A DNA stretch of 51,810 bases, from NCBI GenBank assembly GCA_013519935.1, contig JACDUA010000027.1:1-51810 (forward strand). The letters are read 5' to 3'. The notes under the pieces were generated by a model. That model ran no database searches and had not been told where the DNA came from. It saw only the letters and a list, made by a program, of their open reading frames with translations. Both the position numbers and the translations under genes were made by a program. Of the stretch, positions 1 to 51,810 are shown one piece after another (position 1 is the stretch's first letter; each line of letters begins with the position of its first letter). The DNA comes from Ectothiorhodospiraceae bacterium WFHF3C12 (GTDB taxonomy: Bacteria; Pseudomonadota; Gammaproteobacteria; Nitrococcales; Nitrococcaceae).

Positions 1-76
1 CCAGCGCGCGACGCTCGCTCAACCCGCAGCCTTTCATGTGCCGCACCAGTTCGCGCCTCGCCGGGGCGCTCACCAC
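1..76 (-). CDS. IS3-family transposase OrfB, N-terminal part (runs off window)
   Basis: On the minus strand, reading in the -1 frame from the end of OrfA, codons starting with GTG at 76 give an N-terminus ending in GLSERRAL. That is the usual beginning of the OrfB integrase half of IS3-family (IS407/IS2-like) elements. The rest lies outside the window. OrfA carries the slippery heptamer A AAA AAG (minus strand, 82 to 76) just before its stop, so OrfB is probably made as an OrfAB frameshift fusion. Only about 25 codons are visible, so the integrity of the catalytic domain cannot be judged. Confidence 0.7.
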   Translation of the reverse strand, partial: MVSAPARRELVRHMKGCGLSERRAL

Positions 77-339
77 TTTTTTCGCAGCGCCTCCCGGGTG
101 ACCTCGTTCTCCAGCATCGACTCGGCCAGTAGCCGCTTCAGTCGGGCGTTCTCCGCCTCCAGCGCCTTCAACCGCTTGGCATCCGAAACGTCCATGCCAC
201 CGAACTTGCTACGCCAGAGGTAGTAGCTCGCCTCGGAGAACCCGTGCCGCCGGCACAGTTCCTTGACCGGCACGCCAGCCTCGGCTTCCCTCAGAAACCC
301 GATGATCTGCTCTTCGCTGTAGCGCTTCTTCATGCCCAA
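70..339 (-). CDS. IS3-family transposase OrfA
   Basis: This 89-residue protein begins MGMKKRYSEEQIIGFLREAE. It has the helix-turn-helix of IS3-family OrfA proteins (HTH_Tnp_1 type; RHGFSEASYYLWRSKFGG near residues 30-48), followed by a leucine-rich coiled coil (residues about 55-85) used for multimerisation. OrfA binds the IS ends and regulates transposition. The frameshift signal A AAA AAG sits at the 3' end. The gene is complete and immediately precedes the partial OrfB, so this is the 5' part of a copy that extends leftwards out of the window. Confidence 0.85.
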   Translation of the reverse strand: MGMKKRYSEEQIIGFLREAEAGVPVKELCRRHGFSEASYYLWRSKFGGMDVSDAKRLKALEAENARLKRLLAESMLENEVTREALRKKW

Positions 340-387
340 TCTCCTGGCTTCCAGTGATTGGACTCCAGATCGCCGTGCTACTCAATC

Positions 388-636
388 TCGGGGGGACGTC
401 GGACGGACAACGCCTGGATCGAGAGCTTCAATGGCCGACTACGCCAGGAATGTCTCAACGCGCATTGGTTCTTGTCCCTGGCCGATGCCAGGCGCAAGAT
501 CGAGGAGTGGCGGCGCTTCTATAACGAGATGCGCCCCCACTCGGCCCTGAAGTGGTTGACGCCGACCGAATATGCCCGCCAACAGGCGCTTTCGGCGGAA
601 CCTGGGGCTCCAAAAGAGGCCGGATTTTCTACCTGA
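388..636 (+). pseudogene. IS3-family OrfB C-terminal fragment
   Basis: The plus strand encodes only the end of an IS3-family integrase (rve) domain: TDNAWIESFNGRLRQE, then WRRFYNEMRPHSAL, with the final catalytic glutamate in the WIESFNGR motif. The first two acidic residues of the DDE triad and the DNA-binding half are absent. Homology begins about 50 bases beyond the start of the oppositely oriented OrfA, so this is a remnant of a second IS copy broken by insertion of, or recombination with, the minus-strand copy. No function is expected. Confidence 0.75.
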
Positions 637-814
637 AAGCGGTCCGGATATTGGGAAGGGGTCATCATGCTGGAATTTCTGTTTATGACTGGGCCTAAGT
701 CGGGGAAGTGGACAAAACCACCGCTGACGCAGCGGCATAATCGAAGCTGCCGGAGCCCCCGACTGTCGGGCAATTACTAAACTTGTACAATCGGCAGCGA
801 ATCGCTGACGAGAC

Positions 815-1252
815 TCAGGCTGCAAGAATCCTGAACTTGCCCGCGAAATATTCTCTTAAGCTGTTCTTGATCGTTCGGGGAAGCTTGTCCTCTCTAGAGA
901 AGGAGCCGTTCTTATAACCACGATACTCGGAATGGCTGTAGTTATCATCGCAAGGATCATGTACGAGTTCGAAAAGCCACGTATCGGGACTCTCGTTACG
1001 CGGCGGTTGCTTCGGCAAATCGATAACTGCAATTCCACACACGGTCCATCCGGTTCCTGCACGTGCCTTCGTCTCGTCAGGAGTTGCGTATTTGCTCCTG
1101 TCAAAGGACATCCCCGAGCGAACCCGAATGCCACTGGGAATAATCCAGTCGTCCACGATGTACTGCTCCTCTATCCGGTGATAGGCCTCTTCGTCAGCAT
1201 CGAAATGAGGGTCAATCCGGATAGCGTTGCCGTCAGATCCCGAAGAAGTCAC
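815..1252 (-). CDS. Unrecognised accessory protein, third gene of a trio
   Basis: I do not recognise this 145-residue protein. The likely start is GTG at 1252, which overlaps the 3' end of the upstream gene by 20 bases and suggests translational coupling. The sequence is acidic and soluble, with no membrane segment or signal peptide. Distinctive parts are DDWIIPSGIRVRSGMSFDRSKY near residues 34-55 and HDPCDDNYSHSEYRGYKNG near residues 98-116, the latter with clustered His, Asp and Cys residues. Base composition is clearly lower in GC than the core genes to the right, which points to acquisition. It is the last gene of a three-gene minus-strand operon next to an IS remnant. Confidence 0.7.
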   Translation of the reverse strand: MTSSGSDGNAIRIDPHFDADEEAYHRIEEQYIVDDWIIPSGIRVRSGMSFDRSKYATPDETKARAGTGWTVCGIAVIDLPKQPPRNESPDTWLFELVHDPCDDNYSHSEYRGYKNGSFSREDKLPRTIKNSLREYFAGKFRILAA

Positions 1253-1880
1253 GAACAGCCTGGATCTCTTTGTTGATGCTTACTAACCGCGCGTCCCTGC
1301 TTGAAAAGCCATCGGCTCGCGTCGCAGTTCGGACAATGATGTCTCCATCTTCGGTAACTTCGAAGTCCGCATACTTACCGTCTCTGGACCAAGCCATCAC
1401 TATACCCCCATCTACGGACCTCACTATCCGCTTGGGGCTACCGAGGACCTGATGGGCACTTTTTAGAACCTCTTCCGCAATTCGCACCAAATGGAAAGTT
1501 GGTCCTTCGGAGTTCGATTTCACCAAACCATGAACTTCCGAAAGATCTCCATAGAGCGATCCCCGACCAAGCGCTTCGTCTTTACCTCGCCGATAATCGG
1601 TTGTCTCAATCGAGACGAGATTCATTGAAGCACCTATCTGTTGATATTGCTCGCGCTCGAACCCCGGCAGGTCAAAAGGTATCGCATCGGACAACGTCAA
1701 AGACGAAGGAGCTTCTTCCGTATTCATTGCTGTACCAGATAGGATCAAGCCCTGCGTCGCAGCGACCCTCTTCTCCTCTAGAGTGTGCCACTCCTGATTA
1801 CGCAATTGATTCAAGAGAGTGACACTGAGACTCTCGCTACCGTTCTTCTCACCTGCGATGTCGGGGTAGGCGATAGGCAT
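1233..1880 (-). CDS. Unrecognised accessory protein, second gene of a trio
   Basis: I do not recognise this 215-residue soluble protein. The start follows the upstream gene's stop after four bases, and its own 3' end overlaps the next gene by 20 bases, so the trio is very probably one transcription and translation unit. The C-terminal half (about residues 130-200) reads as short beta strands: GSPKRIVRSVDGGIVMAWS, then DFEVTEDGDIIVRT. This resembles the antiparallel sheet of many small proteins of unknown function. There is no enzymatic motif, signal peptide or membrane helix. GC content looks lower than in the core genes. Confidence 0.7.
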   Translation of the reverse strand: MPIAYPDIAGEKNGSESLSVTLLNQLRNQEWHTLEEKRVAATQGLILSGTAMNTEEAPSSLTLSDAIPFDLPGFEREQYQQIGASMNLVSIETTDYRRGKDEALGRGSLYGDLSEVHGLVKSNSEGPTFHLVRIAEEVLKSAHQVLGSPKRIVRSVDGGIVMAWSRDGKYADFEVTEDGDIIVRTATRADGFSSRDARLVSINKEIQAVRDFFGI

Positions 1881-1884
1881 AGGA

Positions 1885-2529
1885 TCACCTCAACGAATTC
1901 GCGATACCGTCAGCGAATTCGTTCATCTCCTGGAAATCATTAGCAAACCGGGCGCTCAAGAGACTTCCCAAGTCGAAATGCTTTGCTTCACCGATGATCT
2001 TCAAAACATCGTATTGAATGTTTTGGTTTATCGCGACGACACTCTGTTTCTTGGCGGATGGCTCCAAGCGAACTTGGTGCGCTCGCTCATCGGTACCGTT
2101 CACATACTGCAATACTCCTTTCGGCCCACGATTGCCGGACGGTAAAGGTATATTCGCATTCTCTATAATCGCTGCGAGCCTTTCCCCGACAGATTCGACA
2201 GCCGTATCTTTGTGGACCGACACATTGAATCCGAAAGCCATAACGGGTGTCTGGTCGAGCTTGCCAAACACTCGGTTAGCCACAGTTAAGAGTCTGTCGG
2301 ACACACCCCTGTCGGTGGTCTCTACCTCCCAACGGGCTTGCTGGCACCTTACGGTGAAAGTCGGAAAGACAAGCTGCGCTAGGTGCGCATTGACAACGGT
2401 CTGCTCTGACTCGATGCATCGAGCGTATTCGCTTTCGTCGACTAGCTCGAGGACCGAGTACCAGAAAGGTTGGTGCAACCCGGGATTCATCGTCCCCAAG
2501 ACGACGATAGAGTACTTATCGTGCGGCAT
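1885..2529 (-). CDS. Unrecognised accessory protein, first gene of a trio
   Basis: I do not recognise this 214-residue protein. It starts MPHDKYSIVVLGTMNPGLHQ. The N-terminal two thirds alternate beta strands and helices (VVNAHLAQLVFPTFTVRC, then FGKLDQTPVMAFGFNVSVHK), which could be a small alpha/beta domain. No catalytic motif, membrane helix or signal peptide is seen. It leads the three-gene operon. The 185 bases upstream include TTGACG-like and TAGAAT-like elements on the minus strand, but with about 20 bases between them, so I do not call a promoter. The location between tRNA-Pro and IS debris and the lower GC suggest an island gene. Confidence 0.7.
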   Translation of the reverse strand: MPHDKYSIVVLGTMNPGLHQPFWYSVLELVDESEYARCIESEQTVVNAHLAQLVFPTFTVRCQQARWEVETTDRGVSDRLLTVANRVFGKLDQTPVMAFGFNVSVHKDTAVESVGERLAAIIENANIPLPSGNRGPKGVLQYVNGTDERAHQVRLEPSAKKQSVVAINQNIQYDVLKIIGEAKHFDLGSLLSARFANDFQEMNEFADGIANSLR

Positions 2530-2703
2530 CTAAGCCCCTTGGTGTTCGCCACGCGCGGAGTGCACATGGCTCCCACGCGCACAATCCTGCCTTATTCTAA
2601 GTGTGGGCATTCTCTGTGACGTCAACCAACTTTTCCACCTGCGGCGCGAAGACTCTGATTGGTTCTGCAGAAAGTATTGCAGAAACGATTCAGACCTGCA
2701 CTC

Positions 2704-2740
2704 TAAAACAGTCGGAGAGACAGGTAACCACCTGTCTCTC
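2704..2740 (-). terminator. Rho-independent terminator of tRNA-Pro
   Basis: A perfect 11-bp stem (arms 2715-2725 and 2730-2740, loop of four) lies directly 3' of the minus-strand tRNA-Pro. On that strand it is followed a few bases later by a TTTT run (2705-2708). Confidence 0.8.
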
Positions 2741-2750
2741 TAGATAAATT

Positions 2751-2827
<77 letters not shown>

Positions 2828-2915
2828 AGCGGATGAGGATCATACCGCATTCGTCGGCATGGGCAAAGACGGCCGGCCCATCCCGCACAGCCCAGGTCCC
2901 CGCGCGGAGCCTGGC

Positions 2916-3278
2916 TCAGCTCGGACGCTTGAGGATGCTCAGGATATCCTCGAGCTCCGCGCGCACCTGGCGGATAACCTGCTGGGACTGGTTGACGTCT
3001 TCCTTGTGGTTCTCGCCGGCCAGCTGCTGACGCGCCCCGCCGATGGTGAACCCCTGTCCATAGAGCAATGAACGGATCTGCCGGATGAGCAGCACGTCCT
3101 GACGCTGGTAGTAGCGCCGGTTGCCCCGGCGCTTGACCGGCTTGAGCTGCGGGAACTCCTGCTCCCAGTAGCGCAGCACGTGCGGCTTGACCCCGCATAG
3201 CTCGCTGACCTCACCGATGGTGAAGTAGCGTTTCGCCGGGATCGGCGGCAGCTCGTCGTTATTGCTCGTTTCCAGCAT
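2916..3278 (-). CDS. MerR-family transcriptional regulator
   Basis: This 120-residue protein has a MerR winged-helix DNA-binding domain at residues 17-85 ([20 protein letters not shown], then [10 protein letters not shown]) and a short C-terminal coiled coil that replaces a ligand domain. No metal-binding cysteine cluster is seen, so metal sensing is unlikely. It overlaps the end of ihfA by 20 bases. This pairing of a small MerR-type gene after ihfA is common in gammaproteobacteria; the target genes are not known from the sequence. It is the last protein-coding gene of the translation/ihfA cluster. Confidence 0.9.
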
Positions 3279-3558
3279 AGGCTTCCACGCGCGCCTTGAG
3301 TTTCTGACCCGGCCGGAAGGTCACCACGCGGCGCGCCGAGATCGGAATCTCCTCGCCGGTCTTGGGATTGCGCCCAGGCCGTTGGTTCTTGTCGCGCAGG
3401 TCAAAATTGCCAAAGCCCGACAGCTTGACGGGCACCCCCGCTTCAAGTGCAGCTCGCACTTCCTCGAAAAAGTTCTCGACCAGCTCCTTGGCCTCGCGCT
3501 TGTTGAGTCCGACTTCCTCGAAAAGGCGTTCGGCCATGTCGGCCTTGGTCAATGCCAT
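3259..3558 (-). CDS. ihfA: Integration host factor subunit alpha
   Basis: At 99 residues it has the length of IHF-alpha. It carries the DNABII fold and signature, with the beta-arm region [16 protein letters not shown] (about residues 59-74) that contains the DNA-intercalating Pro. It pairs with IHF-beta to bend DNA in recombination, replication and transcription, and phage integrases often need it. It lies six bases after pheT and overlaps the merR gene, as in other gammaproteobacteria. The start ATG is at 3558. Confidence 0.97.
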
Positions 3559-3564
3559 TGGCTG

Positions 3565-5940
3565 TTACTCCCTCAACGTTGCCCGGAGATCGTGACGGAG
3601 CCGGCCGACGACGCGCTCAACGACTTCTTCGACGTCTTTGTCGGTTAGAGTGCGCGAACTTTCTTGGAGAATCAAGCCTATGGCCAGGCTTTTTCGACCG
3701 TTAGGTATCCCTTTCCCCCGGTACAGATCGAAGACCACAAGCTCCTGCAACAGCTCACCGGCCGACTCGCGCACGCATTCCCTGACGGCGGCGGCGGAGA
3801 TCTCCTCGTCGACGACAACCGCCAGATCCCGGCGGATGGATGGGTATTTTGAAAGCTCGGAGAACGCCGGTAGCCGCGCATCGCGCAGCGCATCGGCGTC
3901 GATTTCGAACAGGTAAACGCGACCGTCGATGTCCAGCTCGCGCTGCAGGCCGGGGTCCATGGCTCCCAGCCAGCCGACGGCCTCTCCGTCGCGATGGATG
4001 CGGGCGCTCTGACCGGCATGCAAGGCCGGATGGCTCTCGGCCCGGAACGTGAAGGCGTCCGCCGCCCCGGTGGCGGCGAACAGCGCTTCCAGGTCGCCCT
4101 TGACGTCGTAGAAATCGACCTCGCGCCGTGGAAGGTCCCACTGTTCCGGCGTCACGGCACCGAAGGCCACCCCCGCCAGGCACTTGCGCTGGTGCAGGTC
4201 ATCGCCATCGGGCCGGAAGCTCAGGCCGATCTCGAACAGACGCACCCGCGCAAACTGACGATGACGATTGCGGCGCAGCGCCTGGACGAGGCCCGGCCAG
4301 AGGTTCGTTCGCATAACCGACATATCGGCGGAAATCGGATTGGCCAGGGCCAACGGTTCCGGTTCGGGTCCCAGCGACGCCTGCAGGTCGGGCTCCACGA
4401 AACTGTAGGTGATGGCCTCGAAATAGCCGCGCTCCACGAGCGCGGCCCGCAGCCGGTCGTCGCTCAAACGCCGCTCCGGCGCGCCGGTCATCACCGGCGC
4501 GATGGGCGGCCGCCGGGTGGGCAGCCGGTCGTAGCCCCAGACCCGGGCCAGCTCCTCGATGAGATCCACCTCGCGGGTGATATCGAAGCGCCAGCTGGGC
4601 GCCGTGACGGACCAGCCCTGCCCATTGCCGGTGACTTCCATGCCCAGGCGCTCGAGTATGTTCACGACCTCGTGATCGGGGATTTCGAGCCCCAGCAGGC
4701 GGACGATCCGCGACAGGCGCAACGCAATGGTCGCCGGCTTCGGCATGTGCTCGGCAGCCACCGCCTCGGTCAGCGGGCCGGCCTTGCCGCCGGCAATGGT
4801 GGTGAGCAGATCGGTGGCACGTTCCATCGCCCGAGCCTGAAGCTGCGAATCGACGCCGCGCTCGAAGCGGTGGGAGGAATCCGTGTGCAGGCCGTATTCG
4901 CGGGCGCGGCCGATGATGGTCAGCGGGCTGAAGAAGGCGCTTTCCAGGAAGACGTTGCGGGTTGCGCCCGACACGGCCGTGTCCGCGCCACCCATGACGC
5001 CGGCCATGGCCACAGGCCGCTGGTGGTCGGCGATCACGAGGGTCTGGGGGCTCAGCACGACCTCCTCGCCGCCGATCAGGGTCAGCTTTTCCCCCGCCTC
5101 GGCCTGCCGTACCCGGATACCGCCGCTGAGCTTATCCAGGTCGAAGGCGTGCATGGGCTGGCCGAGCTCCAGCATGACGTAATTGGTGACGTCCACGGCC
5201 GCTGAATGCGGTCTCACGCCAGCCCGGCGCAGACGCTCCTGGATCCAGACGGGCGTCGGCGCATTGGGATCGATGCCTTCGATGACCCGTCCCACGTAGC
5301 GCGGACAGCCCTCCGGGGCCTGGAGCTCCACGGGGAACGTTCGCTCTGACACGGCGGGCACGGGCGTGATCTCCGGCCCCTGCACGTGGCTGCGGAACAG
5401 CACGCCGACCTCCCGGGCCACGCCGGACATCCCCAGGCAATCGCCACGGTTGGGCGTGAGGTCCACCTCGACCACCTGGTCATTCAGCCCCAGGAAGGCG
5501 CGCAGTTTCTCGCCCACCTGCGCGCTGGGCGGGAGCTCCATGAGTCCAGCTGCATCCTCGGAAATGCCGAGCTCCTTCGCCGAGCAGAGCATCCCCTGGG
5601 ATTCGACTCCTCGCAGTTTCGCCTGCTTGATGGTGAGACCACCTGGCAACTCGGCCCCAACCAGGGCGAACGGCGCCAGCATGTCGGGGCGCGCGTTGGG
5701 TGCGCCGCATACCACCTGATGCATGTTGGTCCCGTCGGACACGCGGCAGACCTGCAGGCGATCGGCGTCGGGATGAGGCTCGCAGTCCACGATCTGACCG
5801 ATGACCACGCCACTGAACTCCGGCGCGGCCGGCTCGACGGCGTCCACCTCGAGACCGGCCATGGACAGCCGGTCGGCCAGCTCCTGGGTGCTCGCGGGAA
5901 CCGCGACCCACTCCCTCAACCACGCTTCACTGATTCTCAT
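3565..5940 (-). CDS. pheT: Phenylalanyl-tRNA synthetase beta subunit
   Basis: At 791 residues this is a full-length bacterial PheRS beta chain. Domains in order: tRNA-binding EMAP-type OB fold (about 40-150, VIGQIVDCEPHPDADRLQVC), B3/B4 editing region (about 210-385), B5 helix-turn-helix (about 400-475), a catalytic-like core and the C-terminal ferredoxin-fold anticodon-binding domain (about 695-790, FSELSKYPSIRRDLAVVVDE). It forms the alpha2-beta2 enzyme that charges tRNA-Phe, with the B3/B4 region hydrolysing mischarged Tyr-tRNA. It lies 78 bases after pheS in the same operon. Confidence 0.98.
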   Translation of the reverse strand: MRISEAWLREWVAVPASTQELADRLSMAGLEVDAVEPAAPEFSGVVIGQIVDCEPHPDADRLQVCRVSDGTNMHQVVCGAPNARPDMLAPFALVGAELPGGLTIKQAKLRGVESQGMLCSAKELGISEDAAGLMELPPSAQVGEKLRAFLGLNDQVVEVDLTPNRGDCLGMSGVAREVGVLFRSHVQGPEITPVPAVSERTFPVELQAPEGCPRYVGRVIEGIDPNAPTPVWIQERLRRAGVRPHSAAVDVTNYVMLELGQPMHAFDLDKLSGGIRVRQAEAGEKLTLIGGEEVVLSPQTLVIADHQRPVAMAGVMGGADTAVSGATRNVFLESAFFSPLTIIGRAREYGLHTDSSHRFERGVDSQLQARAMERATDLLTTIAGGKAGPLTEAVAAEHMPKPATIALRLSRIVRLLGLEIPDHEVVNILERLGMEVTGNGQGWSVTAPSWRFDITREVDLIEELARVWGYDRLPTRRPPIAPVMTGAPERRLSDDRLRAALVERGYFEAITYSFVEPDLQASLGPEPEPLALANPISADMSVMRTNLWPGLVQALRRNRHRQFARVRLFEIGLSFRPDGDDLHQRKCLAGVAFGAVTPEQWDLPRREVDFYDVKGDLEALFAATGAADAFTFRAESHPALHAGQSARIHRDGEAVGWLGAMDPGLQRELDIDGRVYLFEIDADALRDARLPAFSELSKYPSIRRDLAVVVDEEISAAAVRECVRESAGELLQELVVFDLYRGKGIPNGRKSLAIGLILQESSRTLTDKDVEEVVERVVGRLRHDLRATLRE

Positions 5941-6018
5941 AGTTTCCGTCAGTCCGCTTCGGTGTGCCGGCAGTCAACGACCCCCCGGAAGGAGCCAGAT
6001 CGGGCGCGGCGGAGGCGC

Positions 6019-7157
<1,139 letters not shown>

Positions 7158-7183
7158 AGTGCGCGCGCGCACCGCCGCATTGA

Positions 7184-7543
<360 letters not shown>

Positions 7544-7564
7544 GCTGGATCTCTCCTGATTCGG

Positions 7565-7762
7565 TTACCGGTACGGGATCAGCCGCCGCACCATGGCCTC
7601 GTCCTGCTCCGCAACCAGCGTGCCCTCGCAAAGGCGACGCTTCCGCTTGGAATCCTTCTTGGTCAGGATGTGGTTGTGGAACGCGCGGGCGCGCTTGTAG
7701 CGACCGCTGCCGGTCTTGCTGAAGCGCTTCGCGGCGCCGCGGTTGGTCTTGATCTTAGGCAT
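7565..7762 (-). CDS. rpmI: 50S ribosomal protein L35
   Basis: This 65-residue basic protein starts [20 protein letters not shown], the conserved L35 N-terminus, so the ATG at 7762 is chosen over an in-frame start seven codons upstream. The body ending [10 protein letters not shown] is typical. It sits between infC and rplT, as in most bacteria. Confidence 0.98.
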
Positions 7763-7837
7763 GGCCTGTCTCCGATAAAACAATACTGGCCCGTGCCCCG
7801 CCGAAGCGGAGCGGGCTCGATTTCGCCTTCCCGGGTC

Positions 7838-8386
7838 CTATCGACCCTTGCGCGGCGACATCGTCATGACCATTAGCCGCCCTTCCATCTTCGGGCGCTG
7901 GTCGACGGTCGCGTATTCCTCAAGGTCCTGCTCGACGCGCTGGAGCAGCTCCAGCCCCAACTCCTGGTGGGCCATCTCGCGCCCGCGGAAGCGCAGCGTC
8001 ACCTTGACCTTGTCGCCTTCCTCCAGAAACCGTCTCAGGTTCCGGAGCTTGACCTGGTAGTCACCTTCATCGGTGCCAGGCCGGAACTTCACTTCCTTGA
8101 CCTGGATCTGCTTCTGCTTCTTCTTCGCGGCCTGCTGCTTCTTGGCCAGCTCGAACTTGTACTTGCCGTAATCCATGATCCGGCACACGGGCGGATCGGC
8201 GTTGGCGTCGATCTCCACCAGGTCCATGCCGGCCTCTTCGGCCTGTTCGAGTGCCTCGTCTGTCGCGACTATGCCTGCCTGTTCCCCCTCCTGGTTGATC
8301 AGGCGTACCTGGGGAACTCTGATGTCCTCGTTTAGGCGGCGGTCGTCACCGCCCTTACGGGCGCCACGTTTTTGTCGAACAGCGAT
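7838..8386 (-). CDS. infC: Translation initiation factor IF-3 (ATC start)
   Basis: The 182-residue IF-3 starts at a non-canonical ATC (8386), in frame with the recognisable N-domain ([20 protein letters not shown]) and C-domain ([20 protein letters not shown]). The first in-frame ATG (8227) would remove the N-domain. A GGAGGG ribosome-binding site lies inside the 3' end of thrS. IF-3 discriminates against unusual start codons, and in E. coli an AUU start lets it repress its own translation; the ATC here implies the same feedback. It begins three bases after the thrS stop. Confidence 0.95.
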
Positions 8387-8389
8387 GCT

Positions 8390-10315
8390 TTAGCCCTCCG
8401 AAGAAGTTCTGCCGAGGCGTGCCACGTCCTGACCCAGCCGGTCGAGGAAGGCATCCAGGCTCATGGAGCCGAGATCCGCGCCTTCCCGGGTGCGCACGGC
8501 GACTGACTGACTTTCCAGCTCTTTGTCCCCGACCACGATCATGTAGGGGACCTTCCGGATAGTGTGCTCGCGGATTTTAAAGCCGATCTTTTCATTTCTC
8601 AAGTCGGCATGGGCGCGAAATCCGCGTTCTAGCAGGCGTTTTTCGACATCCCGGGCGTAATCCGCCTGATTGTCGGTGATATTGAGCACAACTGCCTGGG
8701 TCGGCGCCAGCCAGGCCGGCCAGGCCCCGCCGTAATGCTCGATGAGTATGCCCACGAACCGCTCGATGGATCCGAGTATCGCCCGATGAAGCATGACCGG
8801 GGTCTGCCGGCTGCCGTCCTCGGCCACGTAGGTGGCGTCCAGCCGGCCCGGCATGGAGAAATCCACCTGGATGGTACCCAGCTGCCAGACACGGTTGAGG
8901 CAATCCTTCAGGGAGAACTCGACCTTGGGGCCGTAGAAGGCACCCTCGCCGGGCTGGAGCTGCCACTCCAGCCCCTGCCCGTTGAGAGCGGTCTCCAGGG
9001 CCTGCTCCGCCTTGTCCCAGATGGCATCGGAACCCACCCGCTGCTCCGGGCGGGTCGACAGGGCCAGCATGACCTCGTCGAAGCCGAAGTCCCGGTAGGC
9101 CTCGTATACGAGATCGATGAACGCCGCCACCTCGGTCTGGATCTGGTCCTCGGTGCAGAAGATGTGGGCGTCGTCCTGGACGAAATGCCTCACGCGCATC
9201 AGGCCGTGCAGCGTGCCCGAGGGCTCGTTGCGATGGCAGGAACCGAACTCGGCCAGGCGCAGCGGCAGGTCGCGGTAGCTCTTCAGGCCCTGGTTGTACA
9301 CCTGCACGTGGCAGGGGCAGTTCATGGGCTTGACCGCGTAGTCCCGGCTCTCGGACTCCGTGGTGAACATGTCGTCCCGGAACTTCTCCCAGTGACCGGA
9401 CTTCTCCCACAGGCTGCGGTCCACCAGCTCCGGGGTATTGATCTCCTGGTAGCCGTGCCACTTCAGCCGGTCGCGGATGTAGTCCTGCAGCAGGGTGTAG
9501 ACCGTCCACCCGTTGGGGTGCCAGAAGACCATGCCCGGCGCCTCTTCCTGGACGTGAAAGAGGTCCTGGACCTTGGCGATGCGCCGATGGTCGCGCTTCT
9601 GCGCCTCCTCCAGATGATGCAGGTACTGCTTGAGCTGTTTCCTGTCCGCCCAGGCGGTGCCGTAGACGCGGTTGAGCATCTCGTTACGGGCGTCGGCCCG
9701 CCAGTACGCGCCGGCCAGCTTGGTCAGCTTGAAGGCCTTGCAGAAGCGGGTGTTGGGCACGTGCGGGCCGAGGCACATGTCCACGTACTCCTGGTGGTAG
9801 TAGAGGGCCATTTCCTGGACCTCCGGCATGTCCTCCACCAGCTGCACCTTGTAGTGCTCGCCCCGCTCCCGGAATATCCTCATCACCTCGTCCCGCGGCG
9901 TCACCTCCTTGATGACGTCGTATTCCTGGTCGATGAGCTCGGCCATGCGCTGCTCGATGCGCTCCAGGTCCTCGGGGCCGAAGCCCTTCTCGTAGAAGAT
10001 GTCGTAGTAGAAGCCGTCCTCGATGACCGGGCCGATGGCCATCTGCGCCTCGGGATAGAGCTGCTTCACCGCCTGGCCGAGCATGTGGGCGCAGGAATGA
10101 CGGATAATCTCCAGCCCGTCGGGCTCCTTCGGGGTCACGATCTCCAGCGCCGCGTCGTCGCGGATGAGATCGCAGGCGTCCACCAGCTTGCCGTCAACGC
10201 GCCCGGCCAACGTCGCCTTCGCCAGGCCGGGGCCGATATCCCGGGCCACGTCCATGACCGAGACGGGGTGGTCGTAGCTGCGCTTGCTGCCGTCGGGAAG
10301 GGTAATGTCGGGCAT
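8390..10315 (-). CDS. thrS: Threonyl-tRNA synthetase
   Basis: At 641 residues from the ATG at 10315 (MPDITLPDG), this is full-length ThrRS. Domains: TGS (1-63), editing domain with [11 protein letters not shown] and the later Cys/His zinc site (about 65-240), class II catalytic core ([30 protein letters not shown]) and C-terminal anticodon-binding domain (about 540-640). It charges tRNA-Thr and edits Ser-tRNA-Thr. An alternative start at 10330 would add five residues. Its 3' end contains the infC ribosome-binding site. Confidence 0.98.
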
Positions 10316-10390
10316 TCTGCCGTCTCCCACAGTGGTGACCTATACGAGGGGCCACATGCATTTAAGGCCGGCGACGGGCCGGCCCCGGAA

Positions 10391-10421
10391 TGAAAGAAGG
10401 CACCGCCGGAGCGATGCCTTC
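10391..10421 (-). terminator. Rho-independent terminator of tRNA-Val
   Basis: The stem GAAGGCA/TGCCTTC with an inner CGC/GCG (10396-10421) lies 3' of minus-strand tRNA-Val and is followed on that strand by TTTCATT. It separates the tRNA from thrS. Confidence 0.7.
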
Positions 10422-10426
10422 GAATT

Positions 10427-10503
10427 TGGTAGGCGCGAGTGGACTCGAACCACCGACCCCCACCATGTCAAGGTGGTGCTCTAACCAGCTGAGCTACGCG
10501 CCT
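10427..10503 (-). tRNA. tRNA-Val(GAC)
   Basis: This is a 77-base cloverleaf on the minus strand beginning AGGCGCGTAGCTCAG. The anticodon stem is CCACC/GGTGG around TTGACAT, giving anticodon GAC. The T-arm GGTTCGAGTCC and an encoded CCA are present. It lies upstream of thrS and is separated from it by a terminator. Confidence 0.95.
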
Positions 10504-10579
10504 GTCGCAACAGGAGGCGTAATATAACGGAACCCTCCTCGACGGCACAAGCATTGCCGCAACAACAAACGAACTGAGA

Positions 10580-10728
10580 TTAGCCACAGATGAACACAGA
10601 TGGACACAGATACTCCTGGTGAGCGTGGCGGCTTTGCCCCGCGCCGGTCGCGGAACCCGGGTTCGCGGTGGTTCGACGCAACCCCGAACCAACGATATCT
10701 GTGTGTATCCGTGTTCATCTGTCGCTAA
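10580..10728. repeat. Inverted pair of CACAGATGAA-type repeats
   Basis: The left arm (10580-10613) starts TTAGCCACAGATGAACACAG and contains the ten-base unit CACAGATGRA in tandem. The right arm (10694-10728) is its imperfect inverse (GTGTTCATCTGTCGCTAA at the end). About 80 GC-rich bases lie between. A second pair lies at 12103-12250, and the two pairs bracket the RimK-like gene. No ORF is contained. The remaining bases of the 10504-10798 gap show nothing else. Confidence 0.8.
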
Positions 10729-10798
10729 AGGAGTTCAGGTTTCCGCTTCCGGCACCTCCAGCACGTGAGGCCGCCCGGGCGCACTCCCGGATTCCGAG

Positions 10799-11989
10799 TC
10801 AGCCCCCGGCGCCGGCGGCTAGCTTCCTGAGCCGGGGCTGGCGCCGCCGACGGGTCTTTTCCGGGACCATGCGGCGCATGGACTCCAGCTTGCCGTAGCA
10901 AAGCAGCTTGTCGCCGGCTTCCAGCAGACGATCGGCGCGGGGGTTGGGGATAACCTTGGCGCCGCGGTAGAGGGTGAGCACGTTGAGGTCCTGCTCCGAC
11001 AGCCTGGTCTCGGTGATGGTCAGTCCCACGAAGTCCGAGCCCTCGGGGATGTAGATCTCGCTGACGCCGTAGCCCTTGCTGACGGTCAGCCGCTGGCGGA
11101 TGTCGATCTCCGGGAAATCCACCTGCGCGGCGATGTACTCCACCACCGCACCGGCGATGTCCAGGCCGGTGCATTGCTCGATGCCCTCCAGGCCCGGCGA
11201 TGAGTTCACCTCCATGATCTGCGGCCCGCTGTCGCTCTCCAGCATGTCCACCCCGGCGACCCGCAGGCCCATGATCTGAGCGGCCCGGACGGCCGTCTCG
11301 CGGAACGTGTCGGAGAGCTCGACGGCCTCCGCCACACCGCCGCGATGGACATTGCTGCGAAACTCCTGCCCCTGGGCGACCCGGCGCATGGCCGCCACCA
11401 CCCGATCGCCCACCACGAAGGCGCGGATGTCCCGGCCCTTGCTCTCGGCGACGAATTTCTGGATTAGCACGTTCTGCCGCTGGCTCTGCAGCAGCTCGAC
11501 GATGGACTCGGCGGCCTTGACCGATTCCGCCAGCAGCACGCCGATACCCTGGGTCCCCTCGATAAGCTTGATGATGACCGGCGCCCCGCCGACCCGCTCG
11601 ATGGCCGGCAGCACGTCCTTCTTGTCGCGGACGAAGGTGGTCCGCGGGATGCCGATGTGATGGCGGCTGAGAATCTGCAGGCTACGTAGCTTGTCCCGGG
11701 AGTTGAGGATGCCGTGGGCGGTATTGGCGCAGAAAATGTCCATCTCCTGGAACTGGCGCACCACGGCCGTGCCGTAATAAGTGATCGAGGCCCCGATTCG
11801 CGGCAACACGGCGTCGTAGTCGCTCAGCGGCTTCTGCCGGTAGTAGAGATCCGGCACGCCCCGCTGCAGATCGATGGCGAACTTCAGGGTATTCAGCACC
11901 TTGACCTGGTAACCGCGCTGGACCGCGGCTTCCCGGAAGCGACGCGTGCTGTAGGACCTCGGGCCGCAGGAAAGAATGCCCAGTTTCAT
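10799..11989 (-). CDS. RimK-family ATP-grasp ligase fused to a TrkA-C domain
   Basis: This 396-residue protein has a RimK-like pre-ATP-grasp region (1-95), an ATP-grasp ligase domain (about 95-290; IIKLIEGTQGIGVLLAES as the ATP-binding loop, GVDMLESDSGPQIMEVNSSP as the metal-binding end) and a C-terminal TrkA-C/RCK-C domain (about 305-375; SEIYIPEGSDFVGLTITETR, then RGAKVIPNPRADRLLEAGDK). RimK enzymes add glutamate to protein C-termini or make related amide bonds. TrkA-C domains bind small ligands in potassium transport regulators, so the fusion suggests ligand-controlled ligase activity. It stands alone, flanked on both sides by inverted repeat pairs. Confidence 0.88.
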   Translation of the reverse strand: MKLGILSCGPRSYSTRRFREAAVQRGYQVKVLNTLKFAIDLQRGVPDLYYRQKPLSDYDAVLPRIGASITYYGTAVVRQFQEMDIFCANTAHGILNSRDKLRSLQILSRHHIGIPRTTFVRDKKDVLPAIERVGGAPVIIKLIEGTQGIGVLLAESVKAAESIVELLQSQRQNVLIQKFVAESKGRDIRAFVVGDRVVAAMRRVAQGQEFRSNVHRGGVAEAVELSDTFRETAVRAAQIMGLRVAGVDMLESDSGPQIMEVNSSPGLEGIEQCTGLDIAGAVVEYIAAQVDFPEIDIRQRLTVSKGYGVSEIYIPEGSDFVGLTITETRLSEQDLNVLTLYRGAKVIPNPRADRLLEAGDKLLCYGKLESMRRMVPEKTRRRRQPRLRKLAAGAGG

Positions 11990-12102
11990 ATCGCCCGCCT
12001 TCGATTTCGCCCGGGCGCCCCAACGGGCCCGGGCCGCTGCCGAGTCGCGAAAACGTGCCGACAGCGGGGTTAACGTTGCGCCTGTTCAAGTGCATAAAAC
12101 GT

Positions 12103-12250
12103 TTAGCCACAGATGAACACAGATAAACACAGATTTTGTTCTCGCTGTGCGGTGCTGACCGCTCGCGATTGATCCATTCTGGGCTCTGTGGGGCTAAGAG
12201 ACAGGAAGCTGAAATTTATCTGTGTCCATCCGTGTTCATCTGTGGCTAAA
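12103..12250. repeat. Second inverted pair of CACAGATGAA-type repeats
   Basis: The left arm (12103-12136) starts TTAGCCACAGATGAACACAG and the right arm (12213-12250) ends GTTCATCTGTGGCTAAA, near-perfect inverses separated by about 75 bases. The same sequence family is at 10580-10728. The arms could pair into a long hairpin in the uvrB to rimK gap (11990-12260), which has no gene. The origin is unknown; the elements look like a miniature, non-autonomous dispersed repeat. Confidence 0.8.
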
Positions 12251-12260
12251 AAGAGAGAAG

Positions 12261-14282
12261 CTAGGCGTCCGCCTCGGGCTCCTCCAGTACGTAGACCTTG
12301 ATCTTCCTGACCTCGTCGCGCAGGCGCGCCGCTTCCTCGAACTCCAGGTTGCGGGCGTGCTGGTGCATCTGCTGCTCCAGGCTCTTGATGCGCTTGACGG
12401 CCTGTTCCGGCGTCATGCCCATGTAGGGCTTCGCATCCTCCGCCACCCTGGCGTACTCGCGGGCGGGCCGCGGCGCGCCGGGCATGCCCCGCTCCATGAC
12501 GTCCGCGACGGCCTTGCGGATGCCCTGGGGGGTGATGCCGTGGGCCTCGTTATGGGCCACCTGCCGGGCGCGGCGGCGCTCCGTCTCGTCGATGGCCCGG
12601 CGCATGGAGCCGGTCACCTCGTCGGCATAGAGGATGGCGGTGCCCCGGACGTTCCGGGCGGCGCGGCCGATGGTCTGGATCAATGACCGGTCGGAGCGCA
12701 GGAAGCCTTCCTTGTCGGCATCCAGGATGGCGACCAGGGACACCTCCGGGATATCCAGGCCCTCGCGCAACAGGTTGATACCCACCAGCACGTCGAACTC
12801 GCCCAGGCGCAGGTCGCGGATGATCTCCATGCGCTCGACGGTGTCCACGTCGGAGTGCAGGTAACGCACCCGCACGCCGTGCTCGTGGAGGTATTCGGTC
12901 AGGTCCTCCGCCATGCGCTTGGTCAGTGTGGTGACCAGCACCCGCTCCTGGCGACCCACTCGGTCGTTGATCTCGGAGAGCAGATCGTCCACCTGCGTGG
13001 AGGCGGGCCGAACGCGCACCTCCGGGTCCACCAGGCCGGTGGGCCGGACCACCTGGTCGATGATGGCCACGGAATGCTTCTCCTCGTACGGACCCGGCGT
13101 CGCGGACACGTAGATGGACTGGGGGGCGAGCTGCTCGAACTCTTCGAACTTCAGCGGCCGGTTGTCCAGCGCCGAGGGCAGGCGAAAGCCGTACTCGACC
13201 AGGGTCTGTTTGCGCGAGCGATCCCCTTTGAACATGCCGCCGATCTGGGGGATGGTCACGTGGGATTCGTCGACGAACAGCATGGCGTTGGGTGGCAGGT
13301 AGTCGAACAGGCACGGCGGGGGCTCGCCGGCATTGCGACCCGAGAGGTATCGGGAGTAGTTCTCGATGCCATTGCAGTACCCGAGCTCCTGCATCATCTC
13401 CAGGTCGAACATCGTGCGCTGCTCCAGGCGCTGGGCCTCCAGGTTCTTGCCGGTCTCGCGCAGGTCGGCCAGGCGCTCGCGCAGCTCGTCCTTGATCCGA
13501 TCCACGGCGTTGAGCAGCGTCTCCCGGGGGGTCACGTAGTGGGTCTTGGGATAGATGGTCAGCCGGGGCACCCGACGGGTCACCTCGCCGGTGAGCGGGT
13601 CGAACCACGACAGGTTCTCGATCTCGTCGTCGAACAGCTCCACCCGAACGGCCTCGTCCTCGGACTCGGCGGGGAAGATGTCGATGATGTCGCCGCGCAC
13701 CCGGTAATTGCCCCGCTCCAGCACGGCATCGTTGCGGGTGTACTGCAGGTCCGCCAGCCGGCGCAGGATATAGCGCTGGTCCACCTGGTCCCCCCGGACC
13801 AGATGCATGACCATGCTCAGATACGCATTGGGGTCGCCCAGGCCGTAGATGGAAGACACCGACGCCACGATGATGGTGTCGCGCCGCTCGATGATCGCCT
13901 TGGTGGCCGACAGCCGCATCTGCTCGATGTGCTCGTTCACCGAGGCGTCCTTCTCGATGTACGTGTCCGACGACGGCACGTAGGCCTCGGGCTGGTAGTA
14001 GTCGTAGTAGGAGACGAAATACTCCACGGCGTTGTGAGGAAAGAACTCCCTGAACTCGCCGTAGAGCTGGGCCGCCAGCGTCTTGTTGGGCGCCATCACG
14101 ATGGCCGGGCACTGCTCGCGCTGGATGATGTTGGCCATGGTGAAGGTCTTGCCGGAGCCGGTGACGCCGAGCAGCGTCTGGTGCCCGTAACCGGCCTCCA
14201 CGCCGTGGCAGAGAGCGTCGATGGCCATGGGCTGATCGCCCGCCGGCTGGTAGTCGGAACTGAGCTGAAACTCTCGCGTCAT
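12261..14282 (-). CDS. uvrB: Excinuclease ABC subunit B
   Basis: At 673 residues this is complete UvrB, the DNA-damage-loading helicase of nucleotide excision repair. Visible: Walker A GVTGSGKT (about 40-47), the beta-hairpin region [20 protein letters not shown] (about 92-111), DEAD-like VDESHVT, helicase motifs IGRAARN near residue 540, and the C-terminal UVR motif (about 633-668) that contacts UvrC. It accepts DNA from UvrA and positions UvrC for incision. It is divergently oriented to the aminotransferase gene across 62 bases. Confidence 0.98.
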
Positions 14283-14344
14283 CTGGCGGCGTGCTCCGCG
14301 TTTACCCTATGATCGGGTGGGGATTCATTGCGGGGTAAGCAATT

Positions 14345-15532
<1,188 letters not shown>

Positions 15533-15590
15533 GTCCGGTTGACGAAGCCGCCCCGATGGGTAGAATACGCGGTTCACGAGCGACAGCTAC

Positions 15591-17207
<1,617 letters not shown>

Positions 17208-17211
<4 letters not shown>

Positions 17212-17801
17212 AGCGACAGCCAAAATAACGGGGCTAACACGGCAAGAATAAACGGGAGTATTACATCTGTGGCCAAAGGGGTGTGGACAGTCAAGTACCA
17301 CAATGAGGCCAGGGCCGGACCCGCAAACCTCCACAGGGGGATCTCAATGTCTTGTCCTTCGTCAAGCTTGCCCTCACTTGGGTGATACTTCGGGAGCGTC
17401 ACCCCGACCCTCAATAGCCCCCTTCTTTGGAAGTCACCCACGCTGGGAGCTCCCCTCCACTCAACTCCTCCGCTTGAGAGGTGTTGCAATATTGTTCGGC
17501 GTGCAAATCTATCGAATGCCATTCGCGTCGTCTGCCATAGTTCATCTGCCCTAGCCGCCTTGAAATACTGGTAGTAGCGAACGCTGAAATAGAACCAGGC
17601 AACCCAAAGAGCGTGAACAATGGCTTGTGGGTGGCCAATCCCTATTTGAGCTCCCAGGAAAGAGATACCAGAAACCTCGATCTGGGCATGATCGTAGAAC
17701 ACGATCACCACGCAGATCGCAATAAGGTTTCGTCGCTGGCGCTCGAATTTGGCGCGCAGTTCCTCCGGCGGCGCGCCGGGCTTCTCCTCATGTACTTTCA
17801 T
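17208..17801 (-). CDS. Four-helix membrane protein of the serine-recombinase element
   Basis: A 197-residue protein from the ATG at 17801 (MKVHEEKPGAPPEELRAKFE). An alternative start lies 17 codons upstream, inside the previous gene. Hydrophobic stretches at about 25-50 and 58-80, then a soluble loop with aromatic and charged residues, then pairs near 155-175 and 178-197, suggest four membrane helices with a soluble middle. I do not recognise the family. It overlaps the upstream gene by 14 bases and the recombinase start by four bases (GTGA), so the three are translationally coupled. GC is lower than in core genes. Confidence 0.75.
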
Positions 17802-18306
17802 GCTTAGCAGCCTCGATGATCCTTGTAATGTGGCGTTCGCTGAGTGATTCACACAACTTACGTCTGATGGTTCGCCGGATCTCGGATGGGCGGCTACCCT
17901 CGTCAGCCAGGGCTTTCACCAGCTTGTTACGCTGCAGCCGCATCCATCCAGCGAACAACGGAATCCGAATCCGGGTTGGTTCACGCTCCCCCGGGGGGAG
18001 ATCGATGTTTTCCTCGTCGAGGATCTGCCACACCTCCAGGAACTGGTCGACGCCGACGACGTGTGCGATCCGGAGCCACCGCGGATCGAGACCGATCTGC
18101 TCGAGCTCGTCCAGTCGAGGGTCGCGCGCGCCTTTTTTTAACCCGGGATTCCCGGCCCTGCAGGCATTCAGGTACCCACCCCCCTCCGTGGCCGTGCTTG
18201 GATTTTTGTGCCGACCCCCCACCCCTCCGTTGGAAACAAGAGATCTCTTATCTTGGAGATCTCCACCCTGGGCGATCCAGTCGAACTGTCGGTCCGCTCC
18301 CATCAT
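17788..18306 (-). CDS. Probable Mor-like DNA-binding regulator
   Basis: 172 residues from tandem ATGs at 18306, preceded by AGAGGG. The C-terminal 100 residues follow the layout of Mor/C-type phage activators: a helical dimerisation part (WLRIAHVVGVDQFLEVWQIL), a strand (TRIRIPLFAGWMRLQRNKLV) and a C-terminal helix-turn-helix (RRKLCESLSERHITRIIEAA). The N-terminal 70 residues are low-complexity and not recognised. It heads the coupled trio with the membrane protein and recombinase, so it may control their expression. Family assignment is by pattern only. Confidence 0.5.
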   Translation of the reverse strand: MMGADRQFDWIAQGGDLQDKRSLVSNGGVGGRHKNPSTATEGGGYLNACRAGNPGLKKGARDPRLDELEQIGLDPRWLRIAHVVGVDQFLEVWQILDEENIDLPPGEREPTRIRIPLFAGWMRLQRNKLVKALADEGSRPSEIRRTIRRKLCESLSERHITRIIEAAKHEST

Positions 18307-18592
18307 TCCGACCCTCTTACTGCGCACTTGTTCGTGAGGCCACAGCCGCAGGCCGCACACTGCCGTGACCAGGTCCGCCACTACTGCGCATTTGGATAGA
18401 ACACGCAGTAGCACCGGAGGTGGAACCCGTTCCGGAGGTTGGTTGAGTTAGCCCGTTCGGAAAGCGAGTTCCAGAGAGGCCTGCACCCACGCGACAGAAT
18501 CCGTCACTGGCGGGTTTGGGATTCTGGCCAACCCCCTCGTATAGAATTTCCAGGCGTGTGTCGGTTCTCATGGACCTATCTCTATCGCGCCG
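18307..18592. other. Intergenic gap at the left end of the prophage
   Basis: No supported gene lies between the Mor-like gene and the integrase stop. The 286 bases contain two copies of GCGCAGTA and paired CCGTTC/CCGGAGGT motifs. The prophage left attachment site would be expected here, next to the integrase, but its partner copy is outside the window and I cannot define the core. Confidence 0.4.
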
Positions 18593-19597
18593 TCAGGGAT
18601 CCCGCTGCAGGTGGCGCAGCAGATCCGTTACAGGGGTCTTCACCTTGGACAGCGGATTCGCCTTACCCATGTGCTGGGTGAGCTTCCGCATGGCCAGGTG
18701 GGTGTAGATCTTGGTGGAGTTGGAGTCGACGTGACCCATCAGCGTCTGGCGCACCAGGAGGTCCACGTCGTCCTCGGCCAGCTCCGTGCCGTAGAGGTGT
18801 CTCATGGCATGAGGGTGGAGCTCCTTCCTCGGGATCCCGGCCGCCTCACCGTAGCGCACGATCATGTCCCGGATCGTGCGCTGGGCCAGGCGGCGTTCCT
18901 CCCCACGGAACTGGTGCTCGGGCACCGTGCGGTTCCTGGTGGACACAAACAGGACCTGATCCCCGTTCTCCAAATGGCGGTCGATGTGCTCGAGCTCCTG
19001 GTGGCCAAGGTAGGCCCTGACCAGTAGCCGTGTCTCGTGTGGGGCTGGCAGCAAGCGCTCGCGATCGCCCTTCTCTCGTGTGCGGATGATCATCCACTCA
19101 ACACCGTCCACGTCGGTGAAGATCAGGTCACCTTCGTTCAGGGCGCATAACCCGCCGATCCGCAGGCCGCAACCGATCAGCACCGAGAGGATGGCCGCGT
19201 CGCGTACGCCGGTAAACGTGCTGATGTCGGGCTGCATGAGCAGCTTCTCGGCATGGCGCAGCTGCATTGGCGTGGGCAGTTTGAGGCCGGCCCTGGGATA
19301 CGGCAGGCCGGCTGCTGGATCCTGCCGGATATGGCCGCGGCTGCGGGCCCAGCTGTAGAAGCCACGGACCGCCGCCACCAGTGCCCGCCGGCTACGGGGA
19401 CTGAGCCCTTCCTTGTGCATAACCAGACCCGTGAATTGCTCCAGGTCGTCGCTGGACAGCGTCAAGAGATGGCCACCGGCCTCCTGGATCCAGCCAGCCA
19501 GGCGCCGGAGATAGCCGCCGTACTTGATGGCCGTCGCCGGCGAGCGGCCCTGGTTGTGGCGGAGGTAGTCCAGGTAGTCGTCGATGAGCTCCGTCAT
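18593..19597 (-). CDS. int: Tyrosine-type integrase of the prophage
   Basis: 334 residues from the ATG at 19597 (MTELIDDYLDYLRHNQGRSP) with GAGG upstream. It has a SAM-like core-binding domain (1-90) and a catalytic domain (105-320). Catalytic residues visible: Arg in GCGLRIGGLCALNEGDL, Lys in RTREKGDRERLL, His-x-x-Arg in HPHAMRHLYGT, His in LMGHVDSNSTKIYTH and the Tyr nucleophile in that motif. It performs site-specific integration and excision. It is the last gene of the leftward early region and lies next to the iteron-rich non-coding stretch. Confidence 0.93.
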   Translation of the reverse strand: MTELIDDYLDYLRHNQGRSPATAIKYGGYLRRLAGWIQEAGGHLLTLSSDDLEQFTGLVMHKEGLSPRSRRALVAAVRGFYSWARSRGHIRQDPAAGLPYPRAGLKLPTPMQLRHAEKLLMQPDISTFTGVRDAAILSVLIGCGLRIGGLCALNEGDLIFTDVDGVEWMIIRTREKGDRERLLPAPHETRLLVRAYLGHQELEHIDRHLENGDQVLFVSTRNRTVPEHQFRGEERRLAQRTIRDMIVRYGEAAGIPRKELHPHAMRHLYGTELAEDDVDLLVRQTLMGHVDSNSTKIYTHLAMRKLTQHMGKANPLSKVKTPVTDLLRHLQRDP

Positions 19598-19644
19598 GAG
19601 GTGCCTCGCGGGGGTCTCGTGAGCCAATAGAAGGAGGGCGGGGG

Positions 19645-19973
19645 CAGCGAAACCCGCGCACCCGCGCCACCCCCTGTTTTCTGATTGTATGTGTCTGATT
19701 TTACGGCATTCAGGGTGGCGCGTGTTGGCGCGGAAAAACCCGCGCCACCCCCTGAAACACGCGCCACCCCCAGGTGATCCGCGCGCCAGTTCCGCGCCAC
19801 CCGCGCCAGGGCTTCTACCCTTCTCGTCTCTCTTTCTTTCTCTCTCTTTTCAATAAGATAAGAGAGAGAGAATAGGGCCGTGGCTGGAAAGGCGGGATGC
19901 GCCAGAACACGGCAAACCCGCGCCACCTGGGACCAAACACGCGCCACACAGAAGCAAACCCGCCAGCGTTTTG
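19645..19973. repeat. Iteron array, probable prophage replication origin
   Basis: The core CGCGCCAC recurs at 19663, 19741, 19760, 19793, 19919 and 19940, with truncated copies at 19802 and 19960 and inverted copies at 19714-19732. The right group has units with a CAAACMCGCGCCAC pattern spaced 21 bases. Between the groups lies an AT- and pyrimidine-rich stretch (19820-19875) whose CTCTCTCTT and AAGAGAGAG arms can pair. Direct repeats flanking an easily melted segment resemble iteron origins. The 19598-20279 gap holds no gene I can support. Confidence 0.6.
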
Positions 19974-20279
19974 CCCGAAGATTCGGGCACTTATCATTGA
20001 CGTGGCCTATGATGCGCGGGTTTTGTGCATCGCCCCTGCCTCCTATTCGAAAATGGCGGCCGGCACCCCGCCCTTTTATTCCGCTCTGCGGACGGTTCGC
20101 GGATGCGGATTTGCAAGAGGTCCGGAGATGAGCAAGGGGGCGAAGGCGCGGCTGTGAGGACGTGGCCAGGTGGCCGGCGAAACCTGGTAGATGGGAAGGC
20201 CCGCGCAGGGCCCTGCTGAGCTCCTGCGGCGCGCTGTAGCGAATTCTGGGGGAGCGCGAGGGGGTGAGCCCGCTGGATT

Positions 20280-20834
20280 TCACGACAGCGCGCGGGTCTC
20301 CCCGCTGGCTGTCAGCTCCTCGTAGAGGGAAAGAAACTCGGCCTTGGCCTGGTGCCACTCCAGGGGCTCAATACTGACGTCCAGGGGGAGTTGACCGCTC
20401 GCACCGAACAAGCCGGCCCGGGCATGCCCATAGAGTTGCGCGGCCTCGGCGGCCGCGGCCCTGTCGTCCGCGTGCTTGACGCACTCCGGCAGTTGGCTGG
20501 GCAGATCGAACCGCGCCGCCACGGCGTCCCACACACGCGCCTCGAGGAGCTGGTAGGCATGCAGGTCCCGCTTCACAGGGCGGACCATATCGCCCACGTA
20601 GGCCTCCGTCGCATCGTGTAGCAGGCCGGTCAGCTGGTGCTCGGCCGGCACTGCCCTGGCCACCACTACGGAATGCTGGGCCACACTGTACGGCCGCGCC
20701 AGAGCGCCGTTGAACCGGTTGAGGCACGCCAGGTGGTGGGCGATGTCCAGGATGTCGATATCCTCCGGGCGCGGATCCCAGGGGTAGAATCGCCGACCGG
20801 TGTAGGTGAGGTTCCAACTGCCTTTGCGGGGCAT
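20280..20834 (-). CDS. HD-domain phosphohydrolase (phage type)
   Basis: 184 residues from the ATG at 20834, preceded by AGGAGAG; it begins MPRKGSWNLTYTGRRFYPWD. HD-superfamily metal ligands are visible: His in SVAQHSVVVARAV, His-Asp in GLLHDATEAYVGDM and a later Asp in CVKHADDRAAAAE. Related YfbR-like enzymes and phage proteins hydrolyse nucleotides. In a phage early operon it could adjust dNTP pools or remove signal nucleotides; the substrate is inferred only. It is the last gene before the iteron region. Confidence 0.85.
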   Translation of the reverse strand: MPRKGSWNLTYTGRRFYPWDPRPEDIDILDIAHHLACLNRFNGALARPYSVAQHSVVVARAVPAEHQLTGLLHDATEAYVGDMVRPVKRDLHAYQLLEARVWDAVAARFDLPSQLPECVKHADDRAAAAEAAQLYGHARAGLFGASGQLPLDVSIEPLEWHQAKAEFLSLYEELTASGETRALS

Positions 20835-20844
20835 GGTTGCTCTC

Positions 20845-21309
20845 CTATTCGGGGGCCGGCAGCAGCGGCGGCATCGCGCCGGACTCGTACGCCCTGGCAA
20901 TCTGAGGACGCATCCAGTCGCCCACCGTCTGCCCGTTGGGTAGCGCGATGTGGGCGAGGAACTCGTCCTCGAACTCCGTGATGCCGGATTCGACCGCCTC
21001 CAGCTTGGCCTTAATGACCAGGGCCAGCGCGCGCCAGCGCTGGCGCACGGCTTGCTCGTAGGCGGCCTCCTGCTGGGCCGGCGATCGCCGCTGCTTCTTG
21101 GCCGGCGTCAGGGTGAACTCTCGGTCGTCGGGATCCGGCATCGGGAGGTCGAAGCGAACCCGGCGGCCGCGCATCTGGAAAGCGACCACAGCGTGGCCGG
21201 CCTCCCACCCATACATGAACCCATCTGCGCCGTAGCGGCGGAGCGTGTGCTCTATCTCCGCCCGGCTCTTGTCGCTGGGGATGTCGGTCTTGTTGGCGTA
21301 CGTGGCCAC
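20845..21309 (-). CDS. Conserved phage early protein, function unknown
   Basis: 154 residues. The N-terminal half includes DKSRAEIEHTLRRYGADGFM and HAVVAFQMRGRRVRFDLPMP, features I have seen in phage and integrative-element proteins of unknown function. The middle is basic (AKKQRRSPAQQEAAYEQAV) and the C-terminus helical. There is no catalytic motif or membrane segment. It sits 10 bases before the HD-hydrolase gene in the early operon and follows a zinc-ribbon gene by two bases. Confidence 0.75.
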   Translation of the reverse strand: MATYANKTDIPSDKSRAEIEHTLRRYGADGFMYGWEAGHAVVAFQMRGRRVRFDLPMPDPDDREFTLTPAKKQRRSPAQQEAAYEQAVRQRWRALALVIKAKLEAVESGITEFEDEFLAHIALPNGQTVGDWMRPQIARAYESGAMPPLLPAPE

Positions 21310-21311
21310 TA

Positions 21312-21533
21312 TCAGCCCTCCTCTGCGGCCGCCGTCTCGTGCTCCGCCGGCGCCGGATAGCGCTCGCCACAGAACGGGCAGAATGTGGCGGCCAGGATCG
21401 TCCGCTTGCCGGGCTTGCGCCGGCGGCGGGCCTGGGTCTTAACGAGGACGCGTGGCGGCGTCTCCACGGTGGTGACGAGCTCCAGGCCGTGGACCTCGAG
21501 CTCGCGATCGATGACCTGGACGCAGTCACACAT
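21312..21533 (-). CDS. Small zinc-ribbon-like phage protein
   Basis: 73 residues from the ATG at 21533 (MCDCVQVIDRELEVHGLELV), overlapping the TraR-type gene by eight bases. It has CDC near the N-terminus and FCPFCGERYP near residue 57, which could form a zinc knuckle after a basic linker (KTQARRRRKPGKR). An upstream in-frame start would duplicate the TraR region and is rejected. Function unknown; probably nucleic-acid or protein binding. Confidence 0.7.
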   Translation of the reverse strand: MCDCVQVIDRELEVHGLELVTTVETPPRVLVKTQARRRRKPGKRTILAATFCPFCGERYPAPAEHETAAAEEG

Positions 21534-21729
21534 GGCCACGCTCCTGGTCGGCCTGGCAGTCGACGCAGAGCTCCACGCCGGGCACGAGCTCGCGCCGGCG
21601 TTGCGGGATCTCGTCGCCGCATTCGAGGCAGTGCGTGGCGCTCTCGCCCTCGTAGCGGACGCGGCCGGCAAGCGCGTCCTGGGTGACCTGGTCGATGTAC
21701 TCGCCGGCGACGTCTGCGGTGTCAGCCAT
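21526..21729 (-). CDS. TraR/DksA-type C4 zinc finger protein
   Basis: 67 residues from the ATG at 21729 (the GTG two codons earlier is less likely). The motif CLECGDEIPQRRRELVPGVE followed by LCVDCQ is the C4 finger of TraR/DksA-family proteins. Plasmid and phage TraR bind the RNA polymerase secondary channel and mimic DksA with ppGpp, so this may redirect host transcription during early infection. It overlaps its neighbours on both sides. Confidence 0.85.
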   Translation of the reverse strand: MADTADVAGEYIDQVTQDALAGRVRYEGESATHCLECGDEIPQRRRELVPGVELCVDCQADQERGHV

Positions 21730-22267
21730 GGCCACGGTCCTCTGGAGTGATAGATACGATTTCCGCGGCGACCAGCATGTCCTTGAGCCAGTCGTCGGCT
21801 TTCAAATCGTCGTCCTCGACGCTGAGGCTGTCGCCTTCCTGGTCTGTCAGGACGATCTTGGCCACGCGCGCGGCGTCGATACTTTCGATGTAGGGCAGGT
21901 CGTCGTAGGCCGCCTCCACCGCGGAGTCGATCACCGTCAGGCCCGTGCAGTTGCCGCCAACGTCCACTTCAACGGTGTGACGGTACTGCCACATTCCGAA
22001 TGTGAGGCGGACCCGTTGCGTGGCCATGAAGCCACTGGTGGTGAGATTCGGGTCGTAGTCCATCGGCCCCTTGTCCAGCTGGCGCAGCCGCCTCTCGACT
22101 GCCTTGCGCACGGTGGATTGAAGGCCTTCCACCTCCAGTGCCCGCAGACACTCGTCACGCTTGAATGACTTGACCATCTGCAGGCGGCCGTCCACAGATA
22201 CCTCGCCGACGAAATGTCCCTCGTGCATGCCCGTCGTGAACGGGCCCAGGTTGTTTTCTTCAATCAC
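21722..22267 (-). CDS. Phage early protein, function unknown
   Basis: 181 residues from a GTG at 22267, which overlaps the stop of the previous gene by eight bases. The C-terminal half reads RVRLTFGMWQYRHTVEVDVG and LTVIDSAVEAAYDDLPYIES, a beta-rich then helical domain seen in small phage proteins of unknown function (possibly the DUF5406 group; not certain). It ends acidic. There is no membrane segment. The GTG start sits on a remnant of the DHH-gene 3' end. Confidence 0.7.
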   Translation of the reverse strand: MIEENNLGPFTTGMHEGHFVGEVSVDGRLQMVKSFKRDECLRALEVEGLQSTVRKAVERRLRQLDKGPMDYDPNLTTSGFMATQRVRLTFGMWQYRHTVEVDVGGNCTGLTVIDSAVEAAYDDLPYIESIDAARVAKIVLTDQEGDSLSVEDDDLKADDWLKDMLVAAEIVSITPEDRGHG

Positions 22268-22667
22268 GTCTCACCCTCCCAGCCGATGGGCGTCTGGAAC
22301 CCCGCGGCGTTTCGGTGGCGGTTCTTGGTGTCTCTCTCACCCAGTCAGGAAGGTCAGGGAGATCGACGACCTCGCCTGCAAGCGCGTGAGAGGAATCGCC
22401 GAGGAACTGAAGCCGGCCTTCTTTCAGGAATAGGTGGCAGCGGTAATTCGGCCCGGCCGACCCGCCCCGCAGAAGGAATGAGGGGCTGAGGGTCACGTTC
22501 GAATAATCGCCGTTCCACTGCCAGACCGGACCGTGTGGTTGCCCCGTATCTTTATCGACGAACGTATGCCCGGGGACGTTCACGGCATGCAATTCTTCGC
22601 ACCCCGGGCAGTAGAAGGCCAGACGCCCGCCGAAGCCGACGATGATCTTGCTGCTCTTTACGATCAC
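22260..22667 (-). CDS. DUF6527-like phage protein with altered C-terminus
   Basis: 135 residues from a GTG at 22667 that overlaps the DHH gene stop (GTGA). Features fitting DUF6527: FYCPGCEELHAVNV near residue 18 (possible Cys/His metal site), WQWNGDYSNVTLSPSFLL, and YRCHLFLKEGRLQFLGDSSH. The last 25 or so residues (after DWVRETPR) are not family-like: the DNA there, read in another frame, is a degenerate copy of the DHH gene 3' end. The natural C-terminus therefore seems to have been replaced by read-through of a recombination scar. Confidence 0.75.
   Translation of the reverse strand: MIVKSSKIIVGFGGRLAFYCPGCEELHAVNVPGHTFVDKDTGQPHGPVWQWNGDYSNVTLSPSFLLRGGSAGPNYRCHLFLKEGRLQFLGDSSHALAGEVVDLPDLPDWVRETPRTATETPRGSRRPSAGRVRRD
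22264..22317 (-). repeat. Remnant copy of the DHH gene 3' end
   Basis: Read on the minus strand this encodes HRNAAGFQTPIGWEGET-stop, matching the DHH protein end HRGAAGFRMPVGWEGDVA-stop (22664-22720), about three quarters identical in DNA by eye. Both copies end in GTGAT, which forms the GTG start of the following gene. Confidence 0.85.
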
Positions 22668-23551
22668 GCCACATCCCCCTCCCAGCCGACAGGCATACGG
22701 AACCCTGCGGCGCCGCGGTGGCCACCACCGCCGTACTGCTTGGCGATCGCGGAGACGTCGACGCCGTCCTCGCGGCTGCGCAGGGAGAAGGTGCGAGCAT
22801 CGGCGGAGTCCCAGTAGCAGGCGGCGAACGGCTCGCCCTCGGACATAATGTGCCCGGCCTCAGTGGAGTAGAAATACGGCGCATTGAGCACAGGCACCAG
22901 GTGCCCGCCAATGCGCATCCGCTGCTCACAGGAACGGATCAGCTCGCGGACGTCCTTGCGGTGCTTGCGGAGGATGGCGCGACCCTCACGGTAGAGCTCG
23001 TAGGGGCTCTCCGCGGCCAGCGAGTCCCAGTTCTCCCAGGTGTACTCACGGGAGAACACCGCCATCATGATCTCCTCGGTGTCCTCGAGGGCGAAGCGAA
23101 AGATGTCCCTGTCCTCTACGTGGTCCACTAATGCCGGGCGTGGGGCGTCGTGGAAGAAGTCCCAGGCGATACCGGCGCCGGAGCGCTCCAGGTCGAACAG
23201 CGCGGCCATGGTGCTGGTCATGTCCGGAGCGAGCGCGAGGTGATGCTCGATCCAATCCTCCCAGCATTCCGGCGGCTCCGGCAGGCCCGCCAGGTCCTCG
23301 GCGGCGCTCTTGTGGTGGTCTAGCACCAGCACGCTGTTGGCCTGCTCGTTCATTGCCTGGAGCACGTCACGGGGGTAGGAGAAGTCCACGATGATGACGT
23401 CGCGGCCGGCGACGTCCGGCGGCGTCTGCCCGTAGCCGGCCGCGTGACACTCGATGTCCCCCAAGGCCTGGCGCACGGCCCAGGCGGCGGTAAATCCGTC
23501 GGCGCAGTTGCCGTGGTAGATGCAAAGCGGGTTCATTTCGTCGTACTGCAT
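22664..23551 (-). CDS. DHH-family phosphoesterase (phage)
   Basis: 295 residues from the ATG at 23551, preceded by AGGAGGG. DHH motifs: IYHGNCADGFTAAWAV (motif I Asp), VIIVDFSYP, VLVLDHHKSA (the DHH signature) and the C-terminal DHHA1 motif GGGHRGAAGF. Members hydrolyse phosphodiesters in oligonucleotides, cyclic dinucleotides or inorganic phosphates (RecJ, NrnA, GdpP lineages). In a phage early operon it could recycle nucleotides or degrade a cyclic-oligonucleotide defence signal; the latter is inference only. It overlaps the upstream gene by 19 bases. Confidence 0.87.
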   Translation of the reverse strand: MQYDEMNPLCIYHGNCADGFTAAWAVRQALGDIECHAAGYGQTPPDVAGRDVIIVDFSYPRDVLQAMNEQANSVLVLDHHKSAAEDLAGLPEPPECWEDWIEHHLALAPDMTSTMAALFDLERSGAGIAWDFFHDAPRPALVDHVEDRDIFRFALEDTEEIMMAVFSREYTWENWDSLAAESPYELYREGRAILRKHRKDVRELIRSCEQRMRIGGHLVPVLNAPYFYSTEAGHIMSEGEPFAACYWDSADARTFSLRSREDGVDVSAIAKQYGGGGHRGAAGFRMPVGWEGDVA

Positions 23552-23883
23552 GGCTCGGCACCCTCCTGTTGATTGCTCATCCCCTCCACCACCTCGGTCA
23601 GCTCCTTAACCGCCTGGTAGGCGCGGACGAGGCCCATGCGAGCCTGGGCCGGCGCGGCCGGGCCGAGGATTCGGTCCAGGGCCTGGGCCTCGAGCTGGAT
23701 GATTTCCGCGGCCTCCATGCAGCGCCGGGCGGCGGAGCTCTCCCCTGCCAGGCGGCAGGTGCGCCGCGCGCGTTCCACCTGGACGGCGAGCTGGACGTCG
23801 GTGGCGTGTTTCTCGGCGCGGGCCAGTTCCTGGTCCGGCAGCTCGCGCCAGTTCGTCTGTACGGTCAGAAAGTCAGTGCTCAT
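23533..23883 (-). CDS. Phage early protein, function unknown
   Basis: 116 residues, mostly helical and charged. It starts MSTDFLTVQTNWRELPDQEL and has a long predicted helix pair (residues about 15-100). No known motif, signal peptide or membrane helix. It overlaps the DHH gene downstream and the previous gene upstream by four bases, in the early operon. Confidence 0.65.
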   Translation of the reverse strand: MSTDFLTVQTNWRELPDQELARAEKHATDVQLAVQVERARRTCRLAGESSAARRCMEAAEIIQLEAQALDRILGPAAPAQARMGLVRAYQAVKELTEVVEGMSNQQEGAEPCSTTK

Positions 23884-24200
23884 GTCCCTTCCCTCGCCTG
23901 TTCTGCACCCTTCAGCGACCGCGGCGGGTGCTCGATGTGGATCACCGCCGCGGCCAGGTAGTTGATCGCGCCAAGCAGCTCGGCCACAGCGGCGTCGGCA
24001 GGCAGGCGCTGGGCCTCCTCCATCTTCTTGCCCACCTGGCCGAAGGCGTAGCCGGTGCCATAGAGCCCCTGGAGCGTGACGATCGGCTGCTCGTGGAAGG
24101 GCTGTCCTTTGGAGTGTCGATCGCTGCCTTTCCCTTCCGCAGCCTGTTGGTAGGCCCGCTCCAATACATAGGCCAGCCTCGAGTAACCCGGTTTATCCAT
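23880..24200 (-). CDS. Phage early protein, function unknown
   Basis: 106 residues from the ATG at 24200 (MDKPGYSRLAYVLERAYQQA) with GAGGAG upstream; a longer in-frame start at 24332 has poor composition. It contains RHSKGQPFHEQPIVTL and a C-terminal helix ELLGAINYLAAAVIHIEH. The pattern of conserved His and Gln residues is seen in small phage proteins; no function can be named. A 132-base non-coding stretch separates it from the primase gene. Confidence 0.65.
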   Translation of the reverse strand: MDKPGYSRLAYVLERAYQQAAEGKGSDRHSKGQPFHEQPIVTLQGLYGTGYAFGQVGKKMEEAQRLPADAAVAELLGAINYLAAAVIHIEHPPRSLKGAEQAREGT

Positions 24201-24332
24201 GCCCTGCTCCTCGCTTTGATTGACAGGCCCGTCTCGTGGGCTAGCCGGCCGCGCCCCGGCTGGAGGCACCGGTCGCTGGCTGCGGGCGTTACTCTCGGGG
24301 CCACCGGCCCGCCCTGGCCCCTCTCTGCGCAC

Positions 24333-27113
24333 TCAGGCCACCTGGTGGTCGCCCTCGTAGTCGATCTCCTCCGGCTGGCTGACGTGCAGCCCGAACGCCG
24401 CCAGACGCTCCAGCGAGAGCGCCACCATGTGGCACTCGCGCTTTCCGCCAATGCGCGCGTCCACGCGGTCCTTATGGATGACCTCCGCCTGCTCGAGCTG
24501 CCGGCGGAGAATGCGGTCGCTCTTGATGGGCAGGCCGTCGAAGGTCTGCCGCAGATGAATGGAGTGGCGCAGGTGGTGCATCACGTGCTGCGGGCGCAGG
24601 ATCAGGCACTCCACGCCGTCCACCAGGGCGAATTTGTAGGGGTGGCGGTAGCTGTGGCTGGAGATCTCGTCGCAGATCGTCTCCAGCACCCACACCCAGG
24701 GCTCGCGGTCAGCCGACGTCTCGGCGATGTGGGCGTTCATTTCCGCGAACAGATCCTGCGGGAACTGCCGATACTCGAAGTCGACGCCGGCGAACTCCGC
24801 CAGCAGCCGCCACGCCACCATCGTCGCAGCGTAGTTGCCGGCCATGCGGGTGGCGCCGTCGTCGCTGCCGCTGGCCCGGCAGGAGCGCATGGCGTGTTCC
24901 GTGGCGCTGCGGTACATGGCGCTGATTTGCGACTTGTGGTGGCCGGCCAGGAACTCCAGCCACTGCCGCACCGGGAAGCGCGGCAGATCCTCCGGCGGCA
25001 GCTCGCCCTTCCGCTGGGCGAGCTCCACCCGCGTGAGCTTGCCGAGCAGCGATCGCACCGGCACGTCCTCGCCGGCCAGCAGCACCGGGGCGGCCAGCAG
25101 ATACTCGGTCATATCCGACCCGCGGCGAGTCGTCGTGTACTGGTAGCACTCCTGGAGCAGGCTCACGGCCTTGTCGATCACGTCCACCCGGCGGGCCGAG
25201 ATCTCCTCCCAGCCCACCGGGTGGCTGGTGTGGCTGATGGAGGTCAGCAGGCGGAACTCGGTCTGCAGGCTCTGCCCGGAGAACATCGTCATGCCGATGG
25301 TGCGTTCCAGCCACTTCACCAGGGTGGACTTGCCGGCGCCCTTCCCCGCCTGCAGCACCAGGTGGGGCCAGAAGCCCAGGAAGGCCTTGAGGTGGCCGCC
25401 CAGGGCCCAGACCAGCAGCTGCAGCGCCGCGTTGTGGCGGAACATGCCGCTGTAGGCGTCAATCACCCGCCGGGCCTGGCCAGCCCCGCCGGCGGGGAAC
25501 GCCAGGTTGTGGTAGGGGCACTGCTTATCCGGCTCGGTGAAGTAGCAGTCCGCTCCCTCATTGACCAGGGGCTTGCCCTTCTGCCAAGCGAGCCCCACGA
25601 AGTTCACCGCCTCCCGGGCGCCGATCTCCGGCGCCGCGCGCTCCAGGATGTTCACCATGCGCTGGAACTGGCTCCGGGCGTAGATGGGCCCGAACTTCTG
25701 CCACTGCTCCACGTTGTGCAGCCGCTCATCCTCGAACACACGGCGCACGAGCTGGTTGCCGTGCCGCGGGGTCTGCACCGACACGGCGAAAAGCGTCTCC
25801 GGCTGGATGTCGTCCTCGCCGGTCATGGTGGCCGTGGCGCTGGCCACGCGGACGCGTGCCAGACCAGCCACACGAAACCCGCATAGATCCGCGAACTGAG
25901 GTGTCTGGTCCTCGTCGTCGCCCCACTTCTTGACGTAGGTGGTGAAGTCCTCCTTACAGCGAAATTTCGGGTACTGGGCCAGGTCGAACGCCGGCAGCCA
26001 GATCCGCGGCCGCTGTTCGCGCCGGAAGCCGGGCCGGTCGTCGCTGCGCTCCACCCGGATGCCCGGGATGATCCCCTGCTCCAGCCGCAGCAAATACCCC
26101 CGCAGCGCGGCCGCGTTGCCCTCGGCGTCCTGCAGGATGTCGTTGAGGTCGTTGTACTGAGGGCCTTCGAGGCCATCCCATCCGGCTTGATCCACCAGGT
26201 GGGCGCTGATGTTCAGCCCCGTTAGGTGCTCGTGCAGCTTCCAGGCGCTGCGGGCGCCCGGGGGTTGATTGTTGTGCTTCTCGTGGGGCGGGTCGTTGTC
26301 CATGCAGATAACCACCCGCTTGCCGGCCAGGAACCGCCAGTCGATTTCGTCGACGCCGGCGGTGCCCCGGGTGGCCACCGCGGCCCAGTCGCTGCGGCCG
26401 ACGCTGTCGACGGACAGGGCGTTTGTGGCGCTCTCGACCACGTACACCGTCCGGGCCTTCTCCACCCGCTTCCAGTCGGCGGTCCAGACAAAGCCGCGCT
26501 TCTCACCCTGGGTCCAGGTCTTCACGTCCCCGTTGGTGGCTGGATCGACAAAGCGCATGTCCACGGCCACCACGTGGCCGGGGTTTCGGGTGCGCACCAC
26601 GAAGGCGGCGGCCGGGCCTAGGTGCCCCGGCTCGCCCTCCGGGCGCTTGTCGCTGCGGTAGTCGTTGAAGCCAAGCGAGCCCCGACGCACGGCGTGGCGG
26701 ATGGCATCGGTTGAGATGCACCGCTCGTCGCGCAGGTAGGCCAGCAGCTCCTCATCGTTCTCCCGGGCCCGGGAAACGCACCGGTCCGCCACGAACTCGG
26801 GGATGGAGCGCTGGCGGTTCTCCTGCTGTGCCTGACGCTCCATCGGCAAGTCGTAGAGCTCATGCAGCCGGCGGACGGCGTCACCCACCTCCGCCAACCC
26901 CTCCACGTACATGACCAGGTCCACGCAGCTGCCGCCCTGCTCGGTGCTGTGGTCGTACCAGCTGGTGCCGTCGTTGAAGACGGACAGCGACGGGTGACGG
27001 TCCTGATGAACGGGGCTACGATAGTTGCCGCGATCGCCCGGGCGCTCCATACCAAGGCGCTCGGCCAGGTCATGCAGATCCACCCGGCGCTTGAGCTCCT
27101 CAATCGTCGCCAT
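24333..27113 (-). CDS. Phage primase-helicase
   Basis: 926 residues. The N-terminus (1-90) resembles the CHC2 zinc-finger domain of DnaG-type primases (GNYRSPVHQDRHPSLSVFND, then GGSCVDLVMYVEGL) but lacks most of the zinc-binding cysteines. A TOPRIM region follows (about 225-290; VYVVESATNALSVDSVGR, with acidic VVICMDNDPP). The C-terminal half has a P-loop (LQAGKGAGKSTLVKWLE, near 595-611) as in superfamily 3 or D5-like helicases. It should prime and unwind prophage DNA, probably at the iteron region. It overlaps the next upstream gene by 14 bases. Confidence 0.88.
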   Translation of the reverse strand: MATIEELKRRVDLHDLAERLGMERPGDRGNYRSPVHQDRHPSLSVFNDGTSWYDHSTEQGGSCVDLVMYVEGLAEVGDAVRRLHELYDLPMERQAQQENRQRSIPEFVADRCVSRARENDEELLAYLRDERCISTDAIRHAVRRGSLGFNDYRSDKRPEGEPGHLGPAAAFVVRTRNPGHVVAVDMRFVDPATNGDVKTWTQGEKRGFVWTADWKRVEKARTVYVVESATNALSVDSVGRSDWAAVATRGTAGVDEIDWRFLAGKRVVICMDNDPPHEKHNNQPPGARSAWKLHEHLTGLNISAHLVDQAGWDGLEGPQYNDLNDILQDAEGNAAALRGYLLRLEQGIIPGIRVERSDDRPGFRREQRPRIWLPAFDLAQYPKFRCKEDFTTYVKKWGDDEDQTPQFADLCGFRVAGLARVRVASATATMTGEDDIQPETLFAVSVQTPRHGNQLVRRVFEDERLHNVEQWQKFGPIYARSQFQRMVNILERAAPEIGAREAVNFVGLAWQKGKPLVNEGADCYFTEPDKQCPYHNLAFPAGGAGQARRVIDAYSGMFRHNAALQLLVWALGGHLKAFLGFWPHLVLQAGKGAGKSTLVKWLERTIGMTMFSGQSLQTEFRLLTSISHTSHPVGWEEISARRVDVIDKAVSLLQECYQYTTTRRGSDMTEYLLAAPVLLAGEDVPVRSLLGKLTRVELAQRKGELPPEDLPRFPVRQWLEFLAGHHKSQISAMYRSATEHAMRSCRASGSDDGATRMAGNYAATMVAWRLLAEFAGVDFEYRQFPQDLFAEMNAHIAETSADREPWVWVLETICDEISSHSYRHPYKFALVDGVECLILRPQHVMHHLRHSIHLRQTFDGLPIKSDRILRRQLEQAEVIHKDRVDARIGGKRECHMVALSLERLAAFGLHVSQPEEIDYEGDHQVA

Positions 27114-27351
27114 TCGGCAGGTCCTCCAGGTATACGCAGACGTCCGCGTCGAAGGCCGCGGCCAGGTCTTGGAATTGCGGGTCCGTGAGCAGCTCGGCCA
27201 GCTGCGGACGCTCTCGTCGGATGGTCTGCCAGTGCGCCCGCTTGTCCACCGGATCGAGGCGCGAGAGGTTCAGCACGGGCATGGTCTGCCCGACCGTGAT
27301 CTCGCACTCCCGAGGCAGCGGGGCTGGCCAGAACGGCCCGGAGCGGCTCAT
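27100..27351 (-). CDS. Small phage protein, function unknown
   Basis: 83 residues, ATG at 27351 in an ATGA overlap with the upstream membrane-protein gene; the 3' end overlaps the primase start. It contains RAHWQTIRRERPQLAELLTD and an acidic end. No motif recognised. The tight coupling to the primase suggests a replication-linked role, but this is inference. Confidence 0.65.
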   Translation of the reverse strand: MSRSGPFWPAPLPRECEITVGQTMPVLNLSRLDPVDKRAHWQTIRRERPQLAELLTDPQFQDLAAAFDADVCVYLEDLPNGDD

Positions 27352-27608
27352 AGCCGCCCCGTTGTGCCCGCTATACCGTCACGCCGGCGGCGCTGCGCCG
27401 ACCAGATGAGGACCGCTGCGGCCACCAGCGGCCACAGCAGCCAGCAGGCCATGGCCCGCAGAAATGTGTCGCCCACGATGGCATCCAGGGCCCGCTCGTG
27501 GCGGACACTCGAGGTTAGGGCAAGCAGGACGAGCATGCCCGCCATCAGGTACACCGTCGCGGCCGCCAAACCGACGACGAAGGGAAGGAACGGGAAGGTG
27601 CTTTGCAT
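27348..27608 (-). CDS. Small two-helix membrane protein
   Basis: 86 residues with two hydrophobic segments (about 5-33 FPFLPFVVGLAAATVYLMAG and 50-70 MACWLLWPLVAAAVLIW) and a basic C-terminus (SAQRRRRDG). Probably an inner-membrane protein of the phage early operon. Small early membrane proteins often affect superinfection or host physiology; nothing specific can be said. Confidence 0.6.
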   Translation of the reverse strand: MQSTFPFLPFVVGLAAATVYLMAGMLVLLALTSSVRHERALDAIVGDTFLRAMACWLLWPLVAAAVLIWSAQRRRRDGIAGTTGRL

Positions 27609-27621
27609 GGTGCCTCCTCGG

Positions 27622-27831
27622 TTATCGGGGTGGTTTGACGTCGGCGAGCAACAGCGCCTCGGTCAGCTTTCGCTTGGCGCCCTGGCACACGGCCGCCGTC
27701 TGTTCGTCGTCCTGGTCCAGCGCCACCGGCTCGCCGCGCATGGCACCGAGCAAGGCCGTCAGCACCGTGGTGGCCTCGTCGATGCTCAGCCGGTGCTCGC
27801 CTTGGAGGGTTACGTGGGTCTTGCGGGTCAC
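27622..27831 (-). CDS. Small phage protein, function unknown
   Basis: 69 residues from a GTG at 27831 with AGGAGG eight bases upstream; the GTG overlaps the stop of the preceding small ORF (GTGA). It contains LQGEHRLSIDEATTVLTALL and ALDQDDEQTAAVCQGAKRKL. A longer start at 27873 lacks a ribosome-binding site and is rejected. No motif recognised. Confidence 0.6.
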   Translation of the reverse strand: MTRKTHVTLQGEHRLSIDEATTVLTALLGAMRGEPVALDQDDEQTAAVCQGAKRKLTEALLLADVKPPR

Positions 27832-28001
27832 GGCTGTGCCTCCTGGCTCGTAGAGCGAGAGCCGTTCAGCCACGCGACACGGGTTGCGGCGATTTCCGGA
27901 TCGAGGTGGTCACTTTCCGGGTGCCACTGTCCCTCCGGGTCGAAGAAGCCAACCGTGTAAAGCCAGTTGTCGCCGTCTCGGAGCTTCCTGTACACGTACA
28001 T
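27828..28001 (-). CDS. 57-residue phage protein
   Basis: ATG at 28001, AGGAG upstream, stop TGA overlapping the next gene's GTG. It begins MYVYRKLRDGDNWLYTVGFF and continues DPEGQWHPESDHLDPEIAAT. This layout (YxVGFYxPDGxWxPxSDH) recurs in tiny phage proteins that often sit in early operons. It fills the gap between the 79-residue gene and the GTG-start gene. Function unknown. Confidence 0.7.
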   Translation of the reverse strand: MYVYRKLRDGDNWLYTVGFFDPEGQWHPESDHLDPEIAATRVAWLNGSRSTSQEAQP

Positions 28002-28015
28002 GACTCAGCTCTCCT

Positions 28016-28255
28016 CTACCTCGGCGCGAACCCGGCCTCAGCCAGGGCCCGGCGTAACTTGAAGCTGGCGCCGCGCATCCGGTAGGCCTCGTCCTCGTCC
28101 GCAGCGCGGTCGAGGTAGTCGTCAAAGGTCTGGCGCTTGACCAGCTGCGCCAAGGCCTCGGCCTCCTCCGCTGGCAGCTGCAGGAACACCGTCACCTCGT
28201 CCTCTGGCCCGGGCTCGGCGGCCTTGTAGTACGACAGATGGTTTTCCTCGCTCAT
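28016..28255 (-). CDS. Small helical phage protein
   Basis: 79 residues from the ATG at 28255 in an ATGA overlap with the upstream recombinase gene. It begins MSEENHLSYYKAAEPGPEDE and continues with two helices (EEAEALAQLVKRQTFDDYLD and DEAYRMRGASFKLRRALAEA). No motif recognised. The longer upstream frame is antisense-like low-complexity sequence and is rejected. Confidence 0.65.
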   Translation of the reverse strand: MSEENHLSYYKAAEPGPEDEVTVFLQLPAEEAEALAQLVKRQTFDDYLDRAADEDEAYRMRGASFKLRRALAEAGFAPR

Positions 28256-28854
28256 GAGGCGTCCTCCATGGCCCGCTGCATGTCCTCGCGGTCCGGCAGC
28301 GTGTAGACGGTGGTGGACTCGCGGCTGACGTGGTTCAGCGCCAGCTGCACCACGCCCTGGGGGTCGGTAGCCGTGCTGCGCGCCATCAGCCGCTTGGCGA
28401 GCGTGTGGCGGAACCAGTGGGGGCTGGCCTGCACGTCCAGGCCCGCCCGCTCGCACCAGTAGCGCATCCGCGCCTGGTAGCTGCGCACGGACAGGCCACG
28501 GCGCTTACGGGAGACCACCAGGGGCGCCTCCGGGTGCTCCGGGTGCCCCATGGCGCGGCGGATCCGCAGCAGGTCCTGCAGGGCCGCCCTCCCCCGCTTG
28601 TTCAGGTACACCGTGGTCGTGCGCCCGCCCTTCTCGCCGCGCACCGTCTGGTAGCCGGTGGCCAGGGCCTGGCGGGCGTCGTGGCAGGTGAAACGGCTGG
28701 CGGCCGCCACGCGGATGCCCGTCTGGCGCAGCCAACGCATCCAGGCGTGGTCGCGTTGGGCCAGCGGGTCCGCGTATTGACGGACGGCACCGAGAAGCTG
28801 GCGCTCCTCCGCCTCCGTCAGGTACCGCGTGAATACTCGCCTCGTGTAGTGCAT
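28252..28854 (-). CDS. Small tyrosine recombinase, catalytic domain only
   Basis: 200 residues from the ATG at 28854 with GAGGAGG upstream. It carries the tyrosine-recombinase catalytic set: Arg in QTGIRVAAASRFTCHDARQA, Lys near RGEKGGRTTTVYLN, His-x-x-Arg in HWFRHTLAKRLM, His and Tyr in LNHVSRESTTVYTL. It has almost no N-terminal core-binding domain, so it is much shorter than the integrase at 18593-19597. Similar short recombinases occur in phage early operons. It may resolve replication intermediates or act on a second site. ATGA overlap with the downstream gene. Confidence 0.85.
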   Translation of the reverse strand: MHYTRRVFTRYLTEAEERQLLGAVRQYADPLAQRDHAWMRWLRQTGIRVAAASRFTCHDARQALATGYQTVRGEKGGRTTTVYLNKRGRAALQDLLRIRRAMGHPEHPEAPLVVSRKRRGLSVRSYQARMRYWCERAGLDVQASPHWFRHTLAKRLMARSTATDPQGVVQLALNHVSRESTTVYTLPDREDMQRAMEDAS

Positions 28855-28885
28855 GCCCCTTACCTCCTCTGGCTTCGGGATTGAC

Positions 28886-29230
28886 TCAGGCACCGCGGAC
28901 GGCCGGCTGGCCGACCACCTCGAACTCCACCAGCACGCGCCGCAGGCGGCCGTGCTGGTACTCGATGGCCCGCGGGATGATGTGCAGCCCCGCCATGGCG
29001 TGGACGTCCACGGCCATGGACGCCGGCACCGGGGCCGACCACTCCACGCCCGGCCCTCGGATGTCCACGCGCAGGGCATAGTCCTCCCCCGCCGGCGTCT
29101 CAACGCGGTCCAGGCTCAGGGTCATCACCAGGCGCGGCGCGATCAGCACCGACTGCCCCGGCTCCAGCCAACGCTTGATGGATTCGCCTTCGGCGGTGTC
29201 CGTATTAACGATCTGAACCAGGCTCGACAT
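28886..29230 (-). CDS. Phage early protein, function unknown
   Basis: 114 residues, beta-rich. It begins MSSLVQIVNTDTAEGESIKR and has regularly spaced strands (QSVLIAPRLVMTLSLDRVET, YALRVDIRGPGVEW, RRVLVEFEVVG) that could form a jelly-roll or Ig-like fold. No cysteine, membrane helix or signal peptide. It overlaps the upstream gene by 26 bases. Confidence 0.65.
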   Translation of the reverse strand: MSSLVQIVNTDTAEGESIKRWLEPGQSVLIAPRLVMTLSLDRVETPAGEDYALRVDIRGPGVEWSAPVPASMAVDVHAMAGLHIIPRAIEYQHGRLRRVLVEFEVVGQPAVRGA

Positions 29231-29423
29231 GGCCCGTCCCCCCTTGCTCGCTCTCGGCCGCCACGGCGGCCCGGGTTGTGAAACGGTCGAGGAGCTCCTC
29301 CCGGAACATGGCGAATAGCGTCTTGCCGGAGACGTCCAGTGTCTGGTCCTCGCCCAGGTTGTCGCGGCACGTGTGCAGCCCTCGCCGTCTGAGCGCGGCG
29401 TTATCGATGCGGCGGCTACTCAT
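29205..29423 (-). CDS. Small phage early protein, function unknown
   Basis: 72 residues from the ATG at 29423 in an ATGA overlap with the CII-like gene. It begins MSSRRIDNAALRRRGLHTCR and has a central helix (GKTLFAMFREELLDRF). No motif recognised. The position directly after the CII-like regulator suggests it is made early with it. Confidence 0.6.
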   Translation of the reverse strand: MSSRRIDNAALRRRGLHTCRDNLGEDQTLDVSGKTLFAMFREELLDRFTTRAAVAAESEQGGTGHVEPGSDR

Positions 29424-29863
29424 TCCTGCAGGCTCTCCAGGCGGGCCAGGAACTCGAAGCCCCGGGCCATGTCCTCGTAGAGCTCGCGGCGGACCTTCCG
29501 GACTTCCTCGGCGCTGATGCGGCGATCCGCGATCGCATCGCGGACCGCCTGGGCGGTCTGCCCGATCTCCGCGTGCCATTCGGCATAGGAATCGAGCAGC
29601 TCCAGGTCGGACAGGCCTGAGTAGTCGCCGCACGGGATGCACACGAAGCCGAGGGCCCGCGCCTGCGCGTGCAGAATGCGGGCATCCTTCGTGGCGTGGC
29701 TGATAGCGACCGCCTGGCGGACGGTCAGTTGATGGGAGTCCATGCCGGGATCCGCTTTGTTGCTCAGTGTCCCGGCGTTCATCCCCACCAGCGGCGCCAG
29801 CTTCGGCGCGCCGCCGGGGAAGTCATGCACCACCTTGTAGATGGCGAGATCCAGGTCATCCAT
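29420..29863 (-). CDS. Phage CII/CP76-type regulatory protein
   Basis: 147 residues with a helix-turn-helix near the N-terminus (FPGGAPKLAPLVGMNAGTLS) followed by a helical region (LTVRQAVAISHATKDARILH, GFVCIP) typical of the phage regulatory CII family PF06892 (CP76 of P2-like phages). Such proteins activate or repress promoters in the lysis-lysogeny decision. It is the second gene of the leftward early operon after the Arc-like gene, separated from it by a hairpin-rich leader. Confidence 0.8.
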   Translation of the reverse strand: MDDLDLAIYKVVHDFPGGAPKLAPLVGMNAGTLSNKADPGMDSHQLTVRQAVAISHATKDARILHAQARALGFVCIPCGDYSGLSDLELLDSYAEWHAEIGQTAQAVRDAIADRRISAEEVRKVRRELYEDMARGFEFLARLESLQE

Positions 29864-29896
29864 GTGGCTGCCCTCCGGCCGTTCACATTGCGGGCC

Positions 29897-30017
29897 GGCG
29901 GGCTCACGGCTAGCCTGAGTGCGCGCGGCGTGTTCTCACGTCGCGCCGAGGCTTTGGGAAGGTGCAAAGAGCCGTGAGCCTCGCCGCCCGTCCGGGTGCG
30001 CCAACACCCGGACGGGC
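29897..30017. promoter_or_regulatory. Hairpin-rich leader between arc-like and CII-like genes
   Basis: Two strong inverted repeats are seen: GGCTCACGGCT (29901-29911) with AGCCGTGAGCC (29970-29980), and a 13-bp stem (29986-29998 with 30005-30017). The second lies just after the Arc-like stop but lacks a U-run on the minus strand. The block may terminate or attenuate transcription from the arc promoter into the early operon. Confidence 0.5.
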
Positions 30018-30023
30018 CCTCTC

Positions 30024-30209
30024 CTACGCGACTTGCTTCTCGCGGCTCGGCTCCAGACCGGTCTTCAGCAGCTCTATGAGCTGGGCATTGAGCGTGCGAT
30101 GCTCCTCTTCGGCCCGCGCGGCGATACGCTCGTGCAGCTCGGGAGAGATCCTCAGGGAGATGCGAACAATGTCGCCGCGGCTGCGGCGCTCCTGCGTGGA
30201 CACGGCCAT
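30024..30209 (-). CDS. Arc-like ribbon-helix-helix regulator (leftward)
   Basis: 61 residues, ATG at 30209. It has the ribbon-helix-helix pattern: strand DIVRISLRISPEL, helix A (HERIAARAEEE) and helix B (RTLNAQLIELLKTGLE). Arc-family proteins bind operators as dimers of dimers through the beta ribbon. It is the first gene of the leftward early operon, directly under a promoter with an operator over its start site, and divergent from a second RHH gene. It may repress its own or the opposite promoter. Confidence 0.88.
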   Translation of the reverse strand: MAVSTQERRSRGDIVRISLRISPELHERIAARAEEEHRTLNAQLIELLKTGLEPSREKQVA

Positions 30210-30223
30210 CTGGAAACCCCTTT

Positions 30224-30302
30224 TGGCATCATTGTGGCGTCACTGTGATGCCACTCTATAGCGGAGCGAATAGTGACGTCAATACGCACCGTGATGACGT
30301 CA
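30224..30302 (-). promoter_or_regulatory. Leftward early promoter with operators
   Basis: Minus-strand -35 TTGACG (30282-30277), 16-base spacer, -10 TATAGA (30260-30255). A 19-base near-palindrome TGGCGTCACTGTGATGCCA (30235-30253) overlaps the expected start of transcription, and an extra half site TGGCATCAT lies at 30224-30232. Two TGACGTCA palindromes (30274-30281 and 30295-30302), 21 bases apart, overlap and flank the -35. The first 19-base site matches one at the rightward promoter. Confidence 0.75.
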
Positions 30303-30387
30303 AACCTCAAGGGGACGCTCGATGGCCTAACGATCCGGGCCGTCAGCACGTGATGCAGTTCACTATTTCGCACCCAAAACCCGGCGC

Positions 30388-30438
30388 TTGCATGAACCAA
30401 GTCGGAGATCTATAGGGAATGGCATCACCGTGATGCCA
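30388..30438 (+). promoter_or_regulatory. Rightward promoter with matching operator
   Basis: -35 TTGCAT (30388-30393), 17-base spacer, -10 TATAGG (30411-30416), then the perfect palindrome TGGCATCACCGTGATGCCA (30420-30438) over the start of transcription, 11 bases before the ATG of the Mnt-like gene. The operator is nearly identical to the one at the leftward promoter. Confidence 0.78.
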
Positions 30439-30449
30439 TAATTCGACGG

Positions 30450-30812
30450 ATGAACGACAAGACCATACAGCGCCTGACCATCCGGATACCGGAGGACCTC
30501 CACGAGAAAGTGGCGAGAGCAGCCGAGGCATCCGGCCGGTCAGTCAATGCGGAAATCATGCTCAGGCTCAAGGACTCTCTTGCGGAGCCTTATACCTATG
30601 CCGGGAAAGCGGGGCCGGCCCTCGTCCGCAAGGACGTGCTGGAATCGGACCACATTCATCCCAGTAACGGCCTGTACCTTAGTGAGGAAGAACATCGGCG
30701 CTTTGACGCGGAGGTGCGGCGGCGCGTCGACCAGGTGCTCGACGAGGAGCTCCCGAAACGAATCCGCGAGGAAGTAGAGCGGGAGATCTCCCGTCGATCG
30801 TCCAGTTCCTAG
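30450..30812 (+). CDS. Mnt/Arc-like ribbon-helix-helix repressor (rightward)
   Basis: 120 residues. The N-terminus is RHH (IQRLTIRIPEDLHEKVARAA, then GRSVNAEIMLRLKDSL), as in Arc/Mnt. The C-terminal half (DAEVRRRVDQVLDEELPKRI) is a long charged helix, probably a coiled coil for tetramerisation. It is divergent from the small Arc-like gene, and both promoters carry the same palindrome. By analogy with P22 immI it is the likely lysogenic repressor, autoregulated through the operator at 30420-30438. It leads an operon with a zinc-ribbon membrane protein and a lipoprotein. Confidence 0.85.
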   Translation: MNDKTIQRLTIRIPEDLHEKVARAAEASGRSVNAEIMLRLKDSLAEPYTYAGKAGPALVRKDVLESDHIHPSNGLYLSEEEHRRFDAEVRRRVDQVLDEELPKRIREEVEREISRRSSSS

Positions 30813-30828
30813 AGAATTGGAGGGAGCC

Positions 30829-31113
30829 ATGGCACTGATCCACTGCGGCGAATGCGACAAGAAGATCTCTGACATGGCCGAGGCCTGCCCCAAGTGCGGC
30901 GCACCCGTACCCGGATCGGCACCGGCAGCAACCCGCCAGGACCGTAAAACCAGCACCGTCATGCGCGCCGGCGCCAAGTGGGAGGCCGGCGGTTTCGTGC
31001 TAATCGTCGTCGGTATGATTCTGGCCATGGCCGCCGACGGCCCCGCAGGCAGTGCCGGAGGCTGGATGGCATTCGCGGGTATCCTGGCCTTCTTGGCCGG
31101 GCGGTTTATGTGA
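30829..31113 (+). CDS. Zinc-ribbon membrane protein
   Basis: 94 residues from the ATG at 30829 with GGAGGG upstream (an ATG four codons earlier is less likely). It has a zinc ribbon (IHCGECDKKISDMAEACPKC, four Cys) followed by a low-complexity linker and two hydrophobic segments (GFVLIVVGMILAMAA and WMAFAGILAFLAG). The architecture suggests a cytoplasmic zinc ribbon tethered to the inner membrane. It is expressed rightward with the repressor, so probably in the lysogen. Confidence 0.75.
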   Translation: MALIHCGECDKKISDMAEACPKCGAPVPGSAPAATRQDRKTSTVMRAGAKWEAGGFVLIVVGMILAMAADGPAGSAGGWMAFAGILAFLAGRFM

Positions 31114-31123
31114 TGGGGTGAGC

Positions 31124-31354
31124 ATGCGACAGGTCTTCACTATAGCCACGGCCGCACTCCTTCTCACCAGCTGTGCGACCGTCGACTATGCCAACAGCCA
31201 GGGCGGGCGGATTCGCAATTCCGGCCCCATGAGCGAGAGCGCTCTTCAGGAGATGGCGCAACGTGAGTGCGCCCGCTTTGGCAAGACGGCGGTGCTCACT
31301 CAGTCTGGTATGGATAACAACGGCACCTATCAGCGGTTCGACTGCCGGGAATAG
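31124..31354 (+). CDS. Small lipoprotein of the lysogenic operon
   Basis: 76 residues with a lipoprotein signal peptide: MRQVFTIATAALLLTSC, cleaved before the Cys in the lipobox LLTSC. The mature part is short and hydrophilic with a second Cys pair (RECARFG, FDCRE) that may form a disulphide. RBS GGGGTGAG. It is the last gene of the rightward operon and its stop abuts the stop of a late tail gene on the other strand with no gap. A superinfection-exclusion or lysogenic-conversion role is plausible but inferred. Confidence 0.78.
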   Translation: MRQVFTIATAALLLTSCATVDYANSQGGRIRNSGPMSESALQEMAQRECARFGKTAVLTQSGMDNNGTYQRFDCRE

Positions 31355-32095
31355 CTATGCCTTGTACAGCCGGATGTTGTCCACGGAGTTGTCGAAAGGC
31401 TCTTCAGGGTTCCAGCCCCGGCTCGTGGTCCCGAAAGAGGTCACTCGGAAGTCTCGGATGTTCGCGGAGGCGATCATCGGCAGTCCGGTCTCCGTGCCAC
31501 CCAGACCGTCGGAACCGCCGTCATCCAGGAAAACCTCAAGGTCAAACGTGCCGTTAGCCCAGTCGAAGATGAACTTGACGCGGGTCCACGTGCCATTGGT
31601 GCCCTGATTCCCGTCGGGCGCGCCGTTGAACCGATGCCACCCGTTGCCATCATGGACTTCCCAGGCCGAGTTGCTGCTCGCGAAACCGCAGACCTCATTG
31701 CCCGCAGCATCCATCACACGAAACCCACACCCATTCGAGGCGCTCTTACCCAGATAGTAAAACTCGACGTAATCCAGCTGGACGCCGTTTGAGAGCGCTG
31801 AAGGCGCCAGTATGCAGGGGTCAAGCCCCGTGTTGTTCTCCGTGATGGCCAGTCCGTAGGTCCCGGCATACACGCGATCCTGCACCGTGTCTATGTAGAT
31901 CTCCGGGCTGCTTTCCACCGTCCAATCGGTGCTGAACGCGCCGCTTTCAAAGCCTTCGAAATAATCCACGCTCGCGCCGCCACCACCGGTACCGCCGGGG
32001 TTGTTGCCAGCCCGCAGCACGGCAGTGCCGACCAGCGAGCAAAGCAATGCCTCGGCGGGGTCAGACAGCCGAAACGGCGTATGTCGAAGCCTCAT
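31355..32095 (-). CDS. Phage tail-associated protein, LamG-like
   Basis: 246 residues and the last gene of the late operon. After an N-terminal tail-like stretch (residues 1-40 with GGTGGGG linker) comes a beta-rich domain (SVDYFEGFESGAFSTDWTVE, AGTYGLAITENNTG, WTRVKFIFDWANGTFDLEVF) with the layout of concanavalin-like/LamG lectin domains. It may be a receptor-binding or decorating tail component. It overlaps the fibre gene upstream by four bases. The N-terminus (RLRHTPFRLSDPAEALLC) is not recognised. Confidence 0.7.
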   Translation of the reverse strand: MRLRHTPFRLSDPAEALLCSLVGTAVLRAGNNPGGTGGGGASVDYFEGFESGAFSTDWTVESSPEIYIDTVQDRVYAGTYGLAITENNTGLDPCILAPSALSNGVQLDYVEFYYLGKSASNGCGFRVMDAAGNEVCGFASSNSAWEVHDGNGWHRFNGAPDGNQGTNGTWTRVKFIFDWANGTFDLEVFLDDGGSDGLGGTETGLPMIASANIRDFRVTSFGTTSRGWNPEEPFDNSVDNIRLYKA

Positions 32096-33612
32096 TGCAT
32101 ATCCTGCCCTGCCGTGAAGGCGAACCAGGTCGTGCCGCCGTCCCGGGTGAACAGCGTGACGATGTCCACTGAATTGGCGGTGCCCGTCAGGGTCGGCGCC
32201 GCGCCGCCTGCCCAGGCAATACTGGATGGCCAGGTGATCGACCGGCCGCCCGTCCCGTCCTGGACAAGTACCAACGTCAGGCTGCTCGCCTGACCTGAAG
32301 GCGCCGGGTTGTTGAGGTTTAGGGTGGTCACGTCCTGGTCCAGCGTCACCTCAGCCACGCTGCCCGCCGAGACGTCCACATCCAGCGTGCCGGCCGCGGG
32401 CGCGGGCGTGGGGCTGGTCTCCGAGTGATCCCGCAACTGCGGCGCCGTCACTGGCTGGCGGTTGCACGGCAGCGCGGCCGTCAGGCCCGCGTAGAAGACC
32501 TGGCCGCCGACCATCAGCGCTCGCTTGTCCGTACTAGCCGTCTGCGAGCCCGAGCTGGTGGCCACCTCCCGAATCGGTATGCGCCCGTCGGTAAATCCGG
32601 TCTGGTTGACCGACACGCTGCCCGTCGCGTCCACCTCGACGTAGTTGGTGGCATTGTCGGCCAGGGTGACCGTGCCCGCGGGCACATCGACGATGCCGGC
32701 ATCCGATCGTACGCTCCCGGCCTGGTAGCCCCAGGTCAGGCCCGAGGTGGTCCCACCATCCTCGTCGAACGCAGTGAACGAGCCACCGCCCCCGGTCACG
32801 TCAGCCAGCATGGCCACAGTGCCGCTCTTGTTGGGCCAGGTCACGGTTCTCGTGGTGGCAGTGGTGAACCCACCCAGCTCAAAAGCCAGTCGCTTCGTGT
32901 CGTCATCGCTGTCGGCGAACAGCGCCTGGTTGTCCAGCAGGGGCAGGCTGGTACCACCGCCACCAGCGCTACCGCCGCCACCGACGGCCACCCAGTTGGC
33001 CGCCCCGTCGGAGACGATCAGGGTGCCGTCTCCCTGAGCCGCGATCTGCGTGCTGGATTGCCACCGCACCGTGTCGCTCCCGTCGGGACTGACGGTGACG
33101 GCATTGCCGTCGGAGCTCGCTTTGACGATGGCCACCGTCAATCCGCCTCGGCTTGAGGCAGCCGGCAGGGATACCGTTACGGGGCCGCCGCTGGTATCGA
33201 CCAACAGCACATGGCCCTCATCAGCGGTCTGGACGGTGTAGTTGGCTGAGACGCTCCTGGTCGGCAGGCGCGGGCGTGCCAGATCTTCCACCCAGCCCTG
33301 TCCGGTCACGTAGCGCACCGGGCGTGCCTCATCCACCACCCAGACGGACAGGCCCGGAATCGGCGGATAGAAGTGCCATGCACCACCATAGAAGTGGGCG
33401 ATCTCGTCGTCATGCCCGCTCCACGCCGCGCCGGATGCGCCGCCGGGCACGATGTAGACATCCCCGGAAGACGGAGAGCCCGGCTCGGGCGCCGCGCGAC
33501 TGGCTACGCGGGCCAGCAGTGCCTCCAACTGACGCAGCGCCTCGTTGTGTGTCACGTGTTTCGAGGCCTGAGACTCCTGGATCTCAGGCAGCGCGAAAAT
33601 GTCCGTGGTCAT
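32092..33612 (-). CDS. Tail fibre protein with DUF2793-like N-terminus
   Basis: 506 residues. The N-terminus (IFALPEIQESQASKHVTHNE, GAAWSGHDDEIAHFYGGAWH) matches DUF2793 of phage and gene-transfer-agent tail fibres. The body is a series of short beta repeats with glycine-rich linkers (VAVGGGGSAGGGG, ADVTGGGGSFTAF), usual for trimeric fibres. Near residues 395-500 there is another strand-rich head-like domain. It should bind the host surface. ATGA-type overlap with the downstream LamG-like gene. Confidence 0.8.
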   Translation of the reverse strand: MTTDIFALPEIQESQASKHVTHNEALRQLEALLARVASRAAPEPGSPSSGDVYIVPGGASGAAWSGHDDEIAHFYGGAWHFYPPIPGLSVWVVDEARPVRYVTGQGWVEDLARPRLPTRSVSANYTVQTADEGHVLLVDTSGGPVTVSLPAASSRGGLTVAIVKASSDGNAVTVSPDGSDTVRWQSSTQIAAQGDGTLIVSDGAANWVAVGGGGSAGGGGTSLPLLDNQALFADSDDDTKRLAFELGGFTTATTRTVTWPNKSGTVAMLADVTGGGGSFTAFDEDGGTTSGLTWGYQAGSVRSDAGIVDVPAGTVTLADNATNYVEVDATGSVSVNQTGFTDGRIPIREVATSSGSQTASTDKRALMVGGQVFYAGLTAALPCNRQPVTAPQLRDHSETSPTPAPAAGTLDVDVSAGSVAEVTLDQDVTTLNLNNPAPSGQASSLTLVLVQDGTGGRSITWPSSIAWAGGAAPTLTGTANSVDIVTLFTRDGGTTWFAFTAGQDMQ

Positions 33613-36600
33613 AGCGTTGCCGCTCCTGGGTACCCCCGCCCCACCAGGGCGGAGAGTTGGTAGACCTTGACGTCCACGCTCGATTGGACGCCGCCGAAAT
33701 CGCTCGCCTGGTCAGCGGCCGTGTAGACCGCCGCCGCGGTGTTGAGCCCTGACAGAGTCCTCACAACCGCGCCGCCGCTATCCAGCACATCCACCTCATA
33801 CGCCTCGCCCTCCTCTCCGAGCGGGACGTCGACGTTATCGCGCCATTCCCCGGCAATGCGGGTGCGGCGTATCCACTCGATGTTCAGATTGCCGGTGCCG
33901 TCGCGCCTGCCGCGGATGTGCACCGGCGAAAGCGGCATGAGGCTTACGCCCTGGTAGATGAACTCTTGAGCCGTCGCGTTGGTGAGGCGGTTCCCGAAGC
34001 TGACCGCCTTGTACAGCCGCGTCAGTCCAATCGCGTCCACGGCGTAGGGGGACCGTCTGATGGCCCCGTCGTCGGTCAAAAGCACCACTCGCGCACCGGC
34101 CTCATGCAGCCCTGTCGCCCACTCCGTCCCTAGCCGGCCCCGAACAAGGGTGTCTATCGTGTAGGAGCCGTCGCTTTCCAGCGTCGCGTTCACAAACTGG
34201 AGGAGCTCCCAGCCGTCCGTGACCTCCATCGCGAGAACGTTGGCACCATTGAGCACATCGCTCTCGGTCGCGCTCGAGAGTGACCCGCTTGCAAGGGTGA
34301 TATTGACGCTGTTACCCCGGTCCCAGATCCCGGCATCCGCATCGCCCAACGCGTTCGTGGTGCGTCCTATGACCGCCGCCGCGGTCAATACGGGTTCGAT
34401 GGTCCTGTAGGTGCTCCCGGAATCCGCGCTGCGATGCAAGCTGGCTCCGCGCCAGCCGCTCAGGTACCCAGTCGCGGCGACATAGAACCCAGGCGAATTG
34501 TCGACATCGCGAAGTGCGGGCAGATCCATCAGCACGGCTTCGGTAGGTCCAACCAGCCCCACATCGGTGTCAGGCTTGGTCCCGGTATCACCCGTCGCCT
34601 CCGATTCATACAATCCGGGACCGTCGGCGATCACGGTCAGGACACGCAGCCCGGGCTGTCCGTCGTCGATCTCGGCGATACGCCCCTGGACCGAAACGCC
34701 CTCAGCATCCGCGGCGACCACGTCGCCGGGCATGAGGCGTGCCAGACGCAACGACGTCGACAATCGGTATTGCGTGCGAGAGGCCCATCGCTCTTTTAGC
34801 AGCACGTCGGCCAGCTGCGCGGCCTCGTCGGCCGTCATCACGATCATCAGGTCGGCTGACTGCTCGTCGACGGCCTCGGTCGTGACGCGGGAGGCATACT
34901 GGTATCCCTTTTCGTAGTCACGATCGATGTCCTGGTAGCGCACGCCGATCGTTCTGGGCAGGGCCATCTCCAACTCACGGCTTTCCTCGATCGCACCCGG
35001 CGCTTCCTGCCCCGTCTCCCTTGCCGCCAGATCCGCAGCGGTCAACGTCGCCACGGACGCTCCGCCTCGTGGCCGGAAGTGCACGCAATAACCTTCCTCG
35101 ACAACATCGAACTGCCCGAACGCCCGCAAGGGCTCGATGGCCGACTGCACGGGCCCGACGTTCGTTACCACGTAACCACGCACGTCGCCGCTGATCGCGG
35201 AGACGTCGTAATCGACAGCACTCAATCGTGCACGCTCACACAGGGCCGAGAGCACATCGGCAAGCGGGACGGGCGTGATCTGCGCGGCGGGGCTCATGCT
35301 GTAGACCTCGGTCTCGCTGGCACTCGTGCTGATGAACAGCCCCTGCCCGAGGAACGTTGCACCGTCCTTACCCGGCCACGCGCCCAGAATCGTGTCATCC
35401 TCGATCCGGATCACGACCGAACCCTCGTTCTTGGTGGTGCCGATGAAAAGCCCGGCGTAGACCGCAAATGGCTTCCCGCCCTGGGTCACATCCCGCTGCG
35501 TGTACCACTGCCTGGAGGAGATCTCGTTCAGATCCTGGTCCATCTCCACGAGGTACCAGTCGTTGGTATCCGGATCGATCCCCCAGACCCAAAGGTGGCC
35601 GTCCGTGCCCGGCGTCAGATAGACACTCCCGCCCCACAACCACGCGGCATTGATGTCCTCCGGCACTGGCAGCACATCGTTGGCCAAGCCTGACGACGGA
35701 AGGCCCTGCTCGATTCTCTCCTGATTTCTGATCGCAAATTTCGCGACCATCCACCGCGCGAGGTCCGGGTCATAAACCGTGTAGTAGAGGTATCGGCCCA
35801 TCAACACGGGAGCCGCCTTCGATATGTCACCGTCGTCCGGCAGGAAGTGACTGAGCTGCAGCGTGCCGTTCACGGCCCAGTATGCGCGGCCGCTATAGCC
35901 TGCAATCGCGAAATGAGGGCTGTTGACGCACATCCGCAGGGGGGAGGCGCCCGCGGTATCCAAAGTGCCCTGCCGTCGGCTCTGCAGCTGATTGCCATCC
36001 GCGTCGAAAAGAGTGAGATGCCGCTCCCCTGACTGATCGAACGATTGGGTATGCAGAACGCCTTCGGTGATCGACACCGAGGGCCAATTCCCCTTCTCAC
36101 CCTCGGAGGGCATCGGTTCAGCCCAGGTCGATACCAGCGTCGGGATGTCCGCGATGGAGCTCGCCGTTTCAACCGTGATGTTCGGGATACGGTTGCCCCA
36201 CTTCGCAAGGGGCATATCCTCTATCACGAGGTAGGCCAAGCCTCTATACGCCGGCGTGTCCGCTTCTCCTTTCTCGGCCTCTATGCGTGGATCGGCCCCC
36301 TGATCTTCGGTACCGGTATAGACCTTGATGCTCCACTCGTTTCGCGATTGGCGGAGGAGTGAGTTGATGGCATCTCCGAATTCGGGGTTCGTGCCGATGG
36401 TATTCCCGAATATGGCAGCGCCTGCGAGCAGATTATTGGCGGATGCCTCGTCGGACCCGTCGTACACCAGGACTGAATCCGCCCAGATGCGACGCACGCC
36501 AGCGATGGGCCCCTCGCACAGGCCCACTGCGAAGGTGGCGCTATATTGGTACGTCGTCTGCGTATGCGTCGGACCGAGCCCGCCCTTACCCTGCTCCTGC

Positions 36601-36884
36601 TCAACCGCGGTCTCCTTGATCCGATTCCCTTCCAGCCAGATGACGTTGCCACCGATGCGGGACGGCGCAAGCACCTCCGGTATCGGACGGCCGTAGGTCG
36701 AGCCCTGAACCTGCAAACGCTCGACTCGTCTACCTTCCGTCTCCGTGTCCTCTGCGGCGACATAACCGCCTAGCGCGGCACCAATGCTGTAGCCATAGGC
36801 CGCCCCAGTGGGACCACCAATCCACCAACCAATAATGCCGCCGACAACACCACCAACGATGCTCCCGGTGGTCGAATCACTCAT
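33609..36884 (-). CDS. Tail tip/hub protein (Phage-tail_3 type)
   Basis: 1091 residues. A glycine-zipper N-terminus (GSIVGGVVGGIIGWWIGG) is followed by a conserved tail-tip region (STYGRPIPEVLAPSRIGGNV, YQYSATFAVGLCEGPIAGVR). Near 570-740 the Phage-tail_3 domain (VPLADVLSALCERARLSAVD) occurs. In between, about residues 260-540 hold repeated Trp/Gly/Tyr-rich strands (WGGSVYLTPGTDGHLWVWGI) like a beta-propeller insertion. This corresponds to the baseplate hub of GTA-like and lambda-like tails (J-like). It overlaps the fibre gene by four bases and the NlpC/P60 gene by eight. Confidence 0.85.
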   Translation of the reverse strand: MSDSTTGSIVGGVVGGIIGWWIGGPTGAAYGYSIGAALGGYVAAEDTETEGRRVERLQVQGSTYGRPIPEVLAPSRIGGNVIWLEGNRIKETAVEQEQGKGGLGPTHTQTTYQYSATFAVGLCEGPIAGVRRIWADSVLVYDGSDEASANNLLAGAAIFGNTIGTNPEFGDAINSLLRQSRNEWSIKVYTGTEDQGADPRIEAEKGEADTPAYRGLAYLVIEDMPLAKWGNRIPNITVETASSIADIPTLVSTWAEPMPSEGEKGNWPSVSITEGVLHTQSFDQSGERHLTLFDADGNQLQSRRQGTLDTAGASPLRMCVNSPHFAIAGYSGRAYWAVNGTLQLSHFLPDDGDISKAAPVLMGRYLYYTVYDPDLARWMVAKFAIRNQERIEQGLPSSGLANDVLPVPEDINAAWLWGGSVYLTPGTDGHLWVWGIDPDTNDWYLVEMDQDLNEISSRQWYTQRDVTQGGKPFAVYAGLFIGTTKNEGSVVIRIEDDTILGAWPGKDGATFLGQGLFISTSASETEVYSMSPAAQITPVPLADVLSALCERARLSAVDYDVSAISGDVRGYVVTNVGPVQSAIEPLRAFGQFDVVEEGYCVHFRPRGGASVATLTAADLAARETGQEAPGAIEESRELEMALPRTIGVRYQDIDRDYEKGYQYASRVTTEAVDEQSADLMIVMTADEAAQLADVLLKERWASRTQYRLSTSLRLARLMPGDVVAADAEGVSVQGRIAEIDDGQPGLRVLTVIADGPGLYESEATGDTGTKPDTDVGLVGPTEAVLMDLPALRDVDNSPGFYVAATGYLSGWRGASLHRSADSGSTYRTIEPVLTAAAVIGRTTNALGDADAGIWDRGNSVNITLASGSLSSATESDVLNGANVLAMEVTDGWELLQFVNATLESDGSYTIDTLVRGRLGTEWATGLHEAGARVVLLTDDGAIRRSPYAVDAIGLTRLYKAVSFGNRLTNATAQEFIYQGVSLMPLSPVHIRGRRDGTGNLNIEWIRRTRIAGEWRDNVDVPLGEEGEAYEVDVLDSGGAVVRTLSGLNTAAAVYTAADQASDFGGVQSSVDVKVYQLSALVGRGYPGAATL

Positions 36885-37296
36885 GGCTCACCCCGGGGTG
36901 TCGCCAGACCGAGACCACCCGGCCCATCCAGGTCGCATCCATGCGGTGCTCCACCACACGCCCGACCTGGGCATAGGCGTGGATAACGGAGCGCCCCGTG
37001 TACAGGGCCAGGTGCTGCGGCTCATCGAAGTGCATCCACAGCACATCGGCCGGCAGCCAGGAGGCACGCTTCGGCACCCGTTCAGTGTGCTCGCGCAGGG
37101 CGTCGAGCATGTCGGCCGGAATGGGCTGGCGTGGGTAGTTGGTGCGATCTCGGATGGGCACACCGGCGGCCTGGAACGCACAGGCCAGCAAGCCCACGCA
37201 GTCCAGCCCCACGCCCGGCTGACGGCCCTGGTGGTGGAAGGGCGTGTCCTTGTAGCTCCGGGCGAGCTCGATGACCCCCTGCGCCGGTACCATCAC
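36877..37296 (-). CDS. NlpC/P60-family tail peptidase
   Basis: 139 residues. The NlpC/P60 cysteine peptidase core is visible: catalytic Cys in GVGLDCVGLLACAFQ, His in DEPQHLALYTGRSVIH. Tail-tip NlpC/P60 enzymes cleave peptidoglycan peptide crosslinks locally during DNA injection (GTA g14 type). It lies between the DUF2163 gene and the hub gene as in gene-transfer agents and many siphophages. Confidence 0.9.
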   Translation of the reverse strand: MMVPAQGVIELARSYKDTPFHHQGRQPGVGLDCVGLLACAFQAAGVPIRDRTNYPRQPIPADMLDALREHTERVPKRASWLPADVLWMHFDEPQHLALYTGRSVIHAYAQVGRVVEHRMDATWMGRVVSVWRHPGVSHE

Positions 37297-38141
37297 TGCC
37301 CCCCGAATCTGTTCACGACGTCACGGCCCGGCAGATGCGGGAAGCCGCGGAAGTTCACCACGTTGTCGTACTTGTCCCGGCAGTCCTGCAGCCGCTTACG
37401 GCAGCCCGGAGTGGCGGTGTAGGTGTCACCCACCGCGAGCTCGTAGGGGAACACCGTCCAGAGCGTGAACTTCCCGGCACTGAACGACTCTACCTCGCGG
37501 CTGATGCCGGCGTTGCCGCCGGAGGTCATGGTGATCAGCCCGCCGCCGAACCAGTCGTCCGCCTCGGCCCGGGTGCTGTCGGTGAACGTGCGCCGGTCGG
37601 CGATGGCCTGCACGCTGCCGCTGACGGTCAGCGGCGCCAGGTCCACTTTGCAGCGGCTGTCGCCCAGGTCGGCGTCGCAGGTGGGCCCGAACACGCGGCC
37701 GCGTGACTGCTGGAAGAACGAGCTCAGCGAGCGGAACTCGGTCATGTACCGGCCGTCACGCAGCTCCGCCTTGCCCCAGATGCCCTTGGCCAGGGGCTCG
37801 TCGTCCTCGCGGGGGTCGTCCCACAACGTGCGGAACAGGTAGATCTCGGCGAAGTCGAACAGCCCGGCGGCGATGTCGCCGCGGCTGAAGCCGCTGGCCG
37901 TCAGCGCTCCCTCCAGGTCGAAGTTGTCCGGGTCCACCCCGTCGCCGTGGCGGATGGCCGTGATGTCCGCTCCGCCCTGGTCCGGCACGTACACCGCGCC
38001 GGTATCCAGCATCTCCAGCTCGCGGTCGTGGCTGGTGAACCGGTGCACCGTGCCGTCCCGGCGCTCGATGCGCACGCAGTAGGCGAGCGTGGTCACGCCG
38101 GCGTCCAGGGCGGCCTGGTACTCGGGGCGGAGCTGCTTCAT
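37293..38141 (-). CDS. DUF2163-family tail-tip protein
   Basis: 282 residues. The N-terminal DUF2163 region (VTTLAYCVRIERRDGTVHRF, TSHDRELEMLDTG) and the C-terminal BR0599-like region with cysteines (GPTCDADLGDSRCKVDLAPL, GCRKRLQDCRDKYDNVVNFRG, the last split here as GCRKRLQDC and NFRGFPHLPG) are both present. This is the GTA g13-type hub component. ATGA-type overlaps with neighbours. Confidence 0.87.
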   Translation of the reverse strand: MKQLRPEYQAALDAGVTTLAYCVRIERRDGTVHRFTSHDRELEMLDTGAVYVPDQGGADITAIRHGDGVDPDNFDLEGALTASGFSRGDIAAGLFDFAEIYLFRTLWDDPREDDEPLAKGIWGKAELRDGRYMTEFRSLSSFFQQSRGRVFGPTCDADLGDSRCKVDLAPLTVSGSVQAIADRRTFTDSTRAEADDWFGGGLITMTSGGNAGISREVESFSAGKFTLWTVFPYELAVGDTYTATPGCRKRLQDCRDKYDNVVNFRGFPHLPGRDVVNRFGGQ

Positions 38142-38974
38142 ACACGCACCTCCACCACGGGCAGGGAGGCCAGGAAGTACAGGGCGACGTTCTGGCGCTC
38201 GCTGATGGCCTCGAAGCGGGCCCGGAACTCGTCCGTGGCGAACCTCACGGGCACGTCGAACTCACCCGACCAGGTCAGGCTCTCCGACGGCTGCACATAC
38301 TGCTCGGCGGTGCCGCCGCTACTGTAGGCCGGGTCACCGCTGGTGTCGGAGCCGTACACGCTGAACGTGTCCGGGTCGATGACGGTGATGGCGTGGGCGG
38401 CGTCGTCCAGGCTGGTGCCGGTGCCCGTGATGTACAGCACGTCCCCGGTCTGCCGGCCGTGGCCGGTTATGGTGACCACCGCCGGCGCGGCCTGGGTCAG
38501 CGATTCGATGGCGGCATCCCAGTCCGACGTGAGGGTCACGATGCCCGTGGTGCTATCCAGGGACCAGGCGGAGAACGTGGCTCCGCCGCGCTGCAGGGTC
38601 ACCGTAGCGGCAACCGGCTTACGGATCTCCCGGACCTGAGATTCTCCCGCGCTGGCGTAGGTCTTGATGAGCTGTACGGTAGGCGTGCCGTCCGGAGCCA
38701 ATGCCTCCGATTGGGCACGGTAGTCGTTCCAGTCCCGGTACCGGAAACCCACGGCCCGACCCCGCCGGGCACGGAAGAAGGCCTGCAGATAGTCCAGATC
38801 CTTGCGGTCGATCTCTCGCTCGCCCAGCTCCCAGCGGCCGCGGGCGTCGTCCCAGTTTGCGTTGCGATCCTCGTGGCCGCTGCCGAATTCCACGATGTCC
38901 GTGGAGAACTCCGGGCCACCCACGGCGCCGCGGTCGTAACCCATGTCCAGCCTTTCCTCGACGAATGGCGTCAC
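38138..38974 (-). CDS. DUF2460-family distal tail protein with FCCH-like insert
   Basis: 278 residues from a GTG at 38974 that shares a base with the tape measure stop. The conserved N-terminus (DRGAVGGPEFSTDIVEFGSG, then EDRNANWDDARGRWELGERE) matches DUF2460, the GTA g12-type distal tail protein. Residues about 140-215 (VVTITGHGRQTGDVLYITGT, DPDTFSVYGSDTSGDPAYSS) form an extra beta domain resembling the FCCH-like modules seen in phage tail proteins. It connects tube and tip. An ATG 10 codons inside is the alternative start. Confidence 0.85.
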   Translation of the reverse strand: MTPFVEERLDMGYDRGAVGGPEFSTDIVEFGSGHEDRNANWDDARGRWELGEREIDRKDLDYLQAFFRARRGRAVGFRYRDWNDYRAQSEALAPDGTPTVQLIKTYASAGESQVREIRKPVAATVTLQRGGATFSAWSLDSTTGIVTLTSDWDAAIESLTQAAPAVVTITGHGRQTGDVLYITGTGTSLDDAAHAITVIDPDTFSVYGSDTSGDPAYSSGGTAEQYVQPSESLTWSGEFDVPVRFATDEFRARFEAISERQNVALYFLASLPVVEVRV

Positions 38975-41325
38975 TAGCCCCTCCTGCGCATCAACATCTG
39001 GGCGTCACGGCGCTGCTGGGCCCGGGAATTGCGGAAGCTGGCGGCGTCCGGCGTGACCACGGTCTGCTGGAAGACCAGACGCTGCTCGCCGCCGGCGTTG
39101 CGCCGGTGGCGAGGATTGGAAGGCGTCAGCACCTCCTCGCCACGGCGCAGGACGGCCGGTACCTCATCCGCCCGCAGGCCGGCCACGCCGCCACTGTGAT
39201 AGCGAGGTGCACCCACGAAGGCCAGCGGAGAGACACGGCGGGTGTCCGCGCCGGCACCGGCGATGCCTCCGGTGTGGTAGCTCCCATACGCCTGGATGGC
39301 GGTGCCGATCAATCCGCCCCAATCGATGCCGCCGCTGTTGTTCGTGTCCTGACCGGTGGCCATCTCGTCGCCGAATATGGCCTTGGCGAGCTGGGCGGCG
39401 GCAATCTCCGCGGCGATGCGCTGCATAGTCTCCGCCACGGAATCCACCAGGCCGTCCAGCCCCTCCTCGAACGGGTCGAAGAGGAAATCCGCCAGCACGC
39501 CCTGGATGGAGCGCGCCGCCTGGACGGCGAACTGGTCCAGGGCGTCTTTGCCCTCCTCCGTGGCGTTCTTCAGGTCGTAGAGCTCACCGGCGAGCCTGCG
39601 TACCGCCTCCCGCTGTTCGTCCGTAGCGTCGGCGGAGAGACTCGCCGTGGCGGCCGCCTGAGCCTGCTCCCGCTCGGTCAGCCCCTGCAGGCGGATCTTC
39701 TCCTCCAACCCTTCGATCAGCTCCCGGTCCGCCTGGCGGTTACGCTCGAGCTGCTCGAAGTATTCTTCCCAGGCCGCTGTGGAATCCTCGATGGCCTGCT
39801 CGTGCTCCCGCCGAGCCGCGATGGTCCCGGCGAGTTGCTCCGCTTGGCGGAGCTCGGCCTCGGTGGCGCCTTCCAGTTGCAGCCGGTAGAGCTGGATCTG
39901 CTCGGCGCTTTGGCCGTAGGTGTCGACCTGTTCCCGCAATCCGGCGAGGATGCCGTCGATGCGCTTCTGGCGGCGGTCTACACCGTCGCCGGTGTCGGGT
40001 GTAGGGATGTCGGGACTATCAGGGTCGCCGCCACCGTCGCCACCGTCACCCTGACCGTCGAAGACCGCGGTGAACTGCTCGTTCAGCTTGGCGTTGATAT
40101 CCTCTAACTGGGAGGTCTGCCGCCTGCGCTTCTCGATCGCATCCTGCAGGGCTTGCCTATCGTCAGCGAGGCGCTGTTCCAGGGCGGCGCGGTCGTCCGG
40201 ATCGGCTTGGTCTACGAGCCGCTGGGAGACCTGCACCCGGCCGCGCAATAGCTCGATCTTGGTATCCGTCTCCTCGATATCGCCGCGCAGGCGCTCGAAG
40301 TCCTCGCGCAGCCCGTCCACCAGAGTTGGCCCGTTCACCTGACGCGCGATGAACTCAGCCAATCCCTCGACGCCCTGCACGACCTTGTTGATGGCCTCGA
40401 GCGCGGCGGAGAACGCATTGACGATGCCCGTAGCGAAGGTCACCAGGCCCTGCTGAACCTGTGGGTCCTCGATGGTCTCCCGCAGATCGTCAATGGAATC
40501 CACCAGCGGGCTCATGTCGCCCTCACGGATCGCGAACTGCAGGGAGTTGGTCAGCTGGGTGACGGCCTGGTCCACGGTGCGTGGCAGGCTCTCGAACTCC
40601 TGCTCAATCGTATCCGCCTGGCTCTGGATGGCCCCGATGACCCGTTCGGCGGTCAGCTGGCCGGATTCGGCGAGCTCTCGCAGCTTGCCCAGGGGTACAT
40701 CCAGCCCGTCCGCCAGGGCCCGGGCCAGCCGCGGCGAGTTCTCCATGATGGAATTGAACTCCTCGCCGCGCAGCACACCCGATTGCAGCGCCTGGGTGAG
40801 CTGCTGGACGCCGGAGGCGGCCTCGCTGGAGCTGGCGCCGGAGATCTGGATGGCCTGGTTGACCGAGGTGGTCACCCCGAGGAGCTCGGCCTGGGAGATA
40901 TTCAGGTCCTCGGTGCCCCGCGCCATGCGGGCATACAGGTTCACCGTGGACTCGTAGCTGCTACGGGTGTCCTGGGAGGCTTGGAAAAGGCGCTCCTCCG
41001 TGCGCCGCAGCTCTTCCTCGCCATCCGTCACGAGGCGCAGCTGGCCCTCCAGGCGGGTCATGGTGTCGTTCACGCGGACGATGGAGCGCAGAAGAGCACC
41101 GGCACCGAAGGCCGCGATGGCCCCCTGCAGCGAGCCAACATCCACCACGGCGCCCTGCAGCATCCGCCGCGTGCCGCCGAGGCCCCGCCGCAGCCGCGAG
41201 GTGGGATCCGGCATCGGCTGGCGCGAGACGGTGGAGAGGTTGCGTACGTCGTTGGCCAGGCCCTCGACATTGCGCGCCCCCTCGACCAGGGCCCGGATCT
41301 TGAGCTCGATGTCCTCGTCTGCCAC
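38974..41325 (-). CDS. Tape measure protein
   Basis: 783 residues. It has a tape measure N-terminal domain (about 70-260: TMTRLEGQLRLVTDGEEELR, QSGVLRGEEFNSIMENSPRL, LRELAESGQLTAERVIGAI), long coiled coils (about 340-430 and 480-600) and a C-terminal hydrophobic/Gly-rich part (GGIAGAGADTRRVSPLAFVG). It sets tail length and is ejected with the DNA. Its length suggests a tail of roughly 120 nm by the usual 0.15 nm per residue relation. It directly follows the frameshifted chaperone pair. Confidence 0.92.
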   Translation of the reverse strand: MADEDIELKIRALVEGARNVEGLANDVRNLSTVSRQPMPDPTSRLRRGLGGTRRMLQGAVVDVGSLQGAIAAFGAGALLRSIVRVNDTMTRLEGQLRLVTDGEEELRRTEERLFQASQDTRSSYESTVNLYARMARGTEDLNISQAELLGVTTSVNQAIQISGASSSEAASGVQQLTQALQSGVLRGEEFNSIMENSPRLARALADGLDVPLGKLRELAESGQLTAERVIGAIQSQADTIEQEFESLPRTVDQAVTQLTNSLQFAIREGDMSPLVDSIDDLRETIEDPQVQQGLVTFATGIVNAFSAALEAINKVVQGVEGLAEFIARQVNGPTLVDGLREDFERLRGDIEETDTKIELLRGRVQVSQRLVDQADPDDRAALEQRLADDRQALQDAIEKRRRQTSQLEDINAKLNEQFTAVFDGQGDGGDGGGDPDSPDIPTPDTGDGVDRRQKRIDGILAGLREQVDTYGQSAEQIQLYRLQLEGATEAELRQAEQLAGTIAARREHEQAIEDSTAAWEEYFEQLERNRQADRELIEGLEEKIRLQGLTEREQAQAAATASLSADATDEQREAVRRLAGELYDLKNATEEGKDALDQFAVQAARSIQGVLADFLFDPFEEGLDGLVDSVAETMQRIAAEIAAAQLAKAIFGDEMATGQDTNNSGGIDWGGLIGTAIQAYGSYHTGGIAGAGADTRRVSPLAFVGAPRYHSGGVAGLRADEVPAVLRRGEEVLTPSNPRHRRNAGGEQRLVFQQTVVTPDAASFRNSRAQQRRDAQMLMRRRG

Positions 41326-41345
41326 GCGCCTTGCGCTCCCCTGCC

Positions 41346-41959
41346 TTATTCACCCCGCAGCTGGCGGATGACACCCTGCACGTCCTCGGAAGACCAGGCG
41401 GCCGCCGTGTTCTCTATGGCATCCGCCCGCTCGCGCCGCCGGCGCCGCTGCACGGCGTCGTGGTACGCCTGGATCTGCCGCCAAGTCAGCCGCTCGGCGA
41501 TCTCCCGGGCATCCCGCCCGTACCCGCCTGCGACGAGGGCGTCGACGACGTCGACGATCCGGGCCCGCTCTCCTTCCGGCTGGTCCGCGTCAGCTCGTCC
41601 GCGACCAGCCGTCTCATGAAAAAAGGGCCGTTCACCGCCCAGAAGGTCCAAGCCAGGGTTTGCCCGTCCTGGTCGGGCAGTCGCTCGATCCACTCTCGCG
41701 GCCTGTCGGCGGAAATGGCGATCAGATCCAAGATCCGCTCCCAATGCCGGGCGAGCAGATCCTCGAACACGGCCAGGTCCTCGCCGTTGGACTCCGTGCC
41801 CCGCAGCGCGGCCAGGTCGGCCAGGATGGGCCGGGCCAGCGGCACCACGCGGAAGGAGTCCCCGAAACGGAACTCCCGCACGGTGATCTCCTCCCCGCCC
41901 ACCGTCAGGGTCCGGTCGGGGAGGAGCACCTCCAGGTCCTCGGCGTCCTGCTCGGTCAT
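41346..41959 (-). CDS. Tail assembly chaperone GT (frameshift product)
   Basis: About 204 residues, made by -1 ribosomal frameshift at T TTT TTC (minus strand 41624-41618, codons CCT TTT TTC of FFMRR). After the shift the protein continues FFHETAGRGRADADQPEGER and ends IRQLRGE, through a helical domain (TWRQIQAYHDAVQRRRRRER). G/GT pairs guide tail tube polymerisation around the tape measure in siphophages. This is the C-terminal T domain of that fusion. Confidence 0.82.
41486..41959 (-). CDS. Tail assembly chaperone G
   Basis: 157 residues, ATG at 41959. It starts MTEQDAEDLEVLLPDRTLTV and contains VREFRFGDSFRVVPLARPIL. Beyond the slippery site it continues in frame 0 as a low-complexity tail (RKESGPGSSTSSTPSSQAGT). 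In most siphophages G is made in excess over GT; both bind the tape measure. It sits four bases after the tube protein gene and 160 bases before the tape measure. Confidence 0.82.
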   Translation of the reverse strand: MTEQDAEDLEVLLPDRTLTVGGEEITVREFRFGDSFRVVPLARPILADLAALRGTESNGEDLAVFEDLLARHWERILDLIAISADRPREWIERLPDQDGQTLAWTFWAVNGPFFMRRLVADELTRTSRKESGPGSSTSSTPSSQAGTGGMPGRSPSG

Positions 41960-41962
41960 GCC

Positions 41963-42751
41963 TCAGACCGCCCGGCCGTCGACGTACAGGGCCGCGCCGG
42001 TGTCCGGTTTCTGGAACTGGGCGCGGAAGGTCAGCCGCTGCCAGGTGTCCCGGCTCTTCCAGGCGAGCTCGCCGTCCGGGCGCAGCTGCACCTTGGTGGC
42101 GTACAGATCCCGGTTCTTGCCGCGAGTGTTGTCCGCCACGTAGCGCAGGGCGCCGAAGATGGGGCCGTCGTCGTTGGAGGCGATCCGGGTACGGGAGGTG
42201 CTGCCCTCGGTGTAATCCACCTCGATGTCCGCCTCGGTGGCGGGATCCTGGACGATGGTGCCGCCGTCGGCCTCCGGAATGATGTAGAGCCGACCCAGAG
42301 CCAGATCCACGGTGTAGTCCGTGCCCTCGGTGTACGACGGCGTGCCGCCGGAGCCTGTGACGGTGACCGCCGAGACGTCGCGCGCACCCGTCGGGTTGCC
42401 GCTACCCTGCCCCAGCTGGTAGTACCGGTCCGGCTGCACCGTGTGCGCTTCCGCCGTCACGGATCCGCCGCCGCCGGCCACGTCCTCGGTGTCGCCCTGC
42501 AGGAACGCGGCCAGGTTGTCCATGTTCACGTTCTCGCACTCGATCACACACTCGCGGGTGACGCGGGTGGCAACGTCCTCCATGAGCTCGGCGGTGGGGC
42601 CGTCGGAGCTCCACTTCTGCACGCTCTCGTTGTTCACGCTCACGCGGAACCCGGGCGTATCGCCCAGGTAGCGCTCGCCAGTGATGGCGCCGTTGGCGTC
42701 GAACAGGTCGAAGAAGACCTTGCCGGCGCCCAGTACGATGTCCTGTTCCAT
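41963..42751 (-). CDS. Tail tube (major tail) protein
   Basis: 262 residues. It begins MEQDIVLGAGKVFFDLFDAN, a typical tail tube N-terminus of Gly-Lys-rich strands, with VSVNNESVQKWSSDGPTAEL and a DUF-like beta-rich body (DVSAVTVTGSGGTPSYTEGT, TWQRLTFRAQFQKPDTGAAL). The protein stacks into the hollow tube of a non-contractile tail. It lies between the small 53-residue gene and the chaperones, as expected. Glycine/serine loops near 94-125 may be exposed. Confidence 0.8.
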   Translation of the reverse strand: MEQDIVLGAGKVFFDLFDANGAITGERYLGDTPGFRVSVNNESVQKWSSDGPTAELMEDVATRVTRECVIECENVNMDNLAAFLQGDTEDVAGGGGSVTAEAHTVQPDRYYQLGQGSGNPTGARDVSAVTVTGSGGTPSYTEGTDYTVDLALGRLYIIPEADGGTIVQDPATEADIEVDYTEGSTSRTRIASNDDGPIFGALRYVADNTRGKNRDLYATKVQLRPDGELAWKSRDTWQRLTFRAQFQKPDTGAALYVDGRAV

Positions 42752-42786
42752 GCTGCTGCTCCCCTACGTCGTATTCCGGTGCCGGC

Positions 42787-42948
42787 TCAGCCGGTGATCC
42801 GACCCTTGCCTTCCGCCAGCAGGCGGTCCGCCTGGTCGCGGCGCAGATCCAGCACCTCCTCGGGCTGGCGCACCTTGCCGCGGTGCTTGTGGGGCTTGCT
42901 CAGCTCGAACTTCACCCACTCCACCTTTTCCTGCCTCTTCTCCGCCAT
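42787..42948 (-). CDS. Small basic tail-region protein
   Basis: 53 residues, ATG at 42948 with GGAG upstream, five bases after the preceding stop. It starts MAEKRQEKVEWVKFELSKPH and is basic (KHRGKVRQPEEVLDLRRDQA). An ATG eight codons upstream is possible but overlaps the previous gene. Small proteins of this layout occur beside tube and terminator genes; function unknown. Confidence 0.65.
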   Translation of the reverse strand: MAEKRQEKVEWVKFELSKPHKHRGKVRQPEEVLDLRRDQADRLLAEGKGRITG

Positions 42949-42953
42949 GGCCT

Positions 42954-43373
42954 TCACTCCACCTTTCGCCATTCGATCGACACTGTGGTGCGGCTGCCGT
43001 GCACGGGCCGGAAGATCCCGCCGTCCGGCTGCCGCCGCCGTACGTTCACGTTGAAATCGCAACCGGCCACCCGATCGCCGTTGCGCTGCCAGTCCATGAG
43101 GGCCGCCAGCACATCGCCCTCGAGTGCCGCCAGATCCGGGTAGGCGGAAACCTCGAGATTGTCCGTCTCGTCCCGCACCCAACTGTCCAGCCACAGGGTC
43201 ACCGTGCCCCGGCGCGGGTGGACCAGGTCGTCCGTCTCCTCCGTGCCGCGCACGATCTCCACGGTCCGCTCCTGCGGCACCTGGCCACCGGTGCCGTACA
43301 GCACCGTGGTCGCAGACAGGGCCGGCCAGGCCTCGAGGGCACTGCGCACCGCTTCCATGAACGCCCACCACAT
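42954..43373 (-). CDS. Putative tail terminator protein
   Basis: 139 residues, starting MWWAFMEAVRSALEAWPALS. An N-terminal helix is followed by strands (VTLWLDSWVRDETDNLEVSA, LEGDVLAALMDWQRNGDRVA) in the order of gpU-like tail terminators. Position between the HK97-gp10-like gene and the tube gene supports this. It should cap the tube and join it to the head. Assigned mostly from context. Confidence 0.55.
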   Translation of the reverse strand: MWWAFMEAVRSALEAWPALSATTVLYGTGGQVPQERTVEIVRGTEETDDLVHPRRGTVTLWLDSWVRDETDNLEVSAYPDLAALEGDVLAALMDWQRNGDRVAGCDFNVNVRRRQPDGGIFRPVHGSRTTVSIEWRKVE

Positions 43374-43375
43374 CG

Positions 43376-43891
43376 CTATGCCCTGCCCGGCCGCAGGCCC
43401 AGGTTGGTCAGGGCCCGCGTCTTGCCGGTCTCCACCAGCTCGGCAATGCGCAGCTGTAGCGCCGCCGAGTCGCGCACGGGCTCCACAAACGGCTGTGCGG
43501 GCGTGCCCCGTTCCCCGATAGCGCGGGCAATGGCCCAGGCCACATCCTCCAGAGAGTCACCGGGATCCCGAGGCGTTATACCCACGGTCTTCACCCAGTC
43601 CAGGATCGACTGAACGGGAGGCATACCCCGATACGGCCCGTCCGTGCCACGCTCGATGTGCGGCGCATAGTCCGTGTGCGGCGCCACGGTGTACTCCAGG
43701 GGCCCCGTCTTCTCCGGATAGATGCTGTTGGCCGTCTGGCTGGTGGCCTTGGCCACGTCCCTGCGCTCCTCGCGGGCGACTTCCTGGGCGCCGCGCTGCA
43801 GCGCCCAATCCACTTCGCGCAGCAGCTCGTCCGGTGCCTGACGCAGGGCCCGTTCCACGAGCTCGTCACCGCGCAGCGATATCTGGAACAT
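43376..43891 (-). CDS. HK97 gp10-like minor head-tail protein
   Basis: 171 residues. It begins MFQISLRGDELVERALRQAP and contains WALQRGAQEVAREERRDVAK, HIERGTDGPYRGMPPVQSIL and RGTPAQPFVEPVRD. The pattern of an N-terminal helical region and conserved AQPFxxPA-like end matches the HK97 gp10 neck/minor tail family. It lies two bases before the terminator gene. Function is at the head-tail interface. Confidence 0.7.
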   Translation of the reverse strand: MFQISLRGDELVERALRQAPDELLREVDWALQRGAQEVAREERRDVAKATSQTANSIYPEKTGPLEYTVAPHTDYAPHIERGTDGPYRGMPPVQSILDWVKTVGITPRDPGDSLEDVAWAIARAIGERGTPAQPFVEPVRDSAALQLRIAELVETGKTRALTNLGLRPGRA

Positions 43892-44514
43892 CAGCCGGCC
43901 TCCCGCTCGTAGGCCTGCGACAGCGCTTCCTGCAATGCCTGGGGCGTCCCGTTGCGCGGCGTGGAGCCCATGCCCCGGTGCAGCTGCACCGGCTCGACGG
44001 AGCCGCTAGCCGCGAGCTCGCGCATGGCCTCAATCATGGCGCGCAGGATCAGCAGGTGGCGGTCGGCCGCTGCCACGGTGGTTTCGCTCTCCGTGTCGCT
44101 GATCCGGTGTGCCGCGTAGTAGTACAGCGAGTACTCCGCGCCCAACTGTGTGATCTGCTCCGCCGTCGGTGCGGGCTCTATGCAGATCCGCACTCCGTTG
44201 TCCGTCTCCACCAACCGCGGCCAGGGCAGCCGGCCGGGGTGTCCCACCTGCCAGGGCTTGGTCTCCCGGCGTTTGGCCATGCCCCACAGCGGTGATTTGA
44301 TCGCCGCCAAGTCGGCCGGCGGCGTGTACAGCGCCTCCCCGGCTGTCAGTGTGATGCTGCCCAGCTTGGTCCGCGGGCGTTTGCGCGCCAGAGCCAGCGC
44401 GGCACGGTCCAGGTAGCGCTTGAAGTCGGCGTCATTGGTGGCGTCGAACTTCTGCGCCGCCTGACCGAGCGCCGCCTTGAGCTCCACCACCAGATCGGGC
44501 CGCGTCATCGCCAT
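43891..44514 (-). CDS. Putative head-tail connector protein
   Basis: 207 residues. It includes FDATNDADFKRYLDRAALAL, GSITLTAGEALYTPPADLAA and SLYYYAAHRISDTESETTVA. The conserved layout (disordered start, helical bundle, AAxxH segment near the C-terminus) is seen in phage head-tail adaptors that attach to the portal ring. Position directly before the HK97 gp10-like gene fits. The assignment is from layout and context. Confidence 0.6.
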   Translation of the reverse strand: MAMTRPDLVVELKAALGQAAQKFDATNDADFKRYLDRAALALARKRPRTKLGSITLTAGEALYTPPADLAAIKSPLWGMAKRRETKPWQVGHPGRLPWPRLVETDNGVRICIEPAPTAEQITQLGAEYSLYYYAAHRISDTESETTVAAADRHLLILRAMIEAMRELAASGSVEPVQLHRGMGSTPRNGTPQALQEALSQAYEREAG

Positions 44515-44517
44515 GGG

Positions 44518-44853
44518 CTACATCCCCAGCAGGTAGCTGGTCGCAGTCCCGGCGACCGTGACGAGCACCCAGACCAGCCGCTCATGGTTGCCCAGGTTGT
44601 TTCGCGCGCGCTCGCTGGTCGTGGACGTGCGATTCTCCACCTTGCGCAGGCGCTGCTCGTGATCGTCCACCTGGGCGCCAATCCGGTGGACCAGGTCGCT
44701 CTGGCGGCCGATATCTCCGTCGATACGAATGATCTCCCTGGCCAGCGATGTGAGCTCCTTGACGTCCTGCCGAAGCGGCGCCAGCACTTCCTCGATGTAC
44801 GCCTTGAACTGGTCGAGCTCACGGCGGAGCTCTGTCGGGTTGCCCTCGGCCAC
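44518..44853 (-). CDS. Coiled-coil protein with C-terminal membrane anchor
   Basis: 111 residues. A long charged coiled coil (about 5-85; ELRRELDQFKAYIEEVLAPL) is followed by one C-terminal hydrophobic segment (LVWVLVTVAGTATSYLLGM). The architecture resembles small phage spanin- or holin-accessory proteins next to a holin gene. It is directly downstream of the 3TM-type holin-like gene, so a lysis role is likely but unproven. Confidence 0.6.
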   Translation of the reverse strand: MAEGNPTELRRELDQFKAYIEEVLAPLRQDVKELTSLAREIIRIDGDIGRQSDLVHRIGAQVDDHEQRLRKVENRTSTTSERARNNLGNHERLVWVLVTVAGTATSYLLGM

Positions 44854-45405
44854 TCAGCCCCCTTTCGTGGTCGCCCGTGCCTGCTGATCTCGCCGCGCCG
44901 CGTCGGCGTAGGCGCTCATCATCCGATCCTTGTCCTTGCTGCCCTTGCTGCTACCCAGCCAGTACGCCAGCACCGTGGAGAACGCCCCGGCCACGTGTCC
45001 GAGCAATAGATACGCCAGATTGCGCGAGCCCTCCGGTATCTGCACCGACATCACCGTCCCGACGGCCCCGATGAAGGCGACGATAACCAGGACGCTTATG
45101 ATCGCCGGGGCCTGACTGTCCTTGTGGGTCTCCCGCGCGTGCTGTACGTCCTGGGTGCGCAGCTCGAGCTCCTTCAGGTCCAGCTTTCGGGCCCGCAGTC
45201 GGAACTCCTGGAGCTTTTCGGGATCGGCGAGAATCTGCTCCGCAACCTGGTCCAGGTCGGCATCCTTGCCGTCGCCGGTGAGCTGCCTGGCCAACGACGA
45301 GAGGACGGCGCCGCCGGCGGGGTTGCCGCCGGTCAGGGCCGTTCCGGCAACGCCGGCGAGCGTCGGCGCCGCATCCTTGACCAGGCCCATCAGCTTGTCC
45401 CACAT
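44854..45405 (-). CDS. 3TM-type (GTA-like) holin
   Basis: 183 residues. The N-terminus is Gly/Ala-rich (LAGVAGTALTGGNPAGGAVL), then a basic helical part (QEFRLRARKLDLKELELRTQ), then two hydrophobic stretches (APAIISVLVIVAFIGAVGTV and LAYLLLGHVAGAFSTVLAYW). This resembles the 3TM-type holin of gene-transfer agents and siphophages. It would permeabilise the inner membrane so that the M15 endopeptidase reaches the murein. Confidence 0.7.
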   Translation of the reverse strand: MWDKLMGLVKDAAPTLAGVAGTALTGGNPAGGAVLSSLARQLTGDGKDADLDQVAEQILADPEKLQEFRLRARKLDLKELELRTQDVQHARETHKDSQAPAIISVLVIVAFIGAVGTVMSVQIPEGSRNLAYLLLGHVAGAFSTVLAYWLGSSKGSKDKDRMMSAYADAARRDQQARATTKGG

Positions 45406-45429
45406 GAAGCGCCTCCCGCCGTGTGGGCG

Positions 45430-45795
45430 TTACTCAATGACCAGGACGGACGTCGGCGCGTTGGGCGGCGCCGGGTCCCACCTCATTTGCACCGGCTGAC
45501 TGTGACCCGACTCTAGGCCGTCGGTGTCCGTGGCCGTCATGACGCAGTGATAGGTGCCGTATTCGGGTAATAGGTCCTGGCGCTCCACCGCGTGCTGCCC
45601 GGTCTCCGTCAAACCCGGTATCTGGTAGGCCACTGCGTCATAGGGGCCACCCTGCTCCAGGCCGCAGTAAAGGTCGTAGTGATCCACCTCTGTTGCCGGG
45701 TCCATGGCGACGCCGTCGTCGCGGGTCGTTGGCGGATCCCACGTGATTTCCACGGCCAACGCCGGCGTGGCGACCAGCAGAAGCACGAGGCTCAT
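45430..45795 (-). CDS. Possible secreted Fn3-like protein from an internal start
   Basis: 121 residues, nested in frame inside the 45430-45987 gene. Begins MSLVLLLVATPALAVE (signal peptide with an Ala-Val-Ala-like cleavage site), then VEITWDPPTTRDDGVAMDPA, VDHYDLYCGLEQGGPYDAVA, a fibronectin type III-like pattern. The GAGG before the ATG supports an independent start. Its role is unknown; secreted or periplasmic. Confidence 0.55.
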   Translation of the reverse strand: MSLVLLLVATPALAVEITWDPPTTRDDGVAMDPATEVDHYDLYCGLEQGGPYDAVAYQIPGLTETGQHAVERQDLLPEYGTYHCVMTATDTDGLESGHSQPVQMRWDPAPPNAPTSVLVIE

Positions 45796-45987
45796 CGCCG
45801 AACCTCGTGCCACACCGCCAGCGCGCCGAACCTGGCGGGCCACGTATCCGATAAGCACCGCGAAAGCCTCGGTGATGCCGGTGGGCACCTCCAGCCCCCA
45901 GGCCTGCAGACCGAAGCTGATCACCACCGCCAGGGCCATGGCGGCGCTCACCTTGGCGCCGCCGACTGCCAGATCCTTACCGTTCAT
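45430..45987 (-). CDS. Holin-like protein read through into a secreted domain
   Basis: 185 residues from the ATG at 45987 (MNGKDLAVGGAKVSAAMALA). Residues 10-55 carry two hydrophobic segments as in small holins. Without a stop the frame continues into a signal-peptide-like stretch (SAMSLVLLLVATPALAVE) and a fibronectin-like domain. An internal ATG at 45795 with GAGG upstream would make the secreted part alone. So this may be two overlapping products or a true fusion. Confidence 0.65.
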   Translation of the reverse strand: MNGKDLAVGGAKVSAAMALAVVISFGLQAWGLEVPTGITEAFAVLIGYVARQVRRAGGVARGSAMSLVLLLVATPALAVEITWDPPTTRDDGVAMDPATEVDHYDLYCGLEQGGPYDAVAYQIPGLTETGQHAVERQDLLPEYGTYHCVMTATDTDGLESGHSQPVQMRWDPAPPNAPTSVLVIE

Positions 45988-46043
45988 CCATCCGCTCCTT
46001 CTGTCGCAGCGCCGGCGCCTGGCCGCGCATTCGGTTTCCGCCT

Positions 46044-46559
46044 TCATCCATCGCCGCGGGCATCGCGAATCAAGTCCCGCCAGTCCGCGCCACGCAGCTG
46101 CGCGTGCGGGAACTCGGTGAAGGACTCCCAATCCCCCGCCCATTCCAGGTCGTTCTGGCGGACGAGATCGCCGAAGGCGCGCCACAGGGCGAGATCCTCG
46201 TCGGCCTCGGTGCCCCAAACCGGCTTGCCGCCTTCCAAGGGCACCGCGTCGAACGCCAGGCCGTAGTTGTGAAGGCTTTGCCCCGGGCCGGCATGGGTGA
46301 CGATGCGAGGGCCGTACTGCGGGCCCACGCTGATCAGCACCTCGGCCAAGCCGGGACGACCATAGCGGGTATCCAGCTCGTCCGCCTTGGCCTGGATTTC
46401 GCTGAACGGCCGGCCCTTGCGATAGAGCCGGGCCTGTTCGGTGACGGGGCGATGCGTGCAGTAGACGAGGAGATCTACGCGGCCGGAGGCGTCCGCCAAC
46501 ACCGCGTTGGCGCGCGCCTGGACGCGTGGATCCAGGTCCTCGAGGCTACGACTCGCCAC
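46044..46559 (-). CDS. M15-family peptidase endolysin
   Basis: 171 residues from a GTG at 46559 overlapping the previous gene by 14 bases. The zinc peptidase M15 (L-alanyl-D-glutamate / D-Ala-D-Ala peptidase) motifs: SLEDLDPRVQARANAVLADA, CTHRPVTEQARLYRKGR, SLHNYGLAFDAVPLEGG (His and Asp) and a late His (FTEFPHAQLRGADW). It is the T5-type endolysin that cleaves peptidoglycan peptides. It lies between the holin genes and the head genes. Confidence 0.88.
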   Translation of the reverse strand: MASRSLEDLDPRVQARANAVLADASGRVDLLVYCTHRPVTEQARLYRKGRPFSEIQAKADELDTRYGRPGLAEVLISVGPQYGPRIVTHAGPGQSLHNYGLAFDAVPLEGGKPVWGTEADEDLALWRAFGDLVRQNDLEWAGDWESFTEFPHAQLRGADWRDLIRDARGDG

Positions 46560-46926
46560 CGCCCTCACCGTTCTGGCCCTCGCCGGCGCCGTCACCCTGT
46601 CCCTCACCGGTGCGCGCCTGAGCCCGCTCCAGCAGGGTCTCGTCGATGGCCGCAATGAGGGTGGATCGTGTCTTGCCGGACTCCTCGGCGGCGCGCAGCT
46701 GCCGAACCTGGTCGTCGTCCAGGCCGGGCAGCGCATCGGTGACCTCCTTGACGGAGCCATCCAGCAGGGCGAGGAGCGGGTCACCGGGATCAACCGGCTC
46801 CACGGGCTCGGCGGGGGCGGTGCGCGGGATCAGCGACTCGTCCACCTCGCGGGTATCACCGGGCATGATCAGCTTGCCGCCGACGTGCACCGGGTGGGGC
46901 TTGTCGTTCGAGTACGGGACTTTCAT
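46546..46926 (-). CDS. Small head-associated protein
   Basis: 126 residues. It begins MKVPYSNDKPHPVHVGGKLI, followed by MPGDTREVDESLIP, a central acidic helix (TDALPGLDDDQVRQLRAAEE) and a Gly/Glu/Gln-rich end. Small proteins with this start sit between the capsid and connector genes of phages, similar to gpFI-like head completion factors. It lies 73 bases after the capsid gene. Confidence 0.6.
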   Translation of the reverse strand: MKVPYSNDKPHPVHVGGKLIMPGDTREVDESLIPRTAPAEPVEPVDPGDPLLALLDGSVKEVTDALPGLDDDQVRQLRAAEESGKTRSTLIAAIDETLLERAQARTGEGQGDGAGEGQNGEGGGES

Positions 46927-46999
46927 ATCGGGACCTCGGAGTCAGTGGGCCTGGAGAACCGGGCGGCCGGTAATGCCGGCCGCCCATCGGCCGCCGTGG

Positions 47000-49582
47000 T
47001 TACCGGCCGGTGGCGCTGTAGGCCAGCACGGAGGTCATGCGCGAGCGCAGCGGCGCGGGCATGTGCACGGCGTTGTACTCCTCGCCATAGGCCTGCTTCT
47101 GGCCCGTGGCCCTGCCGTTGCTGTCCACGTGCTCGAAGGGCTCGCCGGTCATAAACGGCTTGGCGACCACGTAGGACAGCCCGCCGCGCTGGCCGATGAG
47201 GATCCGCTCCTCGCCCATGTCCACCCCCGGGGCATTGGTGGACCAGGCCGGCACGCCCTTGACCATGTCCAGATCGCCCTCACCGTTGCTGTCCGTGCCA
47301 TTGCGCTTGGCGTCGGCCTCGAACATCTCGGCGTTGGTGCACTGGTTGTTGAGCACCGGGGACATCAGCAGGTAGTCCGGCCGGACGAAGCGGTCGCCGT
47401 CCAGCACCGCCTTGCGCTCGCCGATGGCCCGCAGCAACCCGTTGAGGTGCTTCTCGATGGGGTCGCTGCCGGCGTCCAGGTCGAACTTCTTGATGTTGGT
47501 GGCGTAGTCGTAGCTGACCACGTCGTCGCCGGCGCTGGCCGCGGGGGTCACCGGGGAGCCGGTCTCGTTCACGAACTGGATGTAGCCCAGGTTGTAGCTG
47601 GTCACCCGGTAGTAGGTGCCGGCGGTCTGGGTGCCCGTGCCGTCGTACTCCTCGATCGCGGAGCTGTTGAGCTGCACGGTAATCGGGTTGCGCAGGCTGC
47701 CCACGGTGTTCCCCCGCAGGTCGTGCTGCTGGAATGGCCGCACGATGGGGAACTCGACGGTCTTCACCGTGCTGACGGTGGAGCCGTCCAGCTGGCCGGA
47801 GAAATCCTCGTCCGTGACGCTGGCGGCCATGTAGGAATCCGCCTCCCGCTGCAGGGTGTTGCAGATGCGCCGGACCACCAGCTCGCGCAGCACGCGGGCG
47901 TTGGACTCCACGTTCCGGGCCCAGGCGTCCCAGTTGATCTGCGAGGTACGGGAGAAGTGCATCACCTCGTTGGAAATGAGGAACGCCAGCTTCATGGGCA
48001 GCACGTAGGCCGTGTCCATCTTCTGGGCGATGCTGGCCCGGTGGATGCCCTGGCCCTCGTAGACCACGCCCTCGTTGCTCACCGCGGAGGTGTCCCGCTC
48101 CTCGTAGGGGATCTCCGTGGTGCTCTGGGCCTGGAAGTCGGTCAGCGTCTGCACCAGCTCCAACACCCGCAGGTCCGAGAGGGCCTCGCGGATCACCGTG
48201 CGCTGGAAGCCGGCGGGCAGGTCGGTGTCGCCGATGCCCGTGGTGCCACCGGCCAGGCGCTTGCTCTCCTCGTAGAGCCGCTTGCCGTTCATGCGGTCGA
48301 AGTGGCCGAGCACTTCGTCCACGAAGCCGTTAACCTTCTCCGACAGGCGCAGGCGGCCAGAGCGGTGGCTGGAGGTCTCGCGCAGCCCCTTCAGCAGCTG
48401 CTCCTGAAGCTGCTTGGCCGTGTTGGCCTCGTCCAGGCTGACGTGGACATTGCCCTGGGGCTGTCCGAAGCCCATATTCGCCAGCTGCCGGCTGGCGGCG
48501 AGCTGCTCGCCGATCTTGCGCTGGTGCTCGGCGAAGCGCTTGACCTGGTCGTCGGTCATTTCAGCCGTGACGAGCTCGCGGGCCTCACCCAGCTGTTTCT
48601 TCTCGTCGTCAGTGATGCCCTGGATCTCGCCCACGGTCTCGTCGAAGAGCTTGAGCTTGGTCTCGCGCTGCTCCTCGAGCTTCTTGGCCTGCTCTGCCTG
48701 CTTCTGCTGCTGCTCCTCCAGGAGCTTGCGCAGCTTCTCGTCGACGTTCTGGGGCTCCTGGGCCGGCGCCTGGATGCTGAGCTGAATGGGCTCGCTCCCC
48801 ACCGCCTCGGCCAGCTTCTTGCCGGTCTCCAGGAACTGCTCCTTGAGGGCCTTGGCCGCGGCCTCGTCGTCGCCCAGATTCTTGCCGGCCTCGCGCGCGG
48901 CACTGACCAGCTGGGTCACGACCGCCTCCGCCAGCTTCAGGCTGCCGAGCTGCTCCTGCAGCTCCTTGATCAGCTTCTCCCACATGGGTGCAATCTCCTC
49001 AGAGAGAATTCGGGATACTCGGGAATCGATGAACAGCGGCCCGTCCCCGCGGCTCTCCTCCGAGAGCTCCACCGGGTCCAGGCGCTTGATGGCGGGGCGG
49101 ACCACGAGGCCGGCGCCCAGCAAGGTGGGGCCGTGCTCCTGGCGCGTCTCGTTGTCCACGTAGTTCTCGACGAACTCGGCGGAGAGGTACCGGAAGCCCT
49201 TCTCCCGGATCGCATCCCGCCCGTAGTCCGTGAGCCCCACCTCGCCACGGAGCTTGTTCCCGTCCAGGAACAGCCGCTTGAAGTAGCCAGCCGCGCCGTC
49301 GTTCGGCCGGTGCGCCACGTCCAAGGCGATGGCTTGGCCGTACACATCGGCGTCGAAGTTGCGGACCATGCTCTCCAGCATCTCGCGCGTGATCTGGAAA
49401 TCCCCGTAGCGAGGGTCCCAGAAGGAGCCGGCGCGGGTGATGGTCATGGTCGGGTTGCGACCCTCGGCCAGGGCCCGGGCATCCACCCGGTCACCGAGGC
49501 ACCGCAGTCGCAAGCCCTCAGCGGCCTCCAGCAGAAAGTGGCGACCCCAGTGCCTCGTGCCTCCGACAACCATCACTCGCAT
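47000..49582 (-). CDS. Protease-scaffold-capsid polyprotein
   Basis: 860 residues from the ATG at 49582 (AGGGG upstream). Residues about 45-190 resemble the Mu-type prohead protease (WDPRYGDFQITREMLESMVR, DVAHRPNDGAAGYFKRLFLD, FRYLSAEFVENYVDNETRQE). Residues about 200-430 form a long charged coiled coil like a scaffold (LLEEQQQKQAEQAKKLEEQR). Residues about 450-860 look like a major capsid protein (TDLPAGFQRTVIREALSDLR, DYLLMSPVLNNQCTNAEMFE, PLRSRMTSVLAYSATGR). A self-cleaving polyprotein supplying protease, scaffold and shell is the simplest reading. Confidence 0.8.
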   Translation of the reverse strand: MRVMVVGGTRHWGRHFLLEAAEGLRLRCLGDRVDARALAEGRNPTMTITRAGSFWDPRYGDFQITREMLESMVRNFDADVYGQAIALDVAHRPNDGAAGYFKRLFLDGNKLRGEVGLTDYGRDAIREKGFRYLSAEFVENYVDNETRQEHGPTLLGAGLVVRPAIKRLDPVELSEESRGDGPLFIDSRVSRILSEEIAPMWEKLIKELQEQLGSLKLAEAVVTQLVSAAREAGKNLGDDEAAAKALKEQFLETGKKLAEAVGSEPIQLSIQAPAQEPQNVDEKLRKLLEEQQQKQAEQAKKLEEQRETKLKLFDETVGEIQGITDDEKKQLGEARELVTAEMTDDQVKRFAEHQRKIGEQLAASRQLANMGFGQPQGNVHVSLDEANTAKQLQEQLLKGLRETSSHRSGRLRLSEKVNGFVDEVLGHFDRMNGKRLYEESKRLAGGTTGIGDTDLPAGFQRTVIREALSDLRVLELVQTLTDFQAQSTTEIPYEERDTSAVSNEGVVYEGQGIHRASIAQKMDTAYVLPMKLAFLISNEVMHFSRTSQINWDAWARNVESNARVLRELVVRRICNTLQREADSYMAASVTDEDFSGQLDGSTVSTVKTVEFPIVRPFQQHDLRGNTVGSLRNPITVQLNSSAIEEYDGTGTQTAGTYYRVTSYNLGYIQFVNETGSPVTPAASAGDDVVSYDYATNIKKFDLDAGSDPIEKHLNGLLRAIGERKAVLDGDRFVRPDYLLMSPVLNNQCTNAEMFEADAKRNGTDSNGEGDLDMVKGVPAWSTNAPGVDMGEERILIGQRGGLSYVVAKPFMTGEPFEHVDSNGRATGQKQAYGEEYNAVHMPAPLRSRMTSVLAYSATGR

Positions 49583-49602
49583 CGCACAACCCCTTAAACG
49601 CA

Positions 49603-49644
49603 AAAAGCCGGTGGGACCGCTTCCACGGTCCAACACCGGCTTTC
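49603..49644 (-). terminator. Rho-independent terminator after the FRG gene
   Basis: A strong two-part stem (AAAGCCGGTG 49605-49614 with CACCGGCTTT 49635-49644, inner GGACCG/CGGTCC) is followed on the minus strand by five T residues. It isolates the FRG gene from the capsid polyprotein gene. Confidence 0.85.
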
Positions 49645-49750
49645 GCTTCGCGCGGTTGACTCCCCGCGCCTACGTACGCCTTCAGACGTCGCCTACATTA
49701 GCGCCCCTGGCAAGACGATATGAGGGACGGGGATGTCAGACGACCGAACT

Positions 49751-50530
49751 TCACTCCTCGAAATCAACTAAGCCGACCTGTGGGTTGGTCACATGCTCAC
49801 CCGTAACCTGCATTAGCTCATCCACAGATCGCGCGAGTCCGTCGAGTCCTGGGAACAGAGAATTAGCGGTGATGTTCATGGTTCGCAACTTACGCAAAAA
49901 GAACACCTTCACACTAGCCGGAATGATTATCTTGAAGACGCTCCGTTCGTCATGGCCCGCAACCTGACTCAAAATTTCTTTATGGTCGGCGAGAATATTT
50001 CGGCTGATGCTGAAACAGCCTTGCTGGGCGATCATTCGCTCCGTTTGCCTCGTGGTACTGATAAACTCCAAGATATGGGGAGCACCGGCCTTGCGATAGT
50101 GCCGTTCGTACTCCTTCTGCAGATTCGGTTGTTTTGCCCCATCGCCGTGCGTCTGCCTCATCCAGCTAGCGACCCGGCCCTTGTGAACCACCCATACAGC
50201 ACCATCACATTCTGGCTCTGAGGTGCAAGCGAAATACGCCGCCACGTAAATCGACTCACACCAATCTAGAAGCCTAGTTGGCGCTCCATGATGTTGCATA
50301 ACGGCCCACCAAACAATCGGGTTGCCGAGCCCTGCCAGAATACTATGTGATAGATGCAAGTGCGCCTGCTTCTGGAACTCCTCAAGCGATTTCCGCTCGA
50401 CCAACAGCGCCATTTCTTCCCCGATTGAAAACTGGCGGAGCCTCCGCAAGAACGTAGGCGACAGTCCCCATTCGCAATTACCTTGGCCTCGATAGGCAGT
50501 AACACCTTCCCCAGGCCAGTCGCGATCCAT
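49751..50530 (-). CDS. FRG-domain protein, 5' end near an IS insertion
   Basis: 259 residues from the ATG at 50530. FRG-domain features: VTAYRGQGNCEWGLSPTFLR near the N-terminus, MQHHGAPTRLLDWCESIYVA, AQQGCFSISRNILADHK. The function of the FRG domain is not established; it occurs in accessory and possibly defence genes. The IS starts 12 bases upstream of the ATG, and the frame before the YRGQG motif is only about 12 residues, so the natural N-terminus or promoter may have been removed. GC is lower than in the late genes. A terminator follows. Confidence 0.82.
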   Translation of the reverse strand: MDRDWPGEGVTAYRGQGNCEWGLSPTFLRRLRQFSIGEEMALLVERKSLEEFQKQAHLHLSHSILAGLGNPIVWWAVMQHHGAPTRLLDWCESIYVAAYFACTSEPECDGAVWVVHKGRVASWMRQTHGDGAKQPNLQKEYERHYRKAGAPHILEFISTTRQTERMIAQQGCFSISRNILADHKEILSQVAGHDERSVFKIIIPASVKVFFLRKLRTMNITANSLFPGLDGLARSVDELMQVTGEHVTNPQVGLVDFEE

Positions 50531-50624
50531 GCGATCAGAGGTGGACCCCGGGGACTGGACAGAGATCGAAGCCTGCTAAGTGGAATCTTCTGGCGTAGAG
50601 TTCTCGAGAGAGAAGGAGCGGAAG

Positions 50625-50915
50625 ATGACCCGGAGAAAGCGACGTAATCACTCATCGGCGTTCAAGGCGAAGGTGGCGCTGGCGGCGATCAAGGGCGAGC
50701 GCACGGTGGCGGAGCTGGCCGAGCAGTTCGACGTTCACCCCAACCAGATTCAGGACTGGAAGCGACGCCTGGCGGAAGGCGCCGAAGACGTGTTCGGTGG
50801 CAACGCGGTCAAGGCGCAGCATGACGAGCAGGAGGTAGAGAAGCTCCACGCCAAGATCGGGCAGTTGGCGATGGAGAACGATTTTTTATCCAAAGTGCTC
50901 GGGCGCGACCGATGA
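50625..50915 (+). CDS. IS3-family transposase OrfA
   Basis: 96 residues from the ATG at 50625. HTH_Tnp_1-type helix-turn-helix (VAELAEQFDVHPNQIQDWKR) and a coiled coil (QEVEKLHAKIGQLAMEN). The slippery run T TTT TTA in NDFLSK allows -1 frameshift into orfB. OrfA binds the IS ends. Confidence 0.88.
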   Translation: MTRRKRRNHSSAFKAKVALAAIKGERTVAELAEQFDVHPNQIQDWKRRLAEGAEDVFGGNAVKAQHDEQEVEKLHAKIGQLAMENDFLSKVLGRDR

Positions 50916-51757
50916 GCGAGCGACGCGCCGGGATAGCCATCGAGCACCCATTGCCGAAGACGCGGCGCTGCGAGCTGCTCGGGCTCGCCCGCTCGAGTGC
51001 CTACTACCGCCCCGCGCCGGTCTCGGAGCGGGATCTGGCCTTGATGCGGCTGATCGATGAGATCCATCTGCGCTGGCCGTTCTACGGCAGCCGTCGCCTG
51101 CGTGACGAGCTCCAGGCACAGGGCTACCGGATCAACCGCAAGCACGTCCAGCGGCTGATGCGTCAGATGGGCTTGAGAGCGCTGTATCCGCGGCGTCGAA
51201 CGAGCCAGCCGGGCAAGGGCCACAAGATCTACCCCTACCTGCTGCGGGGTCTGTCCATCGAGCGGGCGAACCAGTGCTGGTGCACTGACATCTGCTATAT
51301 CCCCATGGCCAAGGGGTTCATGTACCTGGTGGCGATCATGGACTGGCATTCCCGGCGGGTACTGTCGTGGCGCGTGTCCAATACCCTGGACACGGACTTC
51401 TGCATCGATGCCCTGGAAGAGGCCTTGAAGCGCTTTGGGGCGCCGGAGATCTTCAACACCGACCAAGGGGCGCAGTTCACCTCCGAGGCCTTCACCGGTG
51501 TGCTCAAGGCTCACGGGGTCGCGATCAGCATGGACGGCAAGGGCCGCTGGGTGGACAACGTGTTCGTCGAGCGGTTGTGGCGCAGCGTCAAGTACGAGGA
51601 CGTCTACCTGCGCGCCTACGAGACGCCGGCGGAGCTACGCGCCGGGCTTGGCCGCTACTTCGAGTTCTACAACACCCGGCGCCGTCACACGGCGCTGGAC
51701 CGACGCACCCCGGATGCGGTGTACTTCAAACAGGTTGCCCCGGAAATGGCGGCCTGA
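50912..51757 (+). CDS. IS3-family transposase OrfB
   Basis: 281 residues, in an ATGA overlap with orfA. The HTH_21 region (LRDELQAQGYRINRKHVQRL) and the rve integrase core are complete: DDE residues in CWCTDICYIP (Asp), FNTDQGAQFTSE (Asp) and VDNVFVERLWRSVKYEDVYL (Glu). It ends in YFEFYNTRRRHTALDRRTPD. This copy looks intact and probably active, unlike the remnants at the left end of the window, which belong to a different IS3 subgroup. Confidence 0.9.
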   Translation: MSERRAGIAIEHPLPKTRRCELLGLARSSAYYRPAPVSERDLALMRLIDEIHLRWPFYGSRRLRDELQAQGYRINRKHVQRLMRQMGLRALYPRRRTSQPGKGHKIYPYLLRGLSIERANQCWCTDICYIPMAKGFMYLVAIMDWHSRRVLSWRVSNTLDTDFCIDALEEALKRFGAPEIFNTDQGAQFTSEAFTGVLKAHGVAISMDGKGRWVDNVFVERLWRSVKYEDVYLRAYETPAELRAGLGRYFEFYNTRRRHTALDRRTPDAVYFKQVAPEMAA

Positions 51758-51810
51758 AACCCAAGGCGGATTCCACTTAAGGCGGTGTCCAGGATTCAGG
51801 GTCCATTTCT

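Follow-up and report, generated by a model that had tools for sequence, protein, structure and literature searches.

A conserved internal start signal at the protease/scaffold joint of a prophage gene fusing protease, scaffold and capsid protein

The DNA analysed here, referred to as the window, is the whole of contig JACDUA010000027.1 of Ectothiorhodospiraceae bacterium WFHF3C12, 51,810 nucleotides in length. On its minus strand, at positions 47000–49582, lies a prophage gene in which a protease, a scaffold and a capsid protein are fused (860 codons and a stop codon, with the ATG at 49582); the features described below are located on the same strand. Translation of this region yielded 860 residues with 0 internal stops, which rules out that an unnoticed stop or frameshift splits the gene. 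A 983-codon frame on the opposite strand was set aside as antisense to a fusion gene with full-length relatives. The contig ends inside transposase-like frames that resemble those of IS3. Contig C116 carries relatives of those L004 frames whose position corresponds to the packaging and portal genes annotated in Microcystis phage yong1, and over 1274 bases its end matches that of the window without a difference. Together, these two observations suggest that the gene order is the usual one of terminase, portal and fused gene.

Judged by its relatives, the 860-codon frame is a real gene and more than a long frame in GC-rich DNA, since phage yong1 encodes a protein with 46% identity over 98% of the fusion protein and further relatives are encoded at 72 IMG/VR and 14 GTDB loci. 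A single stop-to-stop frame of 846–948 codons was found in 68 of these 87 loci (the 86 IMG/VR and GTDB loci plus yong1). The loci without a complete frame are mostly cut by contig ends; L077 and L091 are interrupted and L073 has no front part. Uninterrupted full-length relatives show 44–61% identity to the window protein and have the fusion architecture in common. As the alignment with yong1 begins at residue 14, the N-terminal extension preceding the protease core is probably coding.

The protease core comprises residues 42–176 (49055–49459). Its assignment to the Pfam family Mu-like_Pro (PF10123) is based on a score of 45.3 bits for the protease part, the gathering cut-off being 25.2, and 57 of the 60 protease parts in the family alignment matched PF10123 at E 0.001. 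The predicted model of this part (mean pLDDT 83.7) was aligned by VIA-align with the protease of VZV (1vzv; Z 10.0, rmsd 3.0, 108 residues aligned) and with T4 gp21 (5jbl; Z 8.7, rmsd 3.3, 108 aligned), and the modelled fold is of the assemblin/T4 gp21 type. Foldseek alone gave a borderline result for this model (best E 1e-3, TM-scores <0.5). His91 (codon 49310–49312) and Ser134 (codon 49181–49183, within YLSAEF) are invariant in 61/61 aligned proteases and are candidates for the catalytic histidine and serine. They stand opposite the His and the Ser (YLSA) of Mu I in an hhalign alignment which is itself weak (probability 4%, E 0.01).

The protease is followed by a scaffold region (residues 200–370, 48473–48985), which is predicted to be helical, and by the major capsid domain (residues ~402–860, 47003–48379). 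A model of residues 200–860 reached a mean pLDDT of 79.6 overall, with most scaffold blocks between 60 and 76. Structure alignment of the capsid model with the HRP29 procapsid (8em6; Z 16.6, rmsd 3.7, 265 aligned), T4 gp24 (1yue; Z 16.1, rmsd 4.0, 262 aligned) and HK97 prohead II (2gp1; Z 14.0, rmsd 4.1, 232 aligned) identifies the C-terminal part, as modelled, as an HK97-fold capsid protein. When the sequences of solved structures were searched with a profile of the scaffold-capsid part, none matched at E 0.1. The only PHROG matched by the capsid part was PHROG 22848 (E 5e-8). Thus, all three parts are present in one frame, and the original prediction of a Mu-type protease, a coiled-coil scaffold and a capsid-like region within 860 residues was borne out by the translation, the PF10123 match, the predicted helical scaffold and the HK97 fold of the capsid model.

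Scaffold and capsid domain are connected by a conserved linker with the motif QL..MG(F/Y)...G (residues 366–380, 48443–48487), a candidate region for maturation cleavage. Its residues G371 and G377 are present in 68/68 family members, and the motif overlaps a segment of the model with pLDDT <50. Locus L073 encodes a capsid protein without a recognisable protease or scaffold, starting at position 3193 of that locus, 24 codons ahead of the equivalent of residue 391 and hence near residue 367. This start agrees with the linker as the likely cleavage region, and maturation cleavage would probably take place within residues 366–380.

The upstream start of the fusion gene is preceded by AAGGGG (49590–49595; duplex energy −7.8). 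A second in-frame ATG, encoding Met200, is located at 48983–48985, exactly at the joint between protease and scaffold (window sequence at residue 200: GAGGAGATTGCACCCATG), and is conserved as ATG or GTG in the relatives. It is preceded at a distance of 9 nt by the Shine-Dalgarno sequence GAGGAG (48995–49000), which pairs with the 16S tail with a duplex energy of −9.2. Initiation at this signal is predicted to give a nested scaffold-capsid product of 661 residues (47003–48985). It had been proposed to search for internal starts near the beginning of the coiled coil, and it was there that this strong in-frame start was found. The original prediction had further named a stop, a frameshift or an internal start as events that would split the gene: neither of the first two occurs in the frame, and Met200 is a strong in-frame candidate for the third.

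For a detailed characterization of this signal, a family set was assembled from the 87 loci and the window, from which 6 duplicates and 14 loci with short frames were removed; the 68 distinct members retained include the interrupted L091 as well as L049, L063, L066 and L067, which are partial. A start codon was present at the joint, within at most 2 alignment columns, in 68/68 members including the window (62 ATG, 6 GTG). The pairing with the 16S tail upstream of the joint had a median of −5.9 kcal, compared with −1.5 at 1236 other internal ATGs, and reached −4 kcal or stronger at 66 of the 68 joints but at only 8.5% of these 1236 controls. Two relatives, L038 and L086, have weak joint signals of −3.0. 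The joint was the top-ranked internal start in 45/68 members. When alignment columns were scanned for a start codon together with a Shine-Dalgarno sequence, the joint scored 88% over all 68 members, the next interior column 31% and the gene start 30%; among 35 lineages with <60% identity the corresponding values were 91%, 23% and 39%. These comparisons strongly support the internal start at the joint as a conserved signal.

The amino acid sequence could account for some of this signal, because Glu-rich pairs ahead of the joint favour GAGGAG. The Shine-Dalgarno core was found in the same codon register in 29 of the 35 lineages, and three lineages have no such core. Comparison with synonymous recodings of the same proteins gave a mean of −6.2 for the joint signal versus −4.2 for the recodings, with the natural signal being stronger in 61/68 genes and above the mean of the recodings in 30/35 lineages (sign test 1e-5). 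This comparison shows, for the family on average, selection on the joint signal beyond the amino acid sequence, the effect in each single gene being weak on account of the Glu-rich pairs and the mostly constant codon register (median share of equally strong synonymous recodings 0.38). Where the joint residue is valine, its codon is GTG, both in 6 genes of the family and in 5 of the 12 relatives of Brevibacillus phage Emery described below.

The position of the Shine-Dalgarno-like stretch at a domain border would also suit a function in elongation, in which it slows the ribosome between protease and scaffold and aids folding, with no initiation taking place. For such a pause, a start codon at constant spacing would be unnecessary; nevertheless, all 68 joints have ATG or GTG, GTG is used where the joint residue is valine, and in phage Mu the site located where the protease part ends is annotated as a start. 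We therefore regard a mere pause as very improbable. A single polyprotein has also to be considered: only the 860-residue protein would be made, protease and shell would be present in a ratio of 1:1, the protease would excise itself after assembly, and the methionine at the joint would be unused or a relic of formerly separate genes. The frame is indeed open from end to end, and the upstream start in the window has a usable ribosome site. However, a relic would decay, whereas the start codon, including GTG where the residue is valine, and the Shine-Dalgarno sequence have been kept in lineages with <60% identity. The joint start has also been kept in fusion genes with another type of protease, and on this evidence a single polyprotein appears unlikely. 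The original prediction had expected a 1:1 ratio of protease to shell unless internal starts exist; it is the exception it allowed for, rather than the ratio, that is favoured by the strong evidence for such a start.

The analysis was extended to more distant fusion genes. PHROG 22848, which is listed as of unknown function, and gp6 of Brevibacillus phage Emery represent fused protease-scaffold-capsid genes with a joint start; the capsid part of the Emery-like genes is distantly related to that of the window protein, with ~21% identity. In the Emery-like family, from which L103 was excluded as a partial match and in which some loci are near-identical (L098, L100), the joint start was present in 12/12 members (ATG in 7, GTG in 5), with sites of the AAGGAGG or GGGAG type. 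Gene 30 of virus Rctr41k, to which its record assigns a putative phage capsid protein and protease, was reached solely through the protease part of Emery gp6 and likewise has a joint start. AAGGAG and ATG occur at the joint in 4/4 genes of this kind (Rctr41k and three relatives, with the partial match L224 excluded); each of the four has, in addition, an ATG within its protease part that scores −7.2, and other sites occur in L006 and L222.

Fusion genes with a ClpP-type protease, including that of Gifsy-2, carry a joint start in 17/17 representatives with <90% identity. These derive from the best 80 of 518 relatives, from which 3 short frames (L149–L151) and duplicates were removed, leaving 63 distinct genes with Gifsy-2. 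In the column scan of this set, again drawn from the best 80 of 518 relatives, the gene start reached 0.88 and interior columns with 0.76 and 0.47 were also high. For scaf_prot_MCP2-like genes (29 loci and Gifsy-2, including some genes below the family cut-off; the partial L133 was excluded), a Shine-Dalgarno sequence with ATG after the protease was recognised by eye in 28/30. Gifsy-2 is counted in this set as well as in the ClpP-type set. The exceptions are L129, which has no joint start, and L134, which has no recognised protease part before its capsid part. An automatic count found the signal at 23/27 joints versus 238/1227 control windows. The column scan of all 30 genes peaked at the joint (0.94 of the members with residues there), and in the scan of 23 genes with <80% identity, in which the linker is gappy at this place, the joint was outside the top six columns. 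As a positive control, the start of Mu Z scored −7.4. The annotated nested start of lambda Nu3 scored only −2.7, so that sites with weak scores may still be starts.

A short product could also arise from a separate short mRNA begun within the protease region instead of from internal initiation on the long mRNA. There is precedent in the herpesviruses, where the short form UL26.5 is made from its own transcript. A terminator-like hairpin with a T run lies immediately ahead of the gene (49602–49643) and might limit the long transcript; by our own hairpin rule such a structure was found in 41/61 relatives with enough upstream DNA, compared with 3/67 control stretches inside the gene. A simple terminator scan of the window reported none at this hairpin. 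Scanning 46800–50600 for sigma-70-like sites revealed a single site at 49953–49926, upstream of the gene, at 0.5 expected by chance, and none of this sigma-70 type inside the protease region. Moreover, a conserved ribosome site at the joint would be required on either mRNA. An internal promoter is thus an unlikely source of the short form compared with internal initiation. In some relatives, a AAGGCATAACGC-like motif precedes the leader hairpin.

Among known systems, phage Mu is similar to the window gene in several respects. Its protease I is of the PF10123 type, the genes follow the order protease, scaffold, capsid, and record AF083977 annotates the start of the scaffold Z, together with a ribosome site, inside gene I where the protease part ends, with AGGAG 9 nt ahead of it, a spacing as in the window. 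In contrast to the window gene, which has no stop at this place, Mu encodes its capsid protein in a separate gene, T, that shares four bases with the end of I/Z. The window gene therefore shares with a nested gene of the Mu I/Z type the joint start and its ribosome site but not the separately encoded capsid protein. Profile comparison of the capsid part with Mu T gave no sequence match, and a tblastn search with the window protein, directed at Mu positions 18500–23500, a stretch beginning inside gene I, gave none at E 1. Lambda C/Nu3 is similarly a protease-scaffold gene with a nested scaffold product (record J02459), differing in that the capsid protein is the product of a separate gene, E.

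Fusion of all three functions has been seen before. The Gifsy-2 gene reportedly was published as a tripartite capsid gene fusing them. Herpesvirus UL26/UL26.5 combines a protease-scaffold with a nested scaffold product, the capsid protein being encoded by a separate gene. Gifsy-2 and the NCBIfam family NF045540 (scaf_prot_MCP1, ClpP-like prohead protease/major capsid protein fusion protein) resemble the window gene in that a single gene encodes the protease, a middle region and the capsid and in that AGGAG accompanies an ATG at the joint, and differ from it in the ClpP type of the protease. NF045541 (scaf_prot_MCP2, prohead protease/major capsid protein fusion protein) has the same architecture as the window gene. 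The scaffold-capsid part of the window did not match the Gifsy-2 protein in a profile comparison. Searches with the window protein against the scaf_prot_MCP1 and scaf_prot_MCP2 models yielded no match, either as a whole at E 1 or as two halves at E 0.01, and membership in these families was rejected as it did not reach their cut-off. A scaf_prot_MCP2 match in the same genome belongs to a different locus on contig C2 and is below the cut-off.

Within the phylum sample, one NCBIfam fusion family exceeded its cut-off in 24/398 genomes. According to the main text of PMC8508860, gp5 of Pseudomonas phage MD8 is a single gene for protease, scaffold and capsid, and differs from the window gene in that its protease was modelled on ClpP; this main text contains no word beginning with 'internal'. 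ES18 was rejected as a further fused case because its coat protein is annotated as a separate gene. With two NCBIfam fusion families, one of them in 24 genomes of the sample, and the MD8 gene as far as it is described in that main text, full fusion with the capsid can hardly be called uncommon, as had been claimed. The fusion architecture itself is neither new nor rare, and the window gene is a variant that falls outside the two curated families. Searches of open-licence PubMed Central found no account of an internal start within a tripartite capsid gene, which does not imply its absence from print.

Taken together, these data probably reflect one frame with two nested products, a protease carrier of 860 residues and a scaffold-capsid protein of 661 residues, which would assemble together before the scaffold is cleaved off. 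From the two start signals we infer that both are used. The upstream start would give the 860-residue protein with its protease, scaffold and capsid domains, and the internal ATG with its own Shine-Dalgarno sequence would give the 661-residue protein without protease. Most of the procapsid would be built from the short form, as it is from the capsid precursor in HK97. The long form, as a minor component, would co-assemble via the scaffold and capsid parts common to both and thus bring the protease into the shell. Because the frame lacks a stop between protease and capsid, every protease produced is bound to have a capsid part attached. After assembly, the protease would remove the scaffold, probably at linker residues 366–380, leaving the mature capsid protein, and the ratio of the two starts would set the dose of protease. 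The arrangement may be pictured as that of Mu I/Z and T after loss of the stop separating the scaffold from the capsid gene, which would turn the nested scaffold Z into a nested scaffold-capsid fusion.

For protease-scaffold-capsid fusion genes in general, we consider it likely that two products are made, with the joint start giving the main, protease-free shell subunit and the full fusion being a minor carrier. The joint start was found with ClpP-like as well as with assemblin-like proteases, suggesting that it is either very old or has arisen more than once.

A phage that fuses its protease to the shell protein poses a puzzle of stoichiometry, namely how hundreds of protease copies per capsid are avoided. 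A conserved internal start would answer it, as one gene would give many shell subunits and few copies of the protease. For annotation, PHROG 22848 is listed with unknown function and the yong1 and Emery genes have been carried as hypothetical proteins, all of which could now be corrected. The internal start groups the fusion genes with those genes of Mu and lambda in which a scaffold is nested and, if it holds in general, accounts of tripartite capsid genes as sources of a single product would need revision.

The leader of the fused protease-scaffold-capsid gene (window 49602-49750, reverse strand) and those of its relatives may hold regulatory signals. A motif search of the real leader set gave a score of 324.9 (best of four runs; the other runs gave 306-311) vs 283-294 for three base-shuffled leader controls. 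In some relatives, a AAGGCATAACGC-like motif is followed by a hairpin with a T run and then by the start codon of the fused gene. In phage lambda, the pR'-tR' pair links a promoter to an early terminator that antitermination overrides. The motif and hairpin before the fused gene could form a similar arrangement of promoter, early terminator and antitermination.

Before the fused gene, window 49751-51810 holds transposase-like frames, which we take to be IS3-like, and a gene with a match to PHROG 4962, a family of unknown function; its product resembles an FRG-domain protein. The final 1274 bases of the window recur without a mismatch at the end of contig C116.

A relative on the 8.6-kb contig L073 (3193-4680) encodes the capsid part alone, its start lying close to where cleavage is predicted, and nothing on this contig matched the protease of the window. 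In the scaf_prot_MCP2-like genes of loci L109-L113, two SD-ATG sites 22-30 codons apart are located at the protease/scaffold joint.

Within the window's own genome, partial matches under the cut-off were obtained on contig C2 (49787-50683) for both scaf_prot_MCP1 and scaf_prot_MCP2 and on contig C119 (20131-20538) for scaf_prot_MCP1. On C2, the matching stretch may belong to a capsid gene of a further prophage.

In the Microcystis phage yong1 record, the fused gene is annotated as hypothetical, and the name major head protein is given to an adjoining 77-residue frame (L002:19699-19932), which looks like a misannotation. In the Brevibacillus phage Emery record, the portal-region gene gp5 consists of two joined pieces (L003:3171-5350) and overlaps gp4, the join possibly reflecting a programmed frameshift.

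PHROG 807 (tail protein with Ig-like domain) is matched by the window's major tail protein (41963-42751) and also by the fusion protein of virus Rctr41k (L006:2569-5181). These shared sequence matches suggest an inserted domain common to tail and capsid proteins.
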